The translations under genes were made by a program, and so were the position numbers. Shown piece by piece: positions 1-64,000 of a DNA stretch of 64,000 nt. Within the stretch, counting starts at the first letter, position 1, and each line of letters opens with the position of its first letter. The notes under the pieces are model-generated. The model did no database searches. It was given only the letters and a program-made list of their open reading frames with translations, and was not told where the DNA came from. Source of the stretch: Oncomelania hupensis (Eukaryota > Mollusca > Gastropoda > Littorinimorpha > Pomatiopsidae); NCBI GenBank assembly GCA_036898135.1, contig JBAHVR010000242.1, positions 61,001-125,000 of the forward strand. The letters are read 5' to 3'.

Positions 1-698
1 AGTGCTCTGGACCCTGTGAGCAATTTAGCCTCCTCTTTACAAATAGGGGCAAATGAACTACAGGGATGGGCTGAATTTAATCACATGACACTTAATCCAG
101 ACAAAACTAAGTCCATGCTAATTACATCTAGACAAAAAAGGCAAAGTTCTTCTATGAAACTCCCTCCCTTAAAGCTTTGCAACAACACATTTGAAGAAGA
201 ACAATGTCATAAACTTCTTGGTGTGACTTTAGACAATAATTTGTCTTGGTTGCAACATATTTTTAAATATTAGTAGAACTATTTCCAGAAGGACATATCA
301 ATTATCAAGGATTAAACATTACTTAAATCTTCATTCTCGTAAACTATTCTATTTGGGACATATTCAACCATTTATTGATTATTCTTCAACTATGTGGGAT
401 TCAGCTAGTAGCAATGCAATTAAACCTTTATCATAAACGTGCAATTAAAATGGTTATTCTTAAAAACAAAACTCTCCGAATGATTACAAACATATCAACA
501 GATTAAAATTTAATAAAGGAATTTTCACGCACAAGATCCTTTCTGGTAATACACCCCTCCTGTCTTTTTTCTTTTTTTTCTAGGAAAACTTCCAGATTTT
601 CTACCAAACTAAATATCCAATTTCCAAGAATAGAGCTGTTTAAAACCAATAGGTCATATTACTCTTTTACCCTTCTTAAATAAAGTTGTTATCTTACC
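1..698 (+). pseudogene. LINE-A copy 1, reverse transcriptase C-terminal remnant
   Basis: This is the C-terminal part of a non-LTR reverse transcriptase ORF plus its 3' end. Residues around NPDKTKSMLIT and CHKLLGVTLDNNLSW match the LINE-A copy at 7125-7895 almost word for word. The frame is open only to about 273 and then breaks by frameshifts and stops, although nucleotide similarity continues to the 3' end. The last bases, AATAAAGTTGTTATCTTA, match the end of the 6.35-8.14 kb copy. The left edge is the window boundary, so truncation upstream cannot be judged. It is a dead copy; family assignment to the CR1/L2/Jockey side of non-LTR elements is inference. Confidence 0.85.
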
Positions 699-717
699 TT
701 CTCTCTTTCTCTCTCTC

Positions 718-750
<33 letters not shown>
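699..750. repeat. (CT)n microsatellite
   Basis: An almost pure CT run directly follows the LINE-A 3' end. It may have been seeded by the element's pyrimidine-rich tail. Confidence 0.95.
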
Positions 751-752
<2 letters not shown>

Positions 753-1470
753 GGTCGAGTCAGCCCCGATGTTTGAATCTGTGATAACTCCATTCGTTTT
801 CCCGCAGCCCGTTCACTCAAAAACAAGGCAAGAGTCGTTGTTACGATGTTTCCCAACTTCGTTTCCTCAAAGGACGCAAACAGCATCAACGACTGCATTT
901 CAAAAACTCTCTCCAAAAACTCCATCCCAAAACTCTGTCCAAAAACTCCATCCAAACTCGCAGACAGCGCTACATGTATATTCTCTCTACAATGTGGAAA
1001 AACGTAGAACGCAATCAACAACCAATCAAAATGAAACTCGTCACCGGAAATGCGCACTACGTAACATAGAATGTTCAACGAACTTCGAACACTCGACCGC
1101 CCCGCTACTAGGTTTATCTAACCTTCCGTCGGTGGTAAACAAACCAGAAAGATCTCAATGTAGCTACAACAACATCGACCTACGGAAACGAACAAACATT
1201 AGGCAAAGCTTTTCAATGACAGCATAGAGCCGAATCAAAGGTAAATACAGGCGATCAACACTCACCTCTTTCTCACTTCATTTACATCACTGTGCTCTCC
1301 TGTTTTGTGTTGTCATTATGGAGCCATTTGTTTGAGAGAGTATGTTCTATTTATAACCATCCGTGCATTAATTAACGTCACTTTTGGTACGTTGAACCGT
1401 GCGAGTGTGGGCGCGCGCTTTTTATTTATGTGTGTATATGTGCGTGTGTATGTACATGTGCAAGCATGCG
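751..1470. other. Unassigned intergenic stretch
   Basis: A 152-residue open frame lies on the plus strand (769-1227) with an overlapping minus frame of 129. It has no recognisable domain, is rich in S/T/Q/N, and partly encodes short internal repeats (CAAAAACTC-like around 900-960). I see no convincing gene here. Confidence 0.5.
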
Positions 1471-1474
1471 GGCG

Positions 1475-1575
1475 GGCTTGTGTGTGTGTGTGTGTGTGTG
1501 TGTTTGACGGTATGTGTGCGCGCGCGCGTGTGTTTGTGCATGTAGTTGGATGTGTGTGCGTGCGTGCATGATGAA
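1475..1575. repeat. (TG)n / (GCGT)n alternating purine-pyrimidine tract
   Basis: TG dinucleotides with CGCGCG patches. Alternating purine-pyrimidine DNA of this kind can adopt a left-handed helix; that is general knowledge, not shown here. Confidence 0.85.
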
Positions 1576-1621
1576 TGTATACAGGTGTCTGTGTGCACGC
1601 GGGCGAGGATTTTAACTGCTC

Positions 1622-1745
1622 TTTTATAGCGCTTTTCCTAGCTCAAGAGCTGCTCAAGGCGCTGGTCGACACAGGATCTACCTAACTCGTTGTGCCCGAG
1701 GTGCTAACGTGCAGCCTGAGGGGCGTCGTCAAACGCCTCAGACAA
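1622..1745 (-). mobile_element. SINE 3' fragment (common family, 'SINE-G')
   Basis: It carries the hallmark of the commonest SINE in the window. On plus it reads TAGCGCTTTTCC(T)AGCTC, AAGAGCTGCTCAAGGCGCTGG, then ACACAGGATCTA and a GCCCGAGG block. The full-length minus-strand copy at 58905-59325, with a tRNA-like head, fixes this end as the 3' end. The 5' part is missing here. Confidence 0.75.
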
Positions 1746-2053
1746 TATGTATGAGTGTGTGTTTGCGCGGCGGAGTGTTGGGTGATTCTTTTCCTGACGT
1801 GGAGTTTGTTGCTCTTTTGACAGCTACAATGAAGAAAGCAGTGGCTGATACGGCTTTGTTATTTCCCCCACTTCCACCCGTGGTGAAAAGGCCAGTTGTT
1901 GTTTGGGTCTATAAGCCTCGCCGAATCTCAAAGCACATTCATTCACCCTTTTTTTAAATTCAGTCACCCTGTTCATCGACTCATTCAGTCAATGTGCAAA
2001 CCTGTTACACCGAAACTAAAGAGTTCGGAAAGACCCTTACGGACAGTACCAGT

Positions 2054-2300
2054 TAAAAGAAGTTTTGTGCGCCATCTTGTCATTTAAAGAAGTTCTGTGG
2101 GGCTATCTCGTTACTTAAAGAAGTTCTGTGCGCTATCTTATTACTTAAAGAAGTTCTGTGCGCCATCTTGTTACTTAAAGAAGTTCTGTGCGCCATCTTG
2201 TTACTTAAAGAAGTTCTGTGCGCCATCTTGTTACTTAAAGAAGTTCTGTGCGCCATCTTGTTACTTAAAGAAGTTCTGTGCGCCATCTTGTTACTTAAAG
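2054..2300. repeat. 30-bp minisatellite, about 8 units
   Basis: The unit contains AAGAAGTTCTGTGCGCCATC followed by TTGTTACTTA. Left-hand units are diverged (TTTTGTG, GGGCTATCTCG) while the right-hand five are identical, so the array has homogenised from one side. Because 30 is a multiple of 3, both strands give open 10-residue repeats; these are by-products of the period and I do not call a protein. Confidence 0.95.
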
Positions 2301-2445
2301 GGACCCATTTTGACCACACCCCACTCGACAGATCCTTTTAACCTTCACAGTGAGTGTTGTCCTGCTGAATACAAAATTAGCTTTCAACAAAGAAACAACC
2401 AACTCTTTCAAAAAATTATATTTATTTGTTAAATGGATTAATTCC

Positions 2446-2780
2446 GTAGTTTTTTTTTTACTATTAATAGTAACCGCTCGCTATGCCTTTCTAGCGCTAA
2501 AAATATCATTTAGCAGCTCGTAGAGCGTATTGGTGTACCGTGAAACAAGGGAGATCACTCCCTTTCAGAACAGAACTGAAAAATGTAAACTTTAAGGGTT
2601 GGTTTGTATTTGAGCTAGGAAAGGGCGCTTTCTCATTGTTATGTGTAACAACAGTGCCAATGTTAGGGTCCGCTTAGGGTCGGCAAAAGGAATCCAAGCC
2701 TTTAAAGTGGCCCTTTTAAACCTTTTCACAGAAATAACAGAACGCTTTGAGAGGAACTGAACTCTACAGTATTGAAAGTC
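2446..2780 (+). repeat. Unclassified interspersed repeat R1, copy 1
   Basis: The block around TTGGTGTACCGTGAAACAAG and GGGAGATCACTCCCTT recurs at 16240-16560 (+) and inverted at 34860-35010. Similarity continues into weaker flanking blocks (GCGCT, GTAACAACAG, AGGGT.CGCTT). There is no coding capacity and I saw no terminal repeats. Confidence 0.6.
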
Positions 2781-2888
2781 AGCCACAGCAGACCTGTGGA
2801 AAGAACTAGCCTCCCGCTAAATCTTTTTAAAACAAATCAACACAACCTGTGAAAGAGAGAGCATTGGAAAGAAACGAAAACAACCTGC

Positions 2889-3452
<564 letters not shown>

Positions 3453-4034
3453 TCAAATAACCTTATTTGAAAGTAACCGCATTGAAATTATTATGAAACA
3501 GCTCACTTTTCCAGTCCCAAACCTGCTCAAGACGCGAACCATAGCCTCAGTGGAATTCGGGACGCCGTATGTTTTGTTCGCCTTTCTCATTTCTCTTTGT
3601 TCTTGTGTGTAGGGTTTCCTCAGTTAAGCGCGGAGCTCCACCGTCAATTAGTGAAGGTATACAAATTATTATGATGTTCCAGCTAAATACACTGCGCATG
3701 CAATACAGTTGCTATTATGTAGTCAGCGCAGTCCGACTGCACCCACATAGTCTGTGTGCAGTGTTGCGCTAGTTGTGTTGCTGTGGCTTTAGTTTATACA
3801 CAATGCGTTTCTTTTATTCTTTCTTCACTTGCCACCTCCCTCTCCTTCCCTCGTCACACTGTTCACCCCCCAGTCATAACCCCCCACCCCCCCCCCACCC
3901 CCCGCCACCCCACATAAATTCTCCCGACCTTTCTGACTTATTCACCATTGTGAGCATGTCATCGTGCAGTCACTGGAAAAGTGAGCTGTTTCACAATAAT
4001 TTATATGCGGTTACTTTAAAATAACGCTATTTGA
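3453..4034. mobile_element. TIR element of about 580 bp (MITE-like)
   Basis: Left arm 3453-3512 and right arm 3969-4034 are near-perfect reverse complements over about 60 bp, including the blocks CTGGAAAAGTGAGCTGTTTC and TGCGGTTACTTT. The extreme ends contain a smaller palindrome, CAAATAA..TTATTTG. The interior holds a C-rich run (3878-3910) and no recognisable transposase. The right end abuts RTE copy B exactly, so no clean target-site duplication is visible. Superfamily not assignable. Confidence 0.75.
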
Positions 4035-4455
4035 GCAGATCTACAACAAAGAATACAAAGCATGGAGATGAGGTGCTACAGAAGACTTCTGGGGCATTTT
4101 CTGTACCCAGCACATCACCAACAACGAAGTCCGATAGACCATCACACATGCCATTGGACAACACGATGCCCTGCTCACAGTGATGAAAAAACGGAAACTC
4201 CGATGGTATGGCCACGACACCAGAGCGGCATCAGGCCTTGCAACGACGCTCCTGCAAGGCACGGTGAAAGGAGGCAGAAGAAGAGGGAGACACAAAAAGA
4301 GGTGGGAGGACAACATTCGGGAATGGACTGGTTTGATACTGAGCGAAGCCATGAGGGTTGCTGAGGACATAGAAAGATGGAGTACGCTGGTTAAACGATC
4401 ATCTTTCGTGCCCCAACGACCTTCGAGGTACGGGATAGGATGGGATAGGATAGGA
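4035..4455 (+). pseudogene. RTE/BovB-like LINE copy B, 5'-truncated 3' end
   Basis: This encodes the conserved C-terminal tail of the RTE ORF, with frameshifts: MRCYRRLLG, then RKLRWYGHDT and RRRGRHKKRWEDNIREWTGL. It ends in a short GGATAGGAT tail. The 5' edge is inside the ORF, at a point equivalent to 27380 in copy A. Truncation and a tandem tail are normal for target-primed reverse transcription. Confidence 0.9.
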
Positions 4456-4693
4456 TTCCGACTACCCTACCCCGTCCCTCTTCTCTCTCTCTGTCCATCC
4501 TTGTTCTTCCCTTTCTCCTGTACATTTTTTCGAGAGGGGAGGAGGGGGGAGGGGGAGGGGAGAAGGACTATTTCATCGAAACGCTCTTTCATTTTTCTTC
4601 AATCACTTCCTACTCTTTCTCCTTTCTTCTTACACTTCATTTTCAAATCAGTTAATCTCTTTATCTCTTTTTTTCTGGATTATTCTTCTTGGT

Positions 4694-4720
4694 CTCTCTC
4701 TCTCTCTCTCTCTCTATCCG

Positions 4721-4778
<58 letters not shown>

Positions 4779-4801
4779 TCTCTCTTTCTCTCTCTCTCTC
4801 A
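4694..4801. repeat. (CT)n tract
   Basis: CT run with sparse T and C interruptions. Confidence 0.95.
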
Positions 4802-5344
4802 CTCCCCTCCTCCCCTTTACCCCCCATCGTCTTCAGTGTAGTGAGTGGTTTTAGTGCAATCACTGAGAGCAGCCGTGACATGCTACGTCGCTTCTGTATG
4901 GTAATTGAAACCCGACACTCTTACACGAAATGATAATATTATTCTTACCATTAACACTAAACTTGTCTGCTTGTTGTTAGTTCCTCGTTTTTAGCTTTTT
5001 TATGCACTTGCCACACTGCCTCAAGTGCTTTTCGGGTTAGGGTTTGTGTGTGGGGGGGTAGGGGGCGCATGTGTGTGTATAAAGTTTAAATTGTTATTAT
5101 TCGTCGTGCTAAACCCGCCTTTTGTGTCGACATAACCTGTTCAACCCAAAAAGCTGCGCGCTCTGAGCGTGCTATTAATCATATGGAGGATGTTTAGAGG
5201 TATTATCCAAAAGACTGTATTTCTTCGTGGATTTATTCAGTTTAGAGGTTTACACCGATTGAGTGATTAGACGCCCACTGATGCGGTTAGCTTGTGGGCT
5301 AGGGCATGCAGGCTATTATTGGGGTGTCATTATACTAGTACTGG
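4802..5344. other. Unassigned stretch
   Basis: AT-rich with a G-rich patch at 5050-5075. I see no gene. Confidence 0.5.
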
Positions 5345-5497
5345 GTAACGCAATAGGGCAGTAGGTTTGGGCACACGCTTGCAGTATTTCAGGGTAAACA
5401 ACGGCGGGTGGGGTTAGTGCTTGGATGGGTAATATGTTTGGAAGGCAAAGGACAAACGACGAAAAAAGATAGAAACAAGCGCATGACACGCCCCAGT
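5345..5497 (+). mobile_element. 5S-derived SINE, 5' part (split)
   Basis: A tRNA-box-A-like start (around GGGCAGTAGGTTTGGGCAC) leads into GGGTTAGTGCTTGGATGGGT at 5411-5430. That is the box C region of a 5S rRNA gene, the internal pol III promoter. The order matches the copy at 17470-17766. The element is interrupted at 5497 by a TIR insertion and resumes at 6131. Confidence 0.75.
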
Positions 5498-6130
5498 CTG
5501 TGGCGGACGGAAAGGTTCATTCACTCGATACAAAGACACGATGCTTTTGCCCAAATAAGGTTCGGACAGTTTGAACGCGCACACCCGAGCAATCCCGAAG
5601 TGGTGGTGGCAAAACTTGGATCGGAAAAATGTATGACCACAAAACTTACAGGGAAAAAATGCATGAACACAAAACCTTAAATTAGATTTGTTGACATTTA
5701 CGTTTAGCAAGGCCTTGTAATAGAGGCCCTTCCAACACCCTCCTCTCATCGATAATTATCATTGCCTGCTCAGCCATTCTCGATCTTCTGGAAAATGTCG
5801 ATTCCACTTTTGTACGACTTCCAGTCACAGTTGTAGGCTAAATTCGGAAGTGCGCGTTCAAACTACTCGTTGAAACTGCACGATCCTTTCGGAAAGTATC
5901 GATACGATACTTTTACCATATTTTGGGTAACTTTGCATCGTATCTTTGCATCGAGTGAATGACCCTTTCCGTCGGCCTAAGTTAAAATGCTCCTTGAAAC
6001 TGCTCGATGCGAAAGTATGGATACTTTCCGAAAGTATCCATACTTTTTTCTACCTTATTTGGGCAAAAGACACGATGCTTTGTATGGCGTCTTTGCATCG
6101 AGTGAATGACCTGCCTTTCTGTCCGTCATA
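5498..6130. mobile_element. TIR element inserted in the 5S SINE
   Basis: The ends are imperfect inverted repeats of roughly 65 bp: left CGGACGGAAAGG, TCATTCACTCGAT, AAGACACGATGC, GCCCAAATAAGGT, and the same blocks in reverse at 6054-6125. The right-hand terminal block is duplicated inside (about 5940-5975 and 6091-6111, both TTTGCATCGAGTGAATGACC). A perfect small hairpin around GAAAGTATGGATACTTTC sits at about 6011-6045. CCAGT flanks both sides (5493-5497, 6131-6135), consistent with a 5-bp target duplication. There is no transposase. Confidence 0.75.
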
Positions 6131-6250
6131 CCAGTCCACCAACTTTGAATGGGTGGGTGGGTACCTGGATCTGTTTAGTACCGGGGAAGATAGGCCAGCG
6201 AGGGAGAGGAGATAGGCGCCGCCCTCATTAAGCTGTCCTTGAGGAAAGAG
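6131..6250 (+). mobile_element. 5S-derived SINE, 3' part (split)
   Basis: It resumes the SINE interrupted at 5497. Blocks such as AGCGAGGGA(C)AGAG, ATGGGC/ATAGGC and CCCTCATTA align with 17640-17690 in the uninterrupted copy. Confidence 0.7.
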
Positions 6251-6313
6251 AAATCCCAAACGCTTCTCTCCTCAACGATCGAAAAGTTACGGGGAGACCT
6301 TTACTTTTTATCT

Positions 6314-6349
6314 ATGCTGGTGCTAGTGTCAACATGCTTGATTCGTCAT
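6314..6349. repeat. Left remnant of the 8.1-8.6 kb minisatellite
   Basis: GCTAGTGTC and ATGCTTGATTCGTCAT match the array that resumes right after the LINE-A tail at 8138. LINE-A therefore appears to sit inside the array. Confidence 0.7.
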
Positions 6350-7910
6350 TCTAAGAACATTAAAAGCAAACTAGACATTCCTTATTTGTCTACAGAATTT
6401 GTACACAAAGCACTAACAAACCTTAAGCAAACAAATTCAAGAGGAATTGATGAATTGGATAGTAAAATACTAAAATTGTCTGCGTCATTTATTACTGACA
6501 CTTTAACGTATATATACAACCTATGCATAGACAAATCACATTTTCCTATAATGTTCAAAAAAGCTAAGGTTATACCCCTTTTCAAGAATGGTGATAGCAC
6601 TGACCCATCGAACTATAGGCCTATTTCGATTCTTTCTACTCTCTCTAAACCTCTTGAAAAGCACATAAATAATAATATTCTTGATCATTTCACTGAAAAC
6701 AGCCTCTTACATGAAAATCAGTCGGGTTTCAGAGCTAAACACTCTTGTCACACAGCTCTTACATCAATGATAGAACAATGGCTAAATAATATTAATAAGG
6801 GACAATTTTCTGGAACATTATTTGTTGACTTCGCAAAAGCTTTTGATGTAATAGACCATGACCTTCTTCTACGTAAACTAAACCTATATGGCATTCATTC
6901 CAAATCTCTTGAGTTTCTTAAATCGTTTATTTCGGACAGAGAACAGTGTGTTTATGTAAATAACCAAAAGTCACAATTTGAAATTGTTACAGCTGGAGTA
7001 CCGCAAGGATCTGTTTTAGGACCGTTGTTATTTTTCTATCTACATCAATGATCTCCCCCTTTATATTTCTACTTCTTGTGAACTCTTTGCTGATGACACT
7101 ACATTACATTCTCAAAATAGAGACTTGAATAAACTCTCCTCCTCATTACAAAAAGGGGCTAGTGAACTACAGGAATGGACTGAATACAACCACATGGCCC
7201 TCAATCCAGACAAAACAAAATCCATGCTAATTACAACAAGACAGAAAAGACAAAATGTATCAATAAAACTTCTTCCATTAAAAATTGGCAATACAATAAT
7301 TGCTGAAGTACAGTGTCATAAACTTCTTGGAGTAACTATAGACAATAATTTGTCCTGGGTAAAACATATTTCAAATATTAGTAAAACTATTTCTAAAAAG
7401 ACTTACCAATTGTCAAGGATAAAGCATTTATTAAATTTACATTCTCGTAAACTATTTTACTCCGGTCATATTCAATCATTTATTGATTATTCTTCTACTA
7501 TTTGGGATTCTGCCAGTGGCAATGCAATGAAACCTTTAATTAGAATTCACAAACGTGCAATTAAACAAATTTTGCTGAAACAAAAAATCTCTCCAGATGA
7601 CTATAAACGGATCAATATTCTACCCCTTACCGACAGACTAAAATTTAATAAAGGCGTTTTCATGCACAAGGTCCTTTCTGGCAATGCACCTTCCTATCTT
7701 TCTTCTCTTTTTTCAAAAAAAACTGCCAGATCGTCCACAAAATTAAATGTTCCAATTCCAAGAATTGATCTCTACAAAACTAGTCTAGCTTATTCCGGTT
7801 CCATTTTGTGGAATAACTTTCCTGAAGATCTCCGCACTCCAGCATCTAAATTTACATCATTTAGAACACGTCTTCTAAAACACATTAAAAATTAAATACA
7901 CATTAATTGT
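6350..7910 (+). pseudogene. LINE-A copy 2, reverse transcriptase ORF with one frameshift
   Basis: A 5'-truncated non-LTR reverse transcriptase copies its own RNA at the nicked target. Two frames join near 7033, in a T run. The first holds the palm blocks: NYRPISILS (from about 6609), QSGFRAKHSC, FVDFAKAFDVIDH (from 6821, with the first catalytic Asp) and GVPQGSVLGPLLF (from about 6994). The second starts with the catalytic FADD box at 7086-7097 and runs to a stop near 7895, including LNPDKTKSM and KLLGVTIDNNLSWVKHIS. The endonuclease and any ORF1 are absent. Because only one frameshift separates the frames, this looks the youngest LINE-A copy here. CR1/L2/Jockey-side affinity is inferred from motif style only. 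Confidence 0.9.
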
Positions 7911-8138
7911 TAATGTTGTTGATTGAGATTAACAACATTAATTTGATTTCAATTGTTTGAAAAGGATTTTATCTAATGATGACTTTGTTTATTTGTTATT
8001 GTTCCATGATGTGAATGTTATAACCTTGAGTTGTATTTAATAGTTATTGTTAAAGCCCCAAGGGCAAGATGTAAAAAAGCGCATCCAGCGCTTATTCTTT
8101 TACCCTTGCAAAATAAAATTGTTATCTTATCTTATCTT
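7911..8138 (+). mobile_element. LINE-A 3' UTR with (TTATC)n tail
   Basis: The UTR contains AAGCCCCAAGGGCAAGATGT and ends CAAAATAAAATTGTTATC followed by two or three TTATC units. The same end recurs at 660-698 and 14830-15018, which defines the true 3' terminus of the family. Confidence 0.9.
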
Positions 8139-8580
8139 ATGCTAGTGTCGTCATGCTAGTGTCGTCATGCTTGATTCGTCATGCTAGTGTCGTCATGCAA
8201 GTGTCGTCGTGCTAGTGTCGTCATTGCTATTGTCGTCATGCTTGATTCGTCATGCCAATGTCGTCATGCTAGTGTCGTCATTGCTATTATCGTCATGCTT
8301 GAGTCGTCATGCCAATGTCGTCATGCTAGTGTCGTCATTGCTATTGTCGTCATGCTTGATTCGTCATGCCAATGTCGTCATTGCTATTATCGTCATACTT
8401 GATTCGTCATGCCAATGTCGTCATGCTAGTGTCGTCATTGCTATTGTCGTCATGCTTGATTCGTCATGCCAATGTCGTCATGCTAGTGTCGTCATTGCTA
8501 TTGTCGTCATGCTTGAGTCGTCATGCCAACGTCGTCATGCTAGTGGCGTCAAGCTTATGTCGTTATGCTAGGGTCGTTGT
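8139..8580. repeat. Minisatellite, 14-bp unit in a ~57-bp higher-order unit
   Basis: The basic unit is TGCTAGTGTCGTCA with variants (TGCTTGATTCGTCA, TGCCAATGTCGTCA, TTGCTATTGTCGTCA). Four of these repeat together about every 57 bp. No spacer-like unique sequence lies between units, so it is not a CRISPR-like array. Confidence 0.95.
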
Positions 8581-8611
8581 CATTATGTAACATGACAGTT
8601 GCTTGTTCTTG

Positions 8612-8745
8612 TTTGGCGCACTTCCAAGCCCAAAGAGCTGGCCAAGGCGTTGCTGGCTAAAATCATGATCTAGCTCAAGCCACCCGCCCACTTGCAACCT
8701 CAGACGCACTGGCAAAGCACATCGTACAACTGAGCCACACTGGTG
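8612..8745 (-). mobile_element. SINE-G 3' fragment, diverged
   Basis: GGCGCACTTCCAAGCCCAAAGAGCT..CAAGGCGTTG, then ATCTAGCTCAAGCC and CACCCGCCCACTTGCAACCT. This is the SINE-G 3' region with many substitutions. Confidence 0.7.
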
Positions 8746-9470
8746 GACATAAATTATAGGTGTGTTTGTATCGCCGTTGTACATGGCTATAGATGTATAC
8801 TGCTTGAGATGTTTCCGTGCTTCTGTTTATTAAGGGGTTTGGGAGTTTGTCTATCGCCTTGCCCTTTTGGGCACATTGGCTATAGTTCTTTTAACGTGTC
8901 GATGTGGCGACACGGTGAATGTGCACTGCGATTTAAAAGAGTCGGCACAAAAGGCCACCGACTCAGAATCTTCCAGCCACCGTCGCAAACTAGGCAAGCC
9001 CGAATTTTTCCCTGCACAGCAAGCGAGCGTGTTACCACTGAGAGAGCCCCCTAATAAGGAAAATTTAAAAAACATGTCGGGGTTTAGTACAGTGTTTAAA
9101 AACAAGCTGCGTTATTTAGTGTTAAATAAACCGAGTTACGACACAGGGCGGTGTTAGTGGAAACCGGGAATAATGACCCTCTAAGATGTATGATCATTTT
9201 CAAGGTGAGCGACTGCTATTGACTGGCAAGGCAGGCATTCCAGGAACGGCGTTGTACTGGAGAGGGTATTTGTACTTCTTATGCCGAGTGGGCATCGCGC
9301 TCTCATTCGGGGTGGACAGAACTCATTCCGGGTTTAGTCCTCGATGTGGATGGATACTTGCTTTTATTGTGCTTATTGAGGGGTGGCTACTTTGGAAGTG
9401 TTAAAGCCATAGCCATGGTTTGTTTGATCTCCATTACCGGCCGCCCTAGCCCTAATTTTAATTTTAATGT
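8746..9470. other. Unassigned stretch
   Basis: Three short overlapping frames of 84-103 residues sit at 8743-9157. None shows a recognisable domain, splice pattern or codon signal. I see no gene. Confidence 0.5.
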
Positions 9471-9473
9471 AAT

Positions 9474-9660
9474 CAATCTTATCTAGTGCTCTTCCAGCTC
9501 AAAGAGCTCTCAAGGCGCTGGTCGATACATACCATCTATCAGGACGCCCGAGGCGCTCACCTGCACCCTTTGGGTGCATAGTCTGCCGGCCAGACGACTG
9601 AACACAATCCTGGGCGACCGGGGATGGGGGACCTAGTGCGTGCTATATCCCTCTACCATC
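9474..9660 (-). mobile_element. SINE-G 3' half
   Basis: It starts with TAGTGCTCTTCCAGCTCAAA and GGCGCTGGTCGATACA, and extends through the GCCCGAGGCGC, GACGACTGAACACAATCCTG and GGCGACCGGGGATGGGGGA blocks. Confidence 0.85.
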
Positions 9661-9807
9661 CTTCCTTACACAACCGCGTCAACCACTTTTTCCTTTCTCG
9701 GTGGCTTGTGACAAGCCGGTATGGTAAAGCGTCGGGCGGTCGCTTAGAATTAATTAGATGTATAATAGTTGAATCCAGAGAAGTGTATTTTTCTGAAAGA
9801 TTTTCAA

Positions 9808-9873
9808 TGGTTATATACAATGCACTACAATACAATACAATCTACAATATAATACAATGCAATACAACTTTAT
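9808..9873. repeat. (TACAA)n pentamer tract
   Basis: Imperfect TACAA repeats. Read on minus they follow GATAAAG, like a 3' tail of a minus-strand retroelement. Confidence 0.75.
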
Positions 9874-10015
9874 CGTCCTTCGGATGAGCGTATAAACCGA
9901 GGTCTATTCTGTGCCCGCACGCATTCCATCGCACGGACTTTAAAGATCCTGACGCTCATGTCCTAGGCGGGTACGGTAGAGTGCCGGCTGCACTAGGTCA
10001 CTCCTGCTCCATATC
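9874..10015 (+). mobile_element. SINE-G central segment
   Basis: CCTTCGGATGAGCGTATAAA, GCACGCATTCCATCGCACGG and AGATCCTGACGCTCATGTCC are the central domain shared with the copies at 29280, 34150, 55200, 59150 and 63310. Orientation is opposite to the SINE at 9474. Confidence 0.75.
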
Positions 10016-10017
10016 CG

Positions 10018-10560
10018 GTCACCAAGGGGGAGGGAGGGGGGGAGAAAGAGAGAGACAGGGGGTTACGAGGTAGGGGTGGAGAGAGAGAGAGAGGGTGTGT
10101 GTGGAGAGAGAGTGAGAGGGGTGGAGGGGGGGCAGAGAGAGAGAGAGGTGTTGTTGTTTTTTTTGTCAACTGTTTCTCAGTCATGCATGAGCTTGTGTGA
10201 GATCCGCTACTGCTTGTTGAAGCGAACAATGTGGAACAGTGTGTATCGGCTCCAGGCACAACAATACAACCATAATTTGTAACGCATACGTTGACACACT
10301 ATCAAATAGTCGTACCTGCCCACACAGTACGAAGTTGTCGCACAGCCACACACAATGTCTATAACATATTATAGCTTAATACCAATGAGGCATTCCTTTG
10401 GAAAGATTGTGGAGCGATAGCTTGATTGCATTTGATTATCACTAAAACCTGATTTTAACAGGCAGGAAATAATATTGAATGTTAATGCCCCATACATTCT
10501 TTAAAAATTGGAACATGCTCATGGACTATAAGCATTGGCAGGAGATATAAAGGTTCCAGT
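10018..10560. other. Purine-rich patch then unassigned DNA
   Basis: 10020-10145 is a G/A-rich imperfect repeat. 10150-10560 contains nothing I recognise. Confidence 0.5.
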
Positions 10561-10566
10561 AGATTT

Positions 10567-10567
10567 T

Positions 10568-10628
<61 letters not shown>

Positions 10629-10650
10629 CTATCTATCTATCTATCTAGAT
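10567..10650. repeat. (CT)n followed by (TATC)n
   Basis: About 58 bp of pure CT, then a short TATC run. Confidence 0.95.
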
Positions 10651-10702
10651 CCACCTTTCTATATATATCTGTCTCTCTCTGAATCTCTCTCTCCCTCTCT
10701 CG

Positions 10703-11010
<308 letters not shown>

Positions 11011-11962
11011 CAATATTGGTCTTTTTAGACTGTGTCAAACAAATATAACATTGCGCCTCATGCGTACACAGTGGCGAGACTTAGACGATGCATGCTTCTT
11101 CTTGAGAGAGAGTGAAAAGGCATCCTCCTGTCTCAGCTACGCACTCTGCGTCCCAAAGTGAATGCACCACAACCATATTGGGTTCACGTAGAAGTCGTCT
11201 GCTTATCTATTTGGGTAATTGCAGGTATTCTCAAGTTATTAGTTATTATTAGCACACACAAAATTCGTTCTGTGTGCTGTAAATTGTTTAGTGTAGGCGT
11301 ATTTGGCGTTTGAGAGCTGATGTTATTGGATCCACCAGATTATTTCCCTTTATTGCTGAACCTTGGTGCGCGACGCCATTTTTATAGCACAAGTCTATTA
11401 TTAGCTACGTAGGTGGGGTTATTCTTGACAACTTTCGTCCTTCACAAATAGAAACATCAATGGTAATGGCTTCGGAACTAGAATTCAAAATAGCTTTCAA
11501 CAAAGACTGCTCAAAATATATGCTTTCTTGTTGTTGCCATTTCAATAGCAGAGTAGTAATGTTATCTTTATGTTCTCCCAACAAAGAAAAGGCTGAGAAA
11601 GCGGCTGTAACATTTTCTTTTTGTCCTGGCCAGCTTTGTAAGTAACGGTAAGGTGTGTGTGTATGTTTGTGTGTGTGTGTTTGTGTGTATGTGTGTATGT
11701 GTGTATACCTATTTTTGACTGAAGGGGAGTAAAGAGGCTGTCAGACATCTCCCTTTTTTCTAGGCCAGCTTTGATGATAGTTGGGGTACTACCAGCTACA
11801 TAAATGCACCTAGTCCCTACTTCCCCGTCGCTGGGGATTGTTTGTGATTTGGCGATGATGTCACTAAGGCGGTGTGAGAAGAAGTCTGTCACAGCTTGAA
11901 GTGTTCCTCACACACCTCGCTGGATTATTGATCAATGTGGCCTTAACATTAGTAGTAGCCGC
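11011..11962. other. Unassigned stretch
   Basis: It includes a small (GT)n run at 11655-11705. No gene is recognisable. Confidence 0.5.
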
Positions 11963-12602
11963 AAGTATTATTAGTACTACTACTATTGAGAGTGTATATA
12001 GTACTACTACTATTGAGAGCGTATATAGTACTACTACTATTGAGAGTGTGTATAGTACTACTACTATTGAGAGTGTATATAGTACTACTACTATTGAGAG
12101 TGTATATAGTACTACTACTATTGAGAGCGTATATAGTACTACTACTATTGAGAGTGTATATAGTACTACTACTATTGAGAGTATATATAGTACTACTACT
12201 ATTGAGAGTGTATATAGTACTACTACTATTGAGAGTGTATATAGTACTACTACTATTGAGAGTGTATATAATACTACTACTATTGAGAGTGTATATAATA
12301 CTACTACTATTTAGAGTGTATAGTACTACTACTATTGAGAGTGTATATAATACTACTACTATTGAGAGTGTATATATATAGTACTACTACTATTGAGAGT
12401 GTATATAATACTACTACTATTGAGAGCGTATATAGTACTACTACTATTGAGAGCGTATATAGTACTACTACTATTGAGAGTGTATATAATACTACTACTA
12501 TTGAGAGTGTATATAGTACTACTACTATTGAGAGCGTATATAGTACTACTACTATTGAGAGCGTATATAGTACTACTACTATTGAGAGCGTATATAATAC
12601 CA
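11963..12602. repeat. 27-bp minisatellite, about 23 units
   Basis: The unit is AGTACTACTACTATTGAGAG plus TGTATAT or CGTATAT. Variants alternate GTATATAGT with GTATATAAT, and a few units carry indels (12310, 12370). A period of 27 keeps two plus frames and one minus frame open; nothing suggests translation. Confidence 0.97.
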
Positions 12603-12639
12603 CGTACATGTACAATGCTGAGTGGGCAGAAAAAAAAGA

Positions 12640-13085
12640 ACGTAAGTCAACAAGGTGGCATTAACCAAAACAAGTCTTTCAAACGAATATCCAGACACTT
12701 ATCGCACGTAGACGGAACAAAAGCAGTTTGAAAGCGTTAATTTTGGTGGTCCTGTTCTGTTTTGAGGTTTTCTTTTAAATAAACAAGATGTCAAATTTCC
12801 TTCTGTAAATGCCGACAATCAATCATTTTGTATCTTAAGATGGCAAGCCATTGTGATGTATATCCAGCCACGTATAACAACATATAGCTAGTGGTGGAGG
12901 GGGTGGGGGTAAGCGTTTTTAAAGTGTTAATTTTCGTGGTCCTTTTCTGTTGCAGAGTTCCTTTTTCATACTGAAGTGAAATAAAAACAAATGACCACTC
13001 CTTCAGCTATTAACTAGCCAAAGGTAAACTAAAATTGGTTGAGCTAGATTTCAAATACAGCGCAAAACCTGTTTAGCACATGAGT
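12640..13085 (+). repeat. Diverged interspersed repeat R2, copy 1
   Basis: Blocks ATGGCAAGCCATT..GATGTATATCCAG and CAAAACCTGTTTAG correspond in the same order to ATGGCAAGTCATT..ATGTATTTCCAG and CAAAACGTGTTTAA at 30830-31060. The repeat appears old and is non-coding. Confidence 0.4.
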
Positions 13086-13523
13086 GCAAAAATGAATTCA
13101 GGTTTACTTAAAAACCAACTTTCAAAGAATCTGCCTAGTGCTATATGTTCATCAGTGTCAAGAGATTCCAAGGAGAGAATTACACATCTCAAAGGATCAT
13201 AACATATCTTAATATTTATATTAACAGAATCACTTGGTGAGGGACCTCTGCAGTGCGCGATGCTCAACTCCGTGTGGAGTAGTGTTGTATGACTGCTGTC
13301 ACAGAGGTACCATACTAGCCAGTATTGGGCATCCTGATTACTACTCATAATCATCGTGTTCACAGACCCAATTGTTTTTGATTGTTGTACTGCCTTCACT
13401 GTCTGTCTGTTGGTCTTCTCTGTCTCTCACAAACCCTTCCCCTCTCTCTCTATCTTCATCTCTTTCCTTTTTAGAATTAAAATTGAACATTACTTTGATT
13501 TTACAAACTTTTATTTAACCGAG
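13086..13523. other. Unassigned stretch
   Basis: A 108-residue minus frame (13073-13399) shows no domain. I see no gene. Confidence 0.45.
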
Positions 13524-13792
13524 TTATTCTTAAACCAAAAAAAAATCTCCCAATGACTATAAACGGATCAATATTCTACCTCTTGCCGACAGGCTAAAAT
13601 TTATTATAAGGGTTTTCATGCACGAGGTCCTTTCTGGCAATGCAACTCCCTATCTTTGTTCTCTTTTTTTTTTCAACTGTTGCAAGAACTGCCAAAATTA
13701 AATGTTCCAATTCCAAGTATTGATCTGGTCAAAACTAGTCTAGCTTATTCCGGTTCCACTTTGTGGAATAACTTTCCTGAAGATCTCTGCAC
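13524..13792 (+). pseudogene. LINE-A copy 3, first segment
   Basis: It matches 7580-7830 (ATGACTATAAACGGATCAAT, ATGTTCCAATTCCAAG, GGAATAACTTTCCTGAAGAT) with indels that destroy the frame. It stops at GATCTCTGCAC, where RTE copy C begins, and resumes at 14268. Confidence 0.9.
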
Positions 13793-14267
13793 CTATCCTA
13801 TTATCCTATCCTATCCCGTAACTCGATGATCGTTTAACCAGCGTACTCCATCTTTTTCTGTCCTCTGCAACCTTCATGGCTTCGCTCAGTGTCAAGCCAG
13901 TCCATTCTCGCATGGCTGATGATCTGGTGACGTGGCCATACCATCGGAGTTTCCGTTCTTCACCACTGTGAGCATGTCATCGCATTGTCCAATGGCTTGT
14001 GTGATGGCCCGTCGGACCCTGTCGCTGGCGATGTGCCGGGCACAAGAAATGCCCAGAAGTCGCCTGCAGCACCTCATCTCCATGCCCTGCACACCTCGTT
14101 GGAGATCTGCTGTGAGGGTCCATGACTCGCAAACGCATAGGAAGATGGAGATGACAAGGGAGCGCAGCAGCCTTACCTTGGAATGCAGACCGACGGTCGT
14201 GTCTTTCTAAATGGGCCTCAACCTTGTCAGGGCCGCAGTTGTTCTCGGAAATGACTTCCTGTTGGGA
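13793..14267 (-). pseudogene. RTE-like LINE copy C, nested in LINE-A
   Basis: On minus it reads RTE C-terminal ORF remnants (RRLLGISCARHI, NGNSDGMAT) and ends in an ATAGGATA tail at 13793-13820. It lies precisely between the two halves of LINE-A copy 3, so it is younger than that copy. Confidence 0.9.
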
Positions 14268-14440
14268 CCCACTCCACTATCTCAATCTACATAATTTAGA
14301 ACACTTTTCTTTACAAACATTACAAATAAAAAAAATTGTTTTTGATGGATATTAACAACGATAATTTTGTAGAAAATGATTTTTCCTAATGATGACCTTG
14401 TTTATTTGTTACTGTTCCATGATGTTAATGTTATAACGTT
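14268..14440 (+). pseudogene. LINE-A copy 3, second segment
   Basis: ACATAATTTAGAACAC, TCCTAATGATGACCTTGTTT and GTTCCATGATGTTAATGTTA correspond to 7855-8020 in the uninterrupted copy. Confidence 0.85.
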
Positions 14441-14810
14441 AACAGTGGAAGTGTGTAATGTGTAACCCTAGAACGACTAGCGTAACTACAGTGAGCCCCT
14501 TAAATGTATTAAGGGTGTGTGTGGGATGAGTCGGTGCGTGGATAAGAATGAATGTGCAAGGATTACCATGGTCATGAGAAAGAGTGAATGATTGAGAAAA
14601 TGGCAATTATAGTCTTAAGATTTTTTTTAATTTTATTTTTTATTTTTTTTAATGCATTAAGGTGTTCTAATATCCGCTACCGTTTCTTTATTGTATACAT
14701 GTACGCTAACCTTTGTGTTGTCTTCTTAATATGTTAACAGTTACTGTGCATCACACACAAATATCCTTGTGCAAATGGGGACAATAAAGATTCGTTATTC
14801 GTTATTCGTT
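14441..14810 (+). mobile_element. Second nested retroelement 3' end with (ATTCGTT)n tail
   Basis: About 370 bp absent from LINE-A copy 2 interrupt the UTR after TTATAACGTT. The insert ends GGGGACAATAAAG followed by ATTCGTTATTCGTTATTCGT. A polyadenylation-like AATAAA next to a heptamer tandem tail is typical of a 5'-truncated non-LTR element. It is non-coding; family unknown. Confidence 0.75.
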
Positions 14811-14911
14811 TAATTTGTTGTAGTTAATAGCTATTATTACAAGCCCCAAGGGCAACATGTAAACAAGTGCACACAACGCTTACTTTGTCACCCTTGCAAA
14901 ATAAAGTTGTT
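14811..14911 (+). mobile_element. LINE-A copy 3, third segment (3' UTR end)
   Basis: It contains AAGCCCCAAGGGCAACATGT and CACCCTTGCAAAATAAAGTTG, matching 8050-8125. Confidence 0.9.
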
Positions 14912-15018
14912 ATCTTATCTTATCTTATCTTATCTTATCTTATCTTATCTTATCTTATCTTATCTTATCTTATCTTATCTTATCTTATCTTATCTTATCT
15001 TATCTTATCTTATCTTAT
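14912..15018. repeat. (TTATC)n array grown from a LINE-A tail
   Basis: About 21 perfect TTATC units begin exactly at the LINE-A terminus, against two or three units at the sister copy (8120-8138). Confidence 0.97.
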
Positions 15019-15048
15019 TCTTCCCCCGTTGGGGTGCCGGGGGTTTCA

Positions 15049-15585
15049 TTATAAATAGTATCCACACTTTCTGGAAATTTAGTGCTTTAAATTCCCACTG
15101 TCGCTGTCTTTCTCATTTACTCTTTTTTATTCCTGTTCTGTTCTATCAATCTTCTATACTATCTTCTTCTTCGCTAGACCAGTCACCTACCTTTTTTCTT
15201 GAAAACTCTTCCAGCACAAGACTTCTTGTTTGTGTATGAGGTCTGTTGGATCAGCTTGGGAGTGTTGGACGCTTTCTGCCAGGTGGTCACTATGGCTTCC
15301 TATGATGTTATTATTTAGCAATGTAGGCATTTTATATGTATGTGTTTTGTTGATATTTTATATTGATGTTTATATTCTATTTTGTTTTTGTAAACGGGAG
15401 TTCGATAAATTAGAGTACAGCCTCAGCGTCCCTAGCGTGTGATGTCTTTATTGTAAAGTGACTGGCTGGTGGAGAGCTTTCAGTTTTACCACTAGGGTTG
15501 TTTCAGCAGATCTTTTATGCGGATCAGGGGTTGTCCGGTCCTGATTTGGCTCGAAAGAGTCCGCTGGACCTAAAGCAATAACGGT

Positions 15586-15588
<3 letters not shown>
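15049..15588 (+). repeat. Interspersed repeat R3, copy 1 (probable retroelement 3' UTR)
   Basis: About 540 bp match 44572-45110 at high identity, for example AAATTCCCACTGTCGCTGTC, CTTCCTATGATGTTATTATT and AAGTGACTGGCTGGTGGAGA. Both end GGACCTAAAGCAATAA and then diverge into a simple repeat: CT here, TAATG at the other copy. No coding frame. Confidence 0.85.

Positions 15589-15625
<37 letters not shown>
15589..15625. repeat. (CT)n tract at the R3 end
   Basis: CT repeats follow the R3 terminus directly. Confidence 0.9.
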
Positions 15626-15628
<3 letters not shown>

Positions 15629-16239
15629 GATCATATCAATATCGTCGCCTCTGACTCCGCTGCCAACGAGGCTAATGAATAATTCTCTGTCTCTCTCCCC
15701 CTCTCTCTACCACCCCTCTCTCTAGTTCTCTCTCTCTCCCCTTCTTACCCTCCATTCCACATCTCCTCTCCCCCCCCTTGTCCCTGGTCGCTCAGTCTAC
15801 ACAAGGGCGACAACCACAAGTTGCTGCAGAAAGCGGAAGCGGTAATCAATGATAGTGTCGGCTTGCGCAGTCTGCCAGTCTCGGTTTGCCTGCACAACCG
15901 AACACTCCAGGCCATCCGAGAACGCGCGCGGGTTTTATTATTCACTCTGGAGATTTAAATAAACACAAACAGCGGACACACCACTGCCAATTGTCCATGT
16001 TTAAAAAACAACCTTACATCTTTATTTTCACACTCTTCGATGATTTAAAAACAACAACCGTGAACTGACGTTGTATTTAGTTGTTCGGATTTTTGATGCT
16101 AAAAAGTAGCAGCTACCGGAACCGGTAAGAGGTACAAACCTGAGAAAAACAATCGCTCGTAAGGTTTTTTCGTTTTAGGGTTGATAAATTAGACCCTGCC
16201 TTACCCCACACACCAAAGGCGCAATCTTCAAGCCTCGTG
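15626..16239. other. Unassigned stretch
   Basis: Short frames of about 60-66 residues only; no recognisable gene. Confidence 0.5.
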
Positions 16240-16560
16240 GTTCTTTCAGAAATAGTGTCAAAGGTCACATTCAGCTATGCTATTGATGTACCGTTAAGAA
16301 ACAGGGGAAATCACTCCCTGGAAATTCCAACTTTAGCGCTTTGGTCTGAGCAATAACAGCGCACTTCATTCTTGTTTAATGCGATAACAATGCGGATTTT
16401 AGGGTAAACCCGCTTTGGCCAAAGTAAACCGAGCCTTGGAATTGTGGGTGTTCCATCAATCTCCAATACTCTACCATTGGTGGGTCAGACTCTGCTGTCG
16501 GCTGTATCACAAAACCTTTGACATTTGGTAGCTCGTGTCCTTCTCATTCAGCTCCCCCAG
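16240..16560 (+). repeat. Interspersed repeat R1, copy 2
   Basis: TTGATGTACCGTTAAGAAAC, GGGGAAATCACTCCCT, GCGCTTTGGTCTGAGCAATA and GGGTAAACCCGCTTTGG align in order with 2530-2690. Confidence 0.6.
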
Positions 16561-16835
16561 GCGTAGTCTGAACATCCCGGGCTACCTACAGAGTAAATAT
16601 TGTGTTGATATGGTTGGCAACTAGTTCTCAGATATTAAAGCTCTGAATTGCTGGAATACTTGATGCAATACTGTTATCAGGATTGTCAAAGAATTAGTTG
16701 TTTTTTTTTCAATGGCTGGAATAATAATCGTGGACAGGTTCGTTTTTGCCCTCGTTTAACGAAAAGGTGATGTGTTAACTTCTTTACTGACTGACTTTAC
16801 TCACTGAAAGTTGGTGAGGATCACAGGTTTGAAAG
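16561..16835. other. Unassigned stretch
   Basis: I see nothing nameable. Confidence 0.5.
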
Positions 16836-16837
16836 AG

Positions 16838-17043
16838 GGAGAAAGAGAGAGAGAGAGAGGGTTGGAAAGGAAGAGAGACAGATAGAAAGGCAAATAGAGG
16901 AAGAGAGACACAGAAAGACAAAGAGAGAGAGAGACAATAAGACAAAGAGAATGAGAGACAGACAGAAAGACAAAGAGAGGAAGAGATAGACAGAAAAAGA
17001 TAGAAAGAAAAAGAGGGTCGAAAGGAGGCGAGGGATTGAGAGA

Positions 17044-17089
<46 letters not shown>

Positions 17090-17090
17090 G
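16838..17090. repeat. Imperfect (GA)n / (GACA)n tract
   Basis: Purine-rich low-complexity DNA with a perfect GA core at 17047-17084. Confidence 0.9.
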
Positions 17091-17469
17091 GAAGGGGGAT
17101 AGTTCAATAGCCCTCCATTTTATGTCCGCAACCAAGTGATCAGATTTCTAATAATCAATAGCTTTGGCAATAGTAATGATTGAATGTTTACCATCGTCAG
17201 AACCCTAAGCCACCCCGCCTCCTTTCGTCTCCCATTCTCTCTTTTTCTGTCTGTATGCATGTCTGTCTGTCTGTCTATCTCCTTTTCTCTCATCGCTCTT
17301 CTCGCTGCTTTCTTCCCTCCCTCTCTCTCTTCCCAACTCTCCAACCCCCACCCCCCACCCCATCTTCCCTCCTTCTTCCTAAGGCTCTCCTCCCAGTCTT
17401 TTTTTTTTACCCCTTTTCTTCTATTGGAGGCGATTCGGAGAAGAAAGCATTACTAAAAGCATAGGACAA
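17091..17469. other. Pyrimidine-rich unassigned DNA
   Basis: CT-rich low-complexity sequence with several frames of 74-94 residues caused by composition. No gene. Confidence 0.6.
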
Positions 17470-17766
17470 CGGGGTGTCGGATAGCGCAGTGGTTGGAGCA
17501 CTCGCTACTGTGTCGCAAGTTAAGCACCGTCCAGTGCGGTTAGCACTTGGATGGGTGACCGCAAAATGTGAAGCGACAAATGACAACGCCCCCAGTTGAC
17601 TCAACTGTGATTGAGTACCTACTCTCTTAAGGGTGGGAAAGGTAAAGCAGCGAGGGACAGAGATGGGCATCACCCTCATTACGCTGGCCCAAGATAAGTG
17701 TGATCTCCAACATCACGCTCCCTTACGGCCACAAGGCTTTGGGACTACCTTTAAACTGTAACTGTA
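17470..17766 (+). mobile_element. Chimeric tRNA-like + 5S rRNA-derived SINE, full head
   Basis: A tRNA-like segment with a box A (TAGCGCAGTGGTTGGAGCAC) is followed at 17519-17562 by GTTAAGCACCG and GGTTAGCACTTGGATGGGTG, the A-to-C internal control region of a 5S rRNA gene. Known SINE3-class elements use a 5S head; having both head types in tandem is less common. The body (CTCATTACGCTGGCC, AGTGTGATCTCCAACATCAC) is non-coding. It ends at CTGTAACTGTAG, abutting the next SINE tail to tail. The copy is intact in this part. Confidence 0.8.
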
Positions 17767-17945
17767 GATTATTGTCACACGACACCGGAGCGTATAGGCG
17801 ACTACTGGTCACATTATTCTGACACCAGCGAACCAGTTGATGGTAAGGGGAAATTAATATAGTCACACATTGGCCAATCCTGGATTCGAACCAGGTACCT
17901 TTCGGTTACTAGTAAGACGCTCTACCAACTGAGCTACCCGGCCCC
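17767..17945 (-). mobile_element. tRNA-Thr-like SINE, copy 1
   Basis: On minus the head reads GGGTAGCTCAGTTGGTAGAG (box A) ... CTAGTAA (anticodon loop, AGT = Thr) ... GGTTCGAATCC (box B). The anticodon stem is mispaired, so it is not a functional tRNA. The body (TGGTGTCAGAATAATGTGAC, GTCGTGTGACAATAAT) is shared with 29699-29885. Confidence 0.85.
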
Positions 17946-18107
17946 TCACTCTACCTTTACTTTACTTTTACCTTTTTTTTAATAGGACAACGGGTAGTTT
18001 TTAGCTATTTGAGATGCCCATTTGGCAATTGTAGTAAGATAAATATGGATATTAATTTTAAAACTTTGGTCTTTTATTTATTTATTTATTATTTTTTATT
18101 TTATTAT

Positions 18108-18357
18108 AATTCTTATACAGCGCTTTTCCAGCTCGAGAGATCTGCTCAAGGCGCTGGCCACTACAGGATCTAACTCAAGCGGCCCGAAGCGCCCGTTTGC
18201 AACCTTTGGGGCGCATCTTCTGGCGCCAAGACGACTGCGTACAATCCTGGGCGACTGGGGGTGGGGGATATGGGAGGTAACCTAGTGCTTGCTGGGTTCA
18301 TTTGTATGGCCGGCACTTCTAGGACATGAGTGTCAGGATCTTTAGAGTCTGTTTCAC
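18108..18357 (-). mobile_element. SINE-G, 3' and central part
   Basis: CAGCGCTTTTCCAGCTCGAG, AAGGCGCTGGCCACTACAGG, GACGACTGCGTACAATCCTG, GGACATGAGTGTCAGGATCT: the standard order for this family, ending within the central domain. Confidence 0.9.
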
Positions 18358-18599
18358 TAGAAACGATGATAGCGTGGCGTGGGGAGAAAAAGAGGGCTTT
18401 GGCAAAAGAAGTTGGTTGGGAGAGACGAAGAGATAAGTGGTGGGAGTGGGGAGTGGGGGCAGATAAGTGGGAGGAGTGAATGAATGTACATTGAGGTTTA
18501 ACGTCTACACCCACCATTGGCGATATGGCAGACGGGGATAACCATCCCAGGAAACAAGGGGTAGGGATCTAAATCATCACTGAATCACCGGAGCAATCA
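18358..18599. other. Unassigned stretch
   Basis: Direct repeats of AGATAAGTGG(T/G)GGGAGT; otherwise nothing. Confidence 0.5.
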
Positions 18600-18714
18600 T
18601 ACGGTTAAAAGGGACAGTGAAAATGGCCTTATTTTATTTCGCCCACCACGGGATTCGAACCTGGGTCATCGGTGTGCCAGGCGAACGCTCTACCACCTGA
18701 GCTACGGCGGTGGG
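18600..18714 (-). mobile_element. tRNA-Ala-like SINE head
   Basis: On minus: CCGTAGCTCAGGTGGTAGAG (box A), CTGGCAC (anticodon loop, GGC) and GGTTCGAATCC (box B), followed by GGCGAAATAAAATAAGG. The T and anticodon stems pair poorly, so I read it as a tRNA-derived SINE or tRNA pseudogene, not a working tRNA. Confidence 0.65.
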
Positions 18715-18751
18715 ACAAGTGGGAGGTAAGAAAATAGAAAAATAGCCAATT

Positions 18752-18815
18752 ACCCCCCCCCCCCCCCACCGCTCCCTTCCCCTCCTCCCGCTCCTTTCCC
18801 CCCTCCCCCGCCTTC
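18752..18815. repeat. C-rich low-complexity tract
   Basis: A run of about 15 C followed by CCCTCC-type repeats. Confidence 0.9.
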
Positions 18816-18819
18816 CCGT

Positions 18820-18866
18820 TAGTTCCCTTGTCAGTACAGTGCTGTTCTCGCAAAGGGATAGCTCAG
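18820..18866 (+). mobile_element. tRNA-like SINE head, 5' part, split by the foldback
   Basis: GGGATAGCTCAG is a box A. The rest of the head lies at 22657. The two parts share CTCAG at the junctions (18862-18866 and 22657-22661). Confidence 0.7.
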
Positions 18867-18889
18867 TATGGGGCGCCATGTGTCCATTT

Positions 18890-19862
18890 ATTCTATGTGA
18901 CCATTCTATACATAGAATAAATTCTATGCACATAGAAAGCATTCTATACACACAAAAAGCATTCATTAGTTGAAATTCCATTTATAAAAAAGAAACCAAT
19001 ATTGTAAGTCATAGAATAAAATTCTTTGTATAGAATAACATTCTATAATATAGTGTAAAATTCTATGTCCATAATACAATTCTGTGTATAGAATGACATT
19101 TTATAATAGAGAATAATATTCTATGTATGTAATACAATTCTATATTATAGAATGCACTTGTATGCATAGAATTATATTCTATAACATAGAATGAATTCTA
19201 TTACAAAGAATGAATTCTATAACATAGAATGAATTCTTTAAAATAAAATAAATTGCATGACATAGAATTATTTCTATACGCATAGAATTCATTCTATAAC
19301 ATAGAATGAATTCTTTAACATAAAATAAATTATATGACATAAAATGAATTCTATGTGCATAGAATAAATTGAATAACATAGAATGAATTCTATAATAAAG
19401 AATGAATTCTATATGCATAGAATGAATTTTATAGCATAGAATGAATTCTATGACATAGAATTCATTCTATGACATAGAATGAATTCTATAGGCATAGAAT
19501 GAATAGTATAACATAGAATGAATAAGATGACATAGAATGAATTCTATGACATAGAATGAATTCTATGACATAGAATGAATTCTATAACATAGAATGAATT
19601 ATATAGCATAGAATGAATTCTATGACATAGAATTTATTCTATAGCATAGAATGAATTTTATGTTACAGAATGAATTCTATGTCATAGAATTCATTCTATG
19701 CTATATAATTCATTCTATATTATAGAATTCATTCTATGTCATAGAAATCATTCTATGTCATCTTATTCATTCTATGTTATACTATTCATTATATGCTATA
19801 GAATTCATTCTATGTCATAGAATTCATTCTATGTCATAGAATTCATTCTATGTTATACAATA
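18890..19862. repeat. Left-arm palindromic satellite (ATAGAATGAATTCTAT family)
   Basis: About 19-20-bp units, each centred on the 16-bp perfect palindrome ATAGAATGAATTCTAT and joined by ACA or GCA. The arm can therefore fold both on itself and with the right arm. Confidence 0.95.
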
Positions 19863-19928
19863 AAATCAATATAAAAACTTTTTTTTAAATAGTAAAAACT
19901 GGGACACTGTCAAGGTATAGAGAACATT

Positions 19929-21647
19929 TCGGGATATTGTGATGTTTTGAACATAGCACACTTGTGCAATAATGATTACAGAGCGATTTGTCACTGACAT
20001 TCAGTTTAGAGTTGACGACATGCAGTGCTTCATCATTTGCGCTCGAAGTGGAAATCGATGAAAGGAAATGTTCTTTTCTTTGCAGAGAGGTTTTACGTCG
20101 GAGTTAGAGCATCCAAACACAGCACAGTACTTCACCATTTTCAAACTCGATCACGCTGTGTTATTTCCGCAGCACGTGGCCGCCACGCCTTTGTGCATAG
20201 CGCCCTGGGGGGCCGCTTGGGGTGAAATAGATTTTTTGCAATATTCAGCTTTAGGAACCTTTCATTTATTATGTCTCAGAGTTGTATAGCAATATTCGAC
20301 CTTTAAATATATTAATTATTGCTTTTTATGAGTGTACAGTACGGTTATTTCTTCGGTATTGAGCGAAAAGAACTGATTATTTAATTAGATTTTGTCACTA
20401 TAAACCCTTACAGAACCTCAGCACATTGTAATGAAAAAAGCAAGCACGCAGGGGCGGAGGGGGGGGGCAGGGTGTGACGTCAATTATTTTTATTGCTAAG
20501 CGATCTACTCACACTAATTATACTGTCGAAGTCGTCCGCATCAAGAAACCTAAATGCTTGTTCACAAAATTATGATGTCTGATAAAGCCGCAGAGCGCGC
20601 GTGCAAGGCTCCACGTGTCCCTTTATACGTCACAGCCTCGCTTCACATAGAATGACCTAGTTGCGCATAGAATGAGCATTCTATGTTATAGAATGAACAT
20701 TCTATGTTATAGAATGGATTCTATGTTATAGCATGAACATTCTAAGTTATACAATGGATTCTATGTTATAGAATGACCATTCTATGTTATAGAATGAATT
20801 CTATGTTATAGAATGACCATTCTATGTTATAGAATGAACATTCTATGTTATAGAATGGATCCTATGTTATAGAATGAACATTCTATGTTATAGAATGAAC
20901 ATTCTATAACATAGAATGCATTCTATGTGCACCAAATGTTAAAAAAACCATTCTATGAAAATAGAATGTATTCAGTGTTGCGAATAAAATCCATTTTATG
21001 TTAAAAAAATGAATTTTATGTCATACAATTCTTGCTGTGTTATACAATTAATTCTATATACATATAATTCATTTCATTCACATAAAATTAAAAAACACAA
21101 CTAATAAATTGTAACAAAATTTTGAATTTAAAAAAAGATATTGTATGACACATCACCACATCGCATCATCACCACATCGATCACATCATCACATCACATC
21201 ACTGCATCACATTGCTTCATCACCATCATCGTGAAAACGCACCACCACATAAAATCACATCATATCAACAAATCATCACATCACATCAGCCGACATCACA
21301 GCAGCAGCACATCTTCACATTGCAGCAGACAGCACATATTATGGCATCAGTGAATCACATCACATAATCTAATCACCCCACCCCTCCCACCCATCACATT
21401 TGTGGTGCAGTGTGGTGTGATTTAGAGTGATGTAGTGTGGTGATGTGATGTGGTAATGTGTATGTATGTATCTGCAATACAGTTCTATTATGCCTTAAAA
21501 GCAATGAATCAGACCACATCGTCACATAACCTAATCACTCCACCACACCTACCCATCACATTTGTGGTGCAGTGTGATGTAGAGTGATGTGGTGTGGTAA
21601 TTGGATGTGGCAATGTGTATATCTCTCTGCAATACAGTCCCATGCCA
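19929..21647. other. Foldback spacer
   Basis: Unique-looking sequence at 19929-20640 (short frames of 66 and 73 residues, no domain). Then come the central array, and a CATCA-rich stretch at 21147-21370. Two direct repeats follow at about 21397-21480 and 21560-21630 (TTTGTGGTGCAGTGT, GGCAATGTGTAT/GGTAATGTGTAT, CTGCAATACAGT). The spacer is not itself inverted. Confidence 0.75.
20646..20940. repeat. Central satellite array of the foldback
   Basis: Units of 20-22 bp, ATTCTATGTTATAGAATGAAC, about 14 copies. The array lies within about 35 bp of the element's midpoint (20761). Confidence 0.9.
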
Positions 21648-21714
21648 TAAAAAATGTTCTCTATACCTTGACAGTGCCCCAGTTTTTACTATTTTAAAAA
21701 AAAGTGTATATATT

Positions 21715-22640
21715 GATTTCATTCTATAACATAGAATGAAGTCTATGACATAGAATGAATTCTATGACATAGAATGAATTCTATGACATAGAATGAATTC
21801 TATAGCATAGAATGAATAGTATAACATAGAATGAATAAGATGACATAGAATGAATTCTATGACATAGAATGAATTCTATAACATAGAATGAATTCTATAG
21901 CAAAGAATGAATTCTATGACATAGAATTTATTCTATAGCATAGAATGAATTCTATAGCATAGAATGAATTCTATGACATAGGATTCATTCTGTAACATAG
22001 AATTCATTCTATGCTATAGAATAAATTCTATGTCATAGAATTCATTCTATGCTATAGAATTCATTCTATGTTATAGAATTCATTCTATGTCATAGAATGA
22101 ATTCTATGTCATAGAATTCATTCTATGCTATAAAATTCATTCTATTCATATAGAATTCATTCTTTATTATAGAATTCATTCTATGTTATACAATTTATTC
22201 TATGCACATAGAATTCATTTTATGTCATATAATTTATTTTATGTTAAAGAATTCATTCTATGTTATAGAATGAATTGTATGCACATAGAATAAATTCTAT
22301 GTTATAGAATTCATTCTTTGTAATAGAATTCATTCTATGTTATAGAATACAATTCTATGCATACAAGTGCATTCTATAATATAGAATTGTATTACATACA
22401 TAGAATCTTATTCTCTATTATAAAATTTTATTCTATACATAGAATTTTATTATGGACATAGAATTTTACACTATATTATAGAATGTTATTATATACAAAG
22501 AATTTTATTCTATGACTTACAATATTGGTTTCTTTTTATAAATGGAATTTCAACTAATGAATGCTTTTTGTGTGCATAGAATGCTTGCTATGTGCATAGA
22601 ATTTATTCTATGTATAGAATGGTCACATAGAATAAATGGA
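21715..22640. repeat. Right-arm palindromic satellite
   Basis: Reverse-complement counterpart of the left arm, with the same palindromic unit. Confidence 0.95.
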
Positions 22641-22656
22641 CACATGGCGCCCCATA

Positions 22657-22945
22657 CTCAGATGCTCGTGTTACAAAGGTTGCGGGTTCGATTCCCGGTG
22701 GCCCGGACATAAACATTGGCTGTGAGCACTGGCCATCTTATTGTTGCTATTAGTCTGATGATTGTTTCAGTGTATATCTTTTCTGTCTCCCCCAACTTCG
22801 GTCGCTTAGGATGGTGCTCGGTGGTCTGAGCGTCAGACAGTGCGCCAATGGCAGCCAGTGGGCAGCTGGAGTTAGATTCTGTATCGCCCAGCGCCTTGCG
22901 CAGCTTTTGAGCTGAAAACGCGCGCTATATAAGAATGATAAAATA
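22657..22945 (+). mobile_element. tRNA-headed SINE-G, part after the foldback
   Basis: TTGCGGGTTCGATTCCCGG is a box B. The body continues through GGTGGTCTGAGCGTCAGACA and CCAGCGCCTTGCGCAGCTTT to the 3' end GCGCGCTATATAAGAATGAT. Together with 18820-18866 this is a nearly complete SINE hit by the foldback. Confidence 0.8.
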
Positions 22946-23640
22946 AGTCCTCCCCCCTCCCCTTCCTTTAAAACTGTTCACCTCTTTCACATCTCATGCT
23001 TCTGCTAAACCTTACCTGTTTAGCTGACTGGCGTCAACGTCGTCATCATCACCCATGTATTCGAGGTAATACACATTGCTGCGATCGGTAGAAAGTATCG
23101 CCAACACTCCCGCTAGCAGCAGGTGAAAGTATTCCCTCCATCCCTTCAAAGTATACTTTGGGCTCGCTGCTAGCCGCCGATGCGAACCGCAGTACTGTTT
23201 AAAAGTGACGGAAAGAGCGGAATAAACAAGGATTCGGGTAAGAGTTAGTTGTAATCTATCCCTAGCCCTTGCCCTAACCCTTTTCTCTACAAAAATGCTC
23301 TTTTTCTGTCCCCAAAAACCCATTTGCCTTCTTGGATTCTTAAATTGTATGAAACCAAGTGAGGACACTATCCGGCGTCAATAAACGGTTCGAAAAGATT
23401 CTCAAACGGTTCGTAAAAGACAGTTGACCTAGAAACAAATACAGCGTGACCTAATTTGTCGCCTAGAGGAGACGAAACTTACTTTTCCGTTTGTAGTCTT
23501 TGAGCGACACTGTAACTGAGCAGGCTGCTAACCTCGCCAAAGTATCCCTTCAAGGGACAAGGGACATACTTTGGCCTGCTGCGCAACGTGTGCCTGGAGT
23601 ATACTTTCTTTTGATCGTAGCTATGTGCAATGGGTGTGTA
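22946..23640. other. Unassigned stretch with internal inverted blocks
   Basis: A 118-residue minus frame (23012-23368) has no recognisable domain. CCCTTCAAAGTATACTTTGG at 23143-23162 is largely palindromic, and a related AAGTATCCCTTCAAGGGA(C) occurs at 23540-23557. Confidence 0.45.
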
Positions 23641-23686
<46 letters not shown>

Positions 23687-23711
23687 ATCATCCTCATCAT
23701 CATCAACAATT
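23641..23711. repeat. (ATC)n microsatellite
   Basis: About 15 ATC units plus imperfect flanks. Confidence 0.95.
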
Positions 23712-23906
23712 CTGCCGTGAACTGACAAAACCGAGCAAGTCCACAAAACCTACTTTCGAGAAAATCGACGTTTTGTGTTGCGCTATATTACGCGATCGTT
23801 TCTGGAAGTTTAAGGGCATATTATAATGCAATTCCTCGATTTAAGAGTGCATACCTTGAATGTTAAAGAAATGTTTGATAGATTTGATGTTTTAAGACTA
23901 TTTGTG

Positions 23907-24125
23907 GACTTGCTTTGTTTTGTCAGATTATTCTTGAGATAGATCTTTGTTGAAAACATGACAAAACCAAGCAAGTCACCCGCTTGGTTTTGTCAGTTTA
24001 TTATTGAATTAAATCCTTGTTAAAAAAATTCACAAAACCAAGTAAGTCAAATCCGCTTGGTTTTGTCAGTTTATTATTAAGTAAATCCTTGTTTTCAAAA
24101 TTCACCAAACCAAGTAAGTCCTATA
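23907..24125. repeat. Subterminal tandem repeat, ~75-bp unit x3
   Basis: Each unit starts GCTTGGTTTTGTCAGTTTAT, contains AAATCCTTGTT and ends with CAAAACCAAGTAAGTC. The two ends of a unit are inverted with respect to each other, so every unit is a small hairpin. Confidence 0.85.
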
Positions 24126-24465
24126 GGCCGTTTCGTTTCTTTGTTAAAAAGTCTGACGAGATAAGTCACATAAGTTGGGTTTTGTAAGATGTGGGTGCGG
24201 CAGTTACAGTGAGTGTATATGTGTGCCTGTTTATTATTTTTAGCCATTCTTCACTTAATATTCCTGGGTTGGTATGCAGGAGTCATGGGTTTTTTGCTCT
24301 CCCGTCAAAATAATATTAGATGCAGCCAATTTAATTTTAAAAATACAAAACTATTTTCCTTTCAGTTTCCTATTGTAGCGATCTTCCTGCCTTTACACCA
24401 CGTGTATGTCTTGTATTTTGTTGCCCTTGTTGTGTGTCTGTAATATATTTGTTGCTGTTTGTTTG
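24126..24465. other. TIR-element interior, left of RTE
   Basis: A 76-residue hydrophobic frame (24213-24443) has no recognised domain. I do not call it a gene. Confidence 0.5.
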
Positions 24466-24875
24466 TGGGTTCGGGCACTGAATAGAATAGGCCCAACGTT
24501 TCCCGGCGTGTCGTAAGAGGCGACTAACAGGGGTAATGTTAGCACGGCATCACTGGGCGAAAGTCTTCTACACAGAAGTCACCGGCCAGGGCGAAAAACC
24601 TCACGTTGCTACAGGTTCAACGACCACGTGCTCGGGGCCAAGGCGAGCCACACTGTATTCGTGGATTTCGGCTGTGCCCAACAGCCTGGAGAGGATTGGG
24701 CACCGCCAGGTCCTTTTTTGCCCAAGACACACAACATGCATGATGACACTATCCACTAATTCCATACCGGTTAGGTCGTCGCCCGGCTCAAGGACCGCGC
24801 CTTCCGTTGGCCACCAGGACGGAGGTGTTAAGTATGCTACTGATGGACAATTTAGCAAGATCCGCACGAGAAACA

Positions 24876-25653
24876 ACATCGTCATAGGAACCTGGAATGT
24901 CAGGACCCTAACTGCGGAAGGAAAATTAGAAGAACTGGCCCACGAGTTGGACCGCTATCGATGGAACGTTCTAGGCATTAGCGAACTGCGCTGGAAAGGC
25001 CTAGGTGAAACAACGACAGACAAAGGCCACAAGCTCTATTTCAGCGGTAGAGATGACAGGCACGAACACGGCGTTGGATTCTTGGTCCACAAGAACATTC
25101 TAGCCACTGTCATGGGTTGCCGCCCAGTAGACTCATTACCATCCGCCTGAGAGCAGCCCCTTTCAACATCACCATCATCCAGACCTATGCCCCAACATCA
25201 GACTATGACGACACCGAAGTGGAGGATTTTTATGAAAATCTACAGGCGGTCCTTGACCAAGTGCCGAAGAAGGACATAGTCATAGTGCAAGGCGACTGGA
25301 ATGCCAAGGTTGACCAAGATGCGCACCACAACTGGGGAGACACATGTGGACCCCACTGCAACAACGAGACAAATGACAGGGGTTTGAGATTCTTGGAGTT
25401 TGCCAGATACAACAATCTGGTACTGGCAAACACGCTTGGTCTCCACAAAAACTCCAGACGATGGACATGGCACAGTCCCAGGGGGGAGCATCACAACCAA
25501 ATAGACTACATCATGGTCAAGAAACGCTTCAGATCAAGCATCAACATTGGCAGGACACGCACTTTTCCAGGAGCAGACATCGGAAGTGACCACGATCTCT
25601 TGATGATGTCTTTCCGGCTCCACTTGAAGAGAGTAAATACTGCACTAGACTGA
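24876..25653 (+). pseudogene. RTE ORF: apurinic endonuclease domain (frameshifted)
   Basis: AP-endonuclease-like domain that nicks the target for reverse transcription. Visible blocks: GTWNVRTLT, then ISELRWKGLGE (metal-binding Glu), TYAPTSDYDD, VQGDWNAKVDQ (catalytic D.N), NQIDYIMV and GSDHDLL (catalytic SDH). One frameshift near 25120-25150 separates the first two blocks from the rest. The motif set is that of the RTE clade, to which vertebrate BovB and the domesticated gene CFDP2 are related. The frame ends at 25653 after RVNTALD and is offset from the next one. Confidence 0.9.
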
Positions 25654-26152
25654 AGTTCGACCTGGACAAACTGCAAGACCCGGTGGTGGCAGAACTATTT
25701 CAGGCCACAATTGAAGGGAAATTTGCACCAGTGCTCATTTTTGGGGCTGGTGAAGTAGATGTCAACACCATGACCACCACCTTCAACTCAGCTGTAACAG
25801 ATGCCGCCACTGAGATCCTTGGCAAGCACCGACCAAAGAAGAAGCCGTGGATCACACCTGAACTTTTGGATCTGTGTGATAAACGAAGAGAGATTTAAAA
25901 AAATAAAGAAAAAGAACACCTCGCAGGGAGCTGATGTCTACCGAAAAATCAACAATGACATCCGAAAAGGCATGCGCACAGCAAAGGGATAACTGGATAG
26001 AAGATCAATGCCAGGAAATAGAGAACAGTCTGAACAAGAACAACAGCAAGAAGGCCTACTAGACTGTAAAGCGGCTGACAAGTTTCAAACAGCCCAAAGT
26101 CTCCACGATCCAAAGCAAGTCTGGCATATGCCTTACAGAAGAACAAGAAGTC
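25654..26152 (+). pseudogene. RTE ORF: linker region, multiply broken
   Basis: Pieces of the ORF between endonuclease and reverse transcriptase remain in three frames, including KHRPKKKPWITPELLDLCDKRR near 25825-25895. Several stops and shifts occur. Confidence 0.75.
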
Positions 26153-27319
26153 TTGGACAGATGGACAGAGTACTGCTCTGACCTTTACAACCATACACCA
26201 AATGGAGACCCATCAGTTCTAGCATGTCCCGAGAACAGAGAAGAAGAAATCCTACCAATTCTCCGGGAAGAAGTTGAGGCAGCAGTGCAATCGATAAAGA
26301 AAGGGAAGTCAGCGGGAGTGGACAACATACCCGCGGGACTGCTACAAGCAGGAGGAGAAGCGATGATTGATGCCCTCACCATTATCTGTAACAAGATCTG
26401 GCAGAGTGGAGAGTGGCCTATACCATGGGCCCAGTCGCTTGTCATCGCTGTTCCCAAAAAAGGTAACCTTCAGGAGTGTGAAAATTACCGCACCGTCAGC
26501 CTCATCATCCATCCCAGCAAGGTCCTCCTGAAAATATTACTCAACAGGTTGAAACCCCAAGCTGAACAAATCATAGCTGAAGAACAAGCAGGATTCAGGG
26601 CAGGGCGAAGTACCACTGAACAGATTTTCAACCTCAGAATAATCTGTGAGAAATACCTACAGCACCAACAACATCTATAGCATGTGTTCATAGACTTCAA
26701 GAAAACGTTTGACCGAGTCTGGCATGCAGCTCTATGGGCAACAATGAAAGCGTACAACATCAGACCTAAAATTATTGAAGTCATCAAAAGCCTGTATGAC
26801 AAGGCTACCAGTGCAGTCCTCCAAAAGAGCGCCATCGGGAACTGGTTCAGAACAACAATCGGTGTGCGTCAAGGATGCCTACTCTCTCCAACACCCTTCA
26901 ACATCTTCCTAGAGCGCATCATGTCAGATGCTCTTGCAGATCACGAAGGCACAGTCAGCATAGGGGGTAGAGCAATCTCCAATCTTCGTTTTGCGGATGA
27001 CATTGATGGATTGGCTGGAGAGGAACAAGAACTTGAACAGCTGGTACAGAGGCTTGACACCACCTCCAAAGCTTGTGGAATTGAAATAAGTGCAGAGAAG
27101 ACCGAAATGATGACCAACAACACCAATGGCATCAACACGGACATCAAAGTCCAAGGCCAATCCCTCAACACAGTGCATAGCTTCAAATATTTAGGAGCCA
27201 TTGTATCAGACAATGGGTCCCGACAGGAAGTCCTCTCCAGGATCGCACAAACAACTGCTGCCCTGACAAGGTTGAAGCCATTTGGAAAGACAGGACCATC
27301 ATTTTACATTCCAAAGTAA
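26153..27319 (+). pseudogene. RTE ORF: reverse transcriptase domain (one stop, one frameshift)
   Basis: Palm and finger blocks in order: SAGVDNIPAGLL, CENYRTVSLI, EEQAGFRAGRSTTEQIF, FIDFKKTFDRVWH (first catalytic Asp), GVRQGCLLSPTPFN and the catalytic FADD at 26990-27001. A single in-frame TAG at 26678 interrupts between Leu and His. At the end, one C is lost in the Pro codon near 27280 (GCCATTTGG against GCCCATTTGG in copy D), which shifts the frame and gives a stop at 27319. The catalytic residues themselves are preserved. Confidence 0.92.
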
Positions 27320-27786
27320 GACTGCTACACTCCCTTGTCATCTCCATCTTCCTATATGCTTGCGAAGCATGGACCCTCACAGCAGATCTACAACGAAGAA
27401 TACAAAGCATGGAGATGAGGTGCTACAGAAGACTTCTGGGCATTTCCTATACCCAACACATCACCAACGACGAAGTCCGACAGACCATCACACAAGCCAT
27501 TTGACAACACGATGACCTACTCACAGTGGTGAAGAAACGGAAACTCCGATGGTATGGCCACGTCACCAGATCATCAGGCCTTGCAAAGACTATTCTGGTA
27601 GGCACAGTGCAAGGAGGTAGAAGAAGAGGGAGACCGAAAAAGAGGTGGGAGGACAACATTCGAGAATGGACTGGTTTGACACTGAGCGAAGCCATCAGGG
27701 CTGCTGAGGACAGAGAGAGATGGAGTATGCTGGTTAAACGATCATCTGTGGTGCCCCTACGACCTCAGGGTTACGGGACAGGATAG
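27320..27786 (+). pseudogene. RTE ORF: C-terminal domain and tail
   Basis: After the frameshift the C-terminal region continues: LHSLVISIFLYACEAWTL, RCYRRLLGI, a TGA at 27502, then KLRWYGHVTR, RRRGRPKKRWEDNIREWTGL. The last 40 bp are GGATA repeats. This C-terminal region is the part kept in every truncated copy. Confidence 0.9.
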
Positions 27787-27815
27787 GATAGGATAGGATA
27801 GGATAGGATAGAATA

Positions 27816-28309
27816 GTTTGTTTGTTTATTTCCACACCTCGTGGAAGTTGCCGCGTAGGCGGAAGATCTACAGGATCCTTCATGGTGGGCAGGAAAGTAC
27901 ATAAAGAAAACTCTTTTTCAAAAAGCCGAACACGTCCTTTGCTGACTGAAATTTCGTCATCATTTTCACAGGAAAATAATATTGCACAGCAGCAATAACA
28001 TGGATTCTCACTGGTCCACTTTATCTTAAGGCGCTTTCTCATTGGTCGGGAGGACTTACTTTTCTTTGTCAGGTTATTGTAGCAAATGACGTCATCATGC
28101 CAACTCGAGCATCAGCCAGAGGATCGCCGAAACAAAATCGCAGGGGACTTGCTTGGTTTTATCAGTTTATTCCCCCACTTAAAATTTTTTTAACAAGGAC
28201 TTACTCTATGATATCTCCAAATCTAAACATAGTTCGGATTTGATTTTTACAGGTAAGATGCGTCATTCTCTTGCAAGTTTGATGGCGCAAAAAACTCATT
28301 TTCGACCTT
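27816..28309. other. TIR-element interior, right of RTE
   Basis: Non-coding; contains the inverted subterminal motif ACTTGCTTGGTTTTATCAG at 28145-28163. Confidence 0.6.
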
Positions 28310-28374
28310 AGGTGGACTTACTCGGTTTTGTCAAATCACGGCAGCAACTATCTTGAAATATTTATAGACGGGTT

Positions 28375-28450
28375 TGTGTCTATCCCCTGAGTTTTTGCAC
28401 TGGGGTAGTGCATTCGCGCAGTGGTTTAGCCACACGCTAGAACTGTTTCA
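28375..28450 (+). mobile_element. 5S-SINE head, left copy of a 76-bp duplication
   Basis: TGTGTCTATCCCCTGAGTTT to CTAGAACTGTTTCA is repeated at 29028-29103 with two mismatches (28411 A/G and 28427 G/A by eye). RTE copy D lies between the two copies. Confidence 0.9.
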
Positions 28451-29027
28451 AATATTTAGGAGCCATTGTATCAGACCATAGGTCCCGACAGGAAGTCTTC
28501 TCCAGGATCGCACAAACAACTGTTGCCCTGACAAGGTTAAAGCCCATTTGGAAAGACAAGACCATCAGTCTACATTCCAAGATAAGGCTGCTGCGCTCAC
28601 TTGTCATCTCCATCTTCCTATACGATTGCGAAACATGGACCCTCGCGGCAGGTCTACAACGAAGAATACAAAGCATGGATATGAGATGCTACAGAAGACT
28701 TCTGGGCATTTCCTACATATCCAGCAAACCACCAACAACGACGTCCGACAGACCATCACGCAAGCCATTGGACAACACGATGACATGCTCACAGTGGTGA
28801 AGAAACGGAAACTCCGGTGGTATGACCACATCACCGGAGCATCAGACCATCCTGGAAGGCACGGTGCAAGGAGGTAGAAGAAGAGGGAAGCAGAAAAAGA
28901 GGTGGGAGGACAACATTCGAGAATGGACTGGCTTGACAATGAGCGAAGCCATGAGGGTTGCAGAGGACAGAGAAAGATGGAGTACGCTGGTTAAACGATC
29001 ATCTTCGAGTTTCGGGATAGGATAGGA
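28451..29027 (+). pseudogene. RTE-like LINE copy D, 5'-truncated
   Basis: It begins inside the ORF at the equivalent of 27186 in copy A (AATATTTAGGAGCCATTGTA) and runs to a short GGATAGGAT tail. It includes CRRLLGI-type, RKLRWYDHIT and KKRWEDNIREWTGL blocks in broken frames. The flanking 76-bp duplication marks it as a bona fide insertion. Confidence 0.92.
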
Positions 29028-29500
29028 TGTGTCTATCCCCTGAGTTTTTGCACTGGGGTGGTGCATTCGCGCAGTAGTTTAGCCACACGCTAGAACTGTT
29101 TCATGTTAAGCAGCATCGAGCAGAGTTAGTATTGGAATGGATGACCACTGAACGTGGAGCGATAACCACGCAAGCTGTGGTTCGAAGATGGCTGACGCCT
29201 TGGATTGCCGATAACCAACAACGTGACACTGACGAACAAACAAGCGCCCCCTATTCGCTTTTGGAAGAAAGTAGATAAGGTATAGTCTGTGCTCGCACGC
29301 ATTCCATCGCATGGATTGTATAGATCCTGAGGCTCATTTCCTACAACAAATGCATCCAGGGTTGTGCTCTGTCGTCTGGCGTCAGGCGCTGCGCAATAGG
29401 GCAGCATGTGGCCGCCCCGGGCTGCTTACGTCATCTCCTGTATCGGCCAGCGCCTTGAGCAGCTCTTGAGCTGGCAAAGCGCTAGAAGTGAATAATTAAA
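29028..29500 (+). mobile_element. 5S-derived SINE with SINE-G body, nearly complete
   Basis: The head has CATTCGCGCAGTAGTTTAGC, then the 5S-like control region GTTAAGCAGCATCGAG..GTTAGTATTGGAATGGATGACC at 29105-29146. The body carries the SINE-G central block (GCTCGCACGCATTCCATCGC) and the 3' end GCCAGCGCCTTGAGCAGCTC..AAAGCGCTAGAAGTGAAT. Thus a 5S head and the SINE-G 3' domain are joined in one element, while the copy at 58905 has the same 3' domain on a tRNA head. Confidence 0.85.
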
Positions 29501-29698
29501 TACAGAAATAAAAAAAATTACCACAAGGAATCAGGGACTAAACCTTGGACAAAAATCGTCGCTTAGTCTACAACGCTAGTGTCTATAGCGTTATTGTCTA
29601 GGACAAGTATGTGCTAAGGAAGGACTGCTCCATGAATCAGACATCGCTAGTTTCTACAGATTGAGATTTAAGGTGGATGTTGCTGATAGTGTCTCTTG

Positions 29699-29885
29699 AG
29701 GGGCCGGGTAGCTCAGTTGGTAAGAGCGTCTTGCTAGTAACCGAAAGGTCGCTGGTTCGAATCCCGGATTGGTCAACCTGTGATCATATTATTTTCCCCT
29801 TTACCAACAACTGGCCCGCTGGTGTCAGTATAAATCGGTCCAGGAGTCACCTATATGCGAAAGTGTCGTGTGACTATAATCTACA
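29699..29885 (+). mobile_element. tRNA-Thr-like SINE, copy 2
   Basis: GGGTAGCTCAGTTGGTAAGA (box A), CTAGTAA loop (AGT) and GGTTCGAATCC (box B), followed by the same body as 17767-17945 (CTGGTGTCAGTATAAATCGG, GTGTCGTGTGACTATAATCT). Confidence 0.85.
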
Positions 29886-30035
29886 AACAACATAGTGTCT
29901 CTGGCTGTATGCACCTTGAGCAAGAGGATGGTGATGTTGTATTTGGCCATTGAGATGATGTGCTGTGCTGTGAAGTAGGCTTACAATGCAACGTGATAGG
30001 TTTAGCATGGTGTTGCAATCAAGTGTTATTTCACA

Positions 30036-30039
30036 ATGG

Positions 30040-30102
<63 letters not shown>

Positions 30103-30340
30103 GTGATTACCACTACCACCATTATCATCATCATCACCACCTCCATCATTGTAATCATCATCATGATCATCACTATCATTGTAACCATCATTATCATCGT
30201 CGTCATCATCATCATTGCCGTCAACACCAGCGTCATTGTAATCATCATCATGATCATCACTATCATTGTAACCATCATTATCATCGTCGTCATCATCATC
30301 ATCATTACCGTCATCACCAGCATCACCACTGCCATCTTCA
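30036..30340. repeat. (ATC)n, perfect core then degenerate
   Basis: A perfect core at 30039-30102, then ATC-rich DNA in which a ~93-bp block (GTAATCATCATCATGATCAT...) is repeated at 30148 and 30237. The poly-His, poly-Ile and poly-Ser frames spanning 29986-30746 are translations of it. Confidence 0.95.
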
Positions 30341-30639
30341 CCATCTGCATCCCCGCCACTACCGCCACTTCCTCTACAACATCACTATCAGCCACTTGGA
30401 TATCAAAAACCATTTTTACCAATCATTATATTTCTCGTCATCGTCTTCTCATCTCCACTTTGTATTTCCCTTCGTTTCAATCGATTTCCTTCGCTGTTCT
30501 GCTGTTTTGCTAAATCTGTCGATGGCGTCTGTCCTCGGGAACATCAAAGGGATCGTCAACGAGAGAAGTGCTATTTGCGATGTTAGCAATTACTGCTCTC
30601 TCCCTCTCTTTCTCTCGTCCACAAGTGCTGCTTGCCGCT
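30341..30639. other. Unassigned stretch
   Basis: No supported feature. Confidence 0.4.
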
Positions 30640-31070
30640 TGCTTAGACCTGGGGCTATTTCCAGATTAAAACGCTTTATAGATGTCATGTTCAGGTTGAA
30701 GAAAAAAAAAAGAACAACCAAGGTCTGCGGGTCTGAGTTTGTATAAGGGTATGGATATTACATTTGGATGATTAGAGATTTCCATTTGAAACGCTTCATA
30801 GGTATGGTGTTCAGTTCAGGACAAAAAACAAAATGGCAAGTCATTCAAATGTATTTCCAGACGCCCACACACATAGCCAAAAAATATATGTTTTCAAAGG
30901 TGTTCCTTTTCTTGGGGTTGTTGTGACCCGGCTTCATCCCAACGAAGCAAAAGGAAAACAGAATGATAGGCACTACCTCAACTATTAGCAAGCAATAAAT
31001 GTTTATCAAACTCGGATCACCCAATTTCGAGTTAGGCACAAAACGTGTTTAAAATATGGTGAATCACGAT
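30640..31070 (+). repeat. Interspersed repeat R2, copy 2, with an internal duplication
   Basis: The block ATT(T/A)AAACGCTT(T/C)ATAG occurs twice, at about 30665 and 30785. The following sequence matches 12840-13080. Confidence 0.4.
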
Positions 31071-31156
31071 GACCTTGACCTTTGAGAAAGTACAAATACG
31101 AATGATTTAACCTGCTTAGCTGTAGTTACAGTGTCTGCAGCGTAAAAACATTATGA

Positions 31157-31520
31157 AGACTCAAGACTCAAGGTTTATTGTTTTTTGCTACAAGCAATTA
31201 ACATTAAAACATTACAAGAAACAATAGGCAATACAACTTTCAACACAAAGTGAACACAAGAACGGATCAAGGTTGCAATATCATGTGCAGAAACACCCCA
31301 AAACACGGACATAACCTCAAGCAGATACGCACCGACACATACATAGATACACATAAATACACATACACACTACACACACGCACACCAACTTACAAACACA
31401 CACACACATGTATTTACAAAACCATATACATGAGACACGGTATAGACAATAATACAACTCATTAAAATTGAAAATAAAATTAGGTGTATGGCACGAGTGC
31501 GCACACATTCATGCTGGCGT
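31157..31520 (-). mobile_element. Probable non-LTR element 3' UTR, minus strand
   Basis: On minus the end reads CAATAAACC followed by TTGAGTC TTGAGTC TTC, an AATAAA next to a heptamer tandem tail, like the element at 14441-14810. No coding remnant is seen; contains CA-rich patches. Confidence 0.45.
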
Positions 31521-32038
31521 ATTCACACAACATAAAATGATAACACCGACAAATATATAAAACATACAATATAATATCGTAGATCGAGAGCATAATAAAA
31601 AATATGTGACGCACAAACACACACACACACATACTTGCAATTCATCATAAATGGATTTATTTAAGAATGTAGGAATCGGAAAGTGATTTTTTGACGGAAA
31701 GAACGCAAACTTCTTCTAGAAATGTAAGAATCTAAGTCAAAATTGGTTCTTTCCGTCTAAAAAGTTGACCTAGTTCGTCTCCTATAGGCGACGAAATAGG
31801 TCGAATTTTCTTCAAAATTTCTCCGAAAATGGACTGTATTTTCTCCGTCCCGGATAGTGCACTCCTCTGTACTTAAAACACTCTCATGCACTACAACTGC
31901 ACTCCCTTGCACTAAAAGAGCACTCCCGCGCACTTAGAAAAAGTGGGTTCTGGAAAAAAGTGGGTTCCAAGCAAATGAACCCATTTGCTACTAAGAAAGA
32001 CAAGGTCTGCTAGCCATTTGTGCGCTTTTGTGGGTACA
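31521..32038. other. Unassigned stretch
   Basis: 31860-31960 contains an irregular repetition of GCACTC(C/T)..TGCACTA; otherwise nothing. Confidence 0.5.
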
Positions 32039-32053
32039 CCCACACACACATAT

Positions 32054-32088
<35 letters not shown>

Positions 32089-32096
32089 CACATGCA
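32039..32096. repeat. (CA)n microsatellite at a LINE 3' end
   Basis: CA repeats directly after the stop codon and short UTR of the minus-strand LINE segment. Confidence 0.95.
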
Positions 32097-32101
32097 TCTA
32101 A

Positions 32102-32760
32102 TTAGGAAAACTCTGCGCACCTCTGTCGCTGCTTGTATGCCAGAAAAAGATAACGAGCCAAATTACTGTTTATGTCATCGTTTGAACATTTCAAGAGGTA
32201 GCTAAAAGAGTGCTCTCCTTGAATAAATTGAGCAATGTATTTGTTTCTGATAGTTGTATACTCAGGACAGTGCAATAAAAAATGCTCTTCTGATTCTCTT
32301 GGAGCTCCGCAGGCGACGCACTATGCGTCACCGGGGTTTCCGACATGCACTATTTGAGCACTATAGTTAAGGTACAATATGCCAAGACGGAACTTGATTA
32401 ACACATCTCTGAAACATCTTTCTGAAACTGTGATGAAATAGCGCTCAATTTCGATGGAGGTTTTAAATTGCCTGTACCTAGAATATCTTTCACTATCATT
32501 AAGTGCTGACCACCACTCCTGGCAATAATTATCAACTAGTCTTTGCTTTAAGTCATGAATAAAAGGAGACTTGTCTATTACATGCTGGTTTATCCATAAA
32601 AAACCAAAACCAGATTGGAGTAAAAGATCTTTAACTCTGGTTGCCCAGCACGACTTCCCATTTTCTGTCATTTTTAGCATCATTGATTCTGTATACTTGC
32701 TTTGGTAATCTTGTGTCAGGCATAGCAAGCAGTTTTAACCAATATTTAATACTTCTCAAG
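32102..32760 (-). pseudogene. LINE-C 3' segment: C-terminal ORF region
   Basis: Read on minus, 32760 down to the TAA at 32102: SIKYWLKLLAMPDTRLPKQV, KSCWATRVKDLLLQSGFGF, CQEWWSALNDSERY, FRLGILYLN, then, after a shift near 32325, CVACGAPRESEEHFLLHC. The last is a CxxC...HxxxxC zinc-binding motif typical of the C-terminus of several non-LTR reverse transcriptase ORFs. The reverse transcriptase it belongs to is directly adjacent but on the other strand. Coding similarity is clear although frames are broken. Confidence 0.85.
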
Positions 32761-33772
32761 GTACTCTGTATGAATCTTGGTGTAAAGCTGTTATATGTCC
32801 AATCTATAAAAAGGGTGACAAAAATATACCTGATAATTATAGTGGGATATCCCTTTTGTGTATAATGAGTAAATGCTACACATATATACTAAATGATAGG
32901 CTTGTAAACTGGATGGAACATAACGGGAAAATTGACGAAACCCAAGCTGGATTTCGTAAAAGCTACTCCACTGTGGATCATATATTTACTTTGTCTGCAA
33001 TAATTGAAAGGGCTTTAGGTAGGAGGGGTGGTAAACTATTTGTTGCCTTTGTTGCCTTCGTTGATCTACGCAAGGCATTTGACTCAGTCGACAGAATTTC
33101 TCTTTTTGCCAGGCTAACTGATGCCGGTGTCTCTGGACAAATATTTGACGCATTCAAATCTATTTATAAGTCAGTTTTATCTTGTGTCCGAGTGGGAAAT
33201 GATGTTACAGACTTTTTCGAGTGCTCAGTCGGCGTGAGACAGGGATGTGTTTTAAGTCCCTCTTTGTTTTCCCTGTTCATTAATGTTTTGCAGAAAACGT
33301 AAAAGAGAATGGTAAGCATGGGGTACAGCTCATGCCAGGTTTGATTGAGTTGTTCTTACTCATGTTTGCTGACGACATAGCCCTCATATCAAACTCCGCT
33401 CTTGGGCTTCAAAATCAGCTTAATTGTCTTTTTAATGCATGTTCTAATCTTAAACTTACTATTAACACAGATAAAACCAAAATAATGGTATTTAGAAATG
33501 GCGGTATACTGAAGCAATGCCAAAGATGGTTTTGGATGGCGTTCAACTTGATGTTGTAAATAATTATGTTTACTTGGGTTTTAAGTTCACAACTAGAATG
33601 AGTTTTGCCAGAGGTGTTGATCATTTTGTACCAAAAGGCAGAAGAGAAACTTTTGAGTGTCTAAAATTTTTGAAAACATTGAAAGATTTGCCAAGCCATG
33701 TATTTTTTAAGATTTTTGATTCGCAGATAACTCCTATTCTCCTATATTCTTCAGAAGTATGGGGTCATTAAC
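32761..33772 (+). pseudogene. LINE-C inverted segment: reverse transcriptase
   Basis: It starts mid-domain at TLYESWCKAVICPIYKKGDK and continues through DNYSGISLL, ETQAGFRKSYSTVDHIFTL, VDLRKAFDSVDR (first catalytic Asp), GVRQGCVLSPSLFSLFIN, a frameshift near 33300, the FADD box at 33365-33376, a second shift near 33520, and ends at ILLYSSEVWG. Upstream endonuclease is absent. Relative to the minus-strand segment at 32102-32760 it is head to head. Not the LINE-A or RTE family (different motifs); clade left open. Confidence 0.88.
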
Positions 33773-33929
33773 CTATCTAATGTTCCTATGACCTTCGGTC
33801 ATAAATAGGCCTACGTTTAGTGGTCCTTTAAATGTGGTTTCCTACAGACCGACCGACATTTTGCTCGTTCTGATTTCCCCCATCTATTTCAAAGTATTTA
33901 TTTATTTATATATTTTATTTACTCACTTT

Positions 33930-34217
33930 TAAATAGCACTTTCCCAACTCAAGAGCCGCTCAAGGCGCTGGCCGATAAAGGATCTATCTAACTCAACCGC
34001 CCGAGGCGCCCATTTGCAACCTTTGGGCGCATAGTCTGACGCTCAGATTACTGAGCACAATTCTAGGTGACCGCGGATGGAGAGAAGAGACCTGTATGTG
34101 TGTAGCCGGCACTCAACCGCCTACCTAGGACATGAACGTCAGGATCTTTAAAGTCCATCATATGGAATTCGTGCGTGCACAGACTAGACCTCGGTTTATA
34201 CTCTCATCCGAAGGAGT
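33930..34217 (-). mobile_element. SINE-G, 3' and central part
   Basis: ATAGCACTTTCCCAACTCAA, AAGGCGCTGGCCGATAAAGG, TTGCAACCTTTGGGCGCATA, ACATGAACGTCAGGATCTTT, TCATCCGAAGGAGTAG. It has no tRNA head. Confidence 0.9.
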
Positions 34218-34434
34218 AGTTATTTCAATAATACAAAAAGAGAAAGTCTGGGGATATAGGTTTGATAACGGTAGTCATGGGCATAAACATAGTTTGTAGA
34301 TCTTAGGTTCAGAAGGCCTATAATCAAAACAGAAGAGAAGATCTGATGGGTGAGTTTGACGAGGAAATGGATATAATTGGAGTAATTCATATGGACTTCA
34401 TATGGTCTAAGCAGCTAGGCAGTTTGATATCTTG

Positions 34435-34500
34435 GGGATGGCGCTGGCCAACTCTCTTTGAGCTAGCTGGAAAGTGCACTATATAAAAGCAGTTAGTTTA
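34435..34500 (+). mobile_element. SINE-G 3' end fragment
   Basis: GGCGCTGGCCAACTCTCTTTGAGCTAGCTGG then GCACTATATAAAAGCAG. Opposite orientation to the copy 220 bp upstream. Confidence 0.7.
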
Positions 34501-34859
34501 CTTAACTGTACCTTACGGTAGGGATTTCCATATTTAAACGCTTTGTAGAGGAAACTTCGCATCGTTATTATGTAAAACAATGATAGATTGATAAACAACG
34601 GTGGGGTTGATTTTATGTTCGGAATGCGTGAATTCTCTGTTTATAGTTTGTGCATGTTAAAATAAGTAACAAAATAAATGAATGATAAAGATTATATTAA
34701 ATAAATTAAGAGTTTTAGCAAATAGTTGTTTTTTCGTTCAGATTGTTACCTTGTTAATAATTAGTTATATTTTTGTGTTTTTTTTTGTTTTTTTTTAATG
34801 TTCTATTATTTTATTTATTATTTTTGTTGTTCTAAAATTTTGTACGTACAGACCTTAAA
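34501..34859. other. AT-rich unassigned DNA
   Basis: No feature seen apart from T-rich runs. Confidence 0.5.
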
Positions 34860-35010
34860 TGAAAAACAATGATAGAGTGGGCTTTTGTTGCTTAAACCAA
34901 CAGCTACAGTTTTAATTTTACATTTCGTTTCTTACAAGGAGTGATTTCCCTTGTTTCCAACAGCACACCAATACGACTCTACCACCTACACTGTACTAGA
35001 CGATATCTGT
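34860..35010 (-). repeat. Interspersed repeat R1, copy 3 (inverted)
   Basis: On minus: GTATTGGTGTGCTGTTGGAA and AAGGGAAATCACTCCTT, as at 2530-2575. Flanking TAGCGCTAACAGATATC corresponds to the GCGCTAAAAATATCAT of copy 1. Confidence 0.6.
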
Positions 35011-35730
35011 TAGCGCTACAGCGGTAGCTATCCTCAGGCGCATCCTCTGACACCCATACATATAATATATACACAAGAAGCATGCACGTACGGCTATTTC
35101 GGACAATTTATTTTTGGAGTAGAATTCGTTATAATTTTGACATTTTCAAAAAGATGGAGTTTACAATAAACTACAAATACAGAAACACTCCAAATAGAAC
35201 ACGGTTCAACCCCGCAGTCCAGAATAAGTTGTGTTACACTTTTTGTTCTTCTTTTTCCATTTTTTATAATGCGACAAAATTTGATGCCATAAACTTGTCA
35301 AACTGGGTTGATCAAGATCTCTCTCTCCTTGCCCCCCCCCCCTCTCTCCTTCCTACCAACTCGTTCCATCCACACAGCTCCTTCGACATCAATAATTTAT
35401 TAGCTCGCTCTGAAAGTAGCTTAGCTCTTTGACTATTGTAGTGTGTGGTCTTTTCGAAAGTTTTGACACCGTGTTTAACAAATTAATGTCGTCCATAGTA
35501 TGTTCGAGATTATTCTTGTAAGTTTAAGGTCAGTGGCCTTCCTACGAAAATGCGCATTTGCATTTTGTTTTAATTACCTTCACTGAGCCTTTCAATTGTG
35601 TTTATCTGTCCTGGGTTGTCTTTATCCGTCAAGGCTGTTGTTTTTTTTTGGGGGGGAACGCGTAACTAAGAGGTTTCTTTTTAGCATTGGAATCGTCCCG
35701 CAAACCTTTTTGTTCTTCTTTTTCTTCTTC
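35011..35730. other. Unassigned stretch
   Basis: A 116-residue plus frame (35082-35432) has no recognisable domain and no obvious splice context. I see no gene. Confidence 0.45.
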
Positions 35731-35734
35731 GTCG

Positions 35735-35885
35735 TTGTCTTCTTCTTCTTCTTCTTCTTCTTCTTCTTCTTCTTCTTCTTCTTCTTCTTCTTCTTCTTCT
35801 TCTTCTTTTATTGTTGTTATTGCTGTTGTTGTTGTTGTTCTTCTTCTTCCAAATCCTTCTCTTCTTCTTCTTTTTATTTCTTTTT
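35735..35885. repeat. (TTC)n and (TTG)n tract
   Basis: About 24 TTC units, then TGT/TTC-rich sequence. Poly-Phe and poly-Ser frames are artefacts. Confidence 0.95.
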
Positions 35886-37675
35886 CTTCAAAGAATATTT
35901 TTAAAACGCCTTTGTATTGGTCCTCCCTGTCTTCCCTTCTGTCTAATTTTGTTTGTTAAACATTTCATTTTGTCTTTTATTTTTCTTCTTTCTCTCTTAT
36001 GTACATATATTATATGTTTCTTTACTTTATTCGACTATTACCTAATTGCTATAGGACAAAGGACACCTATCGGGCGCTTGTTAACAATCAAAACAAAGCA
36101 ATTTCTTTTTAAGCAAAGTGTGTGTGTGTGTGTATGTCCGTGCTTGCGTGCGCGTGTTTGTGCGTCATTCTTTCTGTCTAGATGTGTCTTTTTTAAAGAG
36201 AAAATACTATAGAAAAAAAAAGGAGGTGTGGGGGGACAGGATCTAAAAACATCCTTGGTGCCATCTTTCCAATTACTGTCACATGCAGTCGGTGGTTCCT
36301 TGACCTTTTTACTTAAATCCCCCTTCCTTCCGTTTTTTGTGCTGTGATGGCTGTTCTGTACTTGCTGACTTTGCCCTCACGCCAAAGGAAATTCGCCAGA
36401 CTTTAAAATAAAATAGAAAACTCTTTGACAGTATAAACAAAATCAAACAAGATGACAAAGTTAAAGAGAAAAATGCGCAATGCGAGTTTATAATTTTGAA
36501 ACTGAAGCAAATCTTGCTTTAGAAATGAAAATCATGCTAAATTAACTTTCCTTAACCATTAATGTTTTGTATTCCTCCAGTTCCACCATTTAATAATTCG
36601 TCTTCCCAAAGATCAGTCTTCGTCCAGTTCTACTATTTAATCACCCGTCTTCCAAAGGACCCGCCAGCTCATTCACTCACTCATTCACTTCCCAATGTCT
36701 ACCTCTACCAATTACGCTGCTAATAGATTGGATGAAAAAAGCCATTTATTTATATCTGTCCAATAAAATTATCTAGAGGACGTTAATAACCATTGGAAAT
36801 GTAACCGACCAAAGGTTGAGTTTAGCAAGAAATTCGGTAGAATATATGAGTCGTTAGGAAACCCACAGTTACTCTACAAAAATCAGCAGATTCTGTCATG
36901 TTAACGCATCGCTTAGATGCTGCTACCATTTTTTTTCTTTCTTTTCTTACATCGTTATAATTATGCTGCTCTTTAAAGAAACACGTTTAATGTGTATGTC
37001 AATTGACTCGACTGAAGTTTTGCGTTACCTACAAAGTGATTCAACGCCGCAGCTCTTTGAGTCTCTCTGGTGTTGGCGTTATTCGGTTATCCTGTTCAAC
37101 CCTCTAATTCTATTAAAGCAGCTTAATAAAGTATGTGTGCATTTGCGACTTGTGTCAGGGCACTTTAGCGTGTACACTTACCACTTTTGAAGGTGTAGTC
37201 TGTACATGTACACTTCATATTTCTTTTTTTTAATATATTATATTTATGGTAGTGCGTGTACTCAAAAACATCGTTTTGAAGTTTGTCACCCTCACAATTT
37301 TATACTTTCGTTGTTATTAATTCATCTGTCCATCGTTACTTTAAACTCAAGCTTTATCGAAAACTTTGGAAACCAGTACACTGTTTTACACAAACACATT
37401 ACTATTTGTGCAATCGATCCTGTTTTATGTATTGATTGACTGACTAATATATGAACTGATTGCTTGATGTATTGATCGATTAAAGTATTGTTGGTGTCGT
37501 TGCTACAAGAGTATGCTGAATATAGTGGATTTCTATTATCCATTAAACATGTCATTTTAGAGCCATTTTTAAAGTCTATTCTCGTCAATTGGAACCAATA
37601 CTTCCTATACCATAATAGCTTGTTTTGAGTATCCAGATCACAACCATCGACGACAGAGTATAGTTACAATTCCGT
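35886..37675. other. AT-rich unassigned DNA
   Basis: It contains a (TG)n run at 36118-36132 and short frames up to 133 residues that start in the TTC repeat. No gene recognised. Confidence 0.5.
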
Positions 37676-37912
37676 CCATATTTATTGATATTGTAATGCA
37701 TTTACTGAAATGACAAAAGTCTATTTGCAACGTACGGGAACAATACTTTTTAAAATAACGTCTTTTTTACGTCTCTTCATCTAGGAAGACAACTTGATAC
37801 GGCCTGCGGCATCGTCGGCTTGCACAAATCGCAAGTACCGATACAGTTCGATAGCGTCGGTAAACTCACACTCAAGCTCCGCACCAACATCAAAGGTTCT
37901 GGTCCTAGTTAG
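37676..37912 (-). CDS. Candidate terminal coding exon with 3' UTR (host gene or fragment)
   Basis: Read on minus from about 37906 to the TAG at 37791-37793 there are about 41 residues of compositionally ordinary protein: TRTFDVGAELECEFTDAIEL then YRYLRFVQADDAAGRIKLSS. Just upstream is TTGACTAACTAG, which could be a branch point and acceptor AG. An AATAAA lies about 105 nt past the stop (complement of 37681-37686). G+C at third positions is higher than in the AT-rich surroundings. I do not recognise the protein. It may be a true last exon, a retrocopy or chance. Confidence 0.3.
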
Positions 37913-38127
37913 TCAACAAAACATTGAGTATCAAAGATGGGTGGCTGCAAGGCCGTGCAATCTTCCTTCGGGCTGAAAGTGGATTGAAGTCCCGGTTGTC
38001 TGTTATACACTCCTGATACTCCGCTTGAATCAGGATCTGTCATGTTCGCGAGCAATGTGCAAATTAATGAAAGGTTGGGCTTGCCTCCAGCGCTCACTGA
38101 AACTCTGAACCAAGAACTGTTTTCTCT
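37909..38127 (-). CDS. Candidate coding segment upstream of the terminal exon
   Basis: An open minus frame of about 72 codons without an ATG at its start ends at a TAA overlapping the putative acceptor of the next segment. It includes VSVSAGGKPNLSLICTLL and SGVSGVYNRQPGLQSTFSP, which read like ordinary protein. It is offset by one frame from the 37791-37906 segment, so the two could be one reading frame with a frameshift, or exon and intron. No family recognised. Confidence 0.22.
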   Translation of the reverse strand, partial: RENSSWFRVSVSAGGKPNLSLICTLLANMTDPDSSGVSGVYNRQPGLQSTFSPKEDCTALQPPIFDTQCFVD

Positions 38128-38351
38128 ACTTCAACAGACACATTTGGCTTGCTTCAGATGATTTTCGATACTGATGATTTCAGGATATGTCGCTCCCATA
38201 CTTCAAACAGTCGGCGAGATGCCGCAAAAGTGAGGGGGAAAAACAAAAGTCAGGGTACAAGCATCGTTGTATGGAATATTATAAACAAACTCACACCTAC
38301 GTCCAGATATTTTTTTTTTGAAATCGTTAGCCAACTGGACTGGCTTTATGC

Positions 38352-38395
38352 TAGCGCATTTCCAGATCACAAAGCTGTTCAAGGCGCACACGAGG
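38352..38395 (-). mobile_element. Short diverged SINE-G 3' end
   Basis: TAGCGCATTTCCAGATCACA and AAGCTGTTCAAGGCGC match the SINE-G terminus. It lies inside the 136-residue plus frame at 38149-38559, which argues against that frame being a gene. Confidence 0.6.
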
Positions 38396-39735
38396 TAGCA
38401 GAGTTTGTGTTGGCCTTGGTCAATTGTCATCAACAGTCTCTAATACTGAGACTCAAAGCGTTGGACGCCGAAATCCTTCCTGCATGCCCAACGAAATATT
38501 TGCTAAAACAAAAGCGAAACCCAAGACTCACATTCTTTATAAGCTCTCGCACAGTGTAACTCCATATACTACTCGGACATGTGCATGTACTCTTTTTTTT
38601 TTTTACCCAACATTATATTGTATTTGACGTCTGATGAATACAGAAATGGCCGCCTTTACAACTTCTGTATAATATCTCTTATAGAAGCATCAATTAATCC
38701 GCTAGACCCGAAATGGTTTACCTTACAAATTGAAGTTCGGAGTACGGTGGACTTCCTTAAGCAGTGTTTGCCCATTTGACTACAGAGCCCATGTAAATGC
38801 ACATATTCCATAACAAATTGATATTTATTTCGGAGATCAATCAAAAGTGTCCATCCATAAAAAAGCATCAACGTTTTCATAGCAGAGAATTAAAGTTTAC
38901 ATAACAATACGATAGGCAACAAAACAACAACAAAAAATCACAATGTTAATGAACTTATTATCTAGTCTTCCCCCCCCCCTCCTTCTCCCCTCCCGTAATG
39001 GAGCCATTGGACACTTGTTTCTATGGAAACGAGTCCTGCAGGTATGTATGGATATATTATTTGTTTGTGAAACAACTCTGAAGAAACTGTAAAACTGCGC
39101 CTCTCAGAAGAGAACCACTCAAATTTGCAAGAAACGAAAATCGAAATTGTGCACCAGTTATAACCTAGGGCGAGGAAGGGGATGAAAGACAAGAGACAGC
39201 CAGAGTTCTCCAGATAGAGCGGGGTCCACAAGAGCGGTTGGTATATGGCCACAGCGAAAGGAGGAGGGGGTAAAGGTGACAAGGGAAGAAAGAATAGAGG
39301 GAAAGAGAGGACAGAAAAAATCCCCAAGAATCAGCAAGAAAGCAGAATTGCCCTCCGGCCAACACGCGGTGAAGATCAAAGGAACTCTATGGCATCTTGG
39401 TCCTCTGGTCCAGTAGCAGCTGCAGCTTCTTACACGTTTTCCGAGGGTGCTAGAAATTATTATGATTGTTCTCTTATTCGGCGAAATGGAAATTCTCTAA
39501 AATGTCTTTTTTACAAAACGCATGAAGCTTTATAATACCCTAGTTTTATTTCCTTTGAAAGCCGCTTTTTTTTATGCTTGGTCTTTTTATTTTTGTTGCT
39601 CTTCAAATTATATGTTATGATACATTTTTGGGGCATTCATTTAATTAATTTTGCTTTAGTTCCCTTAATTTTACTTTATTTTGTTTATAATTTAATATGT
39701 TGTGGGGAGTGGGTGGGGGGAGGGAAGGTAGCTGA
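38396..39735. other. Unassigned stretch
   Basis: It holds a poly-T run (38593-38604), a C-rich run at 38968-38980 and purine-rich DNA at 39245-39340. Frames of 96-121 residues there are compositional. Confidence 0.5.
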
Positions 39736-39872
39736 GGGCCTGGTAGCACAGTGGATAGTGAGCTGGTTTCCTATGCCGAAGGTCACGGGTTCGAACCCCG
39801 CATGGACGAACGTACGCGACTTAGGTACGATACTTTTCATGACATTGAGGGTTTTCTTCGGGTACTTCGGTT
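39736..39872 (+). mobile_element. tRNA-like SINE, second tRNA family, copy 1
   Basis: GGGCCTGGTAGCACAGTGGA (box A) and GGTCACGGGTTCGAACCCCG (box B), then the body CGTACGCGACTTAGGTACGA and GAGGGTTTTCTTCGGGTAC. The body and head match the minus-strand copy around 42405-42823. Confidence 0.75.
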
Positions 39873-40308
39873 TCCTTTCACTCTTCAATGATTGTATCGG
39901 ACGCAGTCAATCTAAATTTCGAAAAATAAAAGTGAATTTCTCTTCCGCCTTCTTTAATAGTGGTCGCTTTTAGATCGCCGCTCTTTGAGTTCCGTTGAGA
40001 AACGAACTCGTGATAGCATCCTATGTTATCATTAATAATATATTATATGTTGTCTAATATTACGGACGTTATTAGACGTTCATTGCAATAAATAAATAAA
40101 TAAATAAAATCTTCTTCTGTTTCTTCTTCTTGTTAGAATGAGATGGCTTTTGGATATTGGAATCCTTGAGTCCCACTCCGAAAAGCATAACAAATAAACT
40201 TCAAATGTACCAAAGAAATGCCTGCAAACCTTATAAATGTACAAAACCTTATGCAAGCCTTTCTAAATCTCATACATCTTAACCCAGTTTAGGAGTTGGT
40301 GTATTTTG

Positions 40309-40310
<2 letters not shown>
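39873..40310. other. Unassigned, with (AAAT)n
   Basis: A short AAAT run at 40087-40110; otherwise nothing. Confidence 0.5.
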
Positions 40311-40313
<3 letters not shown>

Positions 40314-40381
<68 letters not shown>

Positions 40382-40384
40382 TAT
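40314..40384. repeat. (TTA)n microsatellite
   Basis: About 23 TTA units. Confidence 0.97.
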
Positions 40385-40589
40385 TTTAGTTACTTTCTAA
40401 AATTTATCTGTTTATTTATCTTTTTTTTCCCATGAATGTGTTTATTTATTTACTTATTTTGTGCCTTTTTTGGCGAAGGCGTGGTTTAATGTACTTTTTT
40501 TAACATCCGTTTTCTCTCCTCACACGCAACCTTATAGTTAGCGGTTTTATTCTTGATTTGTGTCTCCATGTACGCGCGTCTCGGGCGAC

Positions 40590-40715
40590 GTGGTTTCGAA
40601 TCCTGACTTCAGCAAACTATTTTGTGATTGCTGAATTGTAGTGGCCAGCGCTTTGAGAAGCTCTCTGAGCTTATAAGTGCGCTATATAAGAGTAATCTCT
40701 TTCTTTCTTTCTTTC
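40590..40715 (+). mobile_element. SINE-G short copy with tRNA box B
   Basis: GGTTTCGAATCC (box B-like), then GTAGTGGCCAGCGCTTTGAG and GCGCTATATAAGAGTAATCT, followed by a TTTC tail. The central body is missing. Confidence 0.7.
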
Positions 40716-40914
40716 CATGATCCACTGACATTGGCACCAGTGAACCAGGCTGTAGTGGTTGTCGTGAGCGAGGGCCAGCTAAAGGTCTTTGTGTACGGAG
40801 GATAATGTGCTTGTATATCCCACTCACCGGCTTCATTCACATCTCAGACGTGGTCTGCCAGCTAGGCTGTTTCTGTTCTGCCAAGGTGTTGTTTTTTTCT
40901 TCCCCTAGCTAAGA

Positions 40915-41000
40915 GAGAAAAAGGAAATAGAAGAAGAAGAAAGAAGAACGAGAAGAAGAAGAAGAAAGAAGGATGAGAAGAAGAAGAGAGAGAAAGGAGA
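40915..41000. repeat. (AAG)n / GA-rich tract
   Basis: Imperfect GAAGAA repeats. Confidence 0.85.
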
Positions 41001-41894
41001 AAACACACGTGTATTGACATTCACTGTTTTCCATGTTAATAACGCTTTGACAATTTTACTTTGAAACTCCCATCTTGTAACACTACCGAAGCCAATATAT
41101 AGAGCAATTTTGGCGCCATTTGCCCGCCTTAAGGCTATCATTTAAGATCTTTTGCTGTTATTTGTTGGCATTTGATGTTCAGTTTTATGCTACGCCATCA
41201 CCTGATTTCCACAATTCCAGCTAGGTGTGTGAGTTCTAGAAATATATTTGAAGTTCTTGCTATCTTGTGTTCATTTTCAGTTTCTGTTACTTTTCGTGCC
41301 CGTGTTATATAGAAAATGCAACTAAAAAGTGTGGGTTTTTTAAAACCAGTTTTACATTTGTCGTGCCTATGATCTTCCCCCCCCCCCCCCCCAAATCTAT
41401 GGTTTAAAAAAAGACGCGAAATGCCATAGATACACTATATGCCTAATAATGTCGTAAAATAGTGTTTATATATGTGGATGATAGGTATGTATGATGTACA
41501 TCGATTGATAATTAACCTTCAGACGCGATCTGAGCTGCGCTTGCCAAACCAAGGGAAGAAAGTGCACAGTGCTGATTTCAAGCAAGATGTAATGAACGTC
41601 TAGCTGGTAAAAGAAAATAAGCTTTGATCTCTGTGTATCAAAGGGAAAAGGGAGTGTCGTAAACAATATTTTTGCATTTACACACTTTCTGTGAAGTCGG
41701 TTTATATGCGCATAAGAATGTATTCTATAAGTTTTCGAAATTCTTCAAGCGAGACAACTGGTGTCCAACACTTCTTGCCTCCCTTATTCGGAGAGTGTTG
41801 TAAGTGTGATGAATAGATTAATTTTGACTACTCCTATTTTTTTCTTTCTAACTTCTCCTGGATAACAGCAATGATGATAATGGTGATGATGGAT

Positions 41895-41895
<1 letters not shown>
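41001..41895. other. Unassigned stretch
   Basis: A C run at 41379-41393; no gene. Confidence 0.5.
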
Positions 41896-41966
<71 letters not shown>

Positions 41967-41968
41967 GT
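41896..41968. repeat. (ATC)n microsatellite
   Basis: About 24 perfect ATC units with degenerate ATC-rich flanks on both sides. Confidence 0.97.
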
Positions 41969-42083
41969 CATTATCATCATCCTCATCACCATAATCATCA
42001 TCATCATCACGATTGTGATAATACATGAACTACATTTATATAGCGCAAATCTCACAAAGACTTGCATTCGCACATTCATTTAC

Positions 42084-42191
<108 letters not shown>

Positions 42192-42404
42192 CTATATACG
42201 CTCTTTTTCTCAAATCACCAGGCTCAAAACGCGGCGATCTGTACCAACATACACGCTCACATGTTCTACCAACACTCTCACACACAACAAACACACATTG
42301 ATCACTCAAACGTGGGGTGTAAAGGCAGGGAGACCTCTATTAGAATACGGAAAGGAATTCGAATTTGTATTTTTCACATTTTTAGATTCCATCCAATACC
42401 ATTA

Positions 42405-42445
42405 TTGAAGGCAGGGAGGAAACCCGAGTACCCTGAGAAAACCCT
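42405..42445 (-). mobile_element. tRNA-like SINE, second family, copy 2: body part
   Basis: GAAACCCGAGTACCCTGAGA and AAACCCTT are the reverse complement of the body at 39850-39868. The remainder lies beyond RTE copy E. Confidence 0.65.
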
Positions 42446-42695
42446 TCCTATCCTATCCTATCCTGTCCCATAACCCGAAGGTCGTAGGGGCACCACAGAT
42501 GATCGTTTAACCAGCATACTCCATCTTTCTTTGTCCTCAGCAGCCCTCATGGCTTCGCTCAGTGTCAAACCAGTCCATTCTCGAATGTTGTCCTCCCACC
42601 TCTTTTTCGGTCTCCCCCTTCTTCTACCTCCTTGCACTGTGCCTTGCAGAATGGTCTTTGCAAGGCCTGATGATCTGGTGACGTGGCCATACCAT
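42446..42695 (-). pseudogene. RTE-like LINE copy E, nested in a SINE
   Basis: The (GGATA)n tail (as TATCC) is at 42446-42465. On minus the ORF end reads RKRGGRTTFEN, with the nucleotide run for the KKRWEDNIREWTGL tail. It is only 250 bp long and separates the two parts of a tRNA-like SINE. Confidence 0.9.
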
Positions 42696-42823
42696 GCCTC
42701 AATAGTCTCCTACCTACGTTACGTAAGTTCGCCCCTTGAGACTTTTGATCCCTTGCGGGAATTGAACCCGCGACCTTCGATATAGAAAATCGGCGACCAA
42801 CCCACTGCGACCCCAGGCCTCCC
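42696..42823 (-). mobile_element. tRNA-like SINE, second family, copy 2: head part
   Basis: On minus: GGCCTGGGGTCGCAGTGGGT (box A) ... GAAGGTCGCGGGTTCAATTC (box B). The head ends at 42823 next to CCTTGTCC. Confidence 0.75.
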
Positions 42824-42886
42824 CTTGTCCATTTTACACTACATAACACGTATACATTGATATAATATGTACATCTAAAAAAAAAA

Positions 42887-42920
<34 letters not shown>
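42887..42920. repeat. (CA)n microsatellite
   Basis: Perfect CA run. Confidence 0.95.
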
Positions 42921-42925
<5 letters not shown>

Positions 42926-44066
42926 TGTATTATTAGAGACTTGCACATCTAGAACAGACAATAAAATAATAGGCCTCTACGTAGTTGGTTACGTGTTAGA
43001 CTCTTAACGCAGTTCTGTAAAGACATCAAAACAGCTCATTTTATTTTATTTTCTTGTTTGTTTTTATTTTAGCTTGGGTTATTTTTAATTCTGTCCTCTT
43101 ATGCTATTTTTTTCTAATTTTTTGTGGGGTGGGGTTGGGATGGGGTACATAATATTATCTTCTTGTATAGTTTTGACATCTTCCCAAATCCTTCAGCTTT
43201 GTTCCACCATCCCTTTTTCTTTTTCACTTAAACCCTTACTCCCAATTTGTTCATCGCCCGTTTCTTTATTATCTTTCAATGATGATGATGATGATGATGA
43301 TAATGATGATGATGATACCTATCTGAGGAAAAATGTCTATGATTGAATGAATAAATAAATAATAAACTATGTGAGTTTGGGTGAAGTTATTTTCTCTCAT
43401 TTCATTCCTTAATTTTCTCGTTCCTTCCTCTTTCTTAATTTCGTATCCTTTCATCTTTCGTTTGTTTGTTCGTTATATTTTTGTAGTTAAACCAAAACGT
43501 GATTGCTGGTTGGTTGTGCTCAGACGAAGTGTAATGATCAAGTTCGCTTTAATGCGCGAGTTACGTTTCTACAGATGGTGTTAAATATGATTCGCATAAC
43601 ATATTTACCTGCGCTAGATGAGCGAGTTAGCTTTCCGTATCTTTTTTTCCCCTGTCGCTATCAGCCCGAGGGTGACTGGAAATATCGGCGAACGGGCATA
43701 TATGCTGGTCGAAACCGCCTTTGATGTCCGTTTGCTTTTTAACGGTCAAATATGAAATGAAAACGCTGCTGTTGGCGAAGAAGAAAAGAATATCTATCGA
43801 ATTTCAAATAATGGGATATTTTCAGGACTCTCCTTTGCACCAAAGAAGGTTGCCTGCTGTAATTAGTTGAACAACAAATAATGATAGATGGTAACAACGT
43901 GGTTACAGTGGAATTGCATGTTCACTCACTGGGACTCGTTCTTTGCTGTAGGTTCAAATCTCGGCTACGAACGATTAATTAAAGGCTATTAATTGCTCAG
44001 TCTTCTTTGTACTAACGAAGTTTGTTATATCATGAATACTAAACTACACACACACATACACACACG
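42921..44066. other. Unassigned, with a (GAT)n run
   Basis: (GAT)n at 43279-43316. CTGTAGGTTCAAATCTCGGC near 43950 resembles an eroded box B. No gene recognised. Confidence 0.5.
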
Positions 44067-44067
44067 C

Positions 44068-44131
<64 letters not shown>
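44067..44131. repeat. (CT)n-(CA)n compound microsatellite
   Basis: CT run followed directly by a CA run. Confidence 0.95.
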
Positions 44132-44132
<1 letters not shown>

Positions 44133-44571
44133 GTTGCTTTATTTTCTCCTTTGTTTTTAACTTTAGCGTCGACCAATTCACTTTCACTTTCTCCTCCTAC
44201 CCTAGTCATCTTGACACACACCCTCGTCCACTGCCTTTCTTTCCATTACTCTTACCCTACCCCTTCTTCTCTTCTTCACCTACGTCCATTCTCACTCCAG
44301 CTTTTTAGCCCGTACACCATACCCTTGATTGCATTGTTCAAACAGGTAGCGCTCTATCGGCTTAGAGTCCTGCTGAAGGCGCTGCCCGTGAACAGTTTAA
44401 CGACGGGTTTACGGAACGAATATAGGTAACTTAGAGGCGTAAGTTTTACTATTGGTTCCTAACACTCAATCATAAAACTGGCCCCGGGAGCGAATAGAAC
44501 GTCGCTGTTGTACTATCAATTGATTTTTCGACCTTCATTTTCGTTGTTCTACCTGTCTCCCACCCAAACAC
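44132..44571. other. Unassigned stretch
   Basis: A possible eroded SINE-G end at 44345-44395 (GTAGCGCTCTATCGGCTTAG, GAAGGCGCTG). Otherwise nothing. Confidence 0.4.
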
Positions 44572-45125
44572 AGTATAAATAGTATCCCCACTTTCTGGAA
44601 ATTTTGTGCTTTAAATTCCCACTGTCGCTGTCTTTCTCATTTGCTCTTTCTCATTCCTGCTCTTTTCTATCAATCTGCTATACTATCGTCTTCTTCGCTA
44701 GACCAGTCTCCTACCTTTTTTCTTGAAAACTCTTCCGGGACAAGACTCCTTGTTTGTGTATGAGGTCTTTTGGATCAGCTTGGGAATATTGGACGCTTTC
44801 TGCCAGGTAGTCACTAGGGCTTCCTATGATGTTATTATTTAGCAATGTAGGCATTTTATATGTATGTGTTTTGTTGATAATTTATAATGATGTTTGTATT
44901 CTGTTTTGTTTTTGTAAACGGGGGTTCGATAAGATGGGGTGAAGCTTCAGCCGTCGCCTGCGTGGGATGTCTTTATTGTAAAGTGACTGGCTGGTGGAGA
45001 GCTTTCGGTTTTACCACTAGAGTTGTTTCAGCAGATCTTTTATGCGGATCGGGGGTTGTCCGGTCCTGATTTGGCTCGGAAGAGTCCGCTGGACCTAAAG
45101 CAATAATAATGTAATGTAATGTAAT
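44572..45125 (+). repeat. Interspersed repeat R3, copy 2, with (TAATG)n tail
   Basis: It matches 15049-15588 at high identity over its length. After GGACCTAAAGCAATAA it has about four TAATG units, the form expected of a non-LTR 3' tail. No ORF, so the parent element cannot be named. Confidence 0.85.
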
Positions 45126-45378
45126 GAGCAAGGTGCTTAACGCAGTAAAGATTTCGTATTCGTGTATTTTGTATTTCTCCCTCACTTACCCTACCCATTG
45201 CTTCAACGTACGGTCACAAAGTATACTCTACGTACTCCCAACTTCCTCCCACATACCTTGCGCTTGTCCTCTATTGCAAGAAACTGTAGGCGAGCTCGAT
45301 GCGGCTTTGAGGTTTGCTTCCTCCCTATTCAGAAGTGAACTGACTAAGGAGTTGGAATTGGGTCTGGTGAGTGAGCTC
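45126..45378. other. Unassigned stretch
   Basis: I see nothing nameable. Confidence 0.5.
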
Positions 45379-45758
45379 ACGAAGTCCAACAGACCGTCTC
45401 GACGAAGTCCGACAGACCATGGACGAAGTCCGACAGACCATCACACAAGCCATTGGACAACACGATGACCTGCTCACAGTGGTGAAAACACGGAAACTCC
45501 GATGGTATGGCCACGTCACCGGATCATCAGATCTTGCAAAGACTATCCTGCAAGGCACAGTGCAAGGAGATAGAAGAAGAAGAGGGAGACCGAAAAAGAG
45601 GTGGGATGACAACATTCGAGAATGGACTGGTTTGACACTGAGTGAAACAATCAGGGTTGCTGAGGACAGGGAAAGATGGAGTACGCTGGTTAAACGATCA
45701 TCTGTGGTGCCCCTACGACCTCCGAGTTATGGGATAGGAAAGGATAGGATAGGATAGG
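45379..45758 (+). pseudogene. RTE-like LINE copy F with triplicated 5' edge
   Basis: The segment ACGAAGTCCGACAGACCAT occurs three times in a row (first as CGAAGTCCAACAGACCGT) at 45379-45446. A clean 3' end follows: KLRWYGHVTGSSDLAKTIL, KKRWDDNIREWTGL, SVVPLRPPSYGIG and the GGATA tail. The 128-residue frame is open through this region. The triplication may be template jumping during insertion or later slippage. Confidence 0.9.
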
Positions 45759-46024
45759 AGTGGGCTCAGCTACGCTGGCATCATTCCCACACCGTCTGTC
45801 GAGCTGTTAAGGCAATTCCTTTTAGCCATCGGTCTCTGGTTGGGGTGGCAAAGGCCCCTGTGGTCCATTTTGAAACTGTTGATTCCATTATAATTGAATT
45901 AGGCACAGGGGAGAGAGGGAGGGAGAGAGAGAGAGAGTCCCTCTCCTTACAGACCAGCTTAATATTTCATGAGATCTTGACGGAGGAGGCAAAGTGGAGG
46001 AAACTAGACAGAGTTCATCTAGGA
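45759..46024. other. Unassigned stretch
   Basis: Short GA run at 45910-45938; no gene. Confidence 0.5.
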
Positions 46025-46751
46025 CAGTGATGGAGAAAGTTTTTAAGCTAGGGGTATTTATACCCTCAACCAAAACATGTGGGGGTTTTCATACCCTCAT
46101 TGCAAACATAAGGTGTTTTTTTATACCCCCTTTCAGTTTTTTTGGGGGGTACACCAACATACGTAATAAACACTTTGCGTGGAAAGTCTTTTCATCAGTT
46201 TGAGTTTCTTCAGCCGGGCCCGGTTGCGGCTCACCTTTTTATTGTCTTACCGAGCACTCAAAGCCAAAGGCTGACAAAAAAGTTTGTTTTTCTTTTCCTT
46301 CATCTTGTTTTAATTTTTTTTAGCAATTAGTTTTGTCTGCTTTATTTTTCATTTTCTTCGGCTTCCCCTCAGATCGCTGCTTGTCGGCCATGTTTAATGT
46401 TGGGTTGTTGTCAGTTTTATGTAGCCAATCAAAAGCGTCGAGAAAAAATAGTGAATATTATCGTGCATATGATTGGCTGTTTCTCGGAAGCAACAGAATG
46501 AATAGGAGGGGGATAGAGGGTGGTAGGCGGTCGCGCAGGACGCACAGGCACACGATCCAAATCGAGCGAAAGCTGTACGCACGACCGAAATAGTTGTACC
46601 TGATGATACCTCCCAGCAACTTAGCTTTACGTTTTCATACCCCTTTGGCACTGACTTTGTGCGTGTTTATACCCTTTCATTACATTTTCGTTACGTGATT
46701 TCCCAACTCCGTACGTGAAACACGTACGATTGTACGTGATCTCCATCACTG
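46025..46751. mobile_element. hAT-like non-autonomous DNA transposon
   Basis: The ends are CAGTGATGGAGA (46025-46036) and its reverse complement TCTCCATCACTG at the right, CAGTGATGG being a common hAT terminus. Interior holds several ATACCC / GGGTAT repeats near both ends (46050-46130, 46630-46675), as hAT subterminal sites often do, and a palindromic TACGTGAAACACGTACG near the right end. The flanks CTAGGA / TTAGGA are only a partial match to an expected 8-bp duplication. No transposase. Confidence 0.65.
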
Positions 46752-47177
46752 TTAGGAGATGTAAGCCTATATTGGTGGAGAGTGAGAGAAAGAAACTGTA
46801 GAGGATGGAGGGAAAGGAGATGTAGGGGTGGAAAAGAGAGGGGGTAGGAGGATTTTAAGGGTGATGTGTTAGGGGTATGGATGGGGTTGGAGGACAGCTG
46901 GTCCGTTTAGGTCAAGAAGACGAGTGCACTAACGTCAACACACATAACACTTCGAAGCTGAGGCCAGACGAGGCTTCCGTTCACCTCTGCACTTGTCAGA
47001 ATGAGTTTCCCGGCGAGTCTCAGCTACGCTACGTCCTAGGATTAACACAAACCTGCTCAGTAAATATTCGTTATCGCCACTAAAATGAGTGTCGGAAAAG
47101 AGAATTAGTCCTCTTTGGAACCTGCAGAACGTTCACACCTCTGAACACCCCCTCACCCCACCCCCATCTCCCACCCA

Positions 47178-47185
<8 letters not shown>
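46752..47185. other. Unassigned stretch
   Basis: No feature recognised. Confidence 0.5.

Positions 47186-47250
<65 letters not shown>
47186..47250. repeat. (CT)n microsatellite
   Basis: Nearly pure CT. Confidence 0.97.
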
Positions 47251-47253
<3 letters not shown>

Positions 47254-47841
47254 CATGGCCTTTTGGCGGTGGTCATGGTCTGAAGCTTCCATTACTTTTA
47301 CATGTAGACGTACAGGACAAACAACAGTACTAAATATCTTGTTGACATAATTACCATATCCACCATCATCATTATGGTCACCATCATCACCAGCAGCAAC
47401 AGCAAAAGCAAGAAGCAAATACAACAACTCAAAATAACTGCGGAGCAAGTGCAGGAATCAAAATGAAGGAGACACAGAAAGGTGTTGTTGATAAGTTGGA
47501 AAGTTTGTGTGTGGGTGGTGGTGGGGGGGGGTGGGGTGGGGAGTAATTTAAAAAATAACAAATGAATATTTCTTTGAACTGCACAATGAATGCAGTTACA
47601 AAAGGTTTCATTCTGTTTGTAGTTTAACGGCAAAAGAAATAAAGAAAGAAAACAACGCCGCAAGAATATTGCATTGACAACACAAAAAAAGCAATGTCGG
47701 ATTTTTTTGTCTAGGGGAAAAAAAAGTATTATTTCTCTTTTTATTTTATTCTCCCACAGAATATGTTATGTATGATTTAACATTTTCCCCATATGTTCCT
47801 CAGAAAAAGTGTTATGTATGGTTTCTAATTTTAAAACATGC
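47251..47841. other. Unassigned stretch
   Basis: GT/G-rich patch at 47505-47540; nothing else. Confidence 0.5.
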
Positions 47842-48215
47842 CTTCCTATACTATCCTATCCCGTAACTCGAAGGTCGTTGGGGCACCACAGATAATCGTT
47901 TAACCAGCGTGCTCCATCTTACTCTGTCCTCAGCAACCCTCATGGCTTCACTCAATGTCAAGCCAGTCCATTCTCGAGTGTTGTCCTCCCATCTCTTTTT
48001 TGTCTCCCTCTTCTTCTGCCTCTTCGCACCGTGCCTTGCAGGATGGTCTTTGCAAGGCCTGATGATCTGGTGACGTGGCCATACCATCGGAGTTTCCGTT
48101 TCTTCACCACTGTGAGTATGTCATCGTGTTGTCCAATACTTGTGTTATGGTCTGTTGGACTTTGTCGTTGGTGATGTGCTAAAAAAATGAAATGCCCAGA
48201 AGTCTCTTATAGCAC
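47842..48215 (-). pseudogene. RTE-like LINE copy G, 3' segment
   Basis: A TATCC tail at 47848-47862, then on minus ETKKRWEDNTREWTGLTLSE and MVWPRHQ-type shifted frames. It stops at AGCAC (48211-48215) where the 1.6-kb insert begins and continues at 49832. Confidence 0.9.
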
Positions 48216-49831
48216 TGTCACAAAGAAAGGGGTTGGGGGAATGGAGGGTAAGCTCTTAATCTCTAGCGCTGTATTACCTCCTTTGTTAGGCTAATGATGC
48301 GATGACATTCAAGAGATTAAGGCTAGGGCTACTAATTAAATGAGAGACAGTCAAAGGGTAGACGAGAAAGATGGTATACTACACTAGTTGAGAAATTCGA
48401 AAACAAAGGCCAGTCTGGGTGAGTGCAATTTCTAACTAGGAAGTTTTATTAAATCGAATTGGGTCGTCTATATTAAGTAACGCTACGAGTGAGTCACGGG
48501 ATAGCGTCTGTATCAGTAGGGAGTAGCTCGGAGATATTCTGGGTGGATGATTTCGGGGGTACTAGTGCTACTGTGGACTGATATCATCACAGGGCAAGAG
48601 TGTATCTGGATAGTCTCTGGCCAGATAATCATCGAGTGGTGATGCTCGTAGGTCAATAACTTAGCTGGTTATTGAAGGGCGGCGGTTGTTCCAAGATAGT
48701 CTGGGTGGCCTGATGACCAGGCTTGGCGTGGCGTGGGTAGCGATGCGGGTCAGTCGGTCACTCTATGACGCAATGACCGAGGGTGCCAATCTTGGGTGAG
48801 GCACAGGCGTAGTTTCCAGCTTACGTTGCTAGCTGTCTATGGGGTGATGAAATTCGGTTGGAACGCTTCTCGTTGACTCCCTGGGTTGTCAGGGGCCTGC
48901 AGCGGGTCAGCGACTTAGAGATGATACAAGGCGGGGGTATGAGCCCTGCACAGGAGCCTTCTGTAACGCAATACAGACTCTGTATCAGCTGGGGATAGGT
49001 GTATCCTGGGTTCAGCGCCTGTTGGCGCGAGTTGCCCATTCAGATTTCAAATTGGTTGACCGGTCAAGGTTGAGCCGGTGCATACCAACAGTCTAACAAT
49101 GCAACTAGGTTTATGGGGCCATTGTGGAGCTTACTGGCAGCCGCTAATATATGATACCTTCGGCGCATTAAGATGGGGTAGTGGCAACAGGGGCAATTAT
49201 TTATACATTGGGAGCATGGGGGAAAGCAAATGGAGTAGGTACAGGACAAAGGGGTTGTAGGCAAGGGTTGTACTGGGGGACTTTAATCTATATGGAGGGA
49301 CAGCATGGCATGGGATATTTACACATGGGGCTAGCATGGAGCATACAAGTATAACTTCAAACATGGCATGAGTCACATAAACAAGGCGGATAATATATAC
49401 AAGGTAATAATACATGTCACAGCAACACATCAAGACAAAACTACAAACACGAACGTACATATCGACAGGACATACGAACGTGTGGGGCGAACGACGGGTG
49501 ATGGGTCTGCTACATGACAAAGAGTAAGTTTCCTCTCTTACCTTGACTAAGACGGGGTGAAGCACACGAGTACTGCCGTAGCTCAGAGGTCGCCAGTCGA
49601 TGGAGACGTGTCTTCGGACAAGTTGTTGTGGCTTCAAGGCTGGATGGCTTGCAACTGACCCCGGGTCTGGTTGTGTGTCAGGCTTTAACGTGATGCCAGA
49701 GGGGCGGGGCTTAAGCGAATGAGCCAGCGCGCGTCCTAGGGGCGACTGGATGTGTAGAAGGGGTAGCTGGATGGTTGGGAGGGATGAGTGGGTGCTGTCT
49801 GCCTCAGGGCTCGATTGTACGCCTCGTCACA
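48216..49831. mobile_element. 1,616-bp TG...CA insertion, probable solo LTR
   Basis: It begins TGTCACAAAG and ends CTCGTCACA, flanked on both sides by AGCAC (48211-48215, 49832-49836), and is absent from all other RTE copies. TG...CA ends with a 5-bp duplication are the signature of LTR-retrotransposon integration. There is no gag-pol and no internal pair of long direct repeats, so a single LTR left by recombination is the simplest reading; a non-autonomous element is possible. A 146-residue minus frame (49197-49637) has no recognisable domain. Orientation is not determined. Confidence 0.75.
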
Positions 49832-50380
49832 AGCACCTTACCTCCATTCTTTGTATTCTTCGTTGTAGATCTGCTGTGAGGGTCCATGTTTCGCAAGCGT
49901 ATAGAAGATGGAGATGACAAGGGTGCGCAGCATTTTTTTTCTTGGAATGTAGACTGATGGTCCTGTCTTTCCAAATGGGCTTCATTTTTATCAGGGCAGC
50001 AGTTGTTTGTGCGATCCTGGAGAGGACTTCCTGTCGGGAACCATTGTCTGATACAATGGCTCCTAAATACTTGAAGCTATGCACTGTGTTGAGGGATTGA
50101 CCTTGGACTTTGATGTCCGTGGTGATGACATTGGTGTTGTTTGTCATCATTTTTTACTTCTCTGCACTTATTTCCATTCCATTGGCTCTGGAGGTGAGCC
50201 AAACCTATGTACCAGCTGTTCAAGTTCTTGTTCCTCTCCAGCCAATCCATCAATGTCATCCGCAAAACGGAAGCTGGAGATTGCTCTACCCCCATATGCT
50301 GACTGTGCCTTCGTGATCTGCAAAGGCATCTGACATGATGCGCTCTAGGAAGATGTTAAAGAGTGTTGGAGAGAGTGGAC
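49832..50380 (-). pseudogene. RTE-like LINE copy G, upstream segment
   Basis: On minus: CETWTLTADLQRRIQRMEVR, QSLNTVHSFKYLGAIVSDNG, QLEQL/CRKLE-like frames back to the LSPTLFNIFLERIMSDAFADH region, all out of a single frame. It ends at 50380 inside the reverse transcriptase. With 47842-48215 it forms one 5'-truncated copy of about 920 bp. Confidence 0.9.
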
Positions 50381-50387
50381 GATTGTA

Positions 50388-50483
50388 TTTCGTTTTATTG
50401 ATTTGATTTAATGAATGACATATGGGTCCTCCATACAATGAAGCAGGCGTATGTGTGTGTATGTTTGTGTGTGTATGTTTGTT

Positions 50484-50518
<35 letters not shown>
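50388..50518 (+). repeat. Repeat R4 copy 1 with (GT)n-(GA)n
   Basis: TTTATTGATTTGATTTAATG, CATACAATGAAGCAGGCGTA, then TGTG and GA runs. The same order recurs at 51093-51242. Confidence 0.8.
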
Positions 50519-50521
<3 letters not shown>

Positions 50522-51092
50522 AAGGAAAACATGCCAGGCACCGCCAAAACAAGCGCATTGAAGCTATTTATGGATAAGCGCAAATCCTTTAGAGAGCAGC
50601 ATGCGGGCAGGTTATTTCCTGACCTCAGCCAACGGAAATCGATTGTTCGGAAATCTCTTAAATCGAAAATCGTGTTCCCTTACCGCCACGGCGTTGACTT
50701 TTTCATCCAAGTTCCCTTGTCATCTTGATTTAATTTACCCCTCCATTTTTTTTGGGACGTTGGAGACCGTAGACGTTTCAGTGAAAATGCTGCCAGCTAC
50801 AAAAAAACTGAAAATAATGTCAGCCTAACAGTTCAAAGGAATCAATGCTCTTTAAGTTACAGGTAGCTCTCCTGTCCCTTGAGTGAAAATATCTTGTTTT
50901 CTTTCCTCTAATAATGCAAATGATGCACTTAATGTATGCATTTTTTTATTCGGAATTCTGCAAGTCTTAGTGAGATGGGAGTTTGCACGGCGCTTGTTTT
51001 TCCTCCTGGTCAGATGTGAGTAGAAGAGTGTATGTCTCTGTGTGTATTTGTTGTGAAAGTGTTTTTAAAAAATAATTTTATTGAGACGATTT
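50519..51092. other. Unassigned stretch
   Basis: Frames of 65-75 residues, none recognisable. Confidence 0.5.
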
Positions 51093-51242
51093 TATTTTAT
51101 TTTATTAATTTGATTTATTGAATGATATATATTTTCTTCATACAATGAAGCTGGCGTATGTGTGTGTATGTTTGTGTGTGTGTGGGTGTGTGTTTGTTTG
51201 TGTGTGTGTGTGTGTGTGTGCGTGAGAGAGAGAGAGAAAGAG
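51093..51242 (+). repeat. Repeat R4 copy 2 with (GT)n-(GA)n
   Basis: TTTATTAATTTGATTTATTG, CATACAATGAAGCTGGCGTA, then a longer GT run and GA run. The microsatellite is part of the repeat. Confidence 0.8.
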
Positions 51243-51475
51243 AGATCGATCTTGATATTAAAAAAAAATCTTTTGCCTGTGATATTGTTTTGGGTAGTTT
51301 GTAATTATTATAACCTCAACCTCGTACCTTCGTTTATTGCTTGCTTTTAATCATACATTTTGTTTATTAACTGTGAGAGTTCGTTGTGTGTATGTCATGT
51401 GATTTGTAATGTGCTACCGCTGTAATTGCTCAGGTTGCGATGAATAAAATTGTACTGTATTGCATTGTATTATAA
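51243..51475 (+). mobile_element. Possible retroelement 3' end with (TTGTA)n-like tail
   Basis: GGTTGCGATGAATAAAATTG is followed by ACTGTATTGCATTGTATTAT, a degenerate pentamer tail. Non-coding. Confidence 0.4.
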
Positions 51476-52189
51476 ATTGTGCTTCGTACCACAGTGAGTA
51501 TTACAACCGTTGATGCAAAAGAAAAGGACACCTCTAAACTGCCCAGCTGCTCTGCATGACTTGATGCTAGACATATTTTCAGTGGAGTCGAAGACAGCAT
51601 GCACGTACGGGAGCATTATCAATGATGATGATGGATGGCAGCTTTTTTCGGTGTCCCTTTCTCCATCCACTAGGAGCTAGAATATTGGACCATCCGTCTC
51701 CCCTATAGAATGCACATTGCTTATTCTGACGCTGAAAGCTGAACGTCGCGAAAGTGTATCGGTTGGCACGTGCCATTCAAGCGCAGAGTTCCAAGGATGC
51801 TTGCGGATGCTAAGACAACCCTTTCTACCCAATATCCCGGTGCTGAACTACCACACGCGCAGAGCATCATAGACAGCGGATATATGACACTTATTATTGT
51901 TTTCAAACCTATAGATTTGATGATTCTTAGATACTCAGTATAAAATATTACCACCTACTCGTTCGTATTTTTTTTTTTGGGGGGGGGGGGGGGGGCGCTA
52001 TTTTCAATAACATTGTAGTGGCTTTGGGGAGTGCCAGGTTTTGTTCTTTTTTTGTGTGTCTTTCGAAGAAGCAATGTCCCAGTGTCTGAGACTGATGATC
52101 AGTTTGATTTCAGACAATGTCAGTATCCGTCTGTTCTCGCATTTTCAACAGTTCGTAAGTTTATGCATTCTTTACTGTTGATATATACT
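51476..52189. other. Unassigned, with a poly-G run
   Basis: T9 followed by about 20 G at 51967-51996. Nothing else recognised. Confidence 0.5.
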
Positions 52190-52335
52190 CTGCGCTTTAT
52201 ACTAATTAATTCCTTGATTTGTTTTCTACCTATTACATATTTTTGCTGTACACACATTGTGTGGACCAACGCTTAATTACCAAATCCATATTTTCCCGAT
52301 AAAAAGGGACAATAAAGCATTAAAGTCTTTAAAAA
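52190..52335 (+). mobile_element. Possible retroelement 3' end
   Basis: Ends AAAAAGGGACAATAAAGCAT then TAAAGTCTTT, resembling GGGGACAATAAAGATTCGTT at 14778-14797. No coding remnant. Confidence 0.35.
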
Positions 52336-53290
52336 AATCGAAAAAAAAATGTTAAACTAATCTTGAGATTCACAAAGTGTGCACAGCATTTTTCTGTCAA
52401 ACATTCCTCTTATTACTTCTAGTGATATACCTTCAAAGCATTGAAATTGTCTTTCTTTCTTTCTTTCCAAACTTTGAAAAACACCAAAACAAAAACAAAA
52501 ACCTGTATTATGTTCCCGTGGGAGAAACAAACAATGCTCCTATTTTTACTTAAACCTTCTCCAAGACATTCTTGCCATTCTATCTTCAAGACTTCACAAT
52601 TTTCGTTTCAGACGTTTACAGCCCCGAATAGCATAGTCTAGTTTAATAATACAAGCTTTCTGAAACAACACCTATACTAACAAAGCTTTACAAAACAATG
52701 GGTGTACTGATTCCTTCAGACAACCTTTGTGCCATTTCGTTTTGCCTTATAATTCCAACCATCATTCTTTTTAGGAAAAAATTGCTTTCTCTTTGACTTC
52801 CGCGCTCCTTATTTTCCCCACTTGTCATGTGAATGTATGACACCTCCTGCCCTTGTAGTAATGTAAAAAAAAAAGCAGGCAGAGTGGAAGAGGCTGTTTA
52901 AAGATAGCGATTGTTTAGACAATAGTCAAGGCCTAAAGTCGCATCCCTGTGGCACAGATTATTCTGTGTAGGGAAATATTCCGGAGTCGAAGGCGTCAGT
53001 TGTCTCGTTTGAAAGTGATAGATACACAGCCTGATCGTGCAGGACAAGTCGCTCTATGGAAAAATCCCTCCTATAGAGGCAGAGGTCAATAATAAAAAGA
53101 ATTAAAAGGTGTAGGACACACACAAAAAAATCACCAGAAGGAGGTGGCAAGAAAAAAAAGAGGAGGTAAGAATAGGAAGCAGAATAATATGGTGGTGGTG
53201 GTGGTGTAGATTTTGTTGTTGGTGAGGATGATGATGAGAATCATGATGATGATGAACAGGAGGAAATTGAGATAAAATGTTGACAGCCCA
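52336..53290. other. Unassigned stretch
   Basis: (CTTT)n at 52450-52467. No gene recognised. Confidence 0.5.
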
Positions 53291-53293
53291 TAA

Positions 53294-53295
<2 letters not shown>

Positions 53296-53357
<62 letters not shown>

Positions 53358-53390
53358 CTTCATCCCTCTCTCTCTTTCTCTCTCTCTCTT

Positions 53391-53439
<49 letters not shown>

Positions 53440-53441
53440 AG
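53296..53441. repeat. (CT)n tracts
   Basis: Perfect CT at 53296-53354, then imperfect CT/CTTT. Confidence 0.97.
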
Positions 53442-53688
53442 GTTACAAGAAAAACAAGAAGACGATGGAGCAGGGGAAGGGGAGGCCAGAGTGAAGGAAA
53501 AAAGAAGATGATAATACTAAAGAAAAAAAGAAAAATAGCAAAAACTTATTAAAAAAACAACATCAAAGGTTTAGACACTCTCTATTCTTTTAACCATCCA
53601 CTAGCCCGTCTTTCGTTTTAGTCCAGTATCGTTCAAAATTATCATCAACATTCAACGGGGAAAGAAGCGGATAAATTCCAGCCATTGT

Positions 53689-53691
<3 letters not shown>
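53442..53691. other. Unassigned stretch
   Basis: A-rich; no gene. Confidence 0.5.

Positions 53692-53762
<71 letters not shown>
53692..53762. repeat. (CT)n microsatellite
   Basis: Perfect CT run. Confidence 0.98.
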
Positions 53763-53765
<3 letters not shown>

Positions 53766-54248
53766 GATATGGGTTTGTGCATGCGGGTTTGTGCGCGCTA
53801 AATGAGCATCTGCGTAGTACGTGCTGAACTAACGAGACCACCAGAAACCAAGTTCTAGCTAGGGGTAGGCACAAGTTTTACCTCAGCGGTAGCGGCCAGC
53901 AGCAGCAGCAGCTTGAATGAACAGTGATGCCCGCTATTGAAAAAACGGTTTTCAAAAGACGGTTGTATCAGTACGTGCTTGACTCAAGGAACAGGCATTC
54001 AAAAGCGACAGCCGGTACTTGCTGGGTCACCAGAATTTGGCTTGGAGAACTAGAAAAAGGAGACCGGCAGACTCGGTAGAAAATTACGGGCTTTATGAAT
54101 GAAACCACCGTGCAAGGACGTGCTGGCCCAATTGACGCTTCCCTGAAAGGCAGATTCAGCAACAACTGTTCCGTTTACAAGAAGGCTGTTTGTCCTCCAT
54201 CTTGATCATTGGGATCAACAGTATTTCGTAGCACGCAGTAGATTTGGG

Positions 54249-54251
<3 letters not shown>
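53763..54251. other. Unassigned stretch
   Basis: (CAG)n short run at 53895-53912. No gene recognised. Confidence 0.5.

Positions 54252-54282
<31 letters not shown>
54252..54282. repeat. (CT)n microsatellite
   Basis: Perfect CT run. Confidence 0.95.
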
Positions 54283-54287
<5 letters not shown>

Positions 54288-54982
54288 GTGTCTCTATTGT
54301 GCAGATAGCAGTAGTAAGAAGTGAAAGGAAGGTTTGATGTAAAGTTTGCAAATGGCGACCACGAGGCTTTGGACGATGGATAAATGCAAGGAACGTTTCG
54401 TTATCATTTCGATTTGGGTTTTGATTTTCCAACTTGTCTTTGCTAACTAAATTTGGGTCTCTTTCTCAGGGAAAGCATTTCTACAATTAATATAGCTTTT
54501 ATTATAGAATTTATTACAAATACAACCGTAAGCGTCATTGATGTAAAAAGATTGGGTCCAAACATGAAACGGCGAAACTTTCAAATTTAATTCAGAAAAT
54601 AAAAACTGCAGGTCTAGATCTTGCAGTCTGTGTTTGAAGAACAAGTCAAAAGTTTATAAGTCGGTTAACCTTTTCATCCCACTGACCAGAAAAGTTTGTG
54701 TAAGTCGGTTAGCTTCTTAGACCCACTGACCAACACAACCTTCTCTGGGAACTCTGTATCTTCTTGGTAAAGACCGTCACGTTCCTAGTATAAAGAACTC
54801 CTCAGAACATTAAGACTTCCACGTACATAGGGCGTTGGCTAACTCGATCATTCAGAAGGGATAGTTACTCACACAGAACCACACTCCTACATTGTATAAT
54901 TGTGTAGTATTTTATCTGCAGAGGTACAATGGATGCATGACAGTAATGTGCTGGTTTAACCATTATTTATACGTTCCTACGT
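54283..54982. other. Unassigned stretch
   Basis: A short direct repeat, AAGTCGGTTA(A/G)C plus CCACTGACCA, occurs at 54658-54685 and 54702-54732. No gene. Confidence 0.5.
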
Positions 54983-55320
54983 AGCGCGCGCTTTTCCAGT
55001 TCAAGAGCTGCTCAAGTCGCTGGCCGACACAGGATCTAACTCACTCTGCCCGATACGCCAACTTGCAGCCTTTGTGCGCATAGATTGACGCCTAGACAAC
55101 TGAGCACAATGTTAATGCTGGGCGTCTGAGCAAAAGGTACAAAAAGAAAGGATCTAGTGAGTTGCTGGGTGTATTTGTGTAGCCGGCACTCGCCCGTCTA
55201 GGACATGAGCGTCAGGATCTTTAAAGTCCGTGCGATGGAATGCGTGCGAGCACAGACTAGACCTCGGTCTATACTTCGAAGGAACATCGCGTACTTTGCT
55301 ACTGTATAGAGAAATAAGAA
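54983..55320 (-). mobile_element. SINE-G, 3' and central part
   Basis: GCGCGCTTTTCCAGTTCAAG, GTCGCTGGCCGACACAGGAT, GACAACTGAGCACAATG, GGACATGAGCGTCAGGATCT, GCGATGGAATGCGTGCGAGC. Truncated before the head. Confidence 0.9.
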
Positions 55321-55449
55321 GGTTGAATGGGGTTTCTGCTGATTCTATGGAATTTTGTAAGCAGCAGGGTGCTTGAAGAGACCTGCAAGAGGCGTGGAAC
55401 TCGGACACACTGATATAAATTATACAATAAATTGTTCCTGTTTTGTGTC

Positions 55450-55570
55450 CCTATGAACTCAAGGAGCTTCTCAAGGCGCAGATCGAATGCAGGATCCCAC
55501 GTAAACTGCCCAAGGCGCCAAACTGCATGCTTGCATACAATGTTATTAGGCGGCAGACCTGCAATTCAAT
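55450..55570 (-). mobile_element. SINE-G 3' fragment, diverged
   Basis: GAACTCAAGGAGCTTCTCAA, GGCGCAGATCGAATGCAGGA, TGCCCAAGGCGCCAAACTGC. Confidence 0.75.
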
Positions 55571-55667
55571 AATAAGACTTACAGCTATGTTTTATAGTTA
55601 GGGAGTACTGGGCTAACATCTACTGCAGGAGCAGTATGTCCCTAAAGACCTGTAATACGTATTTAGC

Positions 55668-55810
55668 ATTGTAGTAGTAGTAGTAGTAGTAGTAATAATA
55701 ATAATTATAGTAGTAGTAGCAGTAGTAGTAGTAGTAGTAGTAGTAGTAGAAGTAGTAGTAGTAATAGTAGTAGTAGTAGTTGTTGTTGTTGTTGTTGTTG
55801 TTGTTGTGTT
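55668..55810. repeat. (TAG)n and (TTG)n tracts
   Basis: Interrupted TAG repeats followed by nine TTG units. Confidence 0.95.
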
Positions 55811-56610
55811 AGTATTAGTAGTGGTCGCATCAGGAGGAGGATTGAGTGGATCTTTACAAAGCACCAGCATAAAATCACGCACTTAGTTACTTTATTTCGT
55901 AGGGTTGTGGTTGGGTGGAACAGCTGAGCGGACGTCTGGAAACGCAAAAGGTTCGGACCTTTGCATGCGCCACAAGAGCATCTCCTATATGGTTATATTA
56001 TAATAGATGGCGGAATGAATGAAATGGAGGTGGGAGAGTGAATGGGCTTCTGTGACCACTACACAAGAGTCTGGTACTACCATATGGGCCGTCTAGAGAG
56101 CTTTGAAATAGGTCACGTCTCCAAGAGTGGACCCAACATGTCCACTAAACGTGATCTCGCAAGACGTGATCTTGGACTACGGCCCAGGCTAGTCTCAATC
56201 TCCTAGTGTAGCCTTAGCTCAGAACTTGTTGACTGGCTACCTTTCTCGATGTTTAGTGGAAATTGCAGTCCTTTTTTATTCTTACCTTATCGTCATTGCG
56301 CTTTACCAACTCAAAGAGCGACTCAAGGTGAGGTTAAGGGCGGTTAATCTTTGAACAGACATTTAGTCTATACATGTACGTAGACTCTCTTCCTTCAAGC
56401 CATGGAGTTCTTAGCGTTTATAGGCCTTAAAACGGCTAGTCCCCGCTCTCTTCTCTCCTCCCCCTAATTTATTCTTTTTGATGGAGTATATTATAATTTA
56501 TTTGTGAACTGGCTTGTTGAACACGTTGAGAAAGAGAAATTGTGTGTATGCGTGCGTGTGTATGTGAAAGAGAGAGGGAAAGTGGGAGAGAGAGAGAGAG
56601 GGAGAGAGAT

Positions 56611-56641
<31 letters not shown>

Positions 56642-57469
56642 CAGAGAGAGACTGTATGGCTGATGTGTAATTTTTAGCTCATCTTGTCTAAGTGTTCCCC
56701 TTTTGGTTGAAACATTTTTACCCAGCGCAGAGATCATGCTATCTTTCTTTGGGTGGGGAGGGGAGGGGGAAGAACGTTAATGCCGTTAATACATTTTCAT
56801 TCATTCATTCATTTATTTATTTGTAATTCTGGATCAATAGGTGATTCTAACGTATTTATAGGCTGTTGTGTTAGTTCTTCATGCTGTGTCCCTCTCGTGT
56901 AAAATGTTCTAAATTTATTCTTGATTCGAATCAGCATCGGTTAAGGGACTTCACATTAAAACTGTTCGACCCCGGCCCCTAAAAGCTTACATTTATATAA
57001 TGCATCACAATAATACACAAAGCTAATTACCTTTATCGTACAATACAAGCAACGACGTACGCGTAATGCTCTTGCAAAAACAAACAAACAAACAAACAAA
57101 CAAAAACTAAGAAGTCACCTTGTAGAGAACACAGGTTTCATGTGGAACTTCGCAGTTCTGCCAACAAAAATCGCTGTTCTAGCCCACAAGTGGATTTAAG
57201 GGTCTGGTTTTTACATTTAAATCAAATAACGTGGCTTGTAAGGGCGAGATTGCAGTCACATTTAATCTGCTCAAGAATTCCGTTCTAGCCGATTCTCTCG
57301 ATCTAATATTTCCCCGGAATGTGTTGACGGTACGGGATGGAATCAAAAGAGATGTTATCGCTTATTCGACGACGGCAGCATTTTTGGCGGGGGGAAAATG
57401 AGCGCGCACTTCTGGGTCAGGATCGATAACTGCTATTGGCCTTTCCATGTCGGTCGGTTGCCCAACTTG
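55811..57469. other. Unassigned, with small repeats
   Basis: A possible SINE-G end at 56294-56335 (TTGCGCTTTACCAACTCAAA), a GA-rich tract at 56570-56650, CATT repeats at 56798-56820 and a CAAA run at 57078-57106. No gene recognised. Confidence 0.5.
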
Positions 57470-57640
57470 GCGTACTTGTCAGGTTATCTGTGCTCAGTTG
57501 TCTGAGTGTCAAACGATGCGCCAAAAGGCTGCAATGAGGCGACCCGGGCGGCTTGAGTTAGATCCTGTATCGGCCAGCGCCTCGAGCCGCTCTTGTGGAG
57601 CTGGAAAAGCGCGCGCGCTATAAGAACGATTCAATAAATT
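57470..57640 (+). mobile_element. SINE-G, 3' half
   Basis: TGTGCTCAGTTGTCTGAGTG, GATGCGCCAAAAGGCTGC, GATCCTGTATCGGCCAGCGC, then the 3' end GAAAAGCGCGCGCGCTATAA and AACGATTCAATAAAT. Confidence 0.9.
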
Positions 57641-58900
<1,260 letters not shown>

Positions 58901-58904
58901 TAAT

Positions 58905-59325
58905 CGTACTTATATAGCGCTTTTTCAGCTCAAGACCTGCTCAAGGCGCTGGCCGATTCAGGATCTAACTCAAGCCGCCCGATGTGCCAACTTGCAGCCT
59001 TTGGGCGCACCGTAATAACGCTCCAGACAACTGAGCACAATCCTGGGCAACCAGGGATGGGGGAGAAGGACCTAGGTGCATGCTGGGTGTGTTCTTGTCA
59101 CCGGCACTCACCCGTCTAGGACATGAGCGTCAGGATCTTTAAAGTCCGTTATGATGGAATGTATGCGACACAGACTAGACCTCTGTTTATACTCTCATCC
59201 GAAGGAGTAGGAAACGTGAGTAAAGTGTCTTTCCCAAGGACACAACACAATGCCCCGGCCTGGGCTCGAACCCGGGACCTTCAGATCCGCAAGCCAAAGC
59301 TCTACCATTAGGCCACCGTGCCTCC
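58905..59325 (-). mobile_element. SINE-G, full length with tRNA head
   Basis: Reference copy for the family. On minus: box A TGGCCTAATGGTAGAGCTTT and box B GGTTCGAGCCC within a tRNA-like head (59325-59255). Then come the conserved core TGTGTCCTTGGGAAAGACAC, the central block CCTTCGGATGAGAGTATAAA, AGATCCTGACGCTCATGTCC, GCGCCCAAAGGCTGCAAGTT, and the 3' end AGCGCTATATAAGTACGATT. The core resembles central domains shared by several animal SINE superfamilies; which one is not decided here. Pol III transcription from boxes A and B, with LINE machinery in trans, is the usual mode. Confidence 0.92.
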
Positions 59326-61748
59326 CCTATAAGTTATATAGCAGACGCAAAAAGAGAACAATAAGTGTTGTGCTGTTTCTGTTGTTGTTGTTGTTGTTGG
59401 TATTTTTGTTGTTTGTTGTGTTTTTTGTTTTTGTTTTTGTTTTGTTTTGTTGAGAAAGAGAGTTATTGGCTTTTGTTCTACAAGCAAATGTGCTAGCCTA
59501 GTGAAACTGGTGACCGTGTAGGGCCAATCCTGCAATGCTACATAATGCATTTGAAATACTCGATTTTGTATACAAACTGGAAGGAGAGAGCAGGGTGGGG
59601 GTGGGGGGGGGTTAGGGACAGTGCAGGGCTTGAGTTTGGGGGTTGTGTAGAGGCTGAGAGAGGGGGTTAAGTGCTTACTATTAATAAAATACAAGAGGCG
59701 AGGGAAGAACAGCTGATGTTTAGTGGGCTTTGTTCAACAAGCCAATGTATTAGCTTATGAATGGTGTTTTTTTTGAAGTCCAATGTAACTTTTTAAAGCT
59801 GAATGCTGCTTTAGAAAACAAAAACAACGGGAATAAGGGATACTCTTTGAGAGATGAAGGGAGGTAATTGCACGGAAGAGGTGGGAGATAGAGAGAGAAG
59901 AGTTTGTGTGTGTATGTGTGTGTCTGTGTCTGTGTTTTAATGGCGATAGCGGTTTTAATTGTCGTTATGTTAGAATGTTATGGGAAGTACTTGAGTCACC
60001 CTATCTTGTTTTATTTTATCTTGTGAACTGCAAACCATCGATCGATTTTTGATCGGCTTCGCCCTTATTTATAATACGATTTACGTTCTTTTTAACAAAA
60101 CAACTGCACTTTCTGTACTGAATTGTTTGAAACCGAAATATTACAAAACGAAAATGCTTTTCTTTTTTGTTATTTCATTTTTTCACGCAGTCGGGTCCAA
60201 ACTTTCATTTTCCTATAAATCCATTTCCATTTGAAAATAAAGCGAACACAAACTTTGGGTAGTTTTTTTTTTCGTCAACGGAGGAAAGACCAAAGAACAT
60301 AGAGGATGTCAAAATTTCAACTTACGCAGTCATGTTAAAAACAAAAATTAACCTGATTTTTTTAAAACGGTAAATACTGTATTCTGCATAGATTTGTGCT
60401 TGAAAAATGGATTTCTCGGCATTTGACGTTCGGCAAGTTCTATTTAAAAAGGACGGGTTGGAATTTAATGATAATGGGATGGCTTCCCTGAATAGGTGTC
60501 ATTGTGCTATGAATATTGGATGAGGGAGGTCGAGTGATGCGCTTGTGATTTTGAGTACAACGATCTAGCTGTTTTAGGGCCGAAGTACGCGAATCCTCAC
60601 CTTTCCTTTCAACCCGTTGATCGACGAAGATGCGTGCATTTTCTTGTGCACGCAATCAGAGGAAGGCCCCATATGTTCACACATTGCGTTTATTCAGCGT
60701 TAAAGCGGCTGATCATCAAGTCGGTGAAGGGCAGAACGGTGTACATTTATTTTAAACTGGAAATCGGAGAGACGGACCAAACTTAACAGTGAATTAAATT
60801 AAGTCAGAGGTCAATTAATTTTTTGGGGGTTCAAACTGTTATACTAGATAAAAACCGCTAGCATGATCATAGAAGAGCTTAAAAATTAACCATTTTTGAG
60901 GTGTGAAATCTCCTCGATAAGCTTATAAACAACTTATTAAGCCATTTCACCTTGTGCTTCCTTGTTTAACGATCGCAATGGACGCTTGCATTCGCCCACC
61001 CCCAACTCTTCACCCTCACTCCCTTCGTTTCCATGCCTACCTTTGTGTGGTTATACCAAGTCTTCAGAAAAAGTAATATATAGATATTTGCTATCATGTA
61101 TCTGACAGAAGGATACCTTTTTTCCCATTATTCCAAAACCGGAAAAATAATAAAACACTCTCGAACTGGTGAAAAAAGACAATTGCCTTCCCCGGAATAT
61201 CGCGTGCACAGTACGGCTGATCAAGCTGTTCAGGCGCCATAGAATAGATTTAAACTTCTTGACTAAAGTCTGCACATCTATGCATTCAGTGATTAGCTAT
61301 TGCTGTTCTCATCAACATGGAACAATAAATACACGTGGAAATAACTCATAATTAATTATTTCATTTGTGTAACGTAAACGTGATGTAATGTTTCTGTGAA
61401 ATAATAAAGTTTTTATATTCGAATTGTCTGTTTCCCTGCTATTTTGTTATTATAAAAAAGTGTTTAATGAATACAGTAAAAAAAATGCTTGTCTCCTGCG
61501 TTGAACGGCTTCAGATGATTGGAAACCGTAGACAGTTTCTGATTTCCAAGATTATAGTTTAAATTTTTTGTGTTAGTCGGTCAGACTTTCCTCCGTCTGA
61601 ACCTCAGTCTGTCTGTTGACTGCTTGTGTAATAGAGGTGATTTGGCGGTTTGGGTGCCAGTAATAACGGAGGTATTTAAAATAGACCTACGTCATGTTTA
61701 TTGAGAACGTGTGCGTTCAGATTTGAGTGGAAGTTGTCCAGGGCCAGA
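59326..61748. other. AT-rich unassigned DNA
   Basis: TTG repeats at 59385-59400 and T/G-rich DNA to 59450, a GT patch at 59905-59935. AATAAAG motifs occur at 60237 and 61403. Short frames only; no recognisable gene. Confidence 0.5.
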
Positions 61749-61749
61749 T

Positions 61750-61828
<79 letters not shown>

Positions 61829-62195
61829 GTCTGTCTCTCTCTCCCACCCTATGTCATTGCCTCTCTCCCTCTTTTTCTGTCTCCCCCATCCTCTCTGTCC
61901 CTGCCTCTCTCTTTCTCTTTCTCTCATTATCTGTCTCATTCTCACTCTCTCGCCCACCTCTTTATACCCACCCCCTGTCTCTCTCACACACACTATCTGT
62001 CTGACTCTCTCTCTCTCTCTCCCCAACCCTCTTTCTCTTTGCCTCTGTTTCCTTCACGGTCTTTCTCTTTCTCTCTCCCACTCTGTCCCACCTCTCTCTC
62101 CCCACCTTCTCTCTCACTATTTCTCTCTCTCTTTCTCTCTCGCTCTCAGCTGTCTCTCTCCCCCCCCCTCTCCCTTTCTCCTATCTCTCTGTGAA
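61749..62195. repeat. (CT)n tract, perfect then degenerate
   Basis: Perfect CT at 61750-61825, then about 370 bp of CT/C-rich DNA. Leu-Ser-rich frames up to 217 residues are artefacts. Confidence 0.95.
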
Positions 62196-63294
62196 AGTAA
62201 GAGTGTATGTGAAGAAGAAGCAGAAGCAGACAAAAGGCATATAACTGTGACACTACGAGTCTATCTGTACCCAATAAATGCCAGTAAATGGAGTGTCTTA
62301 GTGTATTGTTTTTTTATAACTGTAGTCTGTAGTTATTCATGTGGGACCGCGTAGATGTTACCCAGGATTTCTGCTTTGTTGATAGGATTTCTGTTTGGCT
62401 GATAGAGAGTCGTCTAGTACTATTTTGGCTGATTGGTGACATTCAGCAAGTGCTGGGGGAGTACTTTTTACACAGTTAAGTAGTAAGTATTAGAATAGTA
62501 GATTGGTTCATTAGTAGAAGGCACATGATCTGATATGACTCTGGTTCGAAACTCGAAAGTGACGCATGGACATTTTCCTCACAGAGATCGACTTTCTGTA
62601 ATGACTCTTTGTGCGCAGCGGCATGCTATAATTAAAGTACCCGGTAAAAATGGCAGTGAAATCCAAGAGACCACACAAAATGACATTTAGAAGCATGTGA
62701 TGAAGACGTTAACTTTAAAAGTGCCACCATATAAAGGAGAGAGCTAGACAAACAGTAATACTGCCCCTTGCCATTACAAAAAATCCGTCTTTTATACCTG
62801 TCTAACAACAGCACAATCTAACCGTCTCTTCGCTAGAGAGAGTGAACAAACTTCCCGGCTGGACGGGTCGGGTCGCTCGAGAGGGTCAAAACGTGGATGA
62901 AAAAAGATAATGTTGACCATGAAAGACACTTTGGATGACCGCGGAGGGTCCTCCGGCGCTCCGAGACAGACCACCCAATTCAGCCTGGACAGATTTATGC
63001 ATCAGGGAAGTCTGAGGATGATGGAATAAGGTACTGAGGTTTATACACAGGGACAGCATAGAAGAAAACACCAGCCCTGCTTGCCGTATGGTGTTTTGGA
63101 TAGTGATGATGGTTGTAAGCTGAGAAAGAGGGAGAAGGAGGGGGGAGGGGGAGTATATATTTATTATATATCCCACTACCCAAAACATTTGTAGACAAAA
63201 ACCGAACAGAGAGAAGAAACGTTGCAAAAACGTGTCGTCAGCACTGCTGTCCGTACCCCAGCCTAGCCTACCGGCAACATAACTCTGATGCTCG
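62196..63294. other. Unassigned stretch
   Basis: A 170-residue minus frame (62886-63398) runs into the SINE and has no domain. A weak box-B-like CTGGTTCGAAACTCG at 62530. No gene supported. Confidence 0.45.
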
Positions 63295-63640
63295 AGCGGC
63301 GCAGTGACCCTACTCCTTCGGATGAGAGTGTAAACCAAGGTGTAGTACGTGCACGTATTCGTTCCTTCACACGGACTTTTAAAGATTCTGACGCTCATGT
63401 CCTAGACGACTGAGTGCCAAGTACACAAACACACCCAGTAAACATTACGTCCCTCCCTCCACTCCCCCCCTCCCAACTCTCCTACCACCAGTCACCCGGC
63501 ATTAAGCTCGATTTTATTGTTTAGACGATGCGGCTAAGGCAGCACTTTGGCGACTCGAGCAGCTTTAGTTAGAGCCAGTGTCGACCAGCGCCTCGAGCAG
63601 TTCTTGAGTTGGAAAAGCGCTATACAAGAACATTAAATAA
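63295..63640 (+). mobile_element. SINE-G, central and 3' part
   Basis: CTCCTTCGGATGAGAGTGTA, AGATTCTGACGCTCATGTCC, CGACCAGCGCCTCGAGCAGT, GAAAAGCGCTATACAAGAAC. The head is absent or eroded. Confidence 0.9.
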
Positions 63641-63649
63641 ATAAGTTAA

Positions 63650-63680
<31 letters not shown>

Positions 63681-63683
63681 ATA
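63641..63683. repeat. (AAAT)n tail of the SINE
   Basis: About ten TAAA units directly after the SINE 3' end. Confidence 0.95.
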
Positions 63684-64000
63684 GTCGCATGTAAGTATGT
63701 AATTTCTATATTCGTGTGTATGTTTAGCATTTTCGACAGTTTTACATTGCCTTTTTTCTATTGTGTTCGATTTTCATTTTACCGTTGACCATGAACATGA
63801 GCAATGTTAACAACACATTTCCGTGTTGTAATATTGTTCTGGTTTCATAGTTAGCGCCTGTGATGTTGTGAGATAAGCGTATAATAGTGAAGGCTGGTTT
63901 AGTCTGCGAATTGTTCTTGTCTTTTCTATCTCTCGTTAGTGTACAAAGCAGTCTCCCATGTCTTACTGTATAGTACTTACTACCTTATATCTCTAGTTGG
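63684..64000. other. Unassigned stretch at window edge
   Basis: AT-rich; nothing recognised. Confidence 0.5.

Follow-up and report, generated by a model that had tools for sequence, protein, structure and literature searches.

A 3790-bp element within the window, the whole 64,000-nucleotide stretch of Oncomelania hupensis DNA analysed here, is very probably a non-autonomous, foldback-type, terminal-inverted-repeat (TIR) DNA transposon. We recognise a foldback transposon family from its fixed ends, the 5- to 6-bp target duplications in 62 of 66 copies, the near-identity of many copies, one empty site, and a 323-bp miniature copy. The family is at least partly young and moved by cut-and-paste; the element itself is presumably mobilised in trans.

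Structure of the element

The original prediction described a foldback of about 3.79 kb, with arms inverted over about 1 kb each and CTCAG on both sides, and all of this was borne out (Table 1). Alignment of one arm against the other gave 939 identical positions in 985 ungapped columns, with 98 gap columns besides. The ends are identical over exactly 69 bp and the termini read TATGG..CCATA. With its long, internally repetitive inverted repeats and a middle domain, the element has the structure that defines a foldback. The tentative terminus-like stretch beside the central array is kept among the copies listed, being changed in loci L018 and L042.

Table 1. Features of the element and its surroundings, in window positions
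Feature	Position	Strand	Remarks
Whole element	18867-22656		3790 bp; end sequence matches that of other copies read
Left target-site duplication, CTCAG	18862-18866		CTCAG duplication also at loci L010 and L049
Right target-site duplication, CTCAG	22657-22661		
Left arm, terminal inverted repeat	18867-19929	+	1063 bp
Right arm, terminal inverted repeat	21652-22656	-	1005 bp
69-bp left end, identical to opposite end	18867-18935	+	starts TATGGGGCGCCATGTGTCC
69-bp right end	22588-22656	-	counterpart of left end
Left array of 19-bp interrupted-palindrome units	19008-19861	+	main unit direction switches at about 19670
Inner non-satellite end of left arm	19886-19929	+	partner at about 21652-21695
CAAGG, uninterrupted form of the site taken by copy C9:7049399-7053444	19911-19915	+	
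45-codon open frame like N-terminal half of THAP zinc finger	20004-20138	-	
Terminus-like stretch adjoining central array (tentative)	20607-20626	+	17/20 identity to element terminus; 8/1000 Markov nulls score equally high
Central array, related units of 19 and 21 bp	20667-20928	+	
ATCACA-rich direct repeats, element interior	21147-21562	+	
Right array of 19-bp units	21721-22465	+	main unit direction switches at about 21980
Flank, possibly a tRNA-derived SINE hit by the insertion	22662-22950	+	GGTTCGATTCCCGG at 22685

The arms are made mainly of a 19-bp unit, and Tandem Repeats Finder recovered a 19-bp period in both arrays. Exact copies of the 16-mer ATAGAATGAATTCTAT occur 32 times in the window, always within the element, compared with a mean of 0 in 100 shuffles. 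This 16-mer had been described as a perfect palindrome, which proved incorrect: its reverse complement is ATAGAATTCATTCTAT, and pairing extends over only 7+7 bases around a 2-base centre. The arm unit is therefore directional, and its main direction flips within each arm, with a few exceptions. Each arm had also been said to be self-complementary, and here DNA folding agreed; the left-arm stretch 19434-19870 folded at -182.8 kcal/mol (z = -31.6), and 0 of 100 shuffles were equally stable. Folding of the central array region (20640-21090) gave a z of -13.35. The third array does lie near the midpoint, with the central half-site block of the window copy centred at 0.52 of the element length, and this block was found in 32/32 full copies analysed.

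Within the arms the half-site ATTCTAT occurs on alternating strands at a spacing of 9-10 bp, and right arms hold 57-81 half-sites, the number differing from copy to copy. A first count of half-site conservation compared rows by position without alignment (29/659 versus 70/404 variable). In an aligned test, which retained 30/32 left arms and 28/32 right arms, half-sites varied less when all bases were considered (left arm, P 0.05 for single and 0.16 for shared changes; right arm, 0.046 and 0.0099). For A/T positions alone the corresponding P values were 1, 0.54, 0.048 and 0.42, one of the four being marginal. We make no claim that half-sites are more strongly conserved than spacers, the difference being at best marginal after alignment.

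Copies in the genome and their target sites

In the 1.45-Gb genome from which the window comes, the terminal 19-mer gave 802 + 817 = 1,619 matches with at most 2 mismatches, against 0 for the control; the 100 places listed were all exact and all on one contig. With the left arm as query (18862-19861), 2348 first-look candidates were obtained, and the 40 full-length places scored, which include the window's own copy, were 99-100% identical. The first query contained CTCAG, so the similarity-ranked sample favours copies with a CTCAG duplication. Both ends were present in convergent orientation at 31 of the 39 loci fetched (L009-L047); eight loci (L017, L019, L029, L034, L035, L041, L043, and L044), where the sequence fetched did not show both ends recognisably, were excluded from the counts. 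Forty convergent end pairs were located on the single contig C1, comprising 30 that were newly read, 6 already in the sample, and 4 left unread. The copies read have the same end sequence and thus share their boundaries with the window copy. The 323-bp miniature likewise has these ends, with the duplication TTCCC. No relatives from beyond this genome were found in GTDB contigs or IMG/VR, where the exact terminal 19-mer and a two-unit satellite pattern each gave 0 matches.

Target-site duplications were determined for the 66 copies with both flanks read. A perfect 5-bp duplication was found in 52 copies and a perfect 6-bp duplication in 10, while 4 had neither; the 5-bp duplication predicted from the window copy thus extends to further copies, with the 6-bp form in addition. 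The target preference is palindromic (GCN-[5 bp]-NGC). Symmetrised over the 52 sites with 5-bp duplications, information was 0.32 bits at position -3 (G) and 0.30 bits at position -2 (C), the 99% null maximum being 0.118. L013, L104, and L120, three copies that lack a duplication, had no reciprocal inversion partner on the same chromosome among exact ends with a fitting 5-mer; we do not claim these copies as inversion breakpoints.

The search for an empty site, proposed at the outset, yielded one at a self-insertion. Copy C9:7049399-7053444 sits within another copy, and its joined flanks (L125/L126) match window positions 19871-19955 at 82/85 without gaps. Flanks appear unrelated at the 12 CAAGG loci. 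Fixed ends, short target duplications, and one empty site are the marks of a TIR DNA transposon.

Coding content and the search for an autonomous partner

The element had been reported to carry no recognisable transposase. This calls for some qualification. No frame in the interior of the window copy exceeds 75 codons, but one of the nine interior frames scanned encodes a partial, weakly scored THAP-like domain (PF05485: E 9.8e-4, 20.3 bits, below the 23.9 cut-off, profile positions 1-30 of 87). The frame aligned with THAP1 at E 0.0059, Met on Met. The exon was gap-free in 48 of 53 stretches; this set includes the window copy under two labels (W and L053), and ten of its stretches were chosen for matching the exon. 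Its distinct changes were 12 nonsynonymous, 9 synonymous, and 1 stop (excess of synonymous changes, one-sided P = 0.044), and the exon is under no clear purifying selection. The last conserved bases of the exon, followed within 20 bases by GTRNGT, the shape of a splice donor, had 0 exact matches in the genome, and comparison of the exon with a protein database returned no candidate with three common words. The exon segment is missing from L048, L049, and L050, which are more diverged than the other copies read, and for this reason the exon could be a captured host fragment.

An autonomous partner with the same TIR had been anticipated. Neither an autonomous copy nor a transposase for the element was found among the frames searched in L048 and L049, two of three longer copies read (L048-L050), or at one integrase-core locus. 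L049 contains an 860-codon frame with matches to reverse transcriptase and RNase H, indicating a retrotransposon nested in this copy, and two frames of L048 had no Pfam match at E 0.1. The genome contains 25 matches to the integrase-core profile PF24764, which we take to stand for IS3EU. The sole PF24764 locus read, L122, had no such ends, and its similarity to the element was limited to a 17-bp match; it was rejected as the partner, being unrelated to the element.

Relationship to known superfamilies

The original prediction left the superfamily unclear. A foldback with a 5-bp duplication survives from that statement, but a pattern in the literature, that of IS3EU, does match the termini. Membership of IS3EU/GingerRoot, whose elements have TA..TA ends and an integrase-like DDE transposase giving 5- to 6-bp duplications, is a possibility that we entertain tentatively. 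In the available portions of the sources, IS3EU families are described as always ending in TA..TA and as usually producing 6-bp duplications (PMC10045372), and fungal IS3EU elements as having TAYGG..CCRTA termini, the pattern seen here, with inverted repeats >30 bp (PMC12730594). Duplications of either 5 or 6 bp and the integrase-core genes in the genome are also consistent with such an origin. On the other hand, 5-bp duplications outnumber the usual 6-bp form (52 versus 10), the one PF24764 locus read lacks the element ends, and the word THAP does not occur in PMC10045372. Nor is a foldback, satellite-armed member described in the portions available of that source and PMC12730594. We have not filed the element under IS3EU, given that 6-bp duplications are the usual form in that group and that no transposase was linked to the element.

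A P-superfamily foldback resembling Galileo, as might be suggested by the THAP remnant and the 1-kb internally repetitive arms, is unlikely. THAP domains occur outside the P superfamily too, which counts against this assignment, and P element duplications are 8 bp. According to the text available, Galileo of Drosophila is foldback-like, as is our element, having 0.5-1.2-kb arms with internal tandem repeats and a transposase whose THAP domain binds the tandem repeats in the long inverted repeats (PMC3688188). Galileo differs in its 7-bp duplication (PMC3573991), compared with 5-6 bp here, and our element carries only a partial THAP-like domain, with no recognised P transposase. Twelve Galileo copies without matching duplications are described in the same source (PMC3573991).

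We consider it rather improbable that the element is of the hAT5 type, a hAT with 5-bp duplications. The termini of hAT elements differ from TATGGGG, and 10/66 copies have 6-bp duplications. Membership would also require a hAT transposase. The likeness to hAT5, which is compared here by duplication length alone, is that 52/66 copies have the 5-bp duplications by which hAT5 is defined (as stated and cited in the available part of PMC12730594).

Spread of a satellite by hairpin formation or recombination, with no transposase, would accommodate the strong hairpin potential and the differences in array length among copies (57-81 half-sites in right arms), but is very improbable given the fixed ends, the exact 5- to 6-bp duplications in 62/66 copies, and the clean empty site. 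Palindromes are difficult to assemble and runs of N occurred in 4/39 loci fetched, but there is hardly any chance that the assembly created the second arm by a false inversion, since convergent ends recur at many independent loci (31/39, and 40 pairs on one contig) and, over the first 144 bp against one query, left ends are 99.3-100% but right ends mostly 97.2-99.3% identical, so that right arms do not simply mirror the left ones.

Proposed mechanism and comparison with other elements

For the non-autonomous foldback transposon, we propose that a transposase encoded elsewhere would recognise the ends, cut at TATGGGG, and join the ends to a target cut with a 5- to 6-base stagger. Less firmly, the arms may act as dense arrays of putative binding half-sites (ATTCTAT) that hold many transposase molecules. 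More speculatively still, the element might have arisen by internal deletion from a parent with a transposase that started with a THAP domain. The gap-free exon in 48 of 53 stretches and the THAP-domain binding to tandem repeats reported for Galileo (PMC3688188) speak in favour.

Several observations fit this explanation poorly, namely the failure to find an autonomous copy or transposase, the absence of clear purifying selection on the exon and of a splice-donor match after it, the loss of the exon segment in L048-L050, the 4/66 copies without a matching duplication, and a half-site conservation that is marginal at best.

We also suggest, with reserve, that the element could represent a foldback lineage outside the usual foldback superfamilies (Mutator, P), characterised by integrase-like ends, a 5/6-bp stagger, palindromic target choice, and arms and a central array in which half-sites alternate at intervals of about one helical turn. 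If so, the half-site arrays would hold an extended transposase filament and form a tripartite synaptic complex, and the element would be either the first foldback of the IS3EU type or the representative of a new superfamily. Should the partner prove integrase-like, one more superfamily would have given rise to the foldback design. Foldbacks have been linked to the birth of satellites (Tetris) and to chromosomal inversions (Galileo), and why they have such long arms has long been puzzling. Since copies of this family are plentiful and many of them almost identical, direct tests can be made of its boundaries, its choice of targets, and what the arms do; 62 insertions with intact duplications, the 323-bp miniature for comparison, and the self-insertion empty site provide material for this.

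Sea-urchin TU elements and Drosophila FB have short tandem repeats in their arms, as here, but duplications of 8 and 9 bp, respectively. Other Ginger2 families (Ginger2/TDD) differ in having 4-bp duplications and inverted repeats of 50-180 bp, and none is linked to our element by a transposase. Tetris, a foldback of Drosophila virilis, is like our element non-autonomous with tandem repeats in its arms, and its authors did not find an autonomous copy; as given in the available text, it has TIR-220 repeats and 8- to 10-bp duplications, in contrast to the 19-bp unit and 5-6 bp here (PMC4079207). The element thus lacks the 8- to 10-bp duplication that, as given there for Tetris, would place it with Mutator-type foldbacks.

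The window copy sits at TAGCTCAG in possibly tRNA-derived sequence, and in this it resembles Dada, some families of which target the sequence TAGCTC at nucleotides 8-13 of tRNA genes (PMC8869645, portion available). Dada differs in its 6- to 7-bp duplications in multicopy RNA genes (PMC8869645), whereas our family has diverse flanks and 5- to 6-bp duplications, mostly of 5 bp. With default settings ARAGORN called a tRNA neither in the joined flanks nor in the left or right flank by itself. Relaxed settings produced weak tRNA calls whether CTCAG was included or not, and also for the right flank on its own. The 3' part of the right flank has six relatives elsewhere in the window.

Structure of the foldback element

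The original prediction of a foldback element flanked on both sides by CTCAG, with inverted arms of about 1 kb and a third array of related units between them, was borne out in each of these respects. The arms measure 1063 and 1005 bp and align over 985 ungapped columns with 939 identities, and 69 bp are identical at the two ends of the element. The arms also share an inner stretch that is not satellite, which suggests that they were copied as whole units and are more than two satellites of one kind. A central block was found in all 32 full copies analyzed. A 20-mer adjoining the central array tentatively resembles the element terminus (17/20; 8 of 1000 nulls).

Positions of the element, its parts and neighboring tRNA-like genes in the window
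Feature	Position	Length	Remarks
Whole element	18867-22656	3790 bp	CTCAG on either side
Inner non-satellite stretch of arms	19886-19929 and about 21652-21695
THAP-like exon (-)	20138-20004	45 codons
Central array of related units	20667-20928
tRNA-like genes (-)	17871-17943 and 18641-18711		about 0.9 and 0.15 kb, respectively, left of element

The arms had been described as a perfect 16-bp palindrome repeated every 19-20 bp. The repetition holds, the unit being ATAGAAT-NN-ATTCTAT-NNN with a period of 19 bp, but the palindrome is not perfect: the center is most often GA or TC, so that the units are oriented, and the 16-mer matches are distributed over separate strands. The main direction switches within each arm, near 19670 and 21980, with a few exceptions, and a single arm can thus form a hairpin by itself. 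Consistent with the predicted self-complementarity of each arm, 19434-19870 folded as DNA gave z = -31.6, none of 100 shuffles being equally stable. Information content across 72 units was 0.9-2.0 bits at half-site positions and 0.2-0.8 bits at spacer positions, a difference favored by the selection of these units for resemblance to the motif.

Copies in the genome

Searches of the same genome (1.45 Gb in 428 contigs) revealed many other copies. The terminal 19-mer gave 802 + 817 matches with at most 2 mismatches, and its reversed control gave 0. When the left arm was used as query and 40 of 2348 first-look candidates were scored (window copy included), full-length matches were 99-100% identical, their start falling either inside CTCAG or on the initial T of TATGGGG. 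From the 100 exact ends listed, which share a single contig, 40 convergent pairs could be formed, and 20 ends had no partner; pair spacing ranged from 323 bp to 13.9 kb, with 27 pairs at 3.7-4.4 kb. A position-by-position comparison of 29 left arms, chosen for similarity to the window copy, gave a median pairwise difference of 0.56%. Such near-identity indicates that some of the family, at least, is young. Three longer copies (L048-L050) have diverged further, with best arm matches of mostly 84-92% to the window copy. A 323-bp miniature (L051:71-393) has the same ends as the element and its own duplication, TTCCC. The element copy at L049 contains a nested open frame of 860 codons (L049:2294-4873) that encodes reverse transcriptase and RNase H domains.

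Target sites

Both flanks were read for 66 copies, of which 36 formed a first set (32 ranked by similarity, window copy included, plus 4 others) and 30 came from the contig list. The predicted 5-bp duplication was perfect at 52 of these; 10 had a perfect 6-bp duplication and 4 had neither, one of the latter (L020) differing by a single mismatch. The 6-bp duplications, 8/36 in the first set and 2/30 in the contig-list set, are genuine and not 5-bp duplications lengthened by chance. The 52 five-bp sites favor G at -3 (0.32 bits) and C at -2 (0.30 bits), mirrored on the opposite side, against a 99% null maximum of 0.118.

A pattern search of the genome for element ends abutting one of 32 chosen 5-mers returned 83 ends, 19 of them with CAAGG or its complement. 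These 19 ends come from 12 loci (7 pairs and 5 single ends) whose flanks look unrelated, and the copies at these loci therefore seem to be independent insertions. Six ends with CATGG (L148-L153, on C12 and C10) have nearly the same flanks, from which it seems that a locus already bearing the insertion was duplicated.

One empty site was found. The copy at C9:7049399-7053444 is nested within another family copy, and its flanks, joined with one CAAGG, align gap-free with 19871-19955 of the window (82/85), which shows that only one 5-mer was present until the nested copy inserted. As for the window copy, the repeat around it is possibly a tRNA-derived SINE; six other sequences in the window are related to the 3' part of this repeat, and ARAGORN gave no confirmation of a tRNA part.

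Interior and THAP-like exon

The element had been thought to carry no recognisable transposase. No coding frame of more than 75 codons was found in the interior of the window copy, but one short frame shows a partial, sub-cut-off likeness to a THAP zinc finger. This frame, which reads MVKYCAVFGCSNS...ISFHRFPL..., was one of nine scanned and matched positions 1-30 of 87 of the THAP profile (E 9.8e-4; 20.3 bits, below the curated 23.9). It also matched human THAP1 (E 0.0059), the alignment starting Met on Met, and two other THAP chains; insulin-like chains came next (E 0.8). Gaps are absent from the exon in 48 of 53 stretches, a set in which the window copy is counted twice and ten members were fetched for a matching exon, and it is stop-free in a ranked sample, the best 150 of 1684 candidates. 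Distinct changes comprised 12 nonsynonymous, 9 synonymous and 1 stop, where neutrality predicts 73, 23 and 4 percent (one-sided P = 0.044); this is suggestive at most of selection. The exon segment is absent from L048-L050, though the interior from 20206 onward is shared in parts at 76-88%. The exon may be either what is left of the parent's transposase or an exon captured from the host.

Mechanism and classification

The element combines fixed ends, 5-6-bp duplications, one empty site and many near-identical copies, and the window copy has no evident coding capacity. DDE transposons can be mobilized by a transposase supplied in trans: the enzyme cleaves at the ends, and their joining to a target opened by a staggered cut leaves a duplication. 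A transposase acting in trans on the ends of the present element would, by such a staggered cut, produce its 5-6-bp duplications. The half-sites (ATTCTAT), which recur every 9-10 bp on alternating strands, may form a transposase-binding array, a proposal modeled on Galileo, in which a THAP domain is reported to bind sites in tandem repeats within the long arms (PMC3688188). Conservation of the half-sites between copies lends the binding array at best marginal support.

The integrase-core domain PF24764, which we take to be linked to IS3EU, gave 25 matches in the genome; the single such locus read (L122) contains a 353-codon open frame with the integrase-core domain, unrelated to the element and its ends. 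IS3EU elements begin and end with TA and are usually flanked by 6-bp duplications (PMC10045372), and the termini of fungal members read TAYGG..CCRTA (PMC12730594). The ends of the element, TATGG..CCATA, fit both descriptions, but the usual 6-bp duplication is a poor fit to its mostly 5 bp. Duplications are 7 bp in Galileo (PMC3573991), 8-10 bp in Tetris (PMC4079207) and 6-7 bp, in RNA genes, in Dada (PMC8869645), against 5-6 bp, mostly 5, here; they are 4 or 5 bp in Ginger2 (PMC2836005), and 5-bp duplications define hAT5 (PMC12730594).

Among the matches listed (titles and abstract starts) in open-access literature on foldback, Galileo and IS3EU/GingerRoot elements, such a family was not described. 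The non-autonomous foldback is a known kind of element; what is new, as far as open-access literature searches go, is the occurrence of 5/6-bp duplications and IS3EU-like ends together with arms of palindromic units and a third central array.

Other repeats in the window

Frames at 6239-7895 and 24536-27319 look like pieces of non-LTR retrotransposons. Several relatives of the frame at 7125-7892 carry PF00078, and one distant relative is from Mytilus (32% identity). A dispersed repeat family occupies 4034-4456, 27182-27803, 28447-29004, 42446-42695, 45416-45759, 47844-48215 and 49832-50376, about 84-96% identical among the matches listed. A 0.53-kb repeat pair lies at 15047-15581 and 44571-45106 (92.5% identity), and minisatellite arrays are found at 11972-12600 (27-bp units, 94% matches) and 2056-2300 (30-bp units, 93% matches).
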